A program made the translations under genes and the position numbers. Positions 1 to 64,000 of a stretch of DNA of 64,000 nt are shown here, piece by piece. Every line of letters begins with the position of its first letter. The first letter of the stretch is position 1. Source of the DNA: Coffea arabica. Lineage: Eukaryota > Streptophyta > Magnoliopsida > Gentianales > Rubiaceae. Location of the stretch: the NCBI RefSeq assembly GCF_036785885.1, contig NC_092320.1, positions 10,355,557 through 10,419,556 on the forward strand, given 5' to 3'. The notes beneath the pieces are model-generated. The model ran no database searches, was not told the DNA's origin, and worked only from the letters and a program-made list of their open reading frames with translations.

Positions 1-87
1 ACAGAATTACTTTGAAAACTGCAACCACTTGAACAATAACTAATTTCAAAAAATGACAGGAAAAAACCACGGTAGCATCATTCCAAC

Positions 88-3000
88 CTCCAGAGAGCAC
101 AAAAGGCTCAGTTGGGCACATTGCAAGAGCAAATTCAGCATTATCTTTGTGCCCCATCAGCACCTGCAAAATGAAAGAAGGTTATCTTGGATTTTTATAA
201 AAGAGCATGTTGCTGCAGTTACAAAGTCCACAAAACATATTGTAGAATTTTCATGAGAATCCCAGAGAAACAAACAGTTATTGATTAAGTTCTTAGAAGA
301 AAGGTACTTCCTTCCCAACAGATGAAGCTAAAAACGAAGGAGAAAAAGAAGAAAGAAAGACAGGAGAACTATACTTGGAATACACTGACAGCAAAATTTA
401 TTGTTTCATTGTAGTTACCAGCCTGTACCGATTACTGCTTGGTCCTGTTCATTTTCTTTTCCTTTTTTTTTTTTAAAGTCAACTTTAGCCAGAACATGAA
501 AACTTCAATTAAACCACCCAATATTATTGGACACCTTACACATTTGTAAGTGATTTGAAAGCAAGAGAAGAAAAGTACACAACAAGCCAATGAAACAGAA
601 TGGTCTTTGAACCAAATCCCAATTCCATGACTACAAGAATCTGACCACCAAGCACATAGTTAACAACAAAGGGAATAATAACTGCAACACAAAGTGGTTA
701 ATTGTACAGAACAGTATAGCAACTGATGATATTTTTCAGTTCTACATTTAGAGTTGAGCAGGATGCGACACGTGCAGGACCAAGCAGTCATCAGTCACTT
801 GCACAACAAAAGAAACAAAGAAACAAAGGACAAATGAAACAATGGATCAATATGAATTACCAAAACTAATTTTTAGGGCAATGCAAGAGAATGCTTACCA
901 GATCAGGACGAGACTCAGCAGCTCCTAGAACAGCATGCCTGTTCGGTTGAGCTTCAATGTCCCAAATGAGGACCTAATTTGGAAGCCATTAAACTATGTT
1001 AAAAGATTCTCATATTCTCCAGAAACGAGCATAACATCAGTGAGCCACTTACTTCAGGGCAATCAGTATGCGTCGCAACAATGTTTTTATTCTGAGGAAG
1101 TTCCCTGATTCTGTTTACCTGCAATATGATTGTATATTACCAGACTATAAGCAAAATTCCCCCGGACCATGAACCAGTGAATATAAGAAATCTTGAAATA
1201 TGTAATCAAGATTTATAGAGATTATCCGGATAAGCAGCAAGAACACCAAACCAAAATGCAATGGACACAAATTAAGCAATACATCGGATCATCCAGGAAT
1301 TCCAAACAGTGATGCTAGGATTAAAATTCAAATTTCACTGATGCCAGTTAGTCACTTTTTGTGGCATCATAACATTCAGCAGTATGCTTGCAGGTAATAC
1401 AAGTAACATGTGGAACTGAAAATGTTACTTGACAATACCTCTCCAGGATGTATGATAGTCTTGTACTTCTTAACAAATGGTGACCTTGCTTCTTCATTAA
1501 ACTATCAACCAACCAATAACAAAATCAGCATAATTTGTTGCAAGCCACAACTAAAATAAAAGATAAACATGCTAACATAGATTAGGATTACATTTGCTAT
1601 GTGATTTTCAGCAGCAACCCGAGGCTTGACAACATCGCAGTTCGCTATGATCAGTGTATTTGGTACTGTATGATCAGTCTGTTGGGTGAAAAAAAAGGAT
1701 CAACATGAGCAAATATCGGTAGAATCACATATTCTAAATCAAGCAACAACCATCCTCTCTGTAAGCCTGAGGTTGAGTGTGTGTTTTTCTGAGACAGCAG
1801 CCAAATCAAACTCTAATAATAACAAGCCAATAACTAATAAATAATAACAAAAGCACTGAACATCTCCATTAAACAACAAAATTCTACCTATGGTGTATCT
1901 CATCATTTGTGAAAGATATGTAAAACCAAATAAATAAAAATTAATGACAAAGAATATCTAGTTATTAACAAGTAATACATCAACATCACAGCTTCAAATA
2001 TCCAAATCATTAAAGAGCGGCACACAACAACATTTAACAAAAAAGAAAAAAGGCATAGAACACCATACATAACCAGAAAGCAGAAAATGGAAAACCGTTA
2101 AAAATTATCTGAAGAAGCATAAAGGAACAGCACAGATACTAACTTAAATTCAAAAAACCTTGAAATGCAAAGCAAGAAAGAAAAGAAAAGAAGAAGAAGA
2201 AGAAGAAGAAGAAGAAAAACGTATAATAGCTCCATGAGAAGTTTGAAGAACTCAAGTGACTTTTGTTTGTGGAACAAATCCTAAGGACTGATTTGCAACA
2301 TACTAGATATGAAAGTGATTTTTCACTTCATATATTTCAGGTAAGCATTCTGTAGATACATACTTGTTCAGAAAGGTAAAGACGCTGCCGATTCTTGAAG
2401 GCTCCCTGCTCAAGCAGTGGGCCCCACCTGCTCACAAAGGAAAATGCAGGGCACGCACGGGCGCATTATCAACAAACAAGTTGGGAGCACTCTAGGAGTC
2501 ACGAAATATTCAAAATGCCAAGGCCAAATGCATGTTGATCAGACAAAAAAAAAATGCAATATCACATTTAAACGTGCAGAACCAAAGATGCTCCTCACAA
2601 GAACAAGAAGCGATGACCAAACAATAATCCTCCTGCTAAAATGTAAGACAAACTATAGCTCCAAACATCACAATAAGCTTCACTCCCTTTCGCAAGTATG
2701 AGATGTGAAACACACAACCACGCCAATTAGATCCTTCCTACATCTACAATTCAAGCATCTGCAACTGCTACGGTTGGTGAACAATAATGCTAAAGGCTAG
2801 ATAATGGATTCATACTCCCCCCCCCCTTTGAAAATATCAGCTGAAGAAAAAAAAAATGCAGGTTTCCCAGCGCGAATCTGGGAGCGTAATATCACATTTC
2901 ACAGTAAAAGCCAAGAGTGCACTCTGTCATCTTCCACAAACAAATGTAAAACCCTAACCCTCGGAAAAACCCTAGGGCCCCCCACAAAAAAAAAGAAAAA

Positions 3001-3286
3001 GAAAAGAAGAAAGCAAGGGACGCGGCAAAAGAACGCACCGACAAGAGAGAGAAGGCCAGACGAGGTTATGATTAGCCAACCAGTCGTAGAGAACGGGGAC
3101 GAGAGATTTCCACTGAGAATACTTCTCGTCAGAAGAGGAGCTGCGCTTGTCGGCGCCTCTCATCCTGGGGACTCCACCAGAAGCAGCAGCGGAGGCTTCT
3201 CTGTCGGTGTCGGCTTTGGCTTTAGTAGAGCCCTTAGGTCGACCTCTCTTCTTCGGCTGGCTCGGCGGAGGAGAAACCGTCTCCAT
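88..3286 (-). CDS. MSI4: WD-40 repeat protein MSI4/FVE, 5' part of gene (partial)
   Basis: FVE/MSI4 is a nuclear RbAp46/48-type WD-40 protein that works in histone deacetylase, PRC2-like and CUL4-DDB1 complexes; in Arabidopsis it promotes flowering by repressing FLC. Seven coding exons are visible: 3039-3286, 2364-2427, 1592-1678, 1439-1501, 1053-1118, 899-973 and 88-163, all with GT-AG introns, giving 226 residues in one frame. The N-terminus has a basic AT-hook-like stretch PKKRGRPKGS (residues 11-20), then the family signature DEKYSQWKSLVPVLYDWLAN and WPSLSCRWGP. Later exons give LYLSEQ, FNEEARSPFVKKYKTIIHPG, VNRIRELPQN, ATHTD, VLIWDIEAQP and GHKDNAEFALAMCPTEPFVL, the first WD repeats. The ATG at 3286 opens the only frame that reaches these motifs. 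The rest of the propeller lies left of base 1; bases 1-87 are intron. Identity is firm; the exact flowering role here is inferred from the family. Confidence 0.95.
2178..2217. repeat. Purine-rich (aag)n microsatellite in MSI4 intron 2
   Basis: A run of aag triplets after a ga-rich leader inside the second intron of the MSI4 gene. It is a simple repeat, probably length-variable between individuals, with no coding meaning. Confidence 0.8.
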
Positions 3287-4847
3287 TGGCGAAGTGAGGT
3301 TTTTCTAAGTTAATACTACCAGTACTACTTAATAATTATTTCCAAAAAAAAAAAAATCTTTGGGAAAAAAAAAACGGTGTCTCTTTTTCTCTCACTCCCC
3401 CCTCTCAGTCAATCAGGGTAGTGAAGTGATGGAGTCGGACCTACAGAGTAAAGGTGTAATCTCCCATCCCGTAAGCTGTAAATTAATTCTATATGTCTGG
3501 AATCTTTGGGAAAAAATCTTTGGGGAAAAAAAAAACCGCGCTTCTTTTCTGTCACTGATCTGGATGGATGGTGTAGAAGACGGTAGAGAGTAGTCAGTCG
3601 AGTAGAGAGTAGAGTAAAAGCTCTGCAGCGTCCTTTTGGGCCGGAACGCCCCACTACCAGTCACTAGTCCGAACGTAGCATCAGCGCGTTAGGCCCGGAG
3701 CAAAACCCGCCGCATTAACACTTCATCTGCAGCGCCTACCCATTTGTATGATTTTCTTTTTCCTCTTTTTTTTTGGTTTAAACCTATTGGTAGTATTAGT
3801 AGTATTCTTTACCTTTTTGTTCTTCCTCTTTTTCTTTTTCTCATCTTCTGAAAGTTTGTGCTTCTAATTTAATTCATAGGTGTAGACTGAATTCCGATTT
3901 AATTCATAGGTGGATTTGGGCCTAGAATAGATTCTATTTTTTTGAGAGTTTACAAAAAATATATATATAGAATAATTGAAGACTCATAATTATGATACGT
4001 TTATATTTTTCAATGATTTGGTTAATCCAAACAAAATAATTACCTCAAAGTGGTTTGCATAATATCTTCAATTTATAATTAAAACTGCAACTCTGTACAG
4101 AGTTAATTCCACCAAAAAAAAAAAAAACAGAAAAGAAAACAACGAAAACTCAGCACCAAAGATGTTACCCATTGGGTTGAAATTAGAGCATATCCATGCA
4201 ATGCAATTACCACTTCTACAACGGTCGCTTCGACCATTACTACTTCCAATTAACCAATCCAAACTTCGGGCTATCGACCACCAAGTCCTTAAAATTTGGT
4301 TAACATTTGGTGAAATGGGAGGTCAGGTTCAAATCTTGCTTCATATTAATTGTCACAATACGTGACCCCTCTAGAAAAAAAAAATCAAGACGAATGCAAT
4401 TCAATGATAATTTAATTCCCATCAATTTTCCGTAAGGCTAGTTGGACCACCTTTTTTAAATTAAGACAGAATATGATAATATAAATAAAATGATGATGAC
4501 AAAAAAAAAAATTTAAGTGATCCAATCTTCAATGCAACCTTTTCTGTCGCGTTGGAGGGGAAGATCCAATATCATACAACAGCTTCAAGTTTTTCCTCAA
4601 TAGATCGGTGTTCCAGGACATAATCATTCCCACAACTCCAAAACAAAGGAAAAAAAATTAATTTGGAGTTTCTCATCCACATTCTGGAATGTCGAACAAA
4701 ACTAAAATAGTGAAATTAATCCCTAACCAGGTTATACGAATTCCCTTTTAACTGAGAAAGTACAAGTTTCAACAATGTCACAAAAACATTATCGTCCAAC
4801 TAGCTCATTTGGTTTAACAAAATTTTAAGCCATCTAACATAAAGAAA
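3287..4847. other. Spacer between MSI4 start and TMEM258 stop
   Basis: Upstream side of MSI4 (right of 3286) and downstream side of the TMEM258-type gene. The motif aatctttgggaaaaa recurs near 3355, 3500 and 3515, so the MSI4 leader/promoter region carries a small direct duplication. The stretch 3700-4830 is AT-rich with homopolymer runs, and I see no gene in it. Short ORFs here are in low-complexity sequence. Confidence 0.6.
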
Positions 4848-6831
4848 TCAAACATAAATCCCACAAGCAAGTAGCAAGAACAACGATCCAAAACCCTGCA
4901 ACATATGAAGGGAATTTTATTAGAGACATAGAAGACATGAAAGTTAAAAGTGAAAATACAAGTTTAATGGATCTCGATCGTACCAAGAAGACAGATGCCA
5001 CTGCCCCAGTAGTGAGCTCCTTAGCAAGACTACGATTCTTCTTTGAAGAGGTAGCTTCATAACTGCATAGACGTTCACAACTTGTTATAGAAAAAAAAAA
5101 AAAAAGAGGAGGAGCAGACATGTGACCCGTGGAGATTTAGAAAGATCTAATCTAAAAGGTGCAGAATTGCAAAAACGAACCCAAATAAAAATATATCAAA
5201 TGCCTGGTAAAGATGTCTACAAAGATGTCTACAACGTTCATATTGCAGCCATCCACTTAGCTTTAATCATTTGTGACTCATAGTATCAACCCAATCACAA
5301 AGGAAGTTAGCCCATACACAACATTAAGGAATTGTTGAATTGTCATGGAAATTTTCCAAGAAAGAAGTTTCAGAAATAAATTACATATTATTAACAACAT
5401 TGATATAAGTAATGAAGCTAGATTTCATCCTTGGTGGCTCAACAGAAATTTCAGCTGCAAGACATGCATTTACAGCAAGGTGGTGCCAAAAATAGCACAT
5501 TACTAGTGTAGATGGTTTTCTAGAATTAGGGAGGAGCAAAGCATTAACTAAGTTCTGATTTAAGCTAAGACTGCAAGATCCCAAAAATAGAACAAACTTT
5601 ACCGGCAACTAATGATGTGTACTTTTGATTATGGCTGTTGTCTACCATGAGATCCAGATTTCAATCTGGGCATATAACAAGCAGCAACTGTGCATTACTT
5701 TTCTCAGATAGCAACAAGCAAGGGGATACAAACTTACATTTGGCAATGTAATTGAGAGGAAAACATGAACTGCCAGCCACGGAAGAAATTGTAAAACAAA
5801 GACACAAGCCACTTAATGTATCCAAAGAGCAATTCCAGTAGTAAGATAAACTAAGATCCTTTCGATAGCCATAACATCTCATTTAAATGAGAATCACAAC
5901 GGCAGCAGAGGAATGAAAAGTCTAGTATACTCTGGGGCTTTCTCAATTTGTAACCTCTCAACTTTGTTCCACCCACATTTACTCTACAAAGAAACTGCGA
6001 AAATAGTCTGTTTTCACAAAAAACACTTAAAACAACTCATGATACCATACTCCAATTATCAAATGCAAAAACAAAAGAACCAATAAAACATGTAGAAACG
6101 AGCACAATCTAATTTGTTTGTTCCACTGGCACGAGGTAATGAGCATACTGAAAATGATTTCTTTTTTCCGGGGGAAAGGAGGCGCTGGCAGCTAGAAACC
6201 CAGGTTTCCATCACATAACATCAACACATACAATCTACGGGGTTCATTCACCTATAAGAGATCAAATTAAAACAAAAAAGAAAAATATGCAACCATCAAA
6301 AACAAGAAATTAACAGGACATGTCGACCGATTAAGATTATTAGGTTATTCAAATTAGCAGAAAAAAAAAAAGAAATTTAATCTCAGTAACCTACCCCCCC
6401 CCCCTAAAAAAAACCAAAAAAAAAAGCCGCGGAAAAGCAAAAAAGAATGACCAATCTACCTGATAGATTATAGATAAATGCAAATCAAACACCAATCAGA
6501 GAGCATACCCAAAATTCACTTGAGATAGCACTGTTGAGGTGCAGTAAAGAGTTCTACAAAAGTCAACTAAAAACTTACATGAAAAAGGACGCAGCGACGA
6601 TCAGGCCAACGGCGAGCATTAGGACGGCCAGGGTTGGGTACCACGGCTCCGGGACTGGGCTCGAGATCGGCTTCACTGATTGAGCCTTTTTTCCCAAAAC
6701 AAAAATTTATCACAAAATAAAATAAAACGAAATTAGAAATAAATTCCCTAAAAATCTGATAAATGTAGATTTTGATTTGTGCAAGAGAGAGAGAGAGAGA
6801 GAGTGCAAGAGGAAGAATTAGATAGTACCAT
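4848..6831 (-). CDS. TMEM258: TMEM258/OST5-type oligosaccharyltransferase subunit
   Basis: A small two-span ER membrane protein of the TMEM258 (Kuduk/OST5) family, a subunit of the oligosaccharyltransferase complex that N-glycosylates proteins. Four coding exons: 6829-6831 (ATG only), 6579-6685, 4984-5062 and 4848-4895, total 237 bases = 78 residues plus stop, matching the usual 75-80 residues. Visible pieces: MAQSVKPISSPVPEPWYPTL, a first hydrophobic span LAVLMLAVGLIVAASFFI (about 20-37), the family signature YEATSSKKNRSLAKEL between the spans, and a C-terminal span VASVFLGFGSLFLLLACGIY. An ATG at 6993 lies in the same frame upstream without a stop, so a longer N-terminus is formally possible. 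I chose 6831 because family members begin just before the conserved Pro-rich segment. Plant function is inferred from the animal and yeast homologues. Confidence 0.88.
6784..6803. repeat. (ga)n microsatellite in TMEM258 first intron
   Basis: A pure ga dinucleotide run just inside the intron that follows the ATG-only exon. Simple repeat. Confidence 0.8.
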
Positions 6832-6993
6832 CTTCTTTAACTGGAGGAGTAAGGCGATGGGATCTTCTGCTTCTTCTTGCCTTTGAGCGCCAGACGGATG
6901 GAAGACCCTGAGAGTAATGAAGACTTTGCGTCTGGGTTTACGAGCATTAAGACAGATGTATTCTGAGCCGCGTGATATATTTCGGCCGTCCAA

Positions 6994-8290
6994 AATATGA
7001 GCCTCCTAAATATATATCTATATATTTTTTGAGATCATTTAAACATTTTGATCAGAATACTAATTTAGGCAAATACTATTGGTGCTCTTGAAAAGCCTCA
7101 TGCGGCCAGATTATGATACAATGGAGGAAACAACCTCCTCTTAGTTTCTTTCTTTTTTACTATTGCCTCAAGTTTTTGGAGGTAATTTATGTTTTTATTT
7201 TCATTTCTTTTCTAATTTGTGAACAACTAAAAATTTGAATTTATTCTATATATCGCAAGATAAAATTTTTATTAAATTTGTAGGAATAATTGGAATCGGA
7301 GATTATCTCTACAATAGTTGGATGCATTTAACGCTAAACTAAGGCTTTGTCTGGATTGCATTTTTCTAAATTTTTTTGTAAAAAAATTAACGGAGGAATA
7401 AGACGCACTAGGCAAGCAAGTCACGTGCGATAGACATTTGTGCTGGATCGCAGCCTGCCAACCAGGCAGAAAGATAAGACGCTTAGGGGATAAAACACAT
7501 TAGGTAAGTCCCGTGCAACTGGCGGATGTCCTGGGAGGTAGGTTCGAGTGCAGTCCTAGAGGTTCGAACCCAGTTGCCCGGACTGATGTAGATTTATGGA
7601 GGGTAACTGTTTTAGGTTTGACTTGAATGGGATGGATGATCCACTGACCACAACCGTGGGATGGGTTGAGCTCAGTTTAGCAGATTGTGAGATCAGTTCT
7701 TGTGGTATCTATTTTGCCCTTATGAATTCATTGCTTCATCACCGGTTTTCCTGTCATCTAGCAGACAATCATTTGCTTCATCCAAAAAGTAAACCACCAG
7801 CATATGCATTTCCCAACATGGGATACAAACTATTCTGTACAATTAACGTGCAGATTAACCTTTCATCGCAGAACAGTCTTCTGATGATCCAAAAATGGCA
7901 GAAATTCGGGGGCGTTTCTCTGCAAAATAGTGCACCGTAAAACAATAGGCATCATCATACTGCAATGCTCACTCCACAAGAAAATCTATTTCGCCGTTTC
8001 AAGTATTTTGTCGAAATTCAGATACATGTCACCGCTCATTTCAATTACATTTACATTTGATGGTGCGCAGGAGTTCCGACACAACCATCCATTGTCGAAG
8101 AAACAAAAAAAATGTATTCTTCCCTCGTCTCCTTTATTTTGGGCCACTGATGAAGTTATCCAAGCAATTCACTAAACGGATCCTTACTGACTGATCATCT
8201 TGTACTGCGTCTAATTATCTGATATCCTGTACACAACTTCTCAAATAATTGTTGCAGATGAATTTTGTCCATCGCAACAGAAAATAATTG
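6994..8290. other. Spacer upstream of TMEM258 and downstream of receptor kinase
   Basis: 7000-7380 is AT-rich. At 7345-7390 there is a truncated end of the 'tttg(t)ctggattg' MITE type seen elsewhere in the window. Bases 7385-7600 are GC-richer, contain related phrases (aagacgcactaggcaagcaag / aagacgcttagg) and a ggttcgaaccc box near 7560 that resembles an RNA polymerase III B box; this may be an old repeat fragment. 7600-8290 probably covers the 3' untranslated region of the kinase gene. No gene seen. Confidence 0.5.
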
Positions 8291-11200
8291 TCACCGAGAT
8301 CCACGCCATGACTTGAACATCAAACCATGCTCGCTCACCGTACCCCCAGATAATCGCCTCATCTTTTGCCATAGCTGCCTTGCTTTTCCTAATGTTAAAG
8401 GCCCTGAACCTGAGCGCCTCCCTAGTGGCCCAGAATCTTGCATCGCATATCTTGCCGATGAGCTCAATAAATCTGATACAGATATTCCCCTTTCAACATC
8501 TACCTCACTATCATAATGAGAGACTGGGGATTGACCATAATGAGAGACTGGGGATTGACCATGTAAAGGAACTCCCAAGGGGTCTAAAGTGTTAGAAATC
8601 CCAGTATCCATGTCTAGAGACAGATCCTCCTGACTACAACTTCTGGACCCCATTTCTTTCGTTTCATCACACTCATTGCATATTAATTTGAGTGCCTGAA
8701 CAACTTCACCCATGAATGGTCTGTTTGATACCTCTGGTTGAACGCACATTGAAGCAATCGCAGCTACCTTTGAGATACCATCAAATGGAAGATCAGGGCC
8801 CAAAGTTGGGTCTATGATGGATTCTAAACCTTCTTCACTCGTAAGCACTGGGCGGGCCCAAGAAACCAAATTCTCTTGACCAGGTGGTTGAGACATGTCT
8901 ACTGGTTTTCTACCTGTCAACAGCTCAAGAAGTACAACCCCATAACTGTAAACATCGCTCTTCACAAGCAGATGACCGGTCATTGCATACTCTGGAGCGA
9001 CATACCTGGTACATTAATAAAACCAAACTCTGTTTATGTCACTAAATGATGTCAAAACTGAATCTTAAGAACAACAAATAAAAAGGAAACACAGAGTGGG
9101 TGAACTGATGACTGCTGCTGCTGCATCTATGTTACATATTAGACAAGTCACAAGTCTGAGTGTTCATTGTAACTGAAAGGAATGAAGTTGGACAGAAGGT
9201 GGGTTCAGAACCATGTGGCACCAAGAAACTTCACCAATGGAAATGAAACATATAACACTGGCAGAGGACAACTGATTCAAATTGCCTCAATTTTGTACTA
9301 GCATTCCAAGGTTTGAAAACTTGAAACCACACAAAGTTATTAAAAGATAATGTGAGGGATATAACACCATCAATCTAACCATAAAGTTGCCCTAAAAATG
9401 TTCAGATAAGGTCATCCAAGGGTTCATACCAAGTCGACTTAAAGAAAAGGTGCCCAGGGGAATGATTTAGCTACAGCAAGTCAAAAGCAGGGAAATTTAC
9501 CCAAAGGTTCCCATTACACGTGTCGAAATGTGTTTATTTTCCTCATCCAATGCAGTTCGAGCCAAACCAAAATCAGAGACTTTAGGCGTAAAGTCATGTT
9601 CCAACAAGATGTTGCTGGACTTGAAGTCCCTGTGTATGACTCGTGGACTCGAATCTTCATGCAGATAGGCCAGACCACGAGCAGCACCAAGAGCTATCTT
9701 AAGCCGAGCACCCCAATCAAGAGGAGCATATTCCTGGTGAACTCCTGAGAGCAAGCAAAGAAAGCATATAAATATAGCCAGGAAACAAGGTTGGAACTTG
9801 TATAAACAGAAGATAATATTACCGTGCAGATGAGATTCCACACTGCCATTTGGTATGAGTTCATAGATTAAGCAACGAGTTCGCTCCTCTGTACATATAC
9901 CAATCAACTTGACCAAGTTTCGGTGATGAAGGCGACTAAGCATCTCTATTTCCGACAAGAACTCACGACCTCCCTGCTGGTCAGCTCGCTTTAGAACTTT
10001 TACAGCCACATGTGTCCCATCTTCAAGCACGCCACTATAAACACGACCAAAGCCGCCTTCACCAAGTATTCTTGTTTCACTGAAGTTATCTGTTGCTTTC
10101 TCTATATCACATGTACTAAAAGATTTTGTAGAACCAGCATATGCTGCAATGCTAGAACCATAAGATAACGAAGCAGAACTTGGCCCACTTCCAATCATAG
10201 AGGCAGGAATCCCTACATTAGACACAGCAAACTTTGAGTACTAAGCTATTTTTCTGCTTCAATGGGTCAATTGTTATGTGTTCTTGTTACAATTTTTTGA
10301 TGACTCTTAGTTTCTCCATATGACCATGCTATGTTGTTATATGCTCTTTTTTTCATTTTTTTTAATTTTTATTATATTTTTTTAGCAGGGGAAGGGTGGG
10401 ATTTTAGAAGAAGGGAAGGGGAAGGAGGGGAATTGAACCCGGAACTTCTGGGGCCTCAATGATATGCTCATTTAATGATTAACAAGTACAATAATGTATT
10501 ATCTGCTGCCTAGGATAACTAGTAAAGACTTAAAAACATTTTGTTATGCAATTGGGTATTCAGAATTTCAAGAATGTTTGTGTGGTACCTAAAGGACTTG
10601 GTATTTGTGTGGTACCTAAAGGAAAAAACCAATCCTGATACACTCCAGCTGACCACAAAAACAGCCAACAGGTTCCCTAAGTTTTTATTTTTCGTGGGAC
10701 TAGTTAAGTAGACTTCTAAAATAGCTCATGAGCTTATCCAATGGTTCTAACAGAAGATGCTTTCTTGAGATCATAAGCATTCATATGAGGTCAATCTTAG
10801 AGATCAAGATAGTACCTGATGATTTTGCAAGGGAAGGCATAGTAGCCGGTGGAGTAGAGTCTGGAGGGCAGAGCTGCTCTCTGTGTTTTAAAACCAATAC
10901 CCATGCAATAGCGCAGCAGAAAATTACAACTATAGAGGTAGACAAAACTATAATTGCTATCACACTTCGACTTAGCCCACCTCTGTGATGCTGTCTTCCC
11001 ACATCAACCCCAAATGGCTTTATGGCCGCTCCATTGTTGTTGCGACTAGAATAAGGGTCAGTTTCTATAGTACCAATATCAGAAGATGCAGAAGGTGGAG
11101 AGGGTGGAAGACCTACAGGTTTAGTGCCCTTCATTTTAATATCAAGATCAAACCACAAATGTGAAAGAGAATATGATGCAGGCAGCCTGACATCGTTACC

Positions 11201-14200
11201 TGGATAATGTACATAAAGCACTTCGTAGTCTCCAAAGAGTGAAGTTTGTATAATAACTTCTTGGAGCCAGAATCTTCGAAATGTCAGATAAGCTGTGGTA
11301 TTATCAAATGTTTCTCCCAGGGGTACTAAGTCAGTGAGGACAATGGTCTTTTCTGGATCCTGGCTGGCAGCGTTTGCCCCCATAATCCGAACTTGACTTG
11401 GCTTCAAAAACACTCCAGCAGCTACTTCTGCTGCGAACTCTGAAACTAAAGGGAAGAAATTGTACAACGCAACACTTAGGCGGAGTCCTACTTGCATAGG
11501 TAGGACACAAACGCATGGAGATCCAGGAGCACCATTTGTCAATGGCTCTGAGCACGTCAATGATGTGCAATCTACAAAATAAAATTGGTTTACAAATTTC
11601 TAGCACCAACTTTCATAAATAGATTGCTAAACCAGATGAACAACAGAAGGAATAAGGGAAAAGAAGTACCTCCATTAGGTGGTGGAGGTGGTAATGCTTG
11701 CAAAGGTGGCTGGAGAGGCATCTTTGGCATCCTTGGCATAGGTCTTGTGGGAGACATTTTCGGGGAATGAATTGGCACTGGCAGTCCACAAGGATGATCA
11801 TAGATAAGCATTCAAAACTAACAAATCTTAACGTCAAACTTTGCCAGCGTTCCTTATACAACAATGAAAAACATGAGATAGCCTTTAACTTACTTTGTTG
11901 AGATGAAGATGAAGGATGTGGTGATGGCGAGGAAGAATCATGGCTTTTTGGTGTAGGAAAGGGAAAATGAGATGAGGGTGTTGAGGATCCTGTAGAGCAA
12001 AGGTTGTTGGACATCAGAGGAAAACAAATAAAAGGAAATAAGACCCAGGGTTTCATAGCAAACCAGCAATTTTAATACCTGGGTTTAGGGGTGGAGGAGC
12101 ATGGAACCTAAAGTCAGTCTTCGGGTCTGAGCTTGAATTATCTGGAGGAGCTAATTTGTGGGCCAACATTTACAACAAATTGAGAAGAAAAAATAGATGA
12201 TAGGTAGGAGTTAAAAATCAGGACAGGAACATTGTTTGAGACTTTTGTACCTTCTACAGCCGAAGCAGGAGGAGGAGCCATATATACTGATGGAGCAGGA
12301 GTTCTCTTATAATTCTTCCCATGATGCCATTGAAATGAAGAAGAAGGTCGATATGCAGGGGAGTTGGACCCTGAAACTACAGGGGCATTGCGGGATGGAA
12401 GAGGAGAAGGAGCATTATCGGAATTCCCCATATTATCATGAACAGATGGAGCTAAGACAAAGTAAAAAATCATTTTCAGGGTTTCATAGCAAACCAGCAA
12501 TTTTAATACCTAGGTTTAGGGGTGGAGGAGCATGGAACCTAAAGTCAGTCTTCGGGTCTGAGCTTGAATTATCAGGAGGAGCTAATTTGTGGGCCAACAT
12601 TTACAACAAATTGAGAAGGAAAAATAGATGATAGGTAGGAGTTAAAAATCAGGACAGGAACATTGTTTGAGACTTTTATACCTTCTACAGCCGAAGCAGG
12701 AGGAGGAGCCATATATACTGATGGAGCAGGAGTTCTCTTATAATTCTTCCCATGATGCCATTGAAATGAAGAAGAAGGTTGAGATGCAGGGGAGTTGGAC
12801 CCTGAAACTACAGGAGCATTGCGGGATGGAAGAGGAGGAGGAGCATTATCGGAATTCCCCATATTATCATGAACAGATGGAGCTAAGACAAAGTAAAAAA
12901 TCATTTATAGATATCTCTAGCATTTCTGGCTACTTATCAGAAAATGTCATTGAGAAATCAGAAGTTTTATATTCACCTTTTGCTGGTGAAGTGCTCACAG
13001 GCGACTGCTGGGTGCTTGTTCCATTTGGTGGTGTGGCAACAGGAGATGATGCAGGAGCTGTATCAGGCTCTGCACAATATGAGGGATGTATACAAGATAT
13101 CAATTAGGTAACAGAGCTACTTCATAATTGCAATATAATCGTCAAAATGTAAACCCAGACTATCATTAAACATATCTCTGTAATGGAACTTAAGGAATCC
13201 TGTCCTTTAAAAAAAACACAAACACTGAATAGAAGAATAAACCCATGCTAATGTTTATATGTCTCCTCAGTTTTCAGCTACAAGAAATACAGCTCAAAAT
13301 GAGAACTATTTTGTAATTATCAGCAGATAGAAACTTTCAACCCAATATCAATCCCTGTTACATGCAGCAGCTGCACATCTAAGTCATAAAGACCTACAAG
13401 CGGTGTCATCGTGTAAAATATAACTGGAAGCAACTTGTTAGTAGGCTTTAGTTCCTCATACGCACTTCCTTTTCACTCAGAGATGGTTGTCTTATTCCTT
13501 TTTTCTTGTTAGGAATTTGATACTTTTGTAGGTTAGAACATAAATTTTAATACAAGAAAATTGTGCACACTCCTTCACAAAACTAGAACAGAATGAAGGC
13601 ATTCCCTCAAATTTGAAACACAAAACTCACTTTTGAGGATTTCCTTTTTTCCATCTTTGATTTTCTTTTTCAAGTTGAACAAGCTGGTGCACTTTTCTCT
13701 TTAAAGGTCCAAAAGTATTTGTGTGAATTGCATAAATAACATCTCTGTCAAGTAATTAATAAGAGAGTATATCCGCCAGCACAACAGGAAGTAAAAAATA
13801 TTTGAATATTTTAATAATTTTAGTATGTATCAACTCAAGTATCACCTGACGAAGTGGAAGGAGGTTCTTTGGGTAATGCTGGTGGAATAGATAATGGGTT
13901 CCCTGGTGACTTGCCCGGAGACAGTCCAACTGGCACTGCAGCATTCAGACAAATAGTGATCACCAAATGTTCATTTCAAAAAGAATATTGCAGAAAAAGA
14001 TAAGTAGCTAGGAGTACCAGGAAGAATGGATGATGATATCCCAGGGGGCAGTGAATTTTGTGGTGCTCTCTTTGATGCATGTGTGTTGGATGCTACGTTT
14101 GACACAGAAATAGGTGCAGGATTTAGTATGAAATGTTCAACAATAAATTATTTGTGGGAGGGGAAATAAATTATCTACCAGCTACCTGGGGCAGTTGCCA

Positions 14201-15888
14201 TAAAAGGAGCTTCAGGAGCCCTACTTTGAGCAGGTTTTGGAGGAACGGATTCCGGTACAAGTGGTAGGCTAGTTGGTGGACTTTGTGGAGATATTCTTGA
14301 TGGAGATGCTCGTGGTGCTGCATGTGTAAAAGAAAAACCAATAACAACCAGGGATCCAGTGATGTTACAGGATAGGTCTAGCTAACAAGTACCTGAGGCT
14401 TCAGGACCTGTTGGCAATGGAGGGACGGTGTCATTAGCAATTACTGGGATCGGCATTGAATCACTTGGCGACAAAACTAGAGTACTTGGTGGAAGAGATG
14501 GTATATGATCTTTCACCTTTTGGGGTGCGGACGCAGAATTAAGAGGCGGCAATAAGAGTGGAGGGTCCACAAATGTCCCTGAATGGACATAAAACATTAA
14601 GTAAATTGAAGTTCAGTATCAGAGCTCTTTCAATATTACTGTAAGTCATGATATTCTACCATTAGGGCGACCTGCTGGGGTCGGTGGAGCAGCTATTGCA
14701 TCACCACCTGGAGAAAATACAGGAAATGTTGATGGAGATGGAGGCAAGCTATACCCTGAAATATGAGGTAACGCAACCAGTCAGTCAGTTCAGAAGAATT
14801 TTTTTTAGAAGTACACATGTGATGATAACATTTACAGCTGCAAAGCTGGAAAAGCTGCACTAATACTGGTTGACATTACCAACCAAATAGCACTCATTTT
14901 AGATTATGACAGAGATATGCATGGCAAAATTTTGGGCTTCTGCTGAAAAAATAGGGTGCCAGGAGAATAGGATGCGTGCAGCCACAGGAATACTGTAAGA
15001 TGTTAGAATTTGCAATCTAAGGATGTTGAGTAAGTTTGATTGGGAAATTGTTATGCAAAGGCAAGGAAACAAGTTACAGACAGCCCGTAGGATATAGACA
15101 GCTTAAAGTTGAGTCCTCGGTATCTCAAGGAGGAGAGGAAAGTAGAAGAAGTCAATGTTTGTTATCTTTGAAGGGCAACTGAACATCTGTCAACCTATAC
15201 TCAGTATCAAAGAGAGAATATCCTTACCAAATCACAAAAGAAGAGAGAAGATGAATCGTATTATAGCCTACATTAATGGCTTGCCAGCGATTCCTGAGAT
15301 TTGGTGGAACTACATATATAGGCAACACAAAGAAGTAGGAAACAAAATCAACCTTAACTGTGATGCATTAGGGAAAAAAAATTCTAAATTGAGAAGGGAT
15401 GACTACAAGAGTCCCATTTAGAAAATAATATCGCATTAACCACAGTTTTAGATAATGAAAGTAGCGAAACTGAGGCAAGTCCATTTGTGCCTTTACAATT
15501 TAGGAACCCACAAGCTCCTAACTTTCTGTCTGTCACCGTTACATCTATAATCTATAAAATTTTAGATGCAGAGAATAGATTTGTCCTAATTGACAACTTT
15601 TGATAGCAGTTTCTTAATCAATTGCTGCAGGAATGGATGATACGTCCAAATTCCAAACTTCAAACAACACATTGCCAAGAATCATCACTTCTATAGCATC
15701 ATATTCGAAATTTTAATCAACCGAATAATGTAACTTGACAAATTAAATTCTCTCTTCGCATGAGTAAAGGTGTTTGAGATTAATAAAGTTCAGAAAGAGT
15801 TACCAGAAGATCCTTGAAACGCCAAGAAAGCAGCCAAGACAGTGACCTTCAGCACCGAGAACACAACTTGCAGCACCACCACTCCCAT
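8291..15888 (-). CDS. ALE2-type receptor-like Ser/Thr kinase with long proline-rich ectodomain
   Basis: Plasma-membrane receptor kinase related to ABNORMAL LEAF SHAPE 2 and closest in layout to At5g56890. Exons: 15804-15888, 14660-14755, 14393-14578, 14186-14317, 14018-14092, 13846-13935, 12977-13069, 12682-12882, 12510-12581, 12251-12451, 12079-12150, 11894-11989, 11670-11777, 10816-11571, 9823-10212, 9501-9744 and 8291-9005; 3612 bases, 1203 residues, frame kept throughout. Order: signal peptide (1-25), Pro/Ser-rich region to about 502, Cys-containing ALE2 ectodomain (SEPLTNGAPGSPCVCVLPM), transmembrane span about 706-730, kinase with GEGGFGRV (805-812), Lys826 in VAVK, HRDFK (922-926), DFG (942-944) and APE. 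It is an RD kinase with all catalytic residues, so likely active. The ectodomain contains a recent duplication of two exons (201 + 72 bp). ALE2 itself acts in epidermal specification; the ligand and role here are unknown. Confidence 0.92.
8512..8559 (-). repeat. Two exact 24-bp tandem units in kinase C-terminal tail
   Basis: Units 8512-8535 and 8536-8559 are identical and encode GQSPVSHY twice in the cytoplasmic tail of the receptor kinase. The repeat is in frame, so it lengthens the tail by eight residues. Confidence 0.9.
10360..10475 (-). repeat. tRNA-derived SINE remnant in kinase intron
   Basis: On the minus strand a B-box-like ggttcaattcc is followed by pyrimidine-rich sequence and then an A/T-rich tail, the usual order for a plant tRNA-related SINE. 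No clear A box or target duplication was seen. It lies in the intron between exons 10816-11571 and 9823-10212. Confidence 0.4.
12046..12906. repeat. 431-bp tandem duplication covering two kinase-gene exons
   Basis: Bases 12046-12475 recur at 12477-12906 with a shift of 431. I count about eight mismatches and no indel, exons and introns alike, so the event is recent. Each unit contains one 201-bp exon (67 codons) and one 72-bp exon (24 codons), all bounded by phase-1 introns, so the duplication adds 91 residues without a frameshift. Confidence 0.95.
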
Positions 15889-18143
15889 CCCATATGAAAT
15901 CAACCGCAGAACCAATTCTCCAATCCCACCAAAATGTTAATAAAATATCCAAACAGTAAACATCATCTTAATGAAATGATTTGTGTAAAGGCTTCTGATG
16001 ACTTAAAGGGATAACAAAAGAGAGGAAGTTAGATGAAAGCAATAACTGGCGAAAGACCCACCAAGGCCAAATAGTGAGAAGGAAGCAAGCAGAGAGGAGA
16101 CAGAAGGGGTTTCTTGAAAAGCCCAAAAATGGGATTTTAGATAGGACGAAAAGCAATCAGTTCGTGAGAGTGCGAGCCAAATAATCATAATGATGACAAA
16201 AAACTCAGGCTCTGAGTTCTTGCAGAGTTTGGAGGCTGCTGGCATGTTACCTACAACCGTTTCTACAGACATGTGGAGCAATTAAAGAGTAATTAAAGAA
16301 AACCGACCAGCTAATTAAGGTAACTATAAACTGTACCAAATAACAGCAGCACTGCTTTTCAAACACCCCAAGTAACAGTCAATCTTAGACCCCCGGAAAT
16401 TACCCACTAGGCCATTGCCGTCTAGTTTCTTTTCTTTTGGCAAATTTCTTTCTTCGTCTTAATTTTGGCTGTTAAATTAAAAGCACAGGTAGATATCTGT
16501 AAGGGGATAGTTTGGTTCCTATATCCTTAGACGCTAGCTATTAATTAAAACAGCAGATGAGTGAGGCCGGGGGGGATTTGAGACGGGTGGCAGAAAATTA
16601 ATTACTGTTTCTTTTTTTCATCATAAATTGGATGTCGCATTTTTCCTTCGCGACTGTTCCGTAGCACGAGGTAACAAGTTGAGAAGTTGGAAGGATAATT
16701 ATGCACCAACTCGGGAAAGAGAGTTAGGCTTAGGAGGACTCTCTTCTCATCGTGATTTGGGTTTAGTGACAAACCAAGTTGGGAAGTCTGCGGACTGCTG
16801 GTCCTAGTGGTATTATTATGGTGGCAGCGGGCGTTGAAATTCTTGGAATTGTTTAGTTTGGTCGCTCACTGGTCACTAGTGGGGTTTTGCTCGGACTGCG
16901 TTTACTTGCAGATTTTCAGTTGGTGATGTTTTTTTAACTTTTAATTCCATCTCTCTCCCTCTCACTCTCACACACACGAGGCTCTGACAGTGATAGTAGA
17001 AAGAGAAAAGAGGAGAGAGATTTTTGTGCAAAATTGTGATATAGCAACTGATCTGTGGGGGCATGTGTCAAATGGCTTTTTGACACCTCACCTTCACGTA
17101 CCTTGTAATCCTGATCACCGACTAATCAAAATGCCACTTTTGTGGCTCTGCTCCAAATCCAGACGGTGCGTAGTGCATCCGTTTGGTTCGGTGGTGGTTC
17201 TATCTCCATCGATTTTTCGTAGGTTCAGTTGAATCTTCCCGTAATTAGAGTAAGAGTAGGAGTAGAGATGATAATTGATAAAAAAAAAATACTAATAAAA
17301 AATAAATGAATAATAACTAATCTTTAAACACACATTTGGTTTTGGGATCATATTATCCATTTATCCTAAGGACACGCACTTGGGTTGGCACCATATTTTT
17401 TAAATTTAAAAAAAAAAAAAAAAAACATGATCTGCCAGGAGCTATCATCAATTGCATAGACTTGAATCTGTTGTTTGCAGTAGTGTCCTTAAAGCATCAC
17501 CTTTACGTTAGAAAAAATCCTTCTTCTAATTCTCAATTACTTTACCAAAAGAAATACAAAAAACTGAATACATTAGAAGCATTTGTATTTTTATTTTTTT
17601 TTGGTAAAACATGAAGATGGGAAGTCAACCATTGGATTCGCTCGTCCAGAGAAATTCCTCACCTGCGAAAGCTATTCTTCACCGAATTTCGGCCTAATCA
17701 TCTTGGCAAGTTTTGACCCTTTTCTGTAAGTTTGAAGGTAGGTCATAGGTGACCCCCTGATTGGGCAGATTTAAAAAGAAAAAAAAAAAAGTTGGGTAGA
17801 TCTGACCTTGTAAATTAATCCAAATTTTGCCGCACCATCAATTTTTATGTTAGCGGGATATTAACTTAACATGGATTACAGCAGCCTAATTGGCATTTTT
17901 CCTTTTTTTGTCTTTTAACTCTTTCCCTCAACAGGCGTCTTGGCATCGATGGATAAATGATAGTAGTATTTCCCAGTCATTCATGGCATGCACAACATGC
18001 GTCAAAATAAACACAGTTTTGTTATTTGGATTGAAGATTATTTGGATGATTTTTTGGGAATAATGATGTACCACTTTTTAAATATTTGATGTGTATGAAA
18101 TAAAAAATTGATAATAAAAATAAGAAAGTAATTGAAAAACATG

Positions 18144-18475
18144 CTCTCTCCGTCCCACTTTGATACCACTTTGATAGTCTTGTATTCCTTTTTCATCTAT
18201 CCCAAATTGTAGTTCACTTTCCAATTGAAGAATGTAGTTGTATTTTAATTTTTCTAAAATACCCTTATTCAATGTAAGTAGTTGTTACTATAAACCTACC
18301 TCATTTAATGAGAGTTGATTCTTTTTTTACCATCAATTCAAGTTCCCATAAAGTTGTACCATATTTAATGTGAGTGTATTTTAGGAAAATAGCAATCTAA
18401 ATTTACTTTTAAAGTTAACTAATTTTTCTTAAACTGTGTGAAAAAAGAAACAGGACTATCAAGTAAGATGGAGGG
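18144..18475. mobile_element. Stowaway-like MITE
   Basis: The left end ctctccgtcccactttgat and the right end ...actatcaagtaagatggag are inverted versions of the common plant Tc1/mariner MITE end (ctccctccgtccc type). Its body has the typical tttctaaaatacccttattc phrase. Ends are degraded, and no clean TA target duplication remains. Confidence 0.7.
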
Positions 18476-19829
18476 ACTATTTATAATACAAGAAATGAAT
18501 TTTTTGAAAGAGTTGTTAATCAATTATTAATAATTGAGTTTTTCTAAGAAGTGCTCCGTGAGCACTTATTAAAATAAAATTTAGTATTATATTTAACTTA
18601 TTATGTGAATGCACTAAAAAATTAACAATCGAACCTAATTAACAATCTCGATGAGTGCTCGCCGTCTGAACACTCATTAAATGGAGCCCGGATAGTGATT
18701 AACTAACAATCTCGATCGAGTGGACAAGAAAGATTAACTAAACCGAGGGTTAGTTAAAGTGCCTGTAATTAATATTGGCGGAGGGCTGAGTGGTCCGTAA
18801 CTCCTCATTGACTTTTGAACCACACCCGTAACTGCACTTTTGTCCAGATGAATAATTTGGGAATTGTGAGATTCACATAAATAAAATAAAAATAAAATCC
18901 GTCCTGTTGAAAAAGACACTCGTAGTATTAGGACACACACGTGGCTTATGTTAAATTACTCCGAAAAGGCAACCTGGTGGATAGTAGTAGTGTCAATAAT
19001 GAATTTAATCAAATAGAATACTCTAGTATTCAAACTTGTTTAATTATTTTAATAAACTTAAAATATTGTTCAAATTTGAATTATTTATTTACTGAATCGA
19101 TTTTGAACGAGTTTTTTTTTATTGAATTTGAAAGTTAGCATGACTAATTTGTGAATCAAGATCGAACGAATTCTTATCAAAGTGAATTCGATTCAAGTAT
19201 CATGTAATTTTATTCATCTTTCGATCCTATTCGTGAATAAAAAATCATTTCACTATAATCAATTGAGTGATTTTGCAGTACCATCAAATTAACATGTCCT
19301 TAGTTGAGTATAAGTCGATTATTAAAAGGGTCTTTCTAATGCGTGCTTGTTAGACATTTGTTAGTACATTTAAAATTTATCTAACATATCATGTATATAC
19401 ACGTACTATAATTATCATCCTATCTTACATTTATATAATTTTTTTATTTAATTTTGTCTAACCTTCCTTATATTTATTTACTTTTTCCAATGAATCTTAT
19501 ATTTTTTAAAAAAATATGACATTTAAAATATATTTTAACCACCGGTGATATTGCTAGAGCAAAAATTAGGATGCTGAGCAAATTTCGATTCAATTGACAA
19601 CTTTACCCTTCATCAGATTAGTGACAACCAATCTTAGTGTAGGCCCAGAACCTTTGTTCCTTTCCCGTTCCAACTCCAAAAATTTCCGGCTCTCGATCAT
19701 ATGTATTGCTGCCCCAACAAAGCCACCAACCGCCAGCGCCATCTCAAGAATTCAACAATAACTAATCTTCCAAGCCCGCAATCCAAGACTCCATTGTCAA
19801 ACTTCCTGTTGACCTGTTATCCAACGAAT

Positions 19830-20062
19830 TTGGGGCATGACGGTTATCAGGCGGACCGTTCCTGAGCAGTTCATGGTCAAGATGTGACAAAAAAAAAAAA
19901 TTGTACGGTTCAGATTTCATCTTATAACTCGTTTTTAACAACATATGTGAGACCTTTAAAATTTTGTTCAAAATTACACATTGTTGAAAGTAAGTTACAC
20001 ATCATGCACAAACAGAGTTATATCGTGTACAAAATGCACATAACCTTCAGGCCCCGGTCCTT
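19830..20062 (-). mobile_element. Short TIR element, reverse-oriented relative of 59602-59833
   Basis: Read on the minus strand this matches the element at 59602-59833: both begin ggac..gggg and share phrases around 'aaaattttgnnggtctcacata' and 'ctgttcaggaacgg' / 'ctgctcaggaacgg'. Boundaries are approximate, and the flanking duplication is not clean here. Confidence 0.6.
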
Positions 20063-22815
20063 ATCGAACCTAATCTCATCACTTGGCATATATTTATTTT
20101 CCTCCTCCAATTGTCCCCTTCCCAGTGCCCGCCTTATAAATCTGTTTTTACTAATTCAATCAACAATTCACAAGTTTAGAGGTCACATATGGGACACACA
20201 TCAATCTAAACCAGATGCAAAATTGGACCAAGAAAGGCTGACCATCAAATACTTAGAAAAGAAAAAATAAATTTCTTCTGAAATCCATTTATTTGTTCTT
20301 TCTCTAAGATCATTTGATTTCAATCCCGACAAAATTGAAGATCTTTTTTTACTGTGCCGACAAAGGTGTGACAGGAGGAAGGAATTGACTGATGATTAAT
20401 AAAATTACGATTTCTCAAGGAATTGACTGATAATTTTGTTTCTACTTTACGGAATTCCTTATCGCAATTTTACTTTTTATTTATCCACCTGAGTTCTGCG
20501 GGTTTTCCTCAGTGATACAGCAATGAAGAAAAGAAAATGACAAAAAAGAAATTGGTGGTAAGAGTAAACGCGAATTAGTAGTCCTATAAATTTAGCCGCG
20601 ACGGAGCTCCAACGTTTTCCATCTCTCGTTGTCTCCAACTCTCCAGATCTGGAAACCGTGACAATCGCTGCCCGCTGCTGACTGCCCACGTGTGGAAATC
20701 TACTTATGAAACCTTTGGAATCTGGCACCCACAGAGATGGGATCTCATCTCATGCATGCCCATGTAAGTTGTGGTGACACGGGACGAGGGAAGGGGATGT
20801 TGACGCCCCAAATTGTCTCCACATTTTTGCCCATTAAAGAGTAATAATGAACAGTGACCCCTATTTTTGTTGGTACTACAAATGACTATCCCTTTTCATT
20901 TGGTATAGGAAAAAATTTCTTGCTTTTGAAAAGGTTTGGCAAAGTTTTGTGCCTAAATGAATACCAAGATCAATTATCATGTGCATTTTTTATATGTACC
21001 TGTATATTGTATATAAAGAAAAGGTATAGGTAACATGAACAGGAAAGGTATATTCTTCGAAGGAACGAGAAAATGAAGAAAAAGTATAGGGAAGGTGTGT
21101 GTGTGTGACCACTAGAGCCTTACTGCTCACGATTGTCCCCTTTAAAAGGAGATGCTGCCCTCATTCTTGTCTCTGCCTTTCAATCCAAAGTATTCAATCA
21201 ATATATCAACCAACTCACTCTGAGTCTCTGACTGACAATCATTACCCCATCCATCATCCACCAACGTGCAATTGTTCTTTGCGCAGCTTTACCAAATAGA
21301 TCACTGCAGCAATTTGACAACTCAATCCAGTTCTTGAGAAGAAAATTTGTGTGTATTTTCCTGTTTTGCTAACAGGGATAACAACAACATTACAAGTAAA
21401 CTTGTAAAGAATTTGGGATGCCGCCTAAGGCCCTAACCACCATCACCATCTGGTGGTGCTTCCGTTCTTTTATTTATTTAGTTTAATAATTAATACTACC
21501 ATGACCTTTACTCTCATCCTAATTCTTGTGTCCTCTACGGCCTTTTCTTAAGGCTGAAAAGAGTTAGCCTCCTTTTTTTCTTTTTTCTTTTTTCTTTTTT
21601 TTGGGATCATTCCCTGGGCCATTGCAGACTCCGACCCCCACCTCTCAAGTAAACTTTTTTATCTTGCGTGCGCCGGTTTTAAGATGAAACATCATCTGGC
21701 TAGGAAAGATTGTTAAAACTCTTTCCGCTATCAGGTTTAGGGTTAAAATTCGAACAAAAGAAGTGTGGAACGAGATGGGAGGAAGGAAAAAAAAAAAAAG
21801 ATAGAACATTATTATTTTCATAACTTGTCAGCTAATATGTACTTCTATTAGGAACCCCCGTTCCCCAATAAAAGGGGGGAAAAAGACTACCGAACCTACA
21901 TTTTTTTTTTCGAAGTAAGTAAAAATACTTGAATCCAGAACATCTTTCTCTTACTCATTCATGGTCTAGCTAACTTCATATTGAATACAACTAGTAGCCT
22001 CATTTTTCGCGTGTTTGTCTTCTGCGATGCCTAATGCTCTACGCGTGCGCCGGCGCACTTCAACTTAGAGAAGCACTACTATTACTTTATGCCTTCACTT
22101 CGGAACAACTAAACATTACTCCCTCCATTTCCGGAAGGAAAAAATAGTTACTTCACCTATCAGCCGCCATCGATTACAACTAAAACAAATTTGCTTATCT
22201 AGAGGTTAGGCATATATTGCAGTAGCCTCGAATGATTCTGAAGGGAAAGATGCATGGATTAGGCAAACAAGTAGACGAACAAAATCTGGAGTAGCCTGAG
22301 TTTGTCCTAGTAAATAAGTTCGACAACTGATGTAGTTGTCTACAAGAAGAGCACGTAGCTTAACCAGCACGTCGTATTGCGATCATAAGGTCAGCCATCC
22401 CACCTTCTCTGGACACAGCATACATTTCACCCTAAAGGTGGTTCACTGTCTCACTTCTTTGCCACCGTGATTTGGACAATCTGAAGGAGGCACTTGGCAG
22501 GTGTTTACGGATCATGACGACTTGAGACCAGCCAATATAGTTCGCCCCCATCCCTCTCAAGGATCACTGCACTCAGGCTTTGTCATCTGAGATTGAAACT
22601 AGAACGTTGAATATGTTGCTGCCATTGCAGACATGCAGAGGACCTGCATGGTGAGGTCAAGCTTCAGCATTAACTTCAAAAGTAAACAAAACCATGAAGC
22701 AACTAATACCATGCCGTGTAGCAAAGGACAAGCACATTTGCATGGCACCAGGAATGCATGAAATGATAGGTTGAAGATTCATGATCCAAAGATTCAATAC
22801 CATTGGTTGTAGGAG

Positions 22816-25800
22816 TCACCGATTTGGATCATATGCTTCAAATTGCTTCTTGAAGCGTTCTGCCATTTTTGTTTCTTCTTCCTTGCTGAGCTTGCAATTT
22901 TTCCAATCAGCTCTGTCAGCCGTGTTCAACAAGCCCGCCAAAACCTACAAGTAGTTAGCACAATATCGTCCCATGGTTATAGTTGTCACCACATTACAAC
23001 TCAGCTAAATGCTTGCATATCAGATTAATGTTGAATTCCCACGTCACCAAAACAAACCGTTAGAGAGGAAGGTAACTTGCAATGTAGTTGCATTCAAACA
23101 AGACCACAAATAAAAATAAAATACAAAATAAAGAGACTCAAAAAAGTACTCAAGATCAGTTGAAAAATAAAGGATGCTACTAACACAATTAAATATCAAG
23201 GAATACTGTGCAACTTGCCAACAATATATTTGCTTAATCTATTTCGTACACAACAGAAACAGTAACATCATGCAGGCTACAATTAGCATCTTACCTCACG
23301 GCCAAATTGGCTTGGAAATCTCTCATTTTCTTCAACAACATGAGTCAAAATAGTTCCACCAGGAAGTTCAACATAGAATAAACTGCAACTTCTATCATAC
23401 TGTGTCCGCAACAATCTCCTCCCTTCCGAATTATTAGTACCTGCAACAAACAGGAAATGCAGAAAGTTGGGGCATTCAAAGTTGAAACTTTTGAAAACAA
23501 AACTAAAGAGCACCTCCATCCGGTCTAAACAGAGATATAGCAACCACGGAAGAAAGAAGGATGAATGGAGGAAACTAACATACTTTAGGTCAACAACATG
23601 GTGGGAATGAACCTCACTTTTAAAGCTTAGTCTATTTTCATAATGTTCTACACCATGTTATTTGCACAACATCCTTAATCATTAAGAATCTCAGATGTAT
23701 CAATAGTAGCCCTTTGGTACTTAGATAGTTCTTTTAGATTAGTACATTTGGGGGGTAGAGAAAGTAGCTTTTGAAACTTAATGCTATTAAGCTAAGTCAT
23801 TTGAAGTTCTGTCTTAATATCTACTTAAAAGCCAAGCAAGCATCTAAAGAAACCTAAAAGTTAGATATTGAGCACAGATTTTATAAGGTAATTATTGGGG
23901 ATTGTTCACTTCCAATTCCTTACTTTCAATTGTCTTAAACTTGAACCCCAACTTTTTGGCGGCTAAATTGAAAATATCTTTAATGCCAGATGCCCTTGAA
24001 GATGGAACAGGAACAACCTGAAAAATACAAAGAGCAGAAATATTCATGAGAACATCAAAATAGTGACAGTTTTAAGATCCAATAAAGACATTAAGATGTA
24101 CTTCACACTCAAGCGAAGTGAAAAGCAATGAAGACAACCAAATGCCAAATGTAAGCTGGCCACCAGTAGGGATTCAAAATCCCTTCTGGGCTGTAGGTCG
24201 AGGGTTCAAACCTCGCACCCTGCAGTTAAAAAAAATCCATAGGATGTGTCTGTGCGCACCTCGTCTAGGACCCAGTTGGGTTTCAGTGTAGGATATTGTA
24301 GGTGTTGCCAATTGTTAAAAAGATTAAAATAAAATAAAGAGAAAGGAATTCCAGCTCCAAATTTGTGATATCAAAGCTTTTTGCCACTAAAAACACTGGA
24401 TCCCAGAGTTGGTAATTTTGTGCCTTTTTTTTTTGTTACTATAAGATTTTAATTGAAAAAGTAAGGGTGAAAGGAGTAAAACCTCGTCATTAGGATAATA
24501 CCTCATATTTAAAGACAAAATTAGCAACACTCAAGAAGCTTACGTCAAATCTCACAGTTGTAGACAGAATAAGCTTTAAATCTTTCCCACACAAGGATAC
24601 CAAACAAACAACTGCTGCAGGTTTGTATTAATTTGTTTTACCATCTGATTTGATGTTGACTAACATATTGTTTTCATCACATCCTAATTGTAGGCATGAA
24701 AAATTGTTCACTACACAACTGGTACTAGGATATGAGTTGGCTCTATGTAACAAATAACAAGGACTTTAGAGGTGAGATGGGGGACTAGGACTTCAAATTC
24801 CTGTCCCTCCATTTCTTTCACCAGCAATTGGACCATTTCTGGGAAGTTGATTTGGTGTTTCTCAAGTTGTTGGAGACAAATAATTAGTGGGGCAGTTGAT
24901 TGAGAAACAAGGTAGACAGGAAAACAAAATGGACAAGAATTAAACTAAAGCAAAGAACAATTTTATCAGTTCCCATCTACAAAAAAATGCAAAATACAAG
25001 AGCAATCTTCTATACTCATTAAACAGAAGAAGAAGACAACATACCTGAAGATTGGCATGAGTTGCTCGCTTAAAGACCCATTCAAAGAAAACCACTTGCT
25101 TTCCTTGGTTTTCAAAGTAAGCTTTTAGACTGTTTTGAACTCTATTCAACTCTATTTCACAATCTTCTGGCATGGAAAGGGTGTTAGGCAAGTGCTCAAC
25201 AGGAACAATTAGCACGTGATCTTCTACTAATGGTCCTTTAGCAAGTGCAGAGTAGTAATGTTCTCCTATGCCAGTGATAAGATGCGACTCCACACTGGGG
25301 CTTGACAAACAAAACCAGCACTCTTTGGACCTAAAATAGATAATGTGCCATGAATTTTTGTCAATTTCTATCTACATAAAGTTTTGCAGAATTTCTCAGA
25401 TTCAAGTTGCCAGTAATTAAAATAGTTTGAGCCATCATAACAACATCCAAAAAGAAAGGGAATTAATTAACAACAAAAACCTGTTAGAGCTGGGGGTCCC
25501 AAAAGATCTCCTGCTAGAGGCACTGCCATTTTCATCCTGTAAACTATGCTTAAAGTTGCAATCTGGACCTCTTTCACATTTTCCTTTGTTGAGAAGGTCA
25601 AAACAGACACCCCTGATTGACTGTTGCCTTGCATCTTCATCATGCCGAAAGTGGCACTTCTCCCCACGAGGACAGCACCCAGAAGAGGTAAACTTAAAGC
25701 ACAGCCTTTCACTGTCACCATCTCCATGTTTCTGCCTTTTCTGGGAGACATCATAACGCCAATATTGGGAATCAGACCCACTTTCACCAGGTCTCTCTGC

Positions 25801-28800
25801 TTTAGCCTCAGTAGGGGTTGCTTTCTCCACCATTGTGTAGGGAGATAGAGTTGTATTTGGTGGTTTTGCACAAATTTCAACACTGGACATTGTAGATGCT
25901 GGAGTTGGAGAAATTGCATGAATAAATTTCTGAAACAGGAAGAGAGTGAAGTAAATGCTAAAAGTGCAAGGTAATCTAACAATTAACAAATTGCATTTCC
26001 TAAAATAAGTAACCAAGAGCATCCCATATAGCTAAGCAAATCAGTATAAATTTGGCAGAATCCAATACTCAGCTTGCATATGCAAGCACAGGGGTAGGAA
26101 CAGCAAAAATGCAGCAGATAACTCCAGAAGTATGTATCAGAACTAATATCAAAGTTGTCTTCCATTTTTATAGCAACAGATGCAACAAGATCACCATGTT
26201 GCACTTGCAAAAAAAAGAGTCTTCATCTAGCCCAAGACATGTTTTACTCGGTCATCTGAGGAAAATAATTCACAGGCAAGATTGTTGAACTGACAAAAAC
26301 CAAAATGTAAGTCAAATTAGAGAAGGAACAAAACCTGTTTGTTTTTGTTTCCAACTGGAGCTAAACCCATAAAACGAGTTACATGCACAGCATCCACGTT
26401 TGTATATGGTTCGCGAGCATAGAACACACCCATAGTTCCTGCAACATGGTAGCTACAAGAAAAAGAACTCTCAACACACATTAACTTGTGCCTAAGGTTG
26501 TTCACATAGACAACCACACATGAAAATGGTAACTTTTGCAATCACAAAAATGAATGCAATAGGGATATACCCTCCCCTACTTAGACCTGTCAACAGTCCG
26601 GGTCTGGACACGGACCCGGACCGGACCCGCCAAATAATTTCGGGTACGGGTAGGAATATAATTCCGTTACCCGGACCCGGAACCGGATCTGTTTTATCAA
26701 ACATAAAAACGGGGTCGGATACGGAATATAGTATTCTGACCCGTATTCCGACCCGGACCCGGATATAAATAAATTAATTATTTAAAAAAAATATATTTAC
26801 CACTATAATACTCCAAATTTACTTCAATCTAATTGTTATCCAAACAGACCAAACCCTAATACCCCAATTTTAGACAAGCGCCGCATGTCTCTCTCACTCT
26901 CTTCTCTTTTGCTGTCCCCAATTTTAGCCGTCCCCTTTCCAAGCTTCAAAGAGGAGCAAAGACAAAATCTAAGTTTTCAGTCCACCACCTCTCTCTCTTC
27001 GGCCCCGAGCAATTACTTAAAAGGAAGGAAAGAAGCGGTTGCAGACTTGCAGTGCCCAAACCAATTTTTAACAAAAAAATCTGAAAGGATCTATTTGCAG
27101 TGGATCTATTTGCAGTCTGCAGTGGACTGGATTGGTGGGGACCGTGGGGTAAATCATCATCCATTCTTCATTCTTCATTCCTGTGGCTGCTTCCTTCATC
27201 ATTTCTACTTCCTGCTCTCCTCTTATTGCATTCTATCGCCAAAACAACAATTAAGCAACAGGAGGCACTTTTATCACCTCGATTTCCCAGCTCTATTTTT
27301 CTGCTTCCAACTTTCTTTCCGGGATTGCTCTGCTCACTTCAATTGATGCATATTTTCCTTTTTTAAAAAAAAATTAAACCAATTTCTTTTATTAAGATGG
27401 TTCAGCTTTGCGCCGTCTCTCTCTCTTTTTTCTGGATAGACCCAACCCGGATTCGAGACCCGTCGAATCCAGTTCCGGAACATAGAGTAGAGATCCGTCG
27501 AGTAAACGGGTCTAATCCGAATCCGATAAAGTATGACGGGTCCAGGTCCAGACTAATGAATTCCAGCCCGAACCCGACCCGTTGACAGGCTTACCCCTAC
27601 TGATGTCAAAGGCTCTTCTACAACAGTAATAGTAGGAAATTTGCCTACTGTGATTCATTTTTATGTAAGTTACAGCATAAAAAACTGGGCAACGACCTAG
27701 TGATGTCACTACCAACTTCTGCATGGGGACCCAAATGACACCTAGAAAAAGTAAGGACAATCGAAGTCTAGCAACAATATTGTAGTTATCTACAATGAGA
27801 AGTTAATCAAGCTGGGAGCTTTTTCATCTCTTTGCCGGATTACCTCTATTATATAACCTGCAACGAACAAAATTCTTGCAAAATATTCCCCAGTTGAAGA
27901 AACAAATTTCAAAACTCCAGTGGGACTAAGATGGTTGAATAGGAGGGCATAGCAAGAAATGGCAAAAATGGAGCTAGGTATAATGCAGTAGTGACCAATG
28001 ACCAACAATTTTCTGAAATATCCAGAAGAAGAAATAAAGTGACAATGATATTGGCTTTCTACCCATGCATGTAGTAGCGAAACTAAAACCGAAGAACATG
28101 AGCATAATTTGCTCGGCACTGCTCAGGTTTTCTGCCAATGAGTACAGTTCTCTAAAGAGACTGAATGAATGTTCTGAAAGAAGGACCCTGTTAGAGAACA
28201 TAAGTCATAATTCACTTACCGGGGCTTAATATCTGCTACTAACTCTGATATGGTGGAATCAGCATCAGCTGAATCAGAGACTCCTGAAGGTACGTCAGAT
28301 GTAGCAGCCTTATTGGTGACTCCGCTAGGCCATTCATTAGTGAAATCCAATTAAGGAGTTTTTGAAGAAAAGAAAAGACCCTTTTAAACTTGTATAAATT
28401 CAAAAGAAAGGATAATTAAACTTCTTCAAGAAAAATGGGGGCAAAAGTAGAGTTCATATTCAACAATGCAAAGGATATGTCAGAAATATGTCCACAATCC
28501 CTGGCTCCTCAGCCAACGCCCTCAGCGCATCAACATCATCTTCACTATACGTGCCAAATTGCATTCCACTTGCAGACTTCCTACCACATAGGTAAACAAC
28601 AGATAAACCTGGAAATAAGTAACACGCATCAGCTATCATAAACAAAAGTTCATGATTTACAAACATCCCAACATTGAAACATTAGTTCTAATTGAAAACA
28701 ACATAATAGTTGTAAACTTTGATTGGCCAATACTAGTATGCTCATTCAAATTATGAAATTCAAAGTTGCAGGACTTCTAGAGAGCAAATAGGTACACACG

Positions 28801-29947
28801 CAGCAATAATTCCAGATAATGTTAGGGATAATTAACAAAAGGAATAACATACATTTTCCTAAACTCGCTTAATTCTTCACCACTCAGGATGCCAACCTAG
28901 CATGTTGAAGAAATCTAAAGAAGTACGTCTACATGCATCTAGAATGATTGATTTGCAGGCGACTTTGTACATTCTTAGGCTTCCTGAAGTTATTCAATGT
29001 CCAGCAGCAATCCCACAGTTTGAATCCCAACTAAATAAGCATCCTTGATCCCCCAAGTCAGAACAAGAAAGTGAGAAACAAGACCAAGTTGCTACTTGAA
29101 TTGTATTGCTTGATCAAGATTATTACCATCTGAATACTAGATTAAGTACCTAATTTTGCAGGTGATAACTTAGCTCACCAACAACATGGTAGCGAATTAA
29201 AAGTTATTTCATCTCCAAATCCATCACGAAATGAACGCTGGGATCAGTTTTGGTAGTCGAAGTACCCAACCACATATAAGACCACCATGCAAAAGGGATC
29301 CACATTGGCTACCTGCAGATTACTTGGAGTTGGGTACCACTTGAAACAAACAAGCCACCAAAAGTTCACAGAATAAACAAACAAGATGACATCATCAACA
29401 AAATTAGCTCCAGTCAAACAATTACCAAAATGTGTACAAGCACATTGTAACAGGGAGCGAATAAAGGGATTTTGCCAAATCATGTACCGTGGAGAGTGAA
29501 CTTTCCACTGCCTTTCAACCAGTAGAGATTTCCACAAACCTTGAGGCCATCCATCTTGAACCCTTGGTTGCCAGCTTCTTTGGAAGTGGCCGATAGAATC
29601 TTCGGCGCGCCAACACCGTAGTCGCCGATGAAGTAAGTCGGAATGGGGAAGTTGGACCGGCCTGCAATATAGTCATTGAACTCCTCGAGACCGTCCGGTG
29701 AGTCCGGAAAGAATTGGCCAACGCAAAGAAGCGCGTCAAATGGACCGGCCGACTTATTTACCTGGAATTGACAATCTAAGGTGAATAATTGACTATTAGG
29801 GAACCCTAGGGTAGCAGAGAGTGTGAGTGTGTGTTCGTGTGTGTCAGAGAGAGGAGGAGGGCCAGATACCGAAGAGACGCGTTTGCAGAGCTGGTTGAGG
29901 CGGCCGAGGACGTCGCCGCAGAGGAGGATTCGAGGGGCCGGAGTCAT
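22816..29947 (-). CDS. C3H64: CwfJ family / CCCH zinc-finger protein (C3H64-type)
   Basis: Homologue of yeast Cwf19/CWF19L1-type proteins, linked to debranching of intron lariats and spliceosome recycling; Arabidopsis counterpart At5g56900. Exons: 29870-29947, 29488-29761, 28479-28608, 28220-28339, 26335-26452, 25481-25929, 25045-25330, 23924-24017, 23295-23440 and 22816-22944; 1824 bases, 607 residues. Residues 1-240 form the N-terminal Cwf19-like domain (PRILLCGDVLGRLNQL, GPFDALLCVGQFF, GVFYAREPY). Two C-x8-C-x5-C-x3-H fingers follow (C317/C326/C332/H336 and C349/C358/C364/H368). CwfJ C-terminal domains start at CWFC (394-397) with the HIT-like VEDHVLIVPVEHLPNT. The intron 28340-28478 is AT-AC. 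I chose ATG 29947 by family alignment; an in-frame ATG at 30055 would add 36 residues. Introns contain a hAT element and a SINE-like repeat. Confidence 0.94.
24155..24320 (+). repeat. tRNA-derived SINE-like repeat in CwfJ gene intron
   Basis: Contains tggccaccagtaggg (A-box-like) followed about 35 bases later by gggttcaaacctcgcaccc (B-box-like), a short tRNA-unrelated part, and an end with ttgttaaaaa. This is the layout of plant SINEs. It lies in the intron between exons 25045-25330 and 23924-24017, opposite to the gene. Confidence 0.5.
26582..27593. mobile_element. Non-autonomous hAT element in CwfJ gene intron
   Basis: Terminal inverted repeats tagacctgtcaac (left) and taagcctgtcaac (right, reverse-complemented) are flanked by a perfect 8-bp target duplication cccctact (26574-26581 and 27594-27601). 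Subterminal regions are dense in cgggtc/acccg motifs, as in hAT families with 'GGGTCGGGT' subterminal repeats. The 1012-bp body has no transposase frame, so it is non-autonomous. It sits in the 1.8-kb intron between exons 28220-28339 and 26335-26452. Confidence 0.92.
28340..28478 (-). other. U12-type AT-AC intron
   Basis: The 5' splice site reads ATATCCTTT right after ...TTTCTGAC, the branch site reads tccttaat, and the 3' end is ttcac just before TAATGAATGG. All three match the minor-spliceosome consensus. Only this join restores the family sequence FLTNEWP and keeps the frame; no GT donor is placed to do so. Confidence 0.93.
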
Positions 29948-30629
29948 CAGTGTTCTTGTGCGTGAGAGAGAAGATGAGGTGGCAACCGGAAGATAGAGGC
30001 GGGGAGCAGACGGAGAAGTTGAAATTGGGCTGTGACTGTTTTTGGCGGGCCGCACAAAAGCCCACTAAATTGTACTGGTATTCGTTGGACTAAACTTCCA
30101 CAATGCGCAATCAGCACTTTTGGGTCTTGAAGTTTAGCACAGCCTCGGACCCACGCATTCCTTGGACCTGATTATGAGGCTGAGCCCGAATTTCCATCGA
30201 GCAACTATGAGATCCGATTTAACTCTTTTTTTTCAAATCGTCACCTTATCTATATAATCCTACTCTATTATAACTTAAGAGGAGATCCAATTTGATTTAC
30301 GAGAAATCGATGGACACTGAACTACCATCGGATCAAAGAAGTGCACTGAGCACTCGCACCCATCTAAATTTTTTAGAGAAGCCATATATTATGGCAATTA
30401 ACTCTTGTCTCCCACCCCCATCAAATATTAAGGTCTAGGCGGTGGCTACTGGCCCAAAAGCTGGTGGTCATGGAGTCTACAAATTAATGGTCAGCAAGAG
30501 TAAGTTATGGAGTCAGTCAGCATACTTCTTATCAAGAAAAGAATCAGTAGTGTATTGCGTGGTATGGCCCTTCAGTTATCATCATAGAGTAGAACGCATG
30601 ATTTGAAAACATCCGTCAAGTATTTGGAA

Positions 30630-31780
30630 AGGTTGGAATAGTGAAATAGTAATCATTATCAGCGGGAAGTTTGAAAAAGGTTAGTCATACGTAATTACGT
30701 GTTAATTGATCGTAAGTAATAGTAGCGCAGTGGAGTCTAATCGATCATGATTGTGGTTAGCCACCACTGTTCAATTGTCAAAGGATTCATGCTTGAACTT
30801 GAAGCCGACTTACAAAATTTATAAATTTTGTGATAGTAGTCTCTATTAGTTCTCTGTATCGCAAGCTACAGGGCATTTTTGGCAAGATAGTTGCCATTCC
30901 AACCTTGTTGATAAGATCCGGACTTATCAACTTTGGGGCACCGGTTTTGTGAGACTTCGGGACCTAATAGCATCACTAGATTCCAATTTCCAAAGTCTCC
31001 CAACCACGTAAGTTACAGGAGGAGCATGCTCACTACCGTTACTGAAATTTTATTCTATAGTTATATATTATTAAAAATAAATTATACCATATACATATAT
31101 ATATATATATAAAGCTACGTCTTGTGCATTTTTGCATAATAAAATCAATTGAATGATTTTCCAGACAATTGTTTGGACCCGTGTCCCACTCAGTAAGTCT
31201 AGACAGAAACACCTATGAAGCTTTTTACACCTTTTTTTTTTCTGACATTTTCTTACGGAATGTAAGAATGCGACAAACAAACCCTAAACCCCAGGATTAC
31301 ATTCAAAAGCCGGCAACTTTTGAAAGGTTCCAGGGGACTTATCTACCAAACCCCAACCCCCCAAGACCGACGTGGGACTGAAACACCCCCACAAGGGCTT
31401 TTTACACCTTATATGGCTCGTTTTATGAAGATTAGTCAATTCCAGAGGTGGAATAGTGAAGTAATCATTATCATGGAAATTGAAAGTGAAGTCATGCACA
31501 ATTACGTGGTATTGATCTGAAAATAATTATAGCGTGATGGAGTCTAATGGATCATGATTGTGATTATTAGTCACAAACGTACAATTTCAAAGGATTCATG
31601 CTTGAAGCCGACATGCAAAATTGTGACGCCACTTAATACTACTATACTTTGCTTCGGCCTTAGCCGCCCTTAGGAACGAGAGCTGTTCTTAACTTCTTAT
31701 AGCATCGCTAAATTCCATTTTCCAAGTCTGCACAGACGCCACAACAGGAGGAGAAGACTCAGGAGGTCTAGACAGACAGA
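30630..31780. repeat. Diverged tandem duplication in spacer
   Basis: Copy 1 from about 30630 and copy 2 from about 31446 share ordered blocks: tggaatagtgaa, taatcattatca, tggagtctaatngatcatg, aaaggattcatgcttgaa, aagccgac, then tagattccaatttcc / taaattccattttcc, acaggaggag and gtctagacag with gctttttacacc. Blocks are separated by indels and substitutions, so the duplication is old. Confidence 0.75.
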
Positions 31781-33061
31781 CAGAAACTATTAAAAAGCTT
31801 TTTACACCCCAGAAAACATAGAAAAGAAACATGTGTACGTGAATAACCTCTCATCAGTGATCTTCTTCAAAATTCAACCAGCTCCCGTCTGTTGGAAGTT
31901 TTTGTCTTCCTTTGTTTGTAAACAGTTTAATATGGTCCGATATTTATATGGATTGGAAAAAGGCAGAGATATGTGTAGTTAATTAATAAACCAGTGGTCC
32001 GCTTATATGGATTGCTCAGTTCTGTTTCCCGCATAAACTGTTCTTTTTCCTCTTTGTTGATCATGCCTCGATCCAATAACTACGAAAATCCCTTCAGCAA
32101 GAGGAAAAGATAACCGCAGGGCATTTTTGACTCAAAACCATGCATCTATGATCTACCCAGAAAGAGGGGGCACACACATTTCGACTCAGTCAGTTTCCAT
32201 TCCAAGAAAAATGTTAAGACTGGAAAAATACTGTACAGCTGAATGAGAAAACTGGATCGTAGATGAGTGGTATTTCTTTCGCTTTGGAATGAGAAACAAA
32301 TTGCTATGAGGATATACCTGCAGGAAGATTGTATAGTAAGGTTTTGTTCAGACTTTGGAGCAATGAAAGTTCAATTTTTTATTTTTTACAAACATCTTTA
32401 CAAATCTCAGGTTAAACTATGAAACAGACCATTATTCTAAGATGATGCCATCTTTTTTATCGAAGCAAGTCAACTTCATCACACCATTATCTGTCTGTCC
32501 ATGTTAAACCATGCATGCATGACTCCTAATAGCGCAAGTTTCTTGCGATTTTGTCATTCTCAATTTACACAATTGATGCTGCTACTATAGCTCAACTGTA
32601 TGTAACAGTCACCAATATCTTATAAACACCGGGAGAGAATCTTAGGGTACAAAGCAATGCACCGGAAGTAGATATAACTAATTTTTTTAATTCCCAAGAA
32701 ATTAACGTATCTTGAAAAATGTTAAGTCACTAATACTAATAATAACAACAACAGATAGACGATCCTTAATCACATTAGATGAAGTAATCTGGATATGTTT
32801 TTGTAATCAGCTTCGTCAGTCTCCTAAAGGGTGAACGAAAGCAGCCTAGCCTATTCAGTTTCCAAAACAGCATTCATTCCGGAAGTGGAATTAATTTATA
32901 AAATTAAAACAGCATTTTCTTCTAAAAATGCATGAAAAGTCAAAAGCACACAGAGACTAAAATATACCGAGATGCACCGCTGAAATAATTTGTGCAATTT
33001 AAAATAATCTGAAAGTAACAAGCAGTTAAGCAAATGTGGTCGATATGGACTAAAAATAATA

Positions 33062-33385
33062 CCTCTTCCGCCCTACTTTAATAGGTTTATTTTTCTTTTT
33101 TCATCCGTCAGGCTATTTTCCAATTGAAGCGTGTACTTAACTTTGAATTTTTCTAAAATGTCTTTATCTAACATAGATTATTATTTTTTATTATAACTTA
33201 ACTTTTCATCAATACTTACTATTAGTGTAATTAATATAAGATTAATTAGTAATACTCCGTTTAATATAAAAATATTTTAAAAAGATAGTAGGCTAAATTC
33301 ATCCTTCCATTAATAAAGTTAATTTTTACTTTTCTTAAACCGAATGAAAAATCAACCAGCACTATCAAGTTTACCCTCCTCCTTA
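33062..33385. mobile_element. Stowaway-like MITE
   Basis: The left end cctcttccgccctacttta and right end actatcaagtttaccctcc are inverted relatives; the inner phrase ttttctaaaatgtctttatc matches the copy at 18144-18475. Probably the same Tc1/mariner MITE family. Confidence 0.7.
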
Positions 33386-33748
33386 CAAATTTGAAAGTCA
33401 TCGAGTTTTCTATCTGCTAGCTAGAAGTCGTCGTCGGGTTCATACTACAGTTTTCCATTTTCTGTCAGTCAAGTTCACACCAACCAAATTAATACTCCTA
33501 GGTCCCCCAAGCGACCACACTCGTACATGAGTTTAAAAAAAAAAAAAAAGAAAAAAAAAGACTACTGTAATTAGATCCAAAGATAGTTGTATTTTGCTCC
33601 TATTTCTTTTATTCAATTCAAATACATACTTCAAAGTTTTTCAGTCTCATCCTTCGTTCAACTACCAGAGCATGGCAGTTGTCACCATCACCATCATCAA
33701 AATTCAAAAATTTTAAGCGCAATACGTTTAATAACCTTATACGGTTAT

Positions 33749-33881
33749 ACCTGTTTGGATTGTGAGTTTTTTGTGAAAAATTTTTGACGCATTTTTATTA
33801 CTTTATTGCCTTACTTATACTACATTCGCTATAGAATTATTTTTTTTAAACAAAAACTCCAAAAATTACAATCCAAACCTT
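33749..33881. mobile_element. Small MITE with ctgtttggattg ends
   Basis: The left end acctgtttggattgtgag and right end acaatccaaacctt are inverted repeats about 130 bp apart, with AT-rich body. It is one of several such elements in the window. Confidence 0.65.
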
Positions 33882-34013
33882 AAAATTTATTCACATGGTT
33901 CTCAAAACATAAATCATGTTAAGCCTAAAATATGGATTCTTTTACTCAAGTACCTTCTTATTATTCAACTGTGCAGGTACCAAGACGAAGTGGAGGATAA
34001 AGCATTAGGTTAG

Positions 34014-34164
34014 TAAGGCCTTGTTTGGATTGCTTGTTTCCGTCGAAAAATATTGTCGTTTTCCGTGATCACATTTCCCTATCACCTTTTTCCCTCACAT
34101 ATATCAAATCGCTACAGTAATTTTTCCATGAAAAATGACGGAAAATGCAATTCAAACACAACCT
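34014..34164. mobile_element. Small MITE with ctgtttggattg-type ends
   Basis: Left end taaggccttgtttggattgc, right end gcaattcaaacacaacctaa, reverse complements apart from a few mismatches. The body is about 150 bp and contains caaatcgctacagtaattttt, a phrase typical of this plant MITE type. Confidence 0.75.
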
Positions 34165-34569
34165 AATTTTCCCCCTTTTTTTTTTCTTTGGATAGGTACA
34201 TTAGGCTTGGTTAGTAAATAACAAATTCTAATTCTAAATTCCAAAATAAAGTACAAAGAGCCCTAATGCTGTCATGGCTGGCCTATTTGTAAGTTTTTTC
34301 TTCTTTTTTTATTAATTGAACGAAGTTCAACGCTCAAGAAAGTTACAACATCTTTGAATTTTAGTCAGGTGGTATTTCATAATATTAGATTTATCATTAT
34401 AGTCCCTGTATTTAGCAGAATATTTGTGATTCTATTGATACGAGACAGAGAGTTTAAGATAACTTATAACTTATTGGGGAAAATGTGCAATATGCTTGTA
34501 ACTAAATGATTCACCTGCAATAAGATAATAAAGGTAATTGTCCCAAATAAGAAATCACGTTCCCATTAT

Positions 34570-34581
34570 TACCACGTGGTA
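34570..34581. promoter_or_regulatory. Palindromic G-box (taccacgtggta)
   Basis: A perfect 12-bp palindrome with the CACGTG core (34573-34578), 280 bp upstream of the DUF761 gene ATG. G-boxes of this kind bind bZIP or bHLH factors. Functional use here is inferred only. Confidence 0.5.
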
Positions 34582-34661
34582 CCTTGGACAATCACACCCC
34601 CAGGTCCCCCACTGCTCACCGGCGACCCCCTCAGTCCCCACTTCTTCCCCTGGCCCCATAC

Positions 34662-34684
34662 ACACACACACACACACACACACA
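34662..34684. repeat. (ca)n microsatellite in DUF761 gene promoter
   Basis: A pure ca dinucleotide run about 180 bp before the ATG. Confidence 0.85.
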
Positions 34685-34741
34685 ACAGTCGCCTACTCCA
34701 ACCACAGTCCAATCCGCAGTTCCCACCTTCACTCCTCTCCC

Positions 34742-34749
34742 TATTATAA
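34742..34749 (+). promoter_or_regulatory. TATA-like box (tattataa)
   Basis: An A/T motif in a C-rich, otherwise GC-balanced leader, 112-119 bp upstream of the ATG at 34861. Spacing would place transcription start near 34775-34785. Not proven. Confidence 0.4.
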
Positions 34750-34860
34750 CTCCCAAGTCTCGACTCTAGTCTTCATCTCCCGTAGTATCTACACTAGGTC
34801 CGACTTCCGAAAGCACTTCCATTCTTGGTCTTCCTGGTCAAACGACGTCGCACCGCCGCC

Positions 34861-35535
34861 ATGAACGCAGCTTTACCTATCGTAGATTCCATGACTAGCT
34901 TGTTTACGCCTGCTATTCTTTTCTGCATTGTGAACCTGGTGATAGGAACCATCTTCATCACCTCACGCCTAAAATCCCACAACAAACCAGACCCCGCCGC
35001 CAACTCACCTCCCAGCCAGAATCAGCTCGTCCGAGCCCCCTCATTTCTCGACCGGGTCAAGTCCTTTAACTTCTCTTCCTACGTCTCCGAGCAGCCCGAC
35101 CCATTTCACGCCGTGACCCAGAAATCCGACCCACGTGAAGAGCAAGAGCAAAAAAACGTTGCGCAGGAAGAAGCTCTGCTGGAGAGTCATCATCATGATG
35201 ATCAGATGATGAAGAGCAAGTTGCAGACGCGGGTGGAGGCTCCGGCGGGGAATGGTGGCCCTGCTCGAAGGATGAAGAAGTCGGCAAGCGAGAAGGCGGT
35301 GGCAGTGCCGGAGGACCGGGAGGAGGTGGATCGGTGGCGGCCGGCGACGATGAGGGAGAGAGAGGGGAGGTCTTCGAGTGAAACTGAAACGTTGACGTTC
35401 GGGGAGGAGGAACATGTGGACAAGAAAGCGGATGCCTTCATAAATCGTTTCAGACAGCATTTGAAACTGCAAAGGTTGGATTCGATTTTAAGGTACAAGG
35501 AAATGCTAAATAGGGGGGCTGGGTTGGAGAGCTAA
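34861..35535 (+). CDS. DUF4408/DUF761 protein, PAMP-induced A70-like
   Basis: Single-exon gene of 224 residues. The N-terminal DUF4408 segment SLFTPAILFCIVNLVIGTIF (13-32) is a predicted membrane anchor. The centre is hydrophilic, rich in Glu, Arg, Ser and His. The C-terminal DUF761 motif DKKADAFINRFRQHLKLQRL begins about residue 187. This is the layout of the cotton-fibre/A70 family; A70 is induced by bacterial flagellin in Arabidopsis, but biochemical function is not known. I chose ATG 34861, embedded in ccgccgccATGaac, over an in-frame ATG at 34825 because relatives start directly at the hydrophobic segment. A palindromic G-box lies upstream. Confidence 0.88.
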   Translation: MNAALPIVDSMTSLFTPAILFCIVNLVIGTIFITSRLKSHNKPDPAANSPPSQNQLVRAPSFLDRVKSFNFSSYVSEQPDPFHAVTQKSDPREEQEQKNVAQEEALLESHHHDDQMMKSKLQTRVEAPAGNGGPARRMKKSASEKAVAVPEDREEVDRWRPATMREREGRSSSETETLTFGEEEHVDKKADAFINRFRQHLKLQRLDSILRYKEMLNRGAGLES

Positions 35536-36949
35536 TGACCCTAATCTTCTTGAGACTTGAAAAAAAATAAATAAACCCTTTTCCTCGAGCCAGCTTTTAT
35601 TTTACTACTACTCAAAATAAGAAGATGTTATGAACCATAACGAGTTTCCTCGTTAAATTTTACTAGTAGTGCAGGTAGCATTAGATCTTTGGGGTTGATA
35701 ATATTCTATTACTAGCCACTGTGACTTTTATCTAAATCTGTATATGCTGGCTCAGATTTATCTGGGGCATTAGCTCCATAGATTTCTTCTGCCAATATCT
35801 TGTGATCGATTGAACGAGATGGAATGCTGGTTTGTGAAAATAAATTGGGAATTTGGCGAGGATACAATACGTTGCCAGTTCCAAACTCAAATTATGATGA
35901 AGATTATAACTACATTCGTTAGTTTTCACCCTCTCATTTGAATTAGCAAATGAACAACCAGTAGTTTGTTGCATTATGTTCAGAAAGGGGAGGGATCGAA
36001 TTTTGAGCCCAGATGAACTCCTAAACTGCTGAATAAGGTTATCATTTCATTTCATTTCTCTATATGCCTGGTTTTTTTCCCTCCCAATAATAAGACGAGA
36101 GAATTGAAAGCGCCGGCGTTTTCCTTCTCCTAACCATGGTTCGAAGACTCCGCCTAGCCCGGGACGAGTTCGCGACGAAACGTTTCCGAGATACGTGACA
36201 GATCGAGACGTCATCGTGAAGGGTTGAAACGGCCGAGTCATCCCGAATCAACTTGAATTTTTATTATTTTTACTGATTTTTAATTATTTTTAATTATCAT
36301 ATTTTTTACAATTTTTAGAATATTAAATATTTCAAAAATTCGCGTATCGCCGAGAACGCGATCGATATGTCGAAATCGATGTGGAATGATCCAAGCAGCG
36401 ACCGCGACTTTGAAACATGCTCCTAACCCAAGTACTTTTGTCCGAGAAGATAGACCAACACTCGCCGTCTTGCGTGTCTGAAAATGATGCCACCTTCAGA
36501 TTTTCTATGTCAAGTCCAATTTGATGATGTTAAAGGACTTGTAAATTTGATCGAGATTGATATGAACCGAAGAGTCTCTTGATATCCAGTAAAAATGGTT
36601 ATTAATCTCTTGTTAACAAGTAACAACAACAGTTATTACCAGCAAAGAATGTGATGGTTAGGGAATGTGAAACTGCAGTTCATCATGGCATGGCTAAACC
36701 TTAATGCAATCAAACTCGATCATTCTCAGTTGCAAGGAGGAGGAGGAGGAGACGACTTGGTTTTGTTTCTTTGATTTAGCTACATACTAAAACGGCAGCT
36801 CATGAACGAGTTATGCCTCAACAGCTGAAGACGTATATGTTAAGATTGAGTCTACATGCACATGGTTTTCACGTGGAAAATAAATATAGATTGTACTAAC
36901 CATCCCAATATGTCTTTCTCTCTCTCTCTCTGTAGCCTTATGAATAGTG
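35536..36949. other. Spacer downstream of DUF761 gene
   Basis: 35536-36050 is likely 3' untranslated and AT-rich spacer. 36090-36420 is GC-richer with ctcg/cgag-type phrases on both sides of an AT-rich core (36260-36335), which looks like a decayed transposon with subterminal GC motifs. 36915-36930 is a (tc)n run. No gene recognised. Confidence 0.45.
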
Positions 36950-39596
36950 CAGGATGAGCCGGTTATCGCGTGATTCTCGTGGCTTTGAGGGGTGTTTTGG
37001 TCGTATTTTTGTGGCTTTGGTGTTTTGCTTTTGTCCGCTGGGTCTTTTGCATTGTAACTTTGCTTTGTCCGCGTGGCTCTCTCTTGGCCCTTTTTGCTCT
37101 GTCCGTGTGGCCCTCTTGTTTGTAGTTGCTTTGGTTCCACTAGCGAGTGGGCGGTGGCTGCTGTCCGCGTGCCTTTCTTTACCAGGGGTGAGTGGCTTTC
37201 TTTACCAGGTGTCCAAAAAAAGGGTGAGTTGGTTTAGCTACAGTACACGCGTTGTTGGTCGTTGCTGTCCGAAGCGGTTTATGGGTCTGCATGGCTCTTA
37301 TTCTCTTTTGCTCGTTCTCGGTCACCAATTTGGTCTCATTGTTTTCTTGCTTGTGTTTTCAGCTATTCAGCAAATATAACTTCAGAAAGTTTCTTTTGGT
37401 TTTGAACTGTTTTACTGTTCAGCAAACTTAGGCCGTGAGCTCAATCTCTTTTTGGCTCTAATTTTTCTTCTTAGTTTTCTTTCGCAACTTCGGAAATAAC
37501 TTGAACAGCTTATGCGGTCAGCGGGATTTTTTTTTTAGCTTTCGCTCTTCTTTTTGGTTTTTTTTGGTAGCTTCGGAAATAACTTGAGAAAGTTTCTTTT
37601 GGTTTTAAAGTACTTCACTGTTTGATTGGCTTCGCTGGAAATTCTTTTTTGTTGCTGTGGTTCTTTTGTATGGTTCATTTTAGACGTTTGTTTGGTTTCC
37701 GCTTGAGCTGTGTATAATATGCTTTGAGAATGGGTCGAAATAGAGTATATGGAAGTTTGGAAGAGGCTCGTGCTGAGAAAAATCGAAGGAGCCGCGAGCA
37801 ACGTGCTGCTGCTCGGCGTGGGACAAAGAATGATGCGCCATTAGGAGTGTGTACATTAGCTGTTACGGCTTTTAATATACATGACCCAAATGCTGTGAAT
37901 CAGCCAAATATGGGTGTCGTTGAATCTTCATTAGGTTCGGGCTCAGTATTGCCATTTGCAGAGAATAATGCAGAGCACCTTCGAGCTGTATGTCTGTGCT
38001 TATTTTGAGCATGTCTCATGCAATATAAATTGTTGTTTAAATCTTTTGGAATAAATGTTAAATTATTTATGTTAACAGTGGTTTCGCCTAAGCATGTACT
38101 TTGGTGAGACAAACGAGTCTGACTTAGTTAAGCATACTAAACTCACAATCTTTAACTATGTTTTGGGTGTTTTAAAGGAAAATCAAGGAGATGTATCTAG
38201 GTCTGCTGGTAATGGTGCTAGCGAGGTTCCAACAACTAATTCAGATGCGGGTGAATCATCTTTGCATAGGCGACGTCGGTGTACAAGACGCTCTGTGACT
38301 AATCCATTGACCACAATAATTACAGAGCCTGCAGTATTGCCCAGTAATGTAGAGCAATTTCCAACCGTATGTTTGTGCTTATTTTGAGCATCTTTCATGC
38401 AATAAGATTGTTGTTTAGACCCCTTGCAATAAATGTTAGACTACTTATATTACCGGTGGTTTTATCTAGACATGTACTATGGCTAGACTAACCAGTGGGT
38501 GACATATTAGTTTTTGTCTATTACAAGTCAGATTGATTGACTTAGGCACACTGAATTCATGGTCCTTAAGTACGCTTTGGCTGGTTTGCAGGAAAATGAA
38601 CAAAATGTCTGTGCGTCTATTGCTGATGGTGCTAACGAGATTCCATCAACTAATTCAGATGCTGCTGAACCGTCATTGCGCAGGCAACGTCGATCTAGAA
38701 AACGAGCTGTGACTGATCCATTAACTACAATAGCTACAGAACCTGCTGTATTGCCTGATGTTCCAAGTTGTCCATATTGTCATGCAAAACGATTTCATCA
38801 GGAACCTCCTGGTTTTTGCTGTGCCTCCGGTGAGGTACAGTTATTACCTACTGAGATGCCGAGAGAACTTATGCTATTATATATAGAAGACTCTGATGAG
38901 GCTGCTGAGTTTCGCAGATGTGTTAGAAGCTATAATAACATGTTTGCATTCACTTCGATTGGTATCTATTCTGATAAATCTTTGGCTGCAAACTACAATA
39001 GAGTTTATACATTTCGAATCCAGGGACAAATGTATAATAACTTTCCTTGCTTTTCTTACCGACTAAACAATTCTTTCGAACCTACCCAACGTAATACTTT
39101 TGCTGAAAATTCACTGCTGACCGCGCGACACTCTTCATTGGGAACACTTAGGCACTCACCAATTTCCTCTCATTTTGACCGTTCTTGTTTAGAAATGTTC
39201 TACTACATCTATCATTTTATCAGATGACAGTTTATCTATTTCTTTTATAAATATATGTTTTTATCCTGTGCTCCTACGCCTTACAACAAAAATTGTAAAA
39301 CTGGAAAATAATTAACACTTGTATTCAAATTCTCGCAATGGCACTTCTCAGGTGACTCCATCATTTTACCATTCTTTTTGTTTGTATTAAAACCTTTAAA
39401 TCATAATTAAAATTCTCATTAAATCTATTCATCGATATGTTCATTCCCCATGCACATACAAAAACACTATATCAAACAAATCCTATTGTAATAAATTAAC
39501 TACTCCTCTCACACTCCAATTTTCCAGACTAATACCCATTATAGTAAATTAAGAAATCCCAGCTACCTGACGCACAGCGTCAGGGCAAAAAACTAG
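36950..39596 (+). mobile_element. Truncated Helitron
   Basis: The 3' end is canonical: an 8-bp stem CCTGACGC / GCGTCAGG (39566-39573 and 39577-39584) with a 3-base loop, eight further bases, then CTAG (39593-39596) followed by T, the Helitron host junction. Inside is the N-terminal part of a Helitron Rep protein. The left end is not resolved: I saw no clear TC start, so 36950 is approximate. The leader 37375-37620 contains repeated phrases (cttcggaaataacttga, gaaagtttcttttggtttt). The catalytic Rep and helicase parts are missing, so the copy cannot move by itself. Confidence 0.85.
37730..39227 (+). pseudogene. Helitron Rep N-terminal fragment
   Basis: Three exons join in one frame: 37730-37987, 38178-38366 and 38592-39227, 360 residues. 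It begins with a basic stretch EKNRRSREQRAAARRGT, as in plant Helitron proteins. The recognisable part is CPYCHAKRFHQEPPGFCCAS, a Cys-rich Helitron_like_N motif, then YNNMFAFTSIGI and RVYTFRIQGQMYN. After that the similarity stops abruptly and the frame runs into non-coding sequence; no HUH Rep motif or SF1 helicase is present. The second intron and start of exon 3 duplicate intron 1 and exon 2. Probably dead, but the frame is not broken by stops within the recognised part. Confidence 0.82.
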
Positions 39597-41398
39597 TATA
39601 TATATAATGCATAACACATGGATTTGATGTTAAAAAAATCTATCATTATTTGTTATTTCAATTTTATCCTTATATGATAGAAAGAATAATACACGACCAT
39701 CTATTTTATGCTCTAAACTCCGACATCTACGTACCTAACTGTTACTACTATACTTTTTCATTATTTATTTTTTCCTAAAATATGCACAGACTTAAAGTGT
39801 GCTTCACGCACTAGTTGCTACATTGTATGTGTAATAGCTATCATATTGAGAATCAGATTTAGACCGCTCTTCGAGTTGAAGTCTTAATAATTGAAATGTT
39901 AATGCAGAAAAAAAAAAAAAAAAAAAAAGAACCTCCCAACCCCCACAAGAGAAAATGAAGAAGAGAACCAGATTTAGACCGCTCTTCGGGTTGAAGTCTT
40001 AATAATGGAAATGTTAACGTAGGAAAAGAAAAAAGAAGAACCCCCAACCCCCACAAAAGAAAATGAAGAAGAAAATGGTGATCCAAGTAAAGGAATATTT
40101 GCCCCTGGAGCAAATATAAAGCCTACACAGTTCTAGGACATATTAAAAAAACCCTTCTGGGATTGCGGAACCTACTAGTCTTCGTTAGAGCCTTTGGGCC
40201 ACTTTTTGTGCTACATACTTTGAAATATTTCTAATCTCTTTCTCACTAAAAAAAAAAAAAAAACTTTTTTTTTTCCTAATTTTTTGGGAAGGGAGGATTA
40301 AGAGACGATCTCTCATGGCTCCCGATAACATACACCACAAGCTTTTAGTGTCAAGTTGGCAAATAAATTCAGGTAGTCGAGAATTGTCAGGCAGATAGAG
40401 CAGCTAATGTTACCCAAGGAGCTCACTTTATATGAAGATCGTAGTTTCATATGAGCTTGTAAATTTGTCACTTTTCAGGCTAGAAAGCGACGTTTGTACT
40501 TTCGGCTATGATCTATATACATACATATTGTAATAATTTGATGCATGTGACGTAAATAAATGATTGAAAAATTTATTCACGAAAAAAATGTACATTTTTT
40601 GGCAAAAAATCACAATCCAAACAGTTATAATTTCTAGGTACATGCTGTTTAACTTTGACTTTAAAGGATCATATCCTCATAGTTTGATGCCGTCATCTTC
40701 AGACCTCAACAAGGATGATACGTCTCTCTTCGTTGGCTCTTTTTTTTTTCTTTTCTTTTTTGGACGTAGACCTGCAATAATGAATGAAATTAGACAGTAG
40801 TCTTCTGTTACCGATTAATGACACAAATTAATTGATCATTCAATCTATTAAATGGATGTAAGAAAATAATAAGAAAGAGCTTCAAAATCTAATTCTCAAG
40901 GAATCTGAAATCACTGAGGCCATGCTTGACAACTGCATTTAGAAATGTAAAATATATTCTTTACATTTTAATAATCTATCAAAAGCTGCATTTTGGATGC
41001 ACAAATTTTGAAATCCATTTTTAACAAAATCATAATTACTAGTCCTAGCTCTAATCTAAAGCCCGACGATCTTTGTTCCTCAAGACTATTAGTGATCCAG
41101 ACCCAAAACTTAATTAGAATTATACCTTTAAACTTTCACCTCGGAAAACTCTTGTGTATCTTGAACTGGAAATCATATGCCCGAAACTAGACGACATAAA
41201 TTTTCTAAACTGAAAAGCACAAACTAAGACAAACTAATATCGAAAGTAGCTTTGCCAAATTAATAGTCGAAAATTTTGGCAAATTAGAATTGCTCCAAGA
41301 ACTTGGATTCCAGAGATTTTTTAACTTTCTGGTTAGAAAACCTTTTTTTTTTTCCCTTTTTTGGGCACAGGACTTGTTACATTGTTGTATTAAACTTA
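39597..41398. other. Spacer between Helitron and LBD gene
   Basis: 39854-40080 is a diverged tandem duplication (shift 115) with polyA and aac-rich tails. 40240-40290 is A/T homopolymer. 40500-41395 is AT-rich spacer that probably includes the 3' untranslated region of the LBD gene. No gene seen. Confidence 0.5.
39854..40080. repeat. Tandem duplication, about 115-bp unit
   Basis: Two units start with cagatttagaccgctcttcg at 39854 and 39969 and both continue with gttgaagtcttaataat, a poly-purine tract, and aacccccacaa. Differences are mainly in the length of the A-run. Confidence 0.85.
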
Positions 41399-41899
41399 TT
41401 AGGCACAGGACTTGGACGATGATCCTTCTTCACCAGCATTTTCCTCACATTGAATTACCAATGGACGCTTATCCAATTCCGCCTCAAGCTGCTCTTTTTC
41501 CTTGTTGATTTCTGTTGCTTTCTTCAAAAAGGTGAGCTGTTTTTGCACAAAGTCCAGCTCTTTTCGGCAGGCATCAATTTCAGCCTTGAGTTGAGCTTTC
41601 ACAGCCAGGCTCCCATGAACTGGATTGTCCCTCCTGATCTTGGCCTCCATTATAATTGTCTCAGCCATTTTTGGCCTTTCATGATCACCAGCTCTCTCCA
41701 ACATTTTAACCACATTGTTCAGTCCAAAGAGTCGATGAACCCGCACAAAATCGTCCTTCTTACGAAAATATGGAGCTAAGGGACAATCTGGGGGACATCT
41801 CTTCCTCTGGTGCTTACATGCTGCACAGGCTCCGGTAAACATATCTAATACCCTGCCTTCTACTCTCTTCTTTTTAACACAACTTGTATGGTGATTCAA
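41399..41899 (-). CDS. LOB domain (LBD/AS2-type) transcription factor, divergent
   Basis: One uninterrupted frame, 166 residues, stop at 41399. The LOB zinc-finger-like block C-x2-C-x6-C-x3-C is intact (C25, C28, C35, C39 in CAACKHQRKRCPPDC), followed by APYF. The GAS block is altered: FGLNNVVKMLERA instead of the common FGASNV, and the usual DPVYG is NPVHG. The leucine-zipper-like region is replaced by a charged helix with heptad-like Leu (about 97-145). The CAACKHQR start resembles the LBD22/23/24-like group. Start codon 41899 is the first in frame; Met20 (41842), just before the Cys block, is equally plausible. LBD proteins bind DNA and act in lateral-organ development; the exact role here is unknown. 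It may be a rapidly evolving copy. Confidence 0.8.
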   Translation of the reverse strand: MNHHTSCVKKKRVEGRVLDMFTGACAACKHQRKRCPPDCPLAPYFRKKDDFVRVHRLFGLNNVVKMLERAGDHERPKMAETIIMEAKIRRDNPVHGSLAVKAQLKAEIDACRKELDFVQKQLTFLKKATEINKEKEQLEAELDKRPLVIQCEENAGEEGSSSKSCA

Positions 41900-42135
41900 T
41901 TGCAGAAAACGGAGAAGAAGAACAGGAAGAAGAATAAGGGAAATACAAGTTGCAAAGAAAGTAGTAAATGAAAGAAGAATGTCTAGACAGAACTAGCCAG
42001 ACGCGAACGACTTGTTTGTATCCAGAACTATATCTTTAAATTTAATGAGATTACTTACATTCCATTAAAGTATCAAGTTACCTTTGTAGATATATTCAGG
42101 AAATCCCAACGTCATAAAAGTTAAAACACATCGGC

Positions 42136-43105
42136 CAATGGCCTGTTTGGAACCTGAGTTTTTTGGAAGTTTGTCTAAAACTTTACTGTAGTGCACTGTA
42201 TAAATTTTTGTAGGGTGAAAAACTTTTTTTTTCCTTTTCTTTTTTTTTCTTTCTTTTTTTTCTTTCTCTTTTTCTTTTCCGTTCTTTCCTCTCTTCTTCT
42301 TCTTCTTCCTTCCCCCTCCCCTTTCCCCGTTACATCCGCCACCCCCAACAGCAACTCTACCTCCCGCCACCTCTCTCCTCACTTTCCCCTTCTCCTCCCC
42401 TCTGCCCTGCCACCCCCTCCCTCTCCCTCTGCCCACAACCCTCTTCCCTCACCCCTGCAAAAGCTCCCCCGCCACCCCTCCCTCTCCCTCTCCCGCCACC
42501 CTCTTTGCCTGCCACCCCTGCAAAAGCTTCCCCGCTACCCCTCCCTCTCTCTCTCCCTCTGCCGCCACCTAAGTTTTGCATATGAGTTTTGCAGCAACAG
42601 AAATGATTTTTTTTTCCAATGTTCTATCTTCCTCTCCTCTCCTTATCTTACCAACAGAATAAGCAGCAACAGCTGAGTGTAATTTTTTTTTTTTTTTTTT
42701 TGCAATTTTCCTTCACCCCAAGCTGCAGGAGGGGAAAGGTGGCAGGGAAAGGCAGAGGGAAAGAGGGGAGGGGGAGGGAGAAAGAAAAAAAAAAGAAAAA
42801 AGAGATTTTGAAAACCAACATATCGATTAAAGGGGGATGGGAGGGAGAGGAAAAAAAAAAAAAAGAGGAAGGCCGGCAAAAGTTGGCCGGAATAGTTACC
42901 GGCACCGGAAGCGATGGTGGAGGTGGTGGCCGGTTGGGTGGGGGAGGAAAAAGAAGAAAAGTTGAAGGGAAAGTTTTTTGTGTATTATTTTGAAGTGTGT
43001 AAGTAAAAAATTTTGATAAGTTTTTTGGGATTCCTGTGACAAAAATTGTTTAAAAACTAGTAGCTAAAAACTTGACCAAAAACTTTACTTCCAAACAATG
43101 GTTTG
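42136..43105. mobile_element. Foldback element with CT-rich and GA-rich arms
   Basis: Left end cctgtttggaacctgag... and right end ...actttacttccaaacaatgg are inverted; inner parts aagtttgtctaaaacttta / taaaaactagt..aaaaactttac also correspond. The left arm (42225-42570) is almost pure pyrimidine, and the right arm (42720-42970) almost pure purine, so the strand could fold back on itself. A 63-bp tandem unit (acccctgcaaaagct...) occurs at 42451 and 42514. Target duplication is not clear. Confidence 0.6.
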
Positions 43106-43340
43106 TTACTAGATATATACTACCATAGAAAGTTTTATGTATGCAACAGTTCAGTAAATATCAAACTACAACTCAACCAATTAACAAGGAAGTTGCGAGT
43201 TGACGTCGTACATCACTTCCAGATGGTAACCATGCCAATAGATTTCTTTGCCTTCGTTTTGATGCAGATTGTTAAGTCTAACATAAATAATCATAATTGT
43301 GACACTTATTAGCATCCTTCTCAAGTAGCAAGGCTTTAAA

Positions 43341-44112
43341 TAGGGGGAAGGATCAATTTTCGACGCGATCTGAAAATATGACACAAATCAAAAGCAAAAT
43401 TAATGGGTTTAAGTTTTCACAGGTTCGGGTCAAAATCGAGTTGAATCCTATGAACCAGAAAAGAAAATAGGTCGAATTCAAATCACCCACGGGGTAACTT
43501 GATAACCCGTTTATGAATTAATAAGAATTTAATAAATATAAGAATATTTTATCCAATTAAACTAAGTTATTCTTTTTTCCCCGAAGGAAATTAATTACTT
43601 AATCTTAAATGAATTTGTTTAACTTGTGTGAAATTGAAATTATTATGTTCGGATAAATAATGTATTAGATTATTTTATATTTTTTAGTGTCTTAATTTAT
43701 TTTAGATCTGGTTTGGAATAAAACACATTTATAGTATTTTAATTTATTTTAGATCTAATTTTGGATTGTTTTATTGAGATTTTTATTACTTTATTATATA
43801 ATTAGCCTTGTGCGGAATTGGTTTTGTTAGAAATTACAGTGGTAAATTACTAAGTTGAAATTATATTTCAGGTTATATCAGGTCAACTCGAAAATTTTAG
43901 GTTCGATCAACTCGAAATTGATATGCTTTCTATAGTGCAAAACTAAAACTCGAAATTGACCCGCCAACCCTCCAACCTGGAAATTTCATTTCCAAGTCAG
44001 GTATCTTGATATGTTGTGAGTTGGTGGGTCGTATCCGGATCAACAGGTTTCCTGTTATACTTGGATTTCAACTTGATCCACTTACCTATTTATGATTCGC
44101 TTGCCACCTCTA
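43341..44112. mobile_element. hAT-like element with degraded ends
   Basis: The left end starts taggggg and the right end, reverse-complemented, starts tagaggtggcaagcg. Flanks gctttaaa (43333-43340) and actttaaa (44113-44120) agree in 7 of 8 bases, the length expected for hAT. The subterminal regions are rich in gggtc/gaccc-type motifs (ttcgggtcaaaatcgag, gacccgcc). The interior is AT-rich and has no transposase. Confidence 0.6.
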
Positions 44113-44167
44113 ACTTTAAATGCTATAGAAATATATGCCAAAAATTTTCTAAAATATGCCTCAAGAA

Positions 44168-44275
44168 AGAAATAAACATAGAAAACTATATTGAAACTAA
44201 AATATTGCCAAAAACATTTCTCTGTATATATATAAACATAGAAAACTATATCGAAAACTAAAATATTAGACAAAC
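44168..44275. repeat. Short direct duplication
   Basis: ataaacatagaaaactatat followed by tgaaactaaaatatt or cgaaaactaaaatatt occurs twice about 61 bp apart. Confidence 0.85.
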
Positions 44276-44825
44276 GGAAAATGGCCTGCATTTTTTGCTT
44301 TAACGGAAAATGTGAAGGACCGTCTAACTTAATAAGCTTTATACCAAGAGTAGCACTCTAACATTACCATGTGAAAGAAATGAATGGAGTTAAATTAATA
44401 CCCCTTCATCCCATAATTTGGGTCAATTTCTAAGAACATATTTCTTTGAGTGATGCCTTCACGCAATTTTTTTTCTTTTTTTGTTTTATTAAGAACCACC
44501 TTAAAATATTTAGTGACTTTTTTTAAAAAAAAAATTTCCCCTCCTATTAAAACCCGCTTTCAAAATATTTAGGGGTTATAAGACAGACTTTGTTTTTTTT
44601 TTTGGGGGCTAAGGCAAACATCGAACGAAAAGATCACAAGACAGCTTGAGAAAACACTCTGAAACACGTGAAAACGACCCCGTTTCGACAAATTTCTCTG
44701 GTACATAGAGAAGTTGGGAAGCTTCTCACAGACGAAGCGGCGAGTGGGTTAAGAGTTTAAAACTCGAACAACCGAAAGTGGAAAAAGCTCTTACCAACTT
44801 CGAGTATTCTCTCGTGCAATAGAAA

Positions 44826-47800
44826 ATGGCGGAAAAGCCACAACCGCTTCACGTAGTTTACTGTGGAGTATGCGGGTTACCCCCAGAGTACTGCGAATTC
44901 GGGCCGGATTTTGAGAAATGCAAACCCTGGTTGATCCAAAACGCTCCCGATCTCTATCCTGATCTCCTCAAAGGTTCCGACTTCTTCAATTTAAACCAAA
45001 AAATAATACCCTAATTCATGATTTTTTTTTTTTGCTTATGCTTTTTTGTTTTGTTATTGATTCGAAGCTCACTTTATTAACTGTTTTCCGTTATTTTTTT
45101 TCATTTAAATGATTTGTGTTTCCAGAGGCGGAGGCGAAGGAAGCTGATAAAATCTCGGGTCAACTTCAGTCCACCTCAATTTCTGATGGTATAATTACTG
45201 TTTGCAGTTTTAAAATCTTTGGAATGTGTTTTCTGCTTAGGGTTATTAGAATTATGGTGAGACACAAGAACATCATCATCATGCATGCATATGTTTTGTT
45301 AAATTATATGTGTTCTTGCCGTTTGTTTCTGATTTGGATGTTTCATGCGCTTTGTATTTGCTGCTTTAATTGAGTGGAGGCTAGGAAATTAATCAATGCA
45401 CTTGATTGTGCTTTTGAAAAGTCGATTCTGGAATTGCTACTGTTATCTGGCACCGAGTTTAGGTACCTTACTGCAGCTAGTCACTGCATCTCCTGATGCC
45501 AATGGACGTTTTATGCATGCCTAATTTTCAACACCCTTCCACTTTAGGTAAATCGAATTAGACGAGTGTTGCTCACTCTGCAATTCCCTATTTCAGCATG
45601 CGACTTTAGGGTTTGACATATAAATGGTGGATTATTTGATGTTCTCCATTAATGTCTTGCCTTGGTCTATTTCCGCACATGGCGCATGGATACTTCGTTG
45701 CATGGTTGTCTGTATTACGCTACACATAGTTAGATGGAATGACATTGCTAAATTTCTTGTGCTTTGAAATAGTCAGCAGTGTGGTCTTAAGCTGCATCTT
45801 CTTGCTAAGTCTCATCTTCTGGTATTGCATTGGGTTCGTAGACTCATTTTAGGGTTGTTTTAAGGCATATTGGAGTTTGAAATTCTTTCTTTCTCCAAAA
45901 GTATTTATAGGTGTGCTGATCGCGCTTATATGATGGTTTTGGTGCATTTGTCTTCACTTTGAACAAATCCCTGGAAAAATGATTTCATGTATTAAAAAGA
46001 GAAAAAGGGTGGAGCAGAGCATATTGTAGGCTAACTTTGAGTTGCGATGAATCTCTTTTGATGATGGAATTTTTTTTTTGTCTGGTGTTTTAAAAACTTT
46101 CCTGATATAGCTCACATTATTTTTTTCCCGTTCAATGCTTTATACTGTGGCTGCAGGGTTCGAACAAAATTTAGTTTTTATAAAAGCGGTATATGCACGT
46201 TCTATTGTATATGAATTGTTTTTTGTTGCCTCCAAAAGTCTTTTTCTTCTTTTTTATATGATCTAATTATTCTGTCGTTTTCCTTTTCTTAATTTGGTTG
46301 CTGCAGGTTCTTCTGCCTCCAAGCCTGAGGAAGTTAAACGTCTTCCGGGTGGAAAAGTCAAAAAGAAAGTAAGAATATCTAAAGACTCTTTTGCAATAAA
46401 TATGATATTAACCTGCTTGGCAATAATCAAGGACATTGGTTTAGGTGTTTGTGCTGTTACATTAAGATTGCATAAGCATTTTAAAATTCTATTTCTGTAT
46501 TTAATACTCCAGGCATCTCATTAAGGGAATGAGGGTGAAAAGAAGATTAGGTTTATTAATGTTGTGTGAAAATCTTTATTGCTAGGTAGTCGCATACAGA
46601 ATGGTTGTTACTCATGCAGTAGGCATTAAGCAACTGTTACTCTTCCTTGTACAAGAGTTTAAGCATCATCTCTGCTTGTTTTTTCTCTATTCTTTTCTTG
46701 CTGTTTCTGCTTAATTTTTTTTTTAATATATGGTTGTAATAACTTTGGTAAGACATTCTTAGAGGCATGAAAAGCTGGTTTCTGGAATTAGCTGATCTTG
46801 GTCCTTCCTCATTGTGGTTGATGAGAATATGAACATATTGCGTGCTCTCTCTCTCTCTCTCTCTCTCTCGGTAGTGTGTTGGTATTGCATCTTGTTGGAC
46901 ATGGAGAGGATTTGGTTTTCCACTGTTGATGCAGGAGGAGATGAGGAGAGTGAGATGCTAAGTTGGTAGATGTCAGCAAACAAAGAAACTGTTCCAGCAG
47001 TATGGAAATTTCCTTTTAGACCTGTTTGGTGTGTCTAAGACTGATAATCTCATAACTGGACAGATGCCATTTTATAGAATAGTCATTTCTTAGCCTCCAA
47101 ACTAGTTGGGGCAGAGTCTATGTTTGCACCCCGCTCAACAGAAGCTCACTCAATGTCATTAGTGAGCTATATATATGCATAATGATTGAATTTTGTATCC
47201 ATATACAACTTTTACATGGCTTGAGTGATGAGAGCATTCATATACAGGGGTTACAGGGGGGCTAGTAGTTGTGCCCCTTCTTACAAACTACACAAAATTC
47301 TAAGACAGAAATATCCATGTCTGCAATTTCGAGTATTTGTTGACCCTTTTGACTTGTAAGTTAAAAGTTGGGATTGAAGAAGCACCTGTTTGAAAGGAGG
47401 TGTCTAGATGTTCCATTTATTTCTTTAATGCATTATCACAAGTCTTCTGAAATCAAGAGATTGCTATAGGTTTCTATTTTTCTTGAGACACTGAGAAGTG
47501 ACTGTTTAACTAAGCAAGCTCTAGTTTCTATGTTGTATTTTTGTGCATGGTATTTAATTTGAACTCTTAATTTGAGGAAATTTCCTTTTTTATTGTTTTC
47601 AGGAGAAGCAGGAAATTATAATTGAAAAGGTGACACGTAACAAAAGAAAGTGCATCACGACAGTGAAGGGCCTGGAGCTTTTTGGTTAGTGATGGTTGCA
47701 TGTAATTCTGATTTCTATTTTGGTGAACTATTTTGTTTGTTTTTAATGGCAACTGGCTTTCCTTACTGCATAACATTGCAGGTGTTAAACTAAGTGATGC

Positions 47801-49217
47801 TTCAAAGAAGCTTGGTAAAAAGTTTGCTACTGGTGCTTCTGTAGTTAAGGTATGTCAAAGTGACTTTACAAAATCATCTGGATTCATATTTCTATGATTC
47901 TTATTAAAGGTTTCTAATGGAATTTGGTCAGGGCCCAACTGAGAAAGAGCAGATTGATGTTCAAGGAGACATAGCCTATGATATCGTGGACTTTATTACA
48001 GAGACCTGGCCTGATGTAATCTCTTTTTTAAATTAGGAATTGCTTTACATAGAGATAGTGACTAACCTAATCTTCAATCTATTCTATTTAATTAGTTTAC
48101 AGTAAAATTTCAGAATCTATCTCTCCGTCTTCATCTTGTTGGTTATAGAATCATCCTTCTGTAAGTGACATATTTGAGGTTACCTTTTGTTTCATGTTTT
48201 TTTTTTTTACTTTAAATGCCTTCTCACGATATTGGACATGAGAGTGGCTTCATGATTAATTTTCTAAATGTACTTGACAATTTTGTTTTATATGTTTACC
48301 TGTCATCTGGGAGAATTGGATATGTTTGTAATTATATTCTTCTATAAACTAGTGTTACTAGATATAAATCTATTAGTTACAGATATTGGATGCTATTTAT
48401 TGGATTGTAACTATTAGTTAGCTACTTTATTGTGGGTGGTTAAAGTGGTCGAAAGGAGGGAGACTACAAACAAATTCGTATTTGACTTTTTAGGTGGAAA
48501 TGCTTATTATTTCTCCCGTTATGATTATATTATTTGAATGTGGATGGCTGCAGTGTAGGACCTTCTATCATATCCACGTCCAACTTTCTTGTCTCACAAT
48601 TTCTTGTGGCATCATGTTGGTTAAAAGAGTAGATGTGCTCTGCTCATGAGGATGTGGATTTGCTGAAAAGATTGGCACAGATGTTGTGATCTAAAAACCT
48701 GGAGCATGAGCTTAAGAATGGTTCCTTGCGATGCTTCAAATGTGTTGCCATTGCCATTGCGCGACACTTATTCAGTCCAGTTAGATTTATATCAGTAAAG
48801 TTAGATTTGTGTGAATCTTTCAATTGATATAGAAATATTCTACTATTGGAAATATGTCCTAGTCACGTTGTTTCTTACATTTTACGTTGACAATGAATAC
48901 TTAAATTGATCCCTTCTGTTTGTTTTGATCTTGGAGTGACCTAACAACTTTCAGGTCCCTGAAATTGTCCTTGTGCAATTGTTTTTCAGTTGTACTTAGA
49001 TTTCTGTTATGGGCTGAATTGATTTAGTTAGACTCTAATCATGGGAATGTCTTAGTGACTTTGTTTCTTGCATTCCATTTGGACAATCATAGTTTATTAT
49101 AATTTATTTTTGTTATTCCTTTTTTTTTGGTTGCGCATTCAATGACTTGATGACTTTCAGGTTCCAGAAGCTGCAATTTACTTCATCGAGGACGGGAAGA
49201 AGGTTCCAGCTGTTTGA
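44826..49217 (+). CDS. DENR: DENR, density-regulated protein (SUI1-domain translation factor)
   Basis: DENR pairs with MCTS1 and acts on the 40S ribosome in translation re-initiation after upstream ORFs and in recycling. Exons: 44826-44973, 45126-45188, 46307-46368, 47603-47684, 47782-47849, 47932-48015 and 49161-49217; 564 bases, 187 residues, close to the plant family length. The N-terminus holds a Cys cluster (C13, C16, C23, C32 in VYCGVCGLPPEYCEFG) followed by KCKPWL. The C-terminal SUI1/eIF1 domain (about 92-187) reads EIIIEKVTRNKRKCITTVKG, GVKLSDASKKLGKKFATGAS and IDVQGDIAYDIVDFI. Intron 1 uses an unusually weak donor, AAAG|GTTCCG. Cytoplasmic; likely broadly expressed. Firm identification. 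Confidence 0.94.
46848..46869. repeat. (tc)n microsatellite in DENR intron 3
   Basis: A pure ct dinucleotide run in the intron between exons 46307-46368 and 47603-47684. Confidence 0.85.
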
Positions 49218-50437
49218 ACTTTGATCTGTGCAGTTCCTCTGTAGGATATCTCGTGGCAAGGAAATGAATACTCTAAGTCAAAAGGCTTCTCAAGTTAAGA
49301 GTTGGTCGTGACGGTGGAGAATATGCTCCCATATTTTCGTGGTATTTTGGTTGAAAAGTGTAACGTTTTGCATTTGGATTAAGAGCATGGCTGTAAGAAG
49401 TTCCGTAATTGTAAAGTCGCCAGTTGCTGCAGTGCTTTCTTGCTTCTTTATCTAAATATGATGCCTGAAATGGAAAATTTTGCCTATGCTAGTTGGTTTG
49501 CGTATTATTCTTGTGGCCGTAATTTCATGTTGCAGATCCAGTTTTAGAGTTAATGTAAGTAGTCGCCAGCATAGCTAACTTACTGGCTTTTGACCCTGTG
49601 GACTTGCTGCTGGAGTCATTTTGGTTACAGAATTAGTGAAGGAAGGGTACTTGTGATGATATATTTTAGTGGCTGGGACTAGAATGAAGAGGAATCGTGA
49701 GTTGGAGGCTGGAATAAGACCCTTACATACGAGGAAGTTTGTTAAATTGGCAACAAAGAATCGCGGAGCATTAACAATTTTAGGAACACAGTTGAGGTAA
49801 AGATTTTGGAAAAATATAATACTCCCAAGTTTTTTTTTGGGTAATAATAGTTTGCATAAATAAAATTACGTCAGTACATCACATGAAACTTTAATTTACT
49901 GTATTCAACTTGGAGTAATATTGGCATCAGTAAGTAATGTCCTTGGAGTAATATTGGCCTATTGCACTAGTTTTATGTTATTGGAGTACTGCATAAAACA
50001 ATAAATCAGTGTTGCATACGAGTCCTTGTCCTGCGCAACATTTACTCGACAGTTATTCCCACTCAAGACGTTCAGGATCTGATCACAACATTTTCCTACA
50101 TTTTTCTACTTACCCCAGAAAAGAAAATATTTTCCTAGATTTTTTAGATGATTGAATCTTGGCAATGTGGATGACTGTAATGCAAATGCCATCGAAACAA
50201 TGATAAAACCTTAGCCTGGAGATCCACGAGAAGATTATGAAATCAAGTGATAGAATCATATTTTTGGACTGTGAGGTTATCCACTGTGGTAAATGGTTTC
50301 GTGGGACTATATGAGGTCATCTGCTGTGGTTGGGACAAATTACGAATTGCAATAATTAAGGACAGCAGCCTCAAATAACTAATAGTATTTCAGCTAAAAA
50401 CAGTTTGACAATCCAAACAAAGTATACAATTAGAAAA

Positions 50438-51628
50438 GGGAAAATTGTTCAAAACATACTTTATATTTTATAAAATGATTTTTTTCATTCCTCACTTTTA
50501 AAAGTGTAATTTTACGTCCCTTACAAATTCATATTACAAATTCACTTTTTAATTAGTTTTTGGTCGGAATTCACCAGGTGCTTAGCATGTGATCATTTTT
50601 TAAGGGCAAAATTGTCAAATCAAATTTTACATAATCCAATCCATAGTTCCTCACATTTCACAAAATAAATTATTTCGTCCCTCACATTTCACAAATTAAA
50701 TTTTATCATCTCTCACATTTCACAAAATGAATTTTTTCATATTTCATTGACCATGTGTATGAATAGTTTTTTTTTTAAACCCATGTATATATGTGTTTGA
50801 TTTCACTTGAATAGTACGAATAACATGTAGTATGTTTCTATTTGATTTCACATAAACAGGGTAATTGTAGTTATACACATGCTATTTAATACATGGGTTT
50901 AAAACTAGCAATTTTATTTTAAACCCATGTATATATCTATTTGATTTCACCATATGAACCTATTCAATATTTGTGGCCTTTTCTTGTTTGGTAATAATTC
51001 ATTTATTGAATTGTATGATAAGACCATCTAATTTATGAATCCTAATTCGAATTCTATGGTCATGCTAACAAATTACAATTTAAATTTAAAATTTCTACTC
51101 ATCACCTTTAAGACCAACAGTTGAACTACTTGCCTTGTGATTGTTTTAAAATTTGAAAGTGCCAATCGCTTACTTTTTTTTGTCATACTTTTCCTTTGTT
51201 TATTTTTTTTTGTCCAAATTTAATTCAATATAAACACCAGACAAAATTAAATAAAGATATATTACATGTTATTTATACTGTTAATGTGAAATTAAATAAA
51301 TAAATATATATATATCTACATGGATTTAAAAAATATTCGTACACATGATCAATTAGGGATGAAAAAATTTATTTTGAAAAAATTTAATTTGTGAAATGTG
51401 AGGGACAATAGATTATGTTATGTAAATTTTGATTTGACAATTTTGCCCTTAAAAAATGATCACATGTAAGACACATGGTGGATTTTGGCAAAAAACTAGT
51501 CGAAAATCTAGGTAGAGACCAAATTTGACCAATATAAATTTGTAAGGGACGTAAAATTACACTTTTAAAAGTAACTAACGAAAAAAAATATTTTATAAAA
51601 TGTGGATGATGTTTTAAACGATTTTCCC
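50438..51628. mobile_element. Non-autonomous Mutator-like element with long TIRs
   Basis: A perfect 9-bp target duplication attagaaaa (50429-50437 and 51629-51637) brackets inverted arms of about 250 bp. The arms start gggaaaattgttcaaaacat on the left and gggaaaatcgtttaaaacat on the right, and share inner blocks such as cttttaaaagtgtaatttta, gggcaaaattgtcaaatcaa and cctcacatttcacaaa. Long TIRs plus a 9-bp duplication are the hallmark of MULEs. The core is AT-rich with no transposase. Confidence 0.92.
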
Positions 51629-53699
51629 ATTAGAAAACTGGTAGTTCAACAATATCACACTAGTGAATTTTAAAGTAACTGTGCCTTCAATTATTCAATG
51701 ATCAATTCTCATATTTGAGAGGGATGAAAAGAATATTAGAAAAAAAGAAAAGCAAAAGTCCAACAAAGAAAATTAGTGATATATAGTGTTACTGGCGAGA
51801 TTTCACCACTTGGATAGACCAGTTTATGTAGATCATGTGTGTTAAACTTTGCTACACCAATTTGCCAACTCAAGAGCTGAAGGTGCGACAAAATTTAGAT
51901 CACATAATCTACAAGACTAGGTCTGCTTGAGTCTTTGCACGATTCCACCAAGAAGACACGAGTCTGATTGTCCAGCTATTAATTGGTACATGGCCAAACT
52001 CGAAGCTTTGGATTTAAGCAAGTTTTTTGTATGCAATGACTGACTATCCAATATATGGCCCCCCTCCTCCTGCTCACTATGTGGCCATGATCGCTCCCTA
52101 TGAGCAGCTAGCCTGGTCCAAACTCCAGAAGGATGCCGCCCCACCATCTTTCATTTCACGTGTTTAGAATATTCCTCCACTATAGTGTGAACTGATTTCG
52201 CCATTCTAGAGCTCAGCACCATTAATGGGGGACAAATTGTTACGTTTCGTATAAGTTGTAAGCCTCTTTTTGGTCTCAAAAAAGAGCTGATCCTCAGCAG
52301 AAAAGAAGGCCAAAAGGGGCCAGAAAGAGCAACACTTTTGTGCTTTGCTTATCCTTTTTTGCATAAATCTCATAGTAAAAAGATTTACCTTCGAGGAAAC
52401 AAAGAGCATTTTGCAATGATGATGGTTTCTAAACCGCGCATGCGTGCATAGCAAAAGGCGGATAGGAACACCATAATTCTGGCTATGGTCGCGAAATTTC
52501 TCAACCTATAACTTGGCAATTGATTAGCTGCATGATTGCTGTAATCTAAACTTTTTTAAGAATCTTCAACATGGGTTGCTTAAGGCTAATGCAAATGTTA
52601 TACTTTTTTGGCAAAATACAGCTAAGGCTACGGCAAAGAGCTTAAGGAAATGGTAAGGACATTTCATTGGCTGTGGAAAGTGTGCTCCAAATGTGTAGGT
52701 TATTATACTTGCGCATACAATTACCTAATTATCCTAATTGAGTAATAAAGGTTGTCTTATGGACTAAATTAAGCATAAAATCTAATTTCATTTCCATTAT
52801 ATTTACTAACTCGATTTGACTTCAGAGCCGTATGTAAAGAAGTGGTTTCATGCATGTACAGCAGCATCACTCGTAAGACATTCTAATCACGGTTTGTCTA
52901 ACAGTCCCCATTAACGTGTTTTAGCTATATAGAAAAATAAAATTAATCCTGAGAAAGTATTTAAATGGGAAGAGGGTAATAAATATATATAAGTGAATGT
53001 ATGTAAATGATATAATGCAATAAAGTTGAGTTACTAAACACCCGTCATTTAATATCCTTGATCTTTTTTTTTTTTTCTTTTTGTTTTGGGGTAGATACAA
53101 TTAAGTGACAAAATGAGAAAATTACCTAGTTGAATTGTGCAATTCGGGGTTTAATGCAAGCGAGACTTGCAGAAAGAGGGAAACAGTGGAAACTGATTAT
53201 AAGCTGCAATGGAGTTGAAAGAAAGCAAGTGTGAATTGAGAAATCCATACTGCCATGCTCTTCCAGCCGAATTATGCTCTGTTACAGGATCCGAGTTGAT
53301 CAATGGTAAACTGTCCTCAAGTTCACTTCACCAATGAGCTTTTCTCCAGAGTCCCGCACTCTTAATTCATGCCATGCCCTTGCCTTCGACTGACCAAGTT
53401 AATTAGGGATTGAGTTAATTAGGAGACATCATGGCAAGGGCGAGTCCTCACTTGCCTATCTCTTCTTCCAAATTTAACTAAAAATTTAGTGCGAACTCGA
53501 GAAAAGACTTTGAACAATAATTAATATTGCGACTTCTCTTTTGTACCTAGAATAAGAAATGTATGCAATCATAAGCTATAGCTCAATGTGCAACTAGATT
53601 GGGAAGGAATTTTTTCAGTGTGGTTTAATTAAATGATACTGCATAAAAAGAATGGAGAGCAGTCGTTTCTTTTTTGCAATTAGCTCTTGTATTAATATT

Positions 53700-53882
53700 A
53701 GGAGCGTTTGGATAGCAAACTATCTCAAATAATATATTTTACTTGCATTATAAACACATTTTCCAACCCACCCTTTTATATTTTCAACTATTTTTTTATC
53801 TCGCATACATCACATCACAAAAAATATCACAGTAATTATTCCAAATAATATTTCAAATAATACTCCATCCAAACAAACCCCT
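53700..53882. mobile_element. MITE with gtttggat ends
   Basis: Left end aggagcgtttggatagc and right end ccatccaaacaaacccct are inverted; the body contains caaataatatttcaaataat and tatcacagtaattattccaa, as in the other small elements of this type. Confidence 0.65.
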
Positions 53883-55006
53883 CGAGATCTCGTTTGGCAT
53901 CAAGTGTTAATATGGGTAAAATATTACGTGCGAATTTGGCATGGTACCATAATATATTTACACGCGCGAATTTTCAATAGTCATGCAAGGGAGAAATTTC
54001 CCGTTTCAATTGAGAGAGTTGGTGCCGTAATATTCCTCAGAGAACACGTGATCCTGCAACCTAAGATTCAGCGATTAATTAAAGACTCTGCACGTTGTGA
54101 TCTGCGGATAGAATTTGTCTAAGATTGAGTTTGTCATATGTAGAAGTGAAGGATCCGAAGAGATTGACAAGACCTGTTGTAGCCTCTGCTGATGAAGGTA
54201 AAGAACAAAAAATTTCCCAGTGCAGCAGTAACGCGTGAGACCGGGTAAGAAATCACGACGAAGAAGAGATGAGATCCAATGTGAAAATGAAGGAAGCCGC
54301 TTGATATTTAATTTACGATAAGTAGGAGCCAACATCTGTCTTTCAAAAGGTGGCCATAATCATAATACGTCCTTATGAACCGACCGATATGATTGACATA
54401 TTGATTTTGCCAGATCTTTGCCCTTTTTGCCACACCCCTTCTCCTCCTCGGGCGCGTCGGGTCCCGGGCTCCAATTTTCACAGCGCTAATTCATTCCTTG
54501 AAACCGTAACCACAGGGGTTCCCAAACAAAAAAAAAAGAAGATTCATTCTGAGAATTTTGAAGTTTAGAGTTTTTCGATTAATTAATAAGGCTCGAACGG
54601 GTAAATCATAATAATTCTACTCTCCTTACTTATTGTTGCGTAGTGCCCCTAATTAATGGACTGGAAAATCATGCCATGTTACTGGCTTTAAAGACTTTTT
54701 ATGGTGACTCAAACTCGTGTAATTAGTACTAATTAAGACAATAGAGATATCACATATATATTAAGAATCTCCCCAACATTTGGTTAATGCAGAAGAAATA
54801 TAAACATGGAGATGCAAATTCAAGAGTCTCAATCGTTGTTGTAGATAGTAATTTGTGTTGGATACTTGATCACCGTAGCAAGTGTTCATATTATGAGCCA
54901 AAACTGGGGATCAAATTAAGCAGAGTGACAGTGGCAGCCGTTCAAGTAACACGAAGTGTATCATCTCTAAATTTGTTTAGAGTCATATTTGAGATTAATT
55001 TATCTT

Positions 55007-55441
55007 GGGTAAAAAACAAAAAAACCCTTGTGGTAAGTCTAATACACAGAAAAGCCCCCTATGATTTCAAAATATACAACACGACATCTCATGCTTTGAA
55101 CTAAATTGTAAAGGTGACGGAATCCGTTAAATTTAACTGAAATGACTTATTGGAACCTAAAAAAAAAATGTATACCTAATTTTTATCAAATATACCTATT
55201 CTACCCCTTAACCCTCAATCCTCTCTATTTAGAGAATAAAATAAATGATTTTTTTGAACTGTCTTTTGTTTAATTATATCAGGGCATTTTGGTCTTTTTG
55301 TCCATTTCCGTTAAGTTTAACGGATTCCGTCACCTTAACAATTTAATTCAAAGCATGAGGGGTTGTGTTGTATATTTTGAAACCATGGGGGACTTTTCTG
55401 TGTATTAGATTTATCACAGGGGTTTTTTTGTTTTTTACCCT
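55007..55441. mobile_element. Mutator-type MITE (435 bp)
   Basis: The target duplication atttatctt (9 bp) is at 54998-55006 and 55442-55450. Arms of about 130 bp are inverted: gggtaaaaaacaaaaaaacc on the left, the same on the right after reverse complement, then ctaatacacagaaaagcccc / ctaatacacagaaaagtccc and ggtgacggaatccgttaa. No coding capacity. Confidence 0.9.
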
Positions 55442-56337
55442 ATTTATCTTCTTAAAAGGTGGCTCCTAAAAAATTTTCAAAAATAAAAAGTTATCTTTGA
55501 TGGGTCAGTTAAAAACACGCATGGATATTAATTCTCATTTTGACCATTTTGCGTGACAAAAAAAAAAAAAAAAGGTTCTGCAAGATATTAATATTGTGAA
55601 GGAAGATTAGAATACAATCAAAGGCACGCTGAATTGTATTACTCCGCCAGCCGGGGCAGTTAATCAGCGGGCTAATGATTGGTAAATAACGGAGCGTAGA
55701 TTACAGGCAATAAAGGGTGGAATGTGGAGGATGGAGGCTGTGAAACTGTAAACTGAATCCAGGATATGCTGACTAATGTATCTTTGTCGCCTGTAAAGCA
55801 CTTTCTAATCGTACCGACCGTATCTACTGCTCCTTACTTCCCCAGCTAGCTTTGTGATCTGAAACCTGCAAGGTGCTCACTACCTCCCAAGTTTCTGCTT
55901 CTGGCTGGCATAAACTCCCAAGAACAGATGCGAAGAGGGCTCCTTTTGATGACATTTGTTGCACAACGGAATTAATAGTCCGTAGTATTTATTCAGATAA
56001 CTGTATTTTGTACACTTTCATCCAATCATTGTAAAATATACGTTAAATTTTTGGTGTATAACACGCCACGTAATGTAACATTCTACTCCAAACGAAGTTT
56101 TTTTTTTTTTTTTTTTTTTCCCAATGACATCAACGCTATGGGGCTTCACCACCTGTGTTACGCTATATAATAAGATGACATATGTCCTCTCATATGACCT
56201 TTAATACGTTGTCTTTGCAAATTTTAAGAGGGACCACTTCAACACATTATATACGTTAAACCATTTTCTGGAGAGTATTCATTCTAATAGCATCGTAGAT
56301 ATTTTTAATTTTCAAAACTACATATACATATAAATTT

Positions 56338-56446
56338 TATATACACTGACAGTGCATCATGCACTATCACCGTTGGATCCATATTCAAATTTTACATTGT
56401 TGTTATTCATTGAATGCTGACACTGTCAGTATAGGAAATATTATAA
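56338..56446. mobile_element. Small foldback MITE with tatacactgacagtg ends
   Basis: The left end tatacactgacagtg and right end cactgtcagtata are inverted repeats around a body of about 80 bp containing caccgttggatcc. Matches a widespread plant MITE end type. Confidence 0.7.
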
Positions 56447-56890
56447 ATCCTAAAAAAAAATAGAATAACACAAATTTGAATTACAGTAGTAGTTAGTATC
56501 TATAACTTTCAAAAAATTTGTCCTTAATCGCGGTGTCCTCTTTAGTCTTAGCAAATTGTAAAATTTCACAGCCATGATTGCAGTAGATTTCCATTTACCA
56601 GGAAGGAGCGTTAATGATATTGGAGGTGAGGTGGTGGGGGCTGTTTAGATGGACCACTGTATCGTGTGGGCTATGTCTGATCCCCATGAAGATCTCCAGT
56701 ATCTTATAATAGTGCCCCACGAGGGCTCGACCCATATTCTCTTTGCACGGGCGGTTGTCCCCTGTTCCTTCCTTCTGCAAAGGCCCAGCGCAAGTATTTA
56801 TGCAAAAATCCCTCCAAATTTAAAACTCTCCTCCATCTTTCGCAAAATTAAACTTATTATATTCGGTAAATTTTAATTGTGCACCTGGAT

Positions 56891-57382
56891 TAGGGCTGCA
56901 AATGAGTCGAGTCAAGTCGAACTTTGAGCTAATCGAGTCGAGTCTCGACTAAATTTCACCAAACTCGAGCTCGAGCTCGACGAGCCGGCAAATTTCGAGC
57001 TCGAGCTCGACTCGAATCAAGTCGAGCCGAGCTCGAGCTCAAAAAAAAATAAAAAATAATTATTTTATTTTTTAAAAAATAAATAAAATAATATTTTTTT
57101 CTTAATAAATAATAAAAATATTAAGGATATATACGTAATTTTACTATAAAAAAAATAAAAAAAAATATATATATATATAATATACGTAATTTTATTATTA
57201 AATAAAAATAAATAAATAAATAAATATATATACCCAAGCTCGCGAGCCGAGCTTAATATTCTGAGCTCGAGCTCGAGTTTGACTCAAGCCGGCTCGAGCT
57301 CGATTAATATCGAACTCGATTAATATCGAGCTCGAGTTTGACTCGAGCCGCTCGCGAGCGGCTCGATTCATTTGCAGCCCTA
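56891..57382. mobile_element. Non-autonomous hAT element rich in ctcgag
   Basis: Ends tagggctgcaaatgagtcga and (reverse complement of the right) tagggctgcaaatgaatcga are nearly perfect inverted repeats. Flanks acctggat and gtctggat share six of eight bases. The subterminal regions are packed with gagctcgagctcga repeats; the centre is pure A/T. No transposase. Confidence 0.85.
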
Positions 57383-58677
57383 GTCTGGATGTGCGTGGTG
57401 GAGCATCAGCTCATCAAGTCTAAATCGTTTAAAATTCAAACTTCCACAAATTGTACAAAAGGGAGTCAATGTGACAAAGACTAAAGAAACACCCGAAATC
57501 TTTTGAGAAATTTCTTTGCAAGATACTACTAGCATTTTTCAATAGTTTTAGGTTGGTTGAGATTCACAATCTCCTTGTCTACCAAACAAGAAAAGTCGAG
57601 TCAACATGATTCCGTAGAGTCGTGATTCACAATATCTATTTTTGTTTAAAAAATTATTTTATTTCACATATATCAAATTTCTACTGTATATATAAATATA
57701 TATTTTTTTACAGAAATGATAGAAAATAACAATTCAGACGGGCTCTACCCGAAAACACTACAGACTATGGCGTGAAAACAAAAGGGGGCAAAAAAAATGA
57801 AAGATTGTATACACATCCAATTGAGCTTTGGAAATTGAAGATCCCGATTACATAACGAAAGAAAGAAATTTTGCGATGCATTCCAAGCGAAATGCACAAT
57901 CAAGACCAATATTTGGCAGCATCATCGCATCCTATCTCTTTCGTCTGGTTAAAAAAACCAAACTACCACTGTTCCCACCCAGGAAAGGGTTGTTTAGTTG
58001 TTTTCAAAGAAATTTCCTGCATTGAAAGGTCAAAAAAACAAAAAAAACAGAGAGAGAGAGAGAGAGGAACGTATATTCAGGTTAAGATTTTAATACATTT
58101 AGCTTCGAAAGAATTGAGTAGCTAAATGATGTAGAATGTGGGCAATACTTTACACACTTTAAATGCCTTATGAGGCAGGTAAGTGCATGGACTGCATGCA
58201 GGAGGAACATCTTTATGTACAAATAGCAACAGGGTGTTGGATCCCACCATATATTTCCTACCTGATCTTCGAGTCAAATCATCAAAGATCTTGAGTTGAA
58301 TGTCGTTTTGCTTGGAAGAACTTTCGAATCCAAATCTTTGGCTTGGGACCTGGGAAGACTAGACTGACTGACTGAACAACAAAGTGGACTTGGCTTGGCT
58401 CCTATAATAAACATTTTTAACCATGCACCATCAGAATTTGTCAAGAAATTGCGCAGCCCCCTCTAACATTAATTCACGTATGCCCGACATGCTCAACGTG
58501 GTTAGTTCAGTGCTTGTATGTTCATGCAACTCATCAGCTGGACCATTTTGATTTCTTTTGGTCCATCACAGTCATATTGATTTAGTTGTCTTGTTCTTCT
58601 TTCTCTTATCCTTTAGAGATACTACTGAGTTCATCTATATTGTGAGAAGCCCCACTACTAGGCTAAACTACTCCCCA

Positions 58678-58838
58678 CCGTTCGGATTGTTTTTTTTTTT
58701 TTTTTTTTTTTTAAAGATTTTATAGAAAAATACACCGCAACGATTTGATATATTTAAGATAATAAAATGATTGAAAAATACGTGCTGCAAATTTTTTTTT
58801 TTTTTTTTGGGTTAAAAAACTTCAATTCAAACAACACC
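58678..58838. mobile_element. Small MITE with cggattgttt ends
   Basis: Left end caccgttcggattgttttt and right end ttcaattcaaacaacaccg are inverted; the body contains caacgatttgatatatttaa and T-runs that have probably expanded. Confidence 0.6.
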
Positions 58839-59601
58839 GAAATAGAGGATTTGGAGTTTGATTAGGACGCGAGACCAACAGAGCTAATCTTGGATGCTTC
58901 CTCCTGAATTCTAATTTTGGAGATTAATTTAATTAGTAGGGCGGAACTGACATTAACAAGGAGACGTGTGACTACTTACTTTTATTTTATTATTTTTATA
59001 AGGTACAAAAGCATGCATACTGCATTAGATAGATCAAAGTAAAAGGAGGCTCAACCAAAAAAGATCAATTTCATTTTTTCTTCTTTCTGAATCTTCAATG
59101 ACAGCTCGATTGCATGCTGGAAAAATTCGAGGTCTCAAAGCAATTAAAAATGGACAACATGGGCTCAGTAATTATGTTTAAATTTTGACTTTTCAAGTTC
59201 TTATGTAGCCTTAAACACCCGCAAGATCTTGCAATTGAAGAGAGAAATCTTCTTGATGTTTCCATTTCTCTACCTTTCGATTAGAGTACGATTCTTGAAT
59301 GTTAACGTAGCAAAATGACTTTATATATACATGGATACTCAATCGAATCTGAATGATCATCTCCAAAGATTCTGTTGAAACATACCTAATAGTGGCTGTC
59401 AGTTCATACCATATTTAGAAAAAAAAAAAAAGAAAGAGGCAAACCTTTTCCCTATAACTTTAGCCTGAACTCGTACTATACAAGAAGGTTATTTATGGTT
59501 GAAATCACTCAATATATCTACTATTAGCAAAACTTGAATTAGGTAGTCTAATAGTTGTGTATACAATACAGCTACTGTAGGTAGTCTAATAGACTAATAC
59601 C

Positions 59602-59833
59602 GGACATGGGGCACGGACGGTAGGTGCAACCGTCCCTAGCGGTTTTGGCCATTTTCAACTTTAGTTACACACGGAGTAACTTTGTTTGCACAACGTGTAA
59701 CTTTAGTACAAAATTTTGCCGGTCTCACATACGGTATTAAAATCGATGCACAACTTGTGATCTAGACCGCACAAATTTTTTTGACCAAATCATAGCCATT
59801 AACTGTTCAGGAACGGCCATCCTGCCCTTGTCC
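59602..59833 (+). mobile_element. 232-bp TIR element with 9-bp target duplication
   Basis: The flanking duplication actaatacc is at 59593-59601 and 59834-59842. Ends ggacatggggca and ggacaagggcag (right, reverse-complemented) are imperfect inverted repeats. The inside has gtaactttgtttgcacaacg and similar palindromic pieces. A second, inverted and more decayed copy lies at 19830-20062. Confidence 0.8.
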
Positions 59834-60885
59834 ACTAATACCGTGTTTGGGACTCCTTTTCCTTTCTAAATGCTTACTTGGAAAGTTCATAATTAATAAA
59901 AAATTAGTTCGCTTTCAAGATAAATATTAATAGTGGGAACTGGCTTGATGGTGACTTAGTGAAAAGCATCACTCCACTATACATGCCTCATTAAACTCTC
60001 TCACCCACATTTTCTGAATCTTGGGATGCATAAAAAGGAAAAGGGTTTTTTTTGTCTTCTATCCGTTAATACACTTAAATTATACGTAACTTACCATGTA
60101 GATGTATATTCATATTTATTTCACTTTCCGTATTTAGACTAGACACTTTATGAAATTAGTTTCACTTTTCTTAGAAAATTTAACACCCCCGCGTTAGCCA
60201 AACCAAAAGAACAAGTGCACTATATATAATAGTATAATACAGTGCCATTTGTCGTTTTATATACCCATCATGCCTAAGCATGATGACCATTTTTCCATCA
60301 CAATCTATTAGCCGCTTTAAATGATTTTTTTATTTTTGGAGCTCAGAGAAAACTCTAAATCTTACACAAGAAAGGGAAACCCAAAAAAATTAAATCCAAA
60401 AGCTAGAATCAAAATTTGGCGATTACCTGATTAATATTATTGTCTCCCTAGAAGATCAGGACAGCTAGCCATGTTGTTACATTCTAATGATACTAGTCTA
60501 TTCTCTTGTTTCGTTTGGTGACAGGCAGCCCTTCACTGAGGAGAAAGAAAAGGCCCACTGAGTTGGAAGAAACCGTGGGTACTGCCTCCACTCCAGAATC
60601 TGTAGTAGCAGTAAAATTACGCCAAAGATACAAACATAAATTTACACGTTAAAAGCTAAACGTGGAATGATGAAACAAAGTTCAAAAGTTTTCATTGTAT
60701 GGCATGAGCAAGTCGTGACGATAGAAACAAAAGGCGAAGCATCACTGTATCCTGTCCTATCGAATCTTTGAAAAAATTAACGCCTCCATTTTGTCAAGAT
60801 TTCTTTCTGGTACAGCAAAGATTTATTCATTACTGCACAGATCCTCGTATTCATGCAGAATATACAAAGTTTCTTCTCCCTCCCA

Positions 60886-64000
<3,115 letters not shown>

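Follow-up and report, generated by a model that had tools for sequence, protein, structure and literature searches.

Does a gene for a putative splicing-associated protein in Coffea arabica depend for its own expression on the minor spliceosome, and would such a dependence amount to regulation? The question arises from a 64,000-nt stretch of DNA, here called the window, on contig C11 of the assembly, for which a sequence-only reading had placed a U12-type AT-AC intron at positions 28340..28478, inside a gene of the CwfJ/Cwf19 family, and had proposed a feedback link between minor splicing and a splicing-recycling factor. As outlined in the following sections, the intron is predicted with a probability of about 0.96 to be an ordinary member of its class, and the regulatory proposal appears unlikely.

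The host gene and its product

The gene lies on the minus strand, and its ten exons were modelled manually, guided by splice sites and reading frame. The features on which the argument depends are the following (all exons according to the hand-built model).

22816..29947, minus strand: CWF19L1/Drn1-like gene, 10 coding exons, 607 aa, with Pfam and PDB-chain matches
29947-29870, minus strand: exon 1
29761-29488, minus strand: exon 2
28608-28479, minus strand: exon 3, ending in ...VDIFLT, last codon split
28340..28478, minus strand: intron 3, predicted U12-type AT-AC, 139 nt, phase 2 (140 nt with the same ends in a second copy on contig C12)
28470..28478, minus strand: donor ATATCCTTT, the sole [AG]TATCCTTY in the window on either strand
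28350..28357, minus strand: branch motif TCCTTAAT, identical in the C12 copy
28340..28341, minus strand: terminal AC acceptor, as read from the sequence
28339-28220, minus strand: exon 4, starting with (T)NEWPSGV...
26452-26335, minus strand: exon 5
25929-25481, minus strand: exon 6
25330-25045, minus strand: exon 7
24017-23924, minus strand: exon 8
23440-23295, minus strand: exon 9
22944-22816, minus strand: exon 10

The remaining eight introns of the gene are GT-AG, which is so partly by construction, as such sites were sought in building the model. With respect to the identity of the product, the 607-aa protein contains the Pfam domains CwfJ_C_1 (118.9 bits, cut-off 21) and CwfJ_C_2 (74.1 bits, cut-off 28.8), in agreement with the family named in the sequence-only reading, and comparison with protein chains of known structure refines this assignment to CWF19L1/Drn1-like. 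The best match is chain 8ro2_L1 (CWF19-like protein 1, E 7.5e-85), followed by 8ro1_L1, a CWF19L1 homolog (E 1.7e-78); these two chains we take to be the human and the C. elegans CWF19L1 protein, respectively. The CWF19L2 chains 8ro1_L2 (E 2.4e-17) and 6id0_U (E 4.3e-17) match only the C-terminal part of the host protein, from residue 390 on, and an N-terminal CWF19L1-type domain is present outside these matches (residues 6-304 on 8ro2_L1, 132.3 bits). Judged by these similarities, the host gene is most likely a CWF19L1/Drn1 orthologue rather than a CWF19L2-like gene.

Since the protein resembles CWF19L1/Drn1 and is much further from CWF19L2, the role to be expected would be in lariat-intron turnover together with Dbr1, and such a function is likely for the host protein. 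Human CWF19L1 (hDrn1) is reported to bind the debranching enzyme hDbr1 (available text of PMC4346921), and Drn1 is said to be without the metal centre needed for catalysis (available text of PMC11139901). For the human ILS1 complex, the accessible part of PMC6461851 reports CWF19L2 and not CWF19L1; both proteins are represented by chains in PDB entry 8ro2.

The alignment to 8ro2_L1 consists of two blocks, over host-protein residues 6-304 and 391-604. It is between these blocks that the two proteins differ, with 27 residues in 8ro2_L1 versus 86 in the host protein, where the additional length corresponds to a stretch with CCCH motifs; three zinc-finger-type models match residues ~312-403, all of them under their cut-offs. 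The Arabidopsis orthologue of the host gene is presumably AT5G56900. The available part of PMC2267713 gives the figures 2 and 596 for this gene under the name AtC3H64; they were read as numbers of CCCH motifs and residues, respectively, and are to be compared with two CCCH-like motifs (by eye) and 607 residues in the host protein.

Signals, chance expectation and reading frame at intron 3

On the minus strand, intron 3 starts with ATATCCTTTGC at 28478 and ends with ACTCCTTAATTGGATTTCAC (last bases TTTCAC) at 28340, and the coordinates of the sequence-only reading are thus exact. It has the ATATCCTT[TC] donor and the AC 3' end of the U12-type AT-AC class, and TCCTTAAT fits the TCCTTRAY branch motif expected about 10-15 nt from the 3' end; the presumptive branch A, the second A of the motif, is found 11 nt upstream of the final base of the intron, close to the 12 or so bases given before. 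The donor and branch motifs are 112 nt apart. Compared with the branch site described for such introns (TCCTTAAC-like and 10-15 bases upstream of the junction; available text of PMC2426677), the motif is typical except for its last base, which is T instead of the C of the consensus. Intron 3 is in phase 2, in line with the tendency of minor introns to avoid phase 0 (reported in PMC10639083, as far as available).

If both boundaries are moved by one or two bases, giving CA-CA or AC-TC ends, the resulting mRNA is identical (by eye), and the three readings are therefore indistinguishable by RNA reads alone; of the three, only AT-AC has known splice ends.

The motifs by themselves prove little. 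While the donor pattern [AG]TATCCTT[TC] occurs only once in the 64 kb, both strands included, and pairs with a single branch/acceptor site, first-order Markov simulation yields on average 0.275 chance AT-AC pairs per window (200 runs with at most 4 pairs each, counted at 60-3000 nt), and a genome-wide pattern search found 7 matches as compared to 15 in the reversed control, at a motif spacing of 60-90 nt that excludes intron 3 itself. Motif-only significance was therefore dropped as a proof of intron 3.

In turn, the reading frame is far more informative. Removal of intron 3 joins ...TTTCTGAC to TAATGAATGG to give ...VDIFLTNEWPSGV..., which restores FLTNEWP in frame as had been claimed. There are 170 stop-free, frame-keeping junction pairs (59 GT-AG, 24 GC-AG, 29 AT-AC and 58 AT-AG), and the sole junction among them that retains both IFLT and WPSG is 28478/28340. 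As this filter was taken from the gene model itself, the count is a test of consistency; the independent part of the evidence is that the CWF19L1 chains 8ro2_L1 (VDILLTSPWPKCV) and 8ro1_L1 (TDILLTSVWPADI) give an ungapped alignment across the join. At the level of sequence comparison, the reading frame is thus strong evidence for intron 3.

The same test bears on the possibility that the major spliceosome uses GT-AG or GC-AG ends nearby, with the AT-AC reading being a coincidence, which we consider to have hardly any probability: 83 such pairs do leave the frame open, but none of them retains both IFLT and WPSG, and the seven that keep FLT lose NEWPS and have donors (ATT/GTTGAA and TTT/GCATTG) that are weak by eye. 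Alternatives with AT-AG ends were rejected together with the GT-AG and GC-AG ones, as none of these among the 170 pairs keeps the two segments. Nor is it at all probable that intron 3 is removed as an AT-AC intron by the major (U2-type) spliceosome, since, although major-type AT-AC introns are known (85 in a data set from human, related subtypes included; available text of PMC8280824), intron 3 combines a full U12 donor with a U12 branch motif that is close to the consensus and correctly spaced.

Intron 3 of this plant CWF19L1/Drn1 gene is hence a further, ordinary case of a known class, as predicted from its sequence. That class is less exceptional than the sequence-only reading had suggested by calling AT-AC introns a small minority of U12 introns: a minority they are, but as they account for 26% of U12 introns in A. 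thaliana (soybean, 23%; rice, 22%; maize, 13%; available text of PMC7367187) the wording was overstated. To what extent the positions of U12 introns are shared between human and Arabidopsis is disputed, the numbers reported in the accessible parts of three studies being 20 (PMC2426677), 8 of 93 (PMC7367187) and 7 (PMC10639083). Among the main texts searched, none was found that links a CWF19L1/CwfJ gene to a minor intron; U12DB, IAOD, ERISdb and supplementary tables lie outside this scope and may already list intron 3. For annotation, the intron matters because a gene finder restricted to GT-AG would interrupt the host gene within a conserved segment; in biological terms, it is a further minor intron, located in a gene whose product is likely to act in intron turnover.

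The C12 copy and the minor snRNA genes of the genome

Among the best candidates scored, the stretch from exon 3 to exon 4 is matched twice in the assembly, on C11 (the window) and, at 98% identity, on C12. The C12 copy comprises all ten exons with an intact frame of 607 aa, and its 140-nt intron 3 differs by four substitutions and one gap column, none of which affects the donor, the branch motif or the terminal AC. However, with the copies this close (98% identity), such agreement gives weak support to intron 3. Matches on chromosome-size contigs come in pairs (C3/C4, C9/C10 and C11/C12), which suggests that the assembly is a phased diploid one.

The two copies differ in intron 4, which measures 1767 nt on C11 versus 747 nt on C12, where an element of 1012 bp is missing. 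This element (26582..27593, within 26574..27601, plus-strand coordinates) has similar inverted ends, TAGACCTGTCAAC and TAAGCCTGTCAAC, and is flanked on both sides by an 8-bp duplication, CCCCTACT; duplications of this kind are produced by hAT-type elements.

Removal of a U12-type intron requires minor snRNAs, and the genome encodes U12 (2 matches), U6atac (10 matches, on C7, C9, C10, C13 and C14; L010-L017) and U11 (4 matches), all above the family cut-offs. U12 carries AGTAAGGA; judged by eye, this sequence pairs with the branch motif except for a bulged A and one U-G pair. Of the U6atac copies, five were read on their own strand, and all of these have AAGGAG at position 12 or 13. The 5' ends of two U11 copies form 7 of 11 and 8 of 11 pairs with the donor stretch, figures that include G-U pairs and stand without a control.

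Plant snRNA genes have an upstream element with the consensus RTCCCACATCG. It is found within the 90 bases before both U12 copies, and elements of this type precede three of the five U6atac copies just mentioned, in one case unusually close, and two of the four U11 copies. The U6atac copies L013 and L015 have no such element in the preceding 90 bases and may be pseudogenes. U4atac gave no match in the genome, and the same search gave none in any control genome either; plant and mammalian minor snRNAs are described as divergent (available text of PMC545797).

Constitutive requirement or regulatory link

According to the most likely route, U11 and U12 would recognise the donor ATATCCTTT and the branch motif TCCTTAAT, U11 would then give way to U6atac at the donor, and 28479 would be joined to 28339 by the minor spliceosome, yielding the LTNEWP segment. 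With intron 3 retained, the reading frame runs into a stop 5 codons beyond the join, after 166 aa (168 aa in the C12 copy). RNA with a stop well upstream of later junctions is likely to decay, and since the stop at 166 aa is far upstream of the later junctions, a transcript retaining intron 3 would probably be degraded. Intron 3 is thus most likely a constitutive requirement for the protein, with no shown role as a regulator.

It also has to be weighed whether intron 3 is in addition a regulatory link, by which the activity of the minor spliceosome would set the output of CWF19L1/Drn1 and hence lariat turnover. The stop after 166 aa upon retention would be compatible with such a link, as would the binding of hDbr1 by hDrn1 (PMC4346921) and the observation that upon loss of Dbr1 the increase in lariats of U12 introns is about 60% of that of U2 introns (available text of PMC11139901). 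However, dependence on the minor spliceosome is common to every gene with a minor intron, the window has no further U12 donor matching [AG]TATCCTTY, a partial donor near intron position 65, TTATCCTTT, reads TTATCCCTT in the C12 copy, and there is no evidence here that CWF19L1/Drn1 acts on minor splicing. To our knowledge, CWF19L1/Drn1 is not known as a minor-spliceosome protein. The feedback link proposed in the sequence-only reading accordingly finds no support, and we regard a regulatory link as improbable.

Slightly less probable still is a more specific version, in which a slow A-type minor intron would throttle the output of CWF19L1/Drn1 and thereby match lariat debranching to the capacity of the minor spliceosome in plants. 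In human cells, A-type minor introns are reported to be spliced less efficiently and in a CENATAC-dependent manner (available text of PMC8280824), which makes a rate-limiting role of intron 3 conceivable. If this were true, lariat recycling would be tied to the minor spliceosome.

Known cases provide a measure for such proposals. The host gene resembles 48K, 65K and CENATAC, which are splicing-related genes with an mRNA that relies on minor splice sites (available text of PMC8280824, also for the following comparisons). In animal CENATAC, a concept likened there to 48K and 65K, major and minor 5' sites compete, whereas the host gene has no second complete U12 donor in the window. No conserved U12 splice site competing with that of intron 3 was found nearby, and no conserved switch element is shared between the C11 and C12 copies; a second U12 donor near intron 3 was rejected as a candidate on the same grounds, i.e., the single occurrence of [AG]TATCCTTY in the window and the alteration of the partial site on C12. 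Competing U2-type sites around intron 3 were covered as frame-keeping pairs only. Plant CENATAC is reportedly switched according to whether a minor intron is retained or spliced, which needs no second donor, but there the spliced form is unproductive, whereas that of CWF19L1/Drn1 is productive.

As to the remainder of the window, an Rfam search over its whole length gave no match. A tandem duplication at 12046..12906 comprises 2.0 copies of a 431-bp unit with 98% matches. By eye, open reading frames resemble a receptor-like kinase gene (8291..11560, minus strand), a piece of a Helitron helicase (38559..39227, plus strand) and the start of a cytokinin dehydrogenase gene (60995..61792, plus strand).
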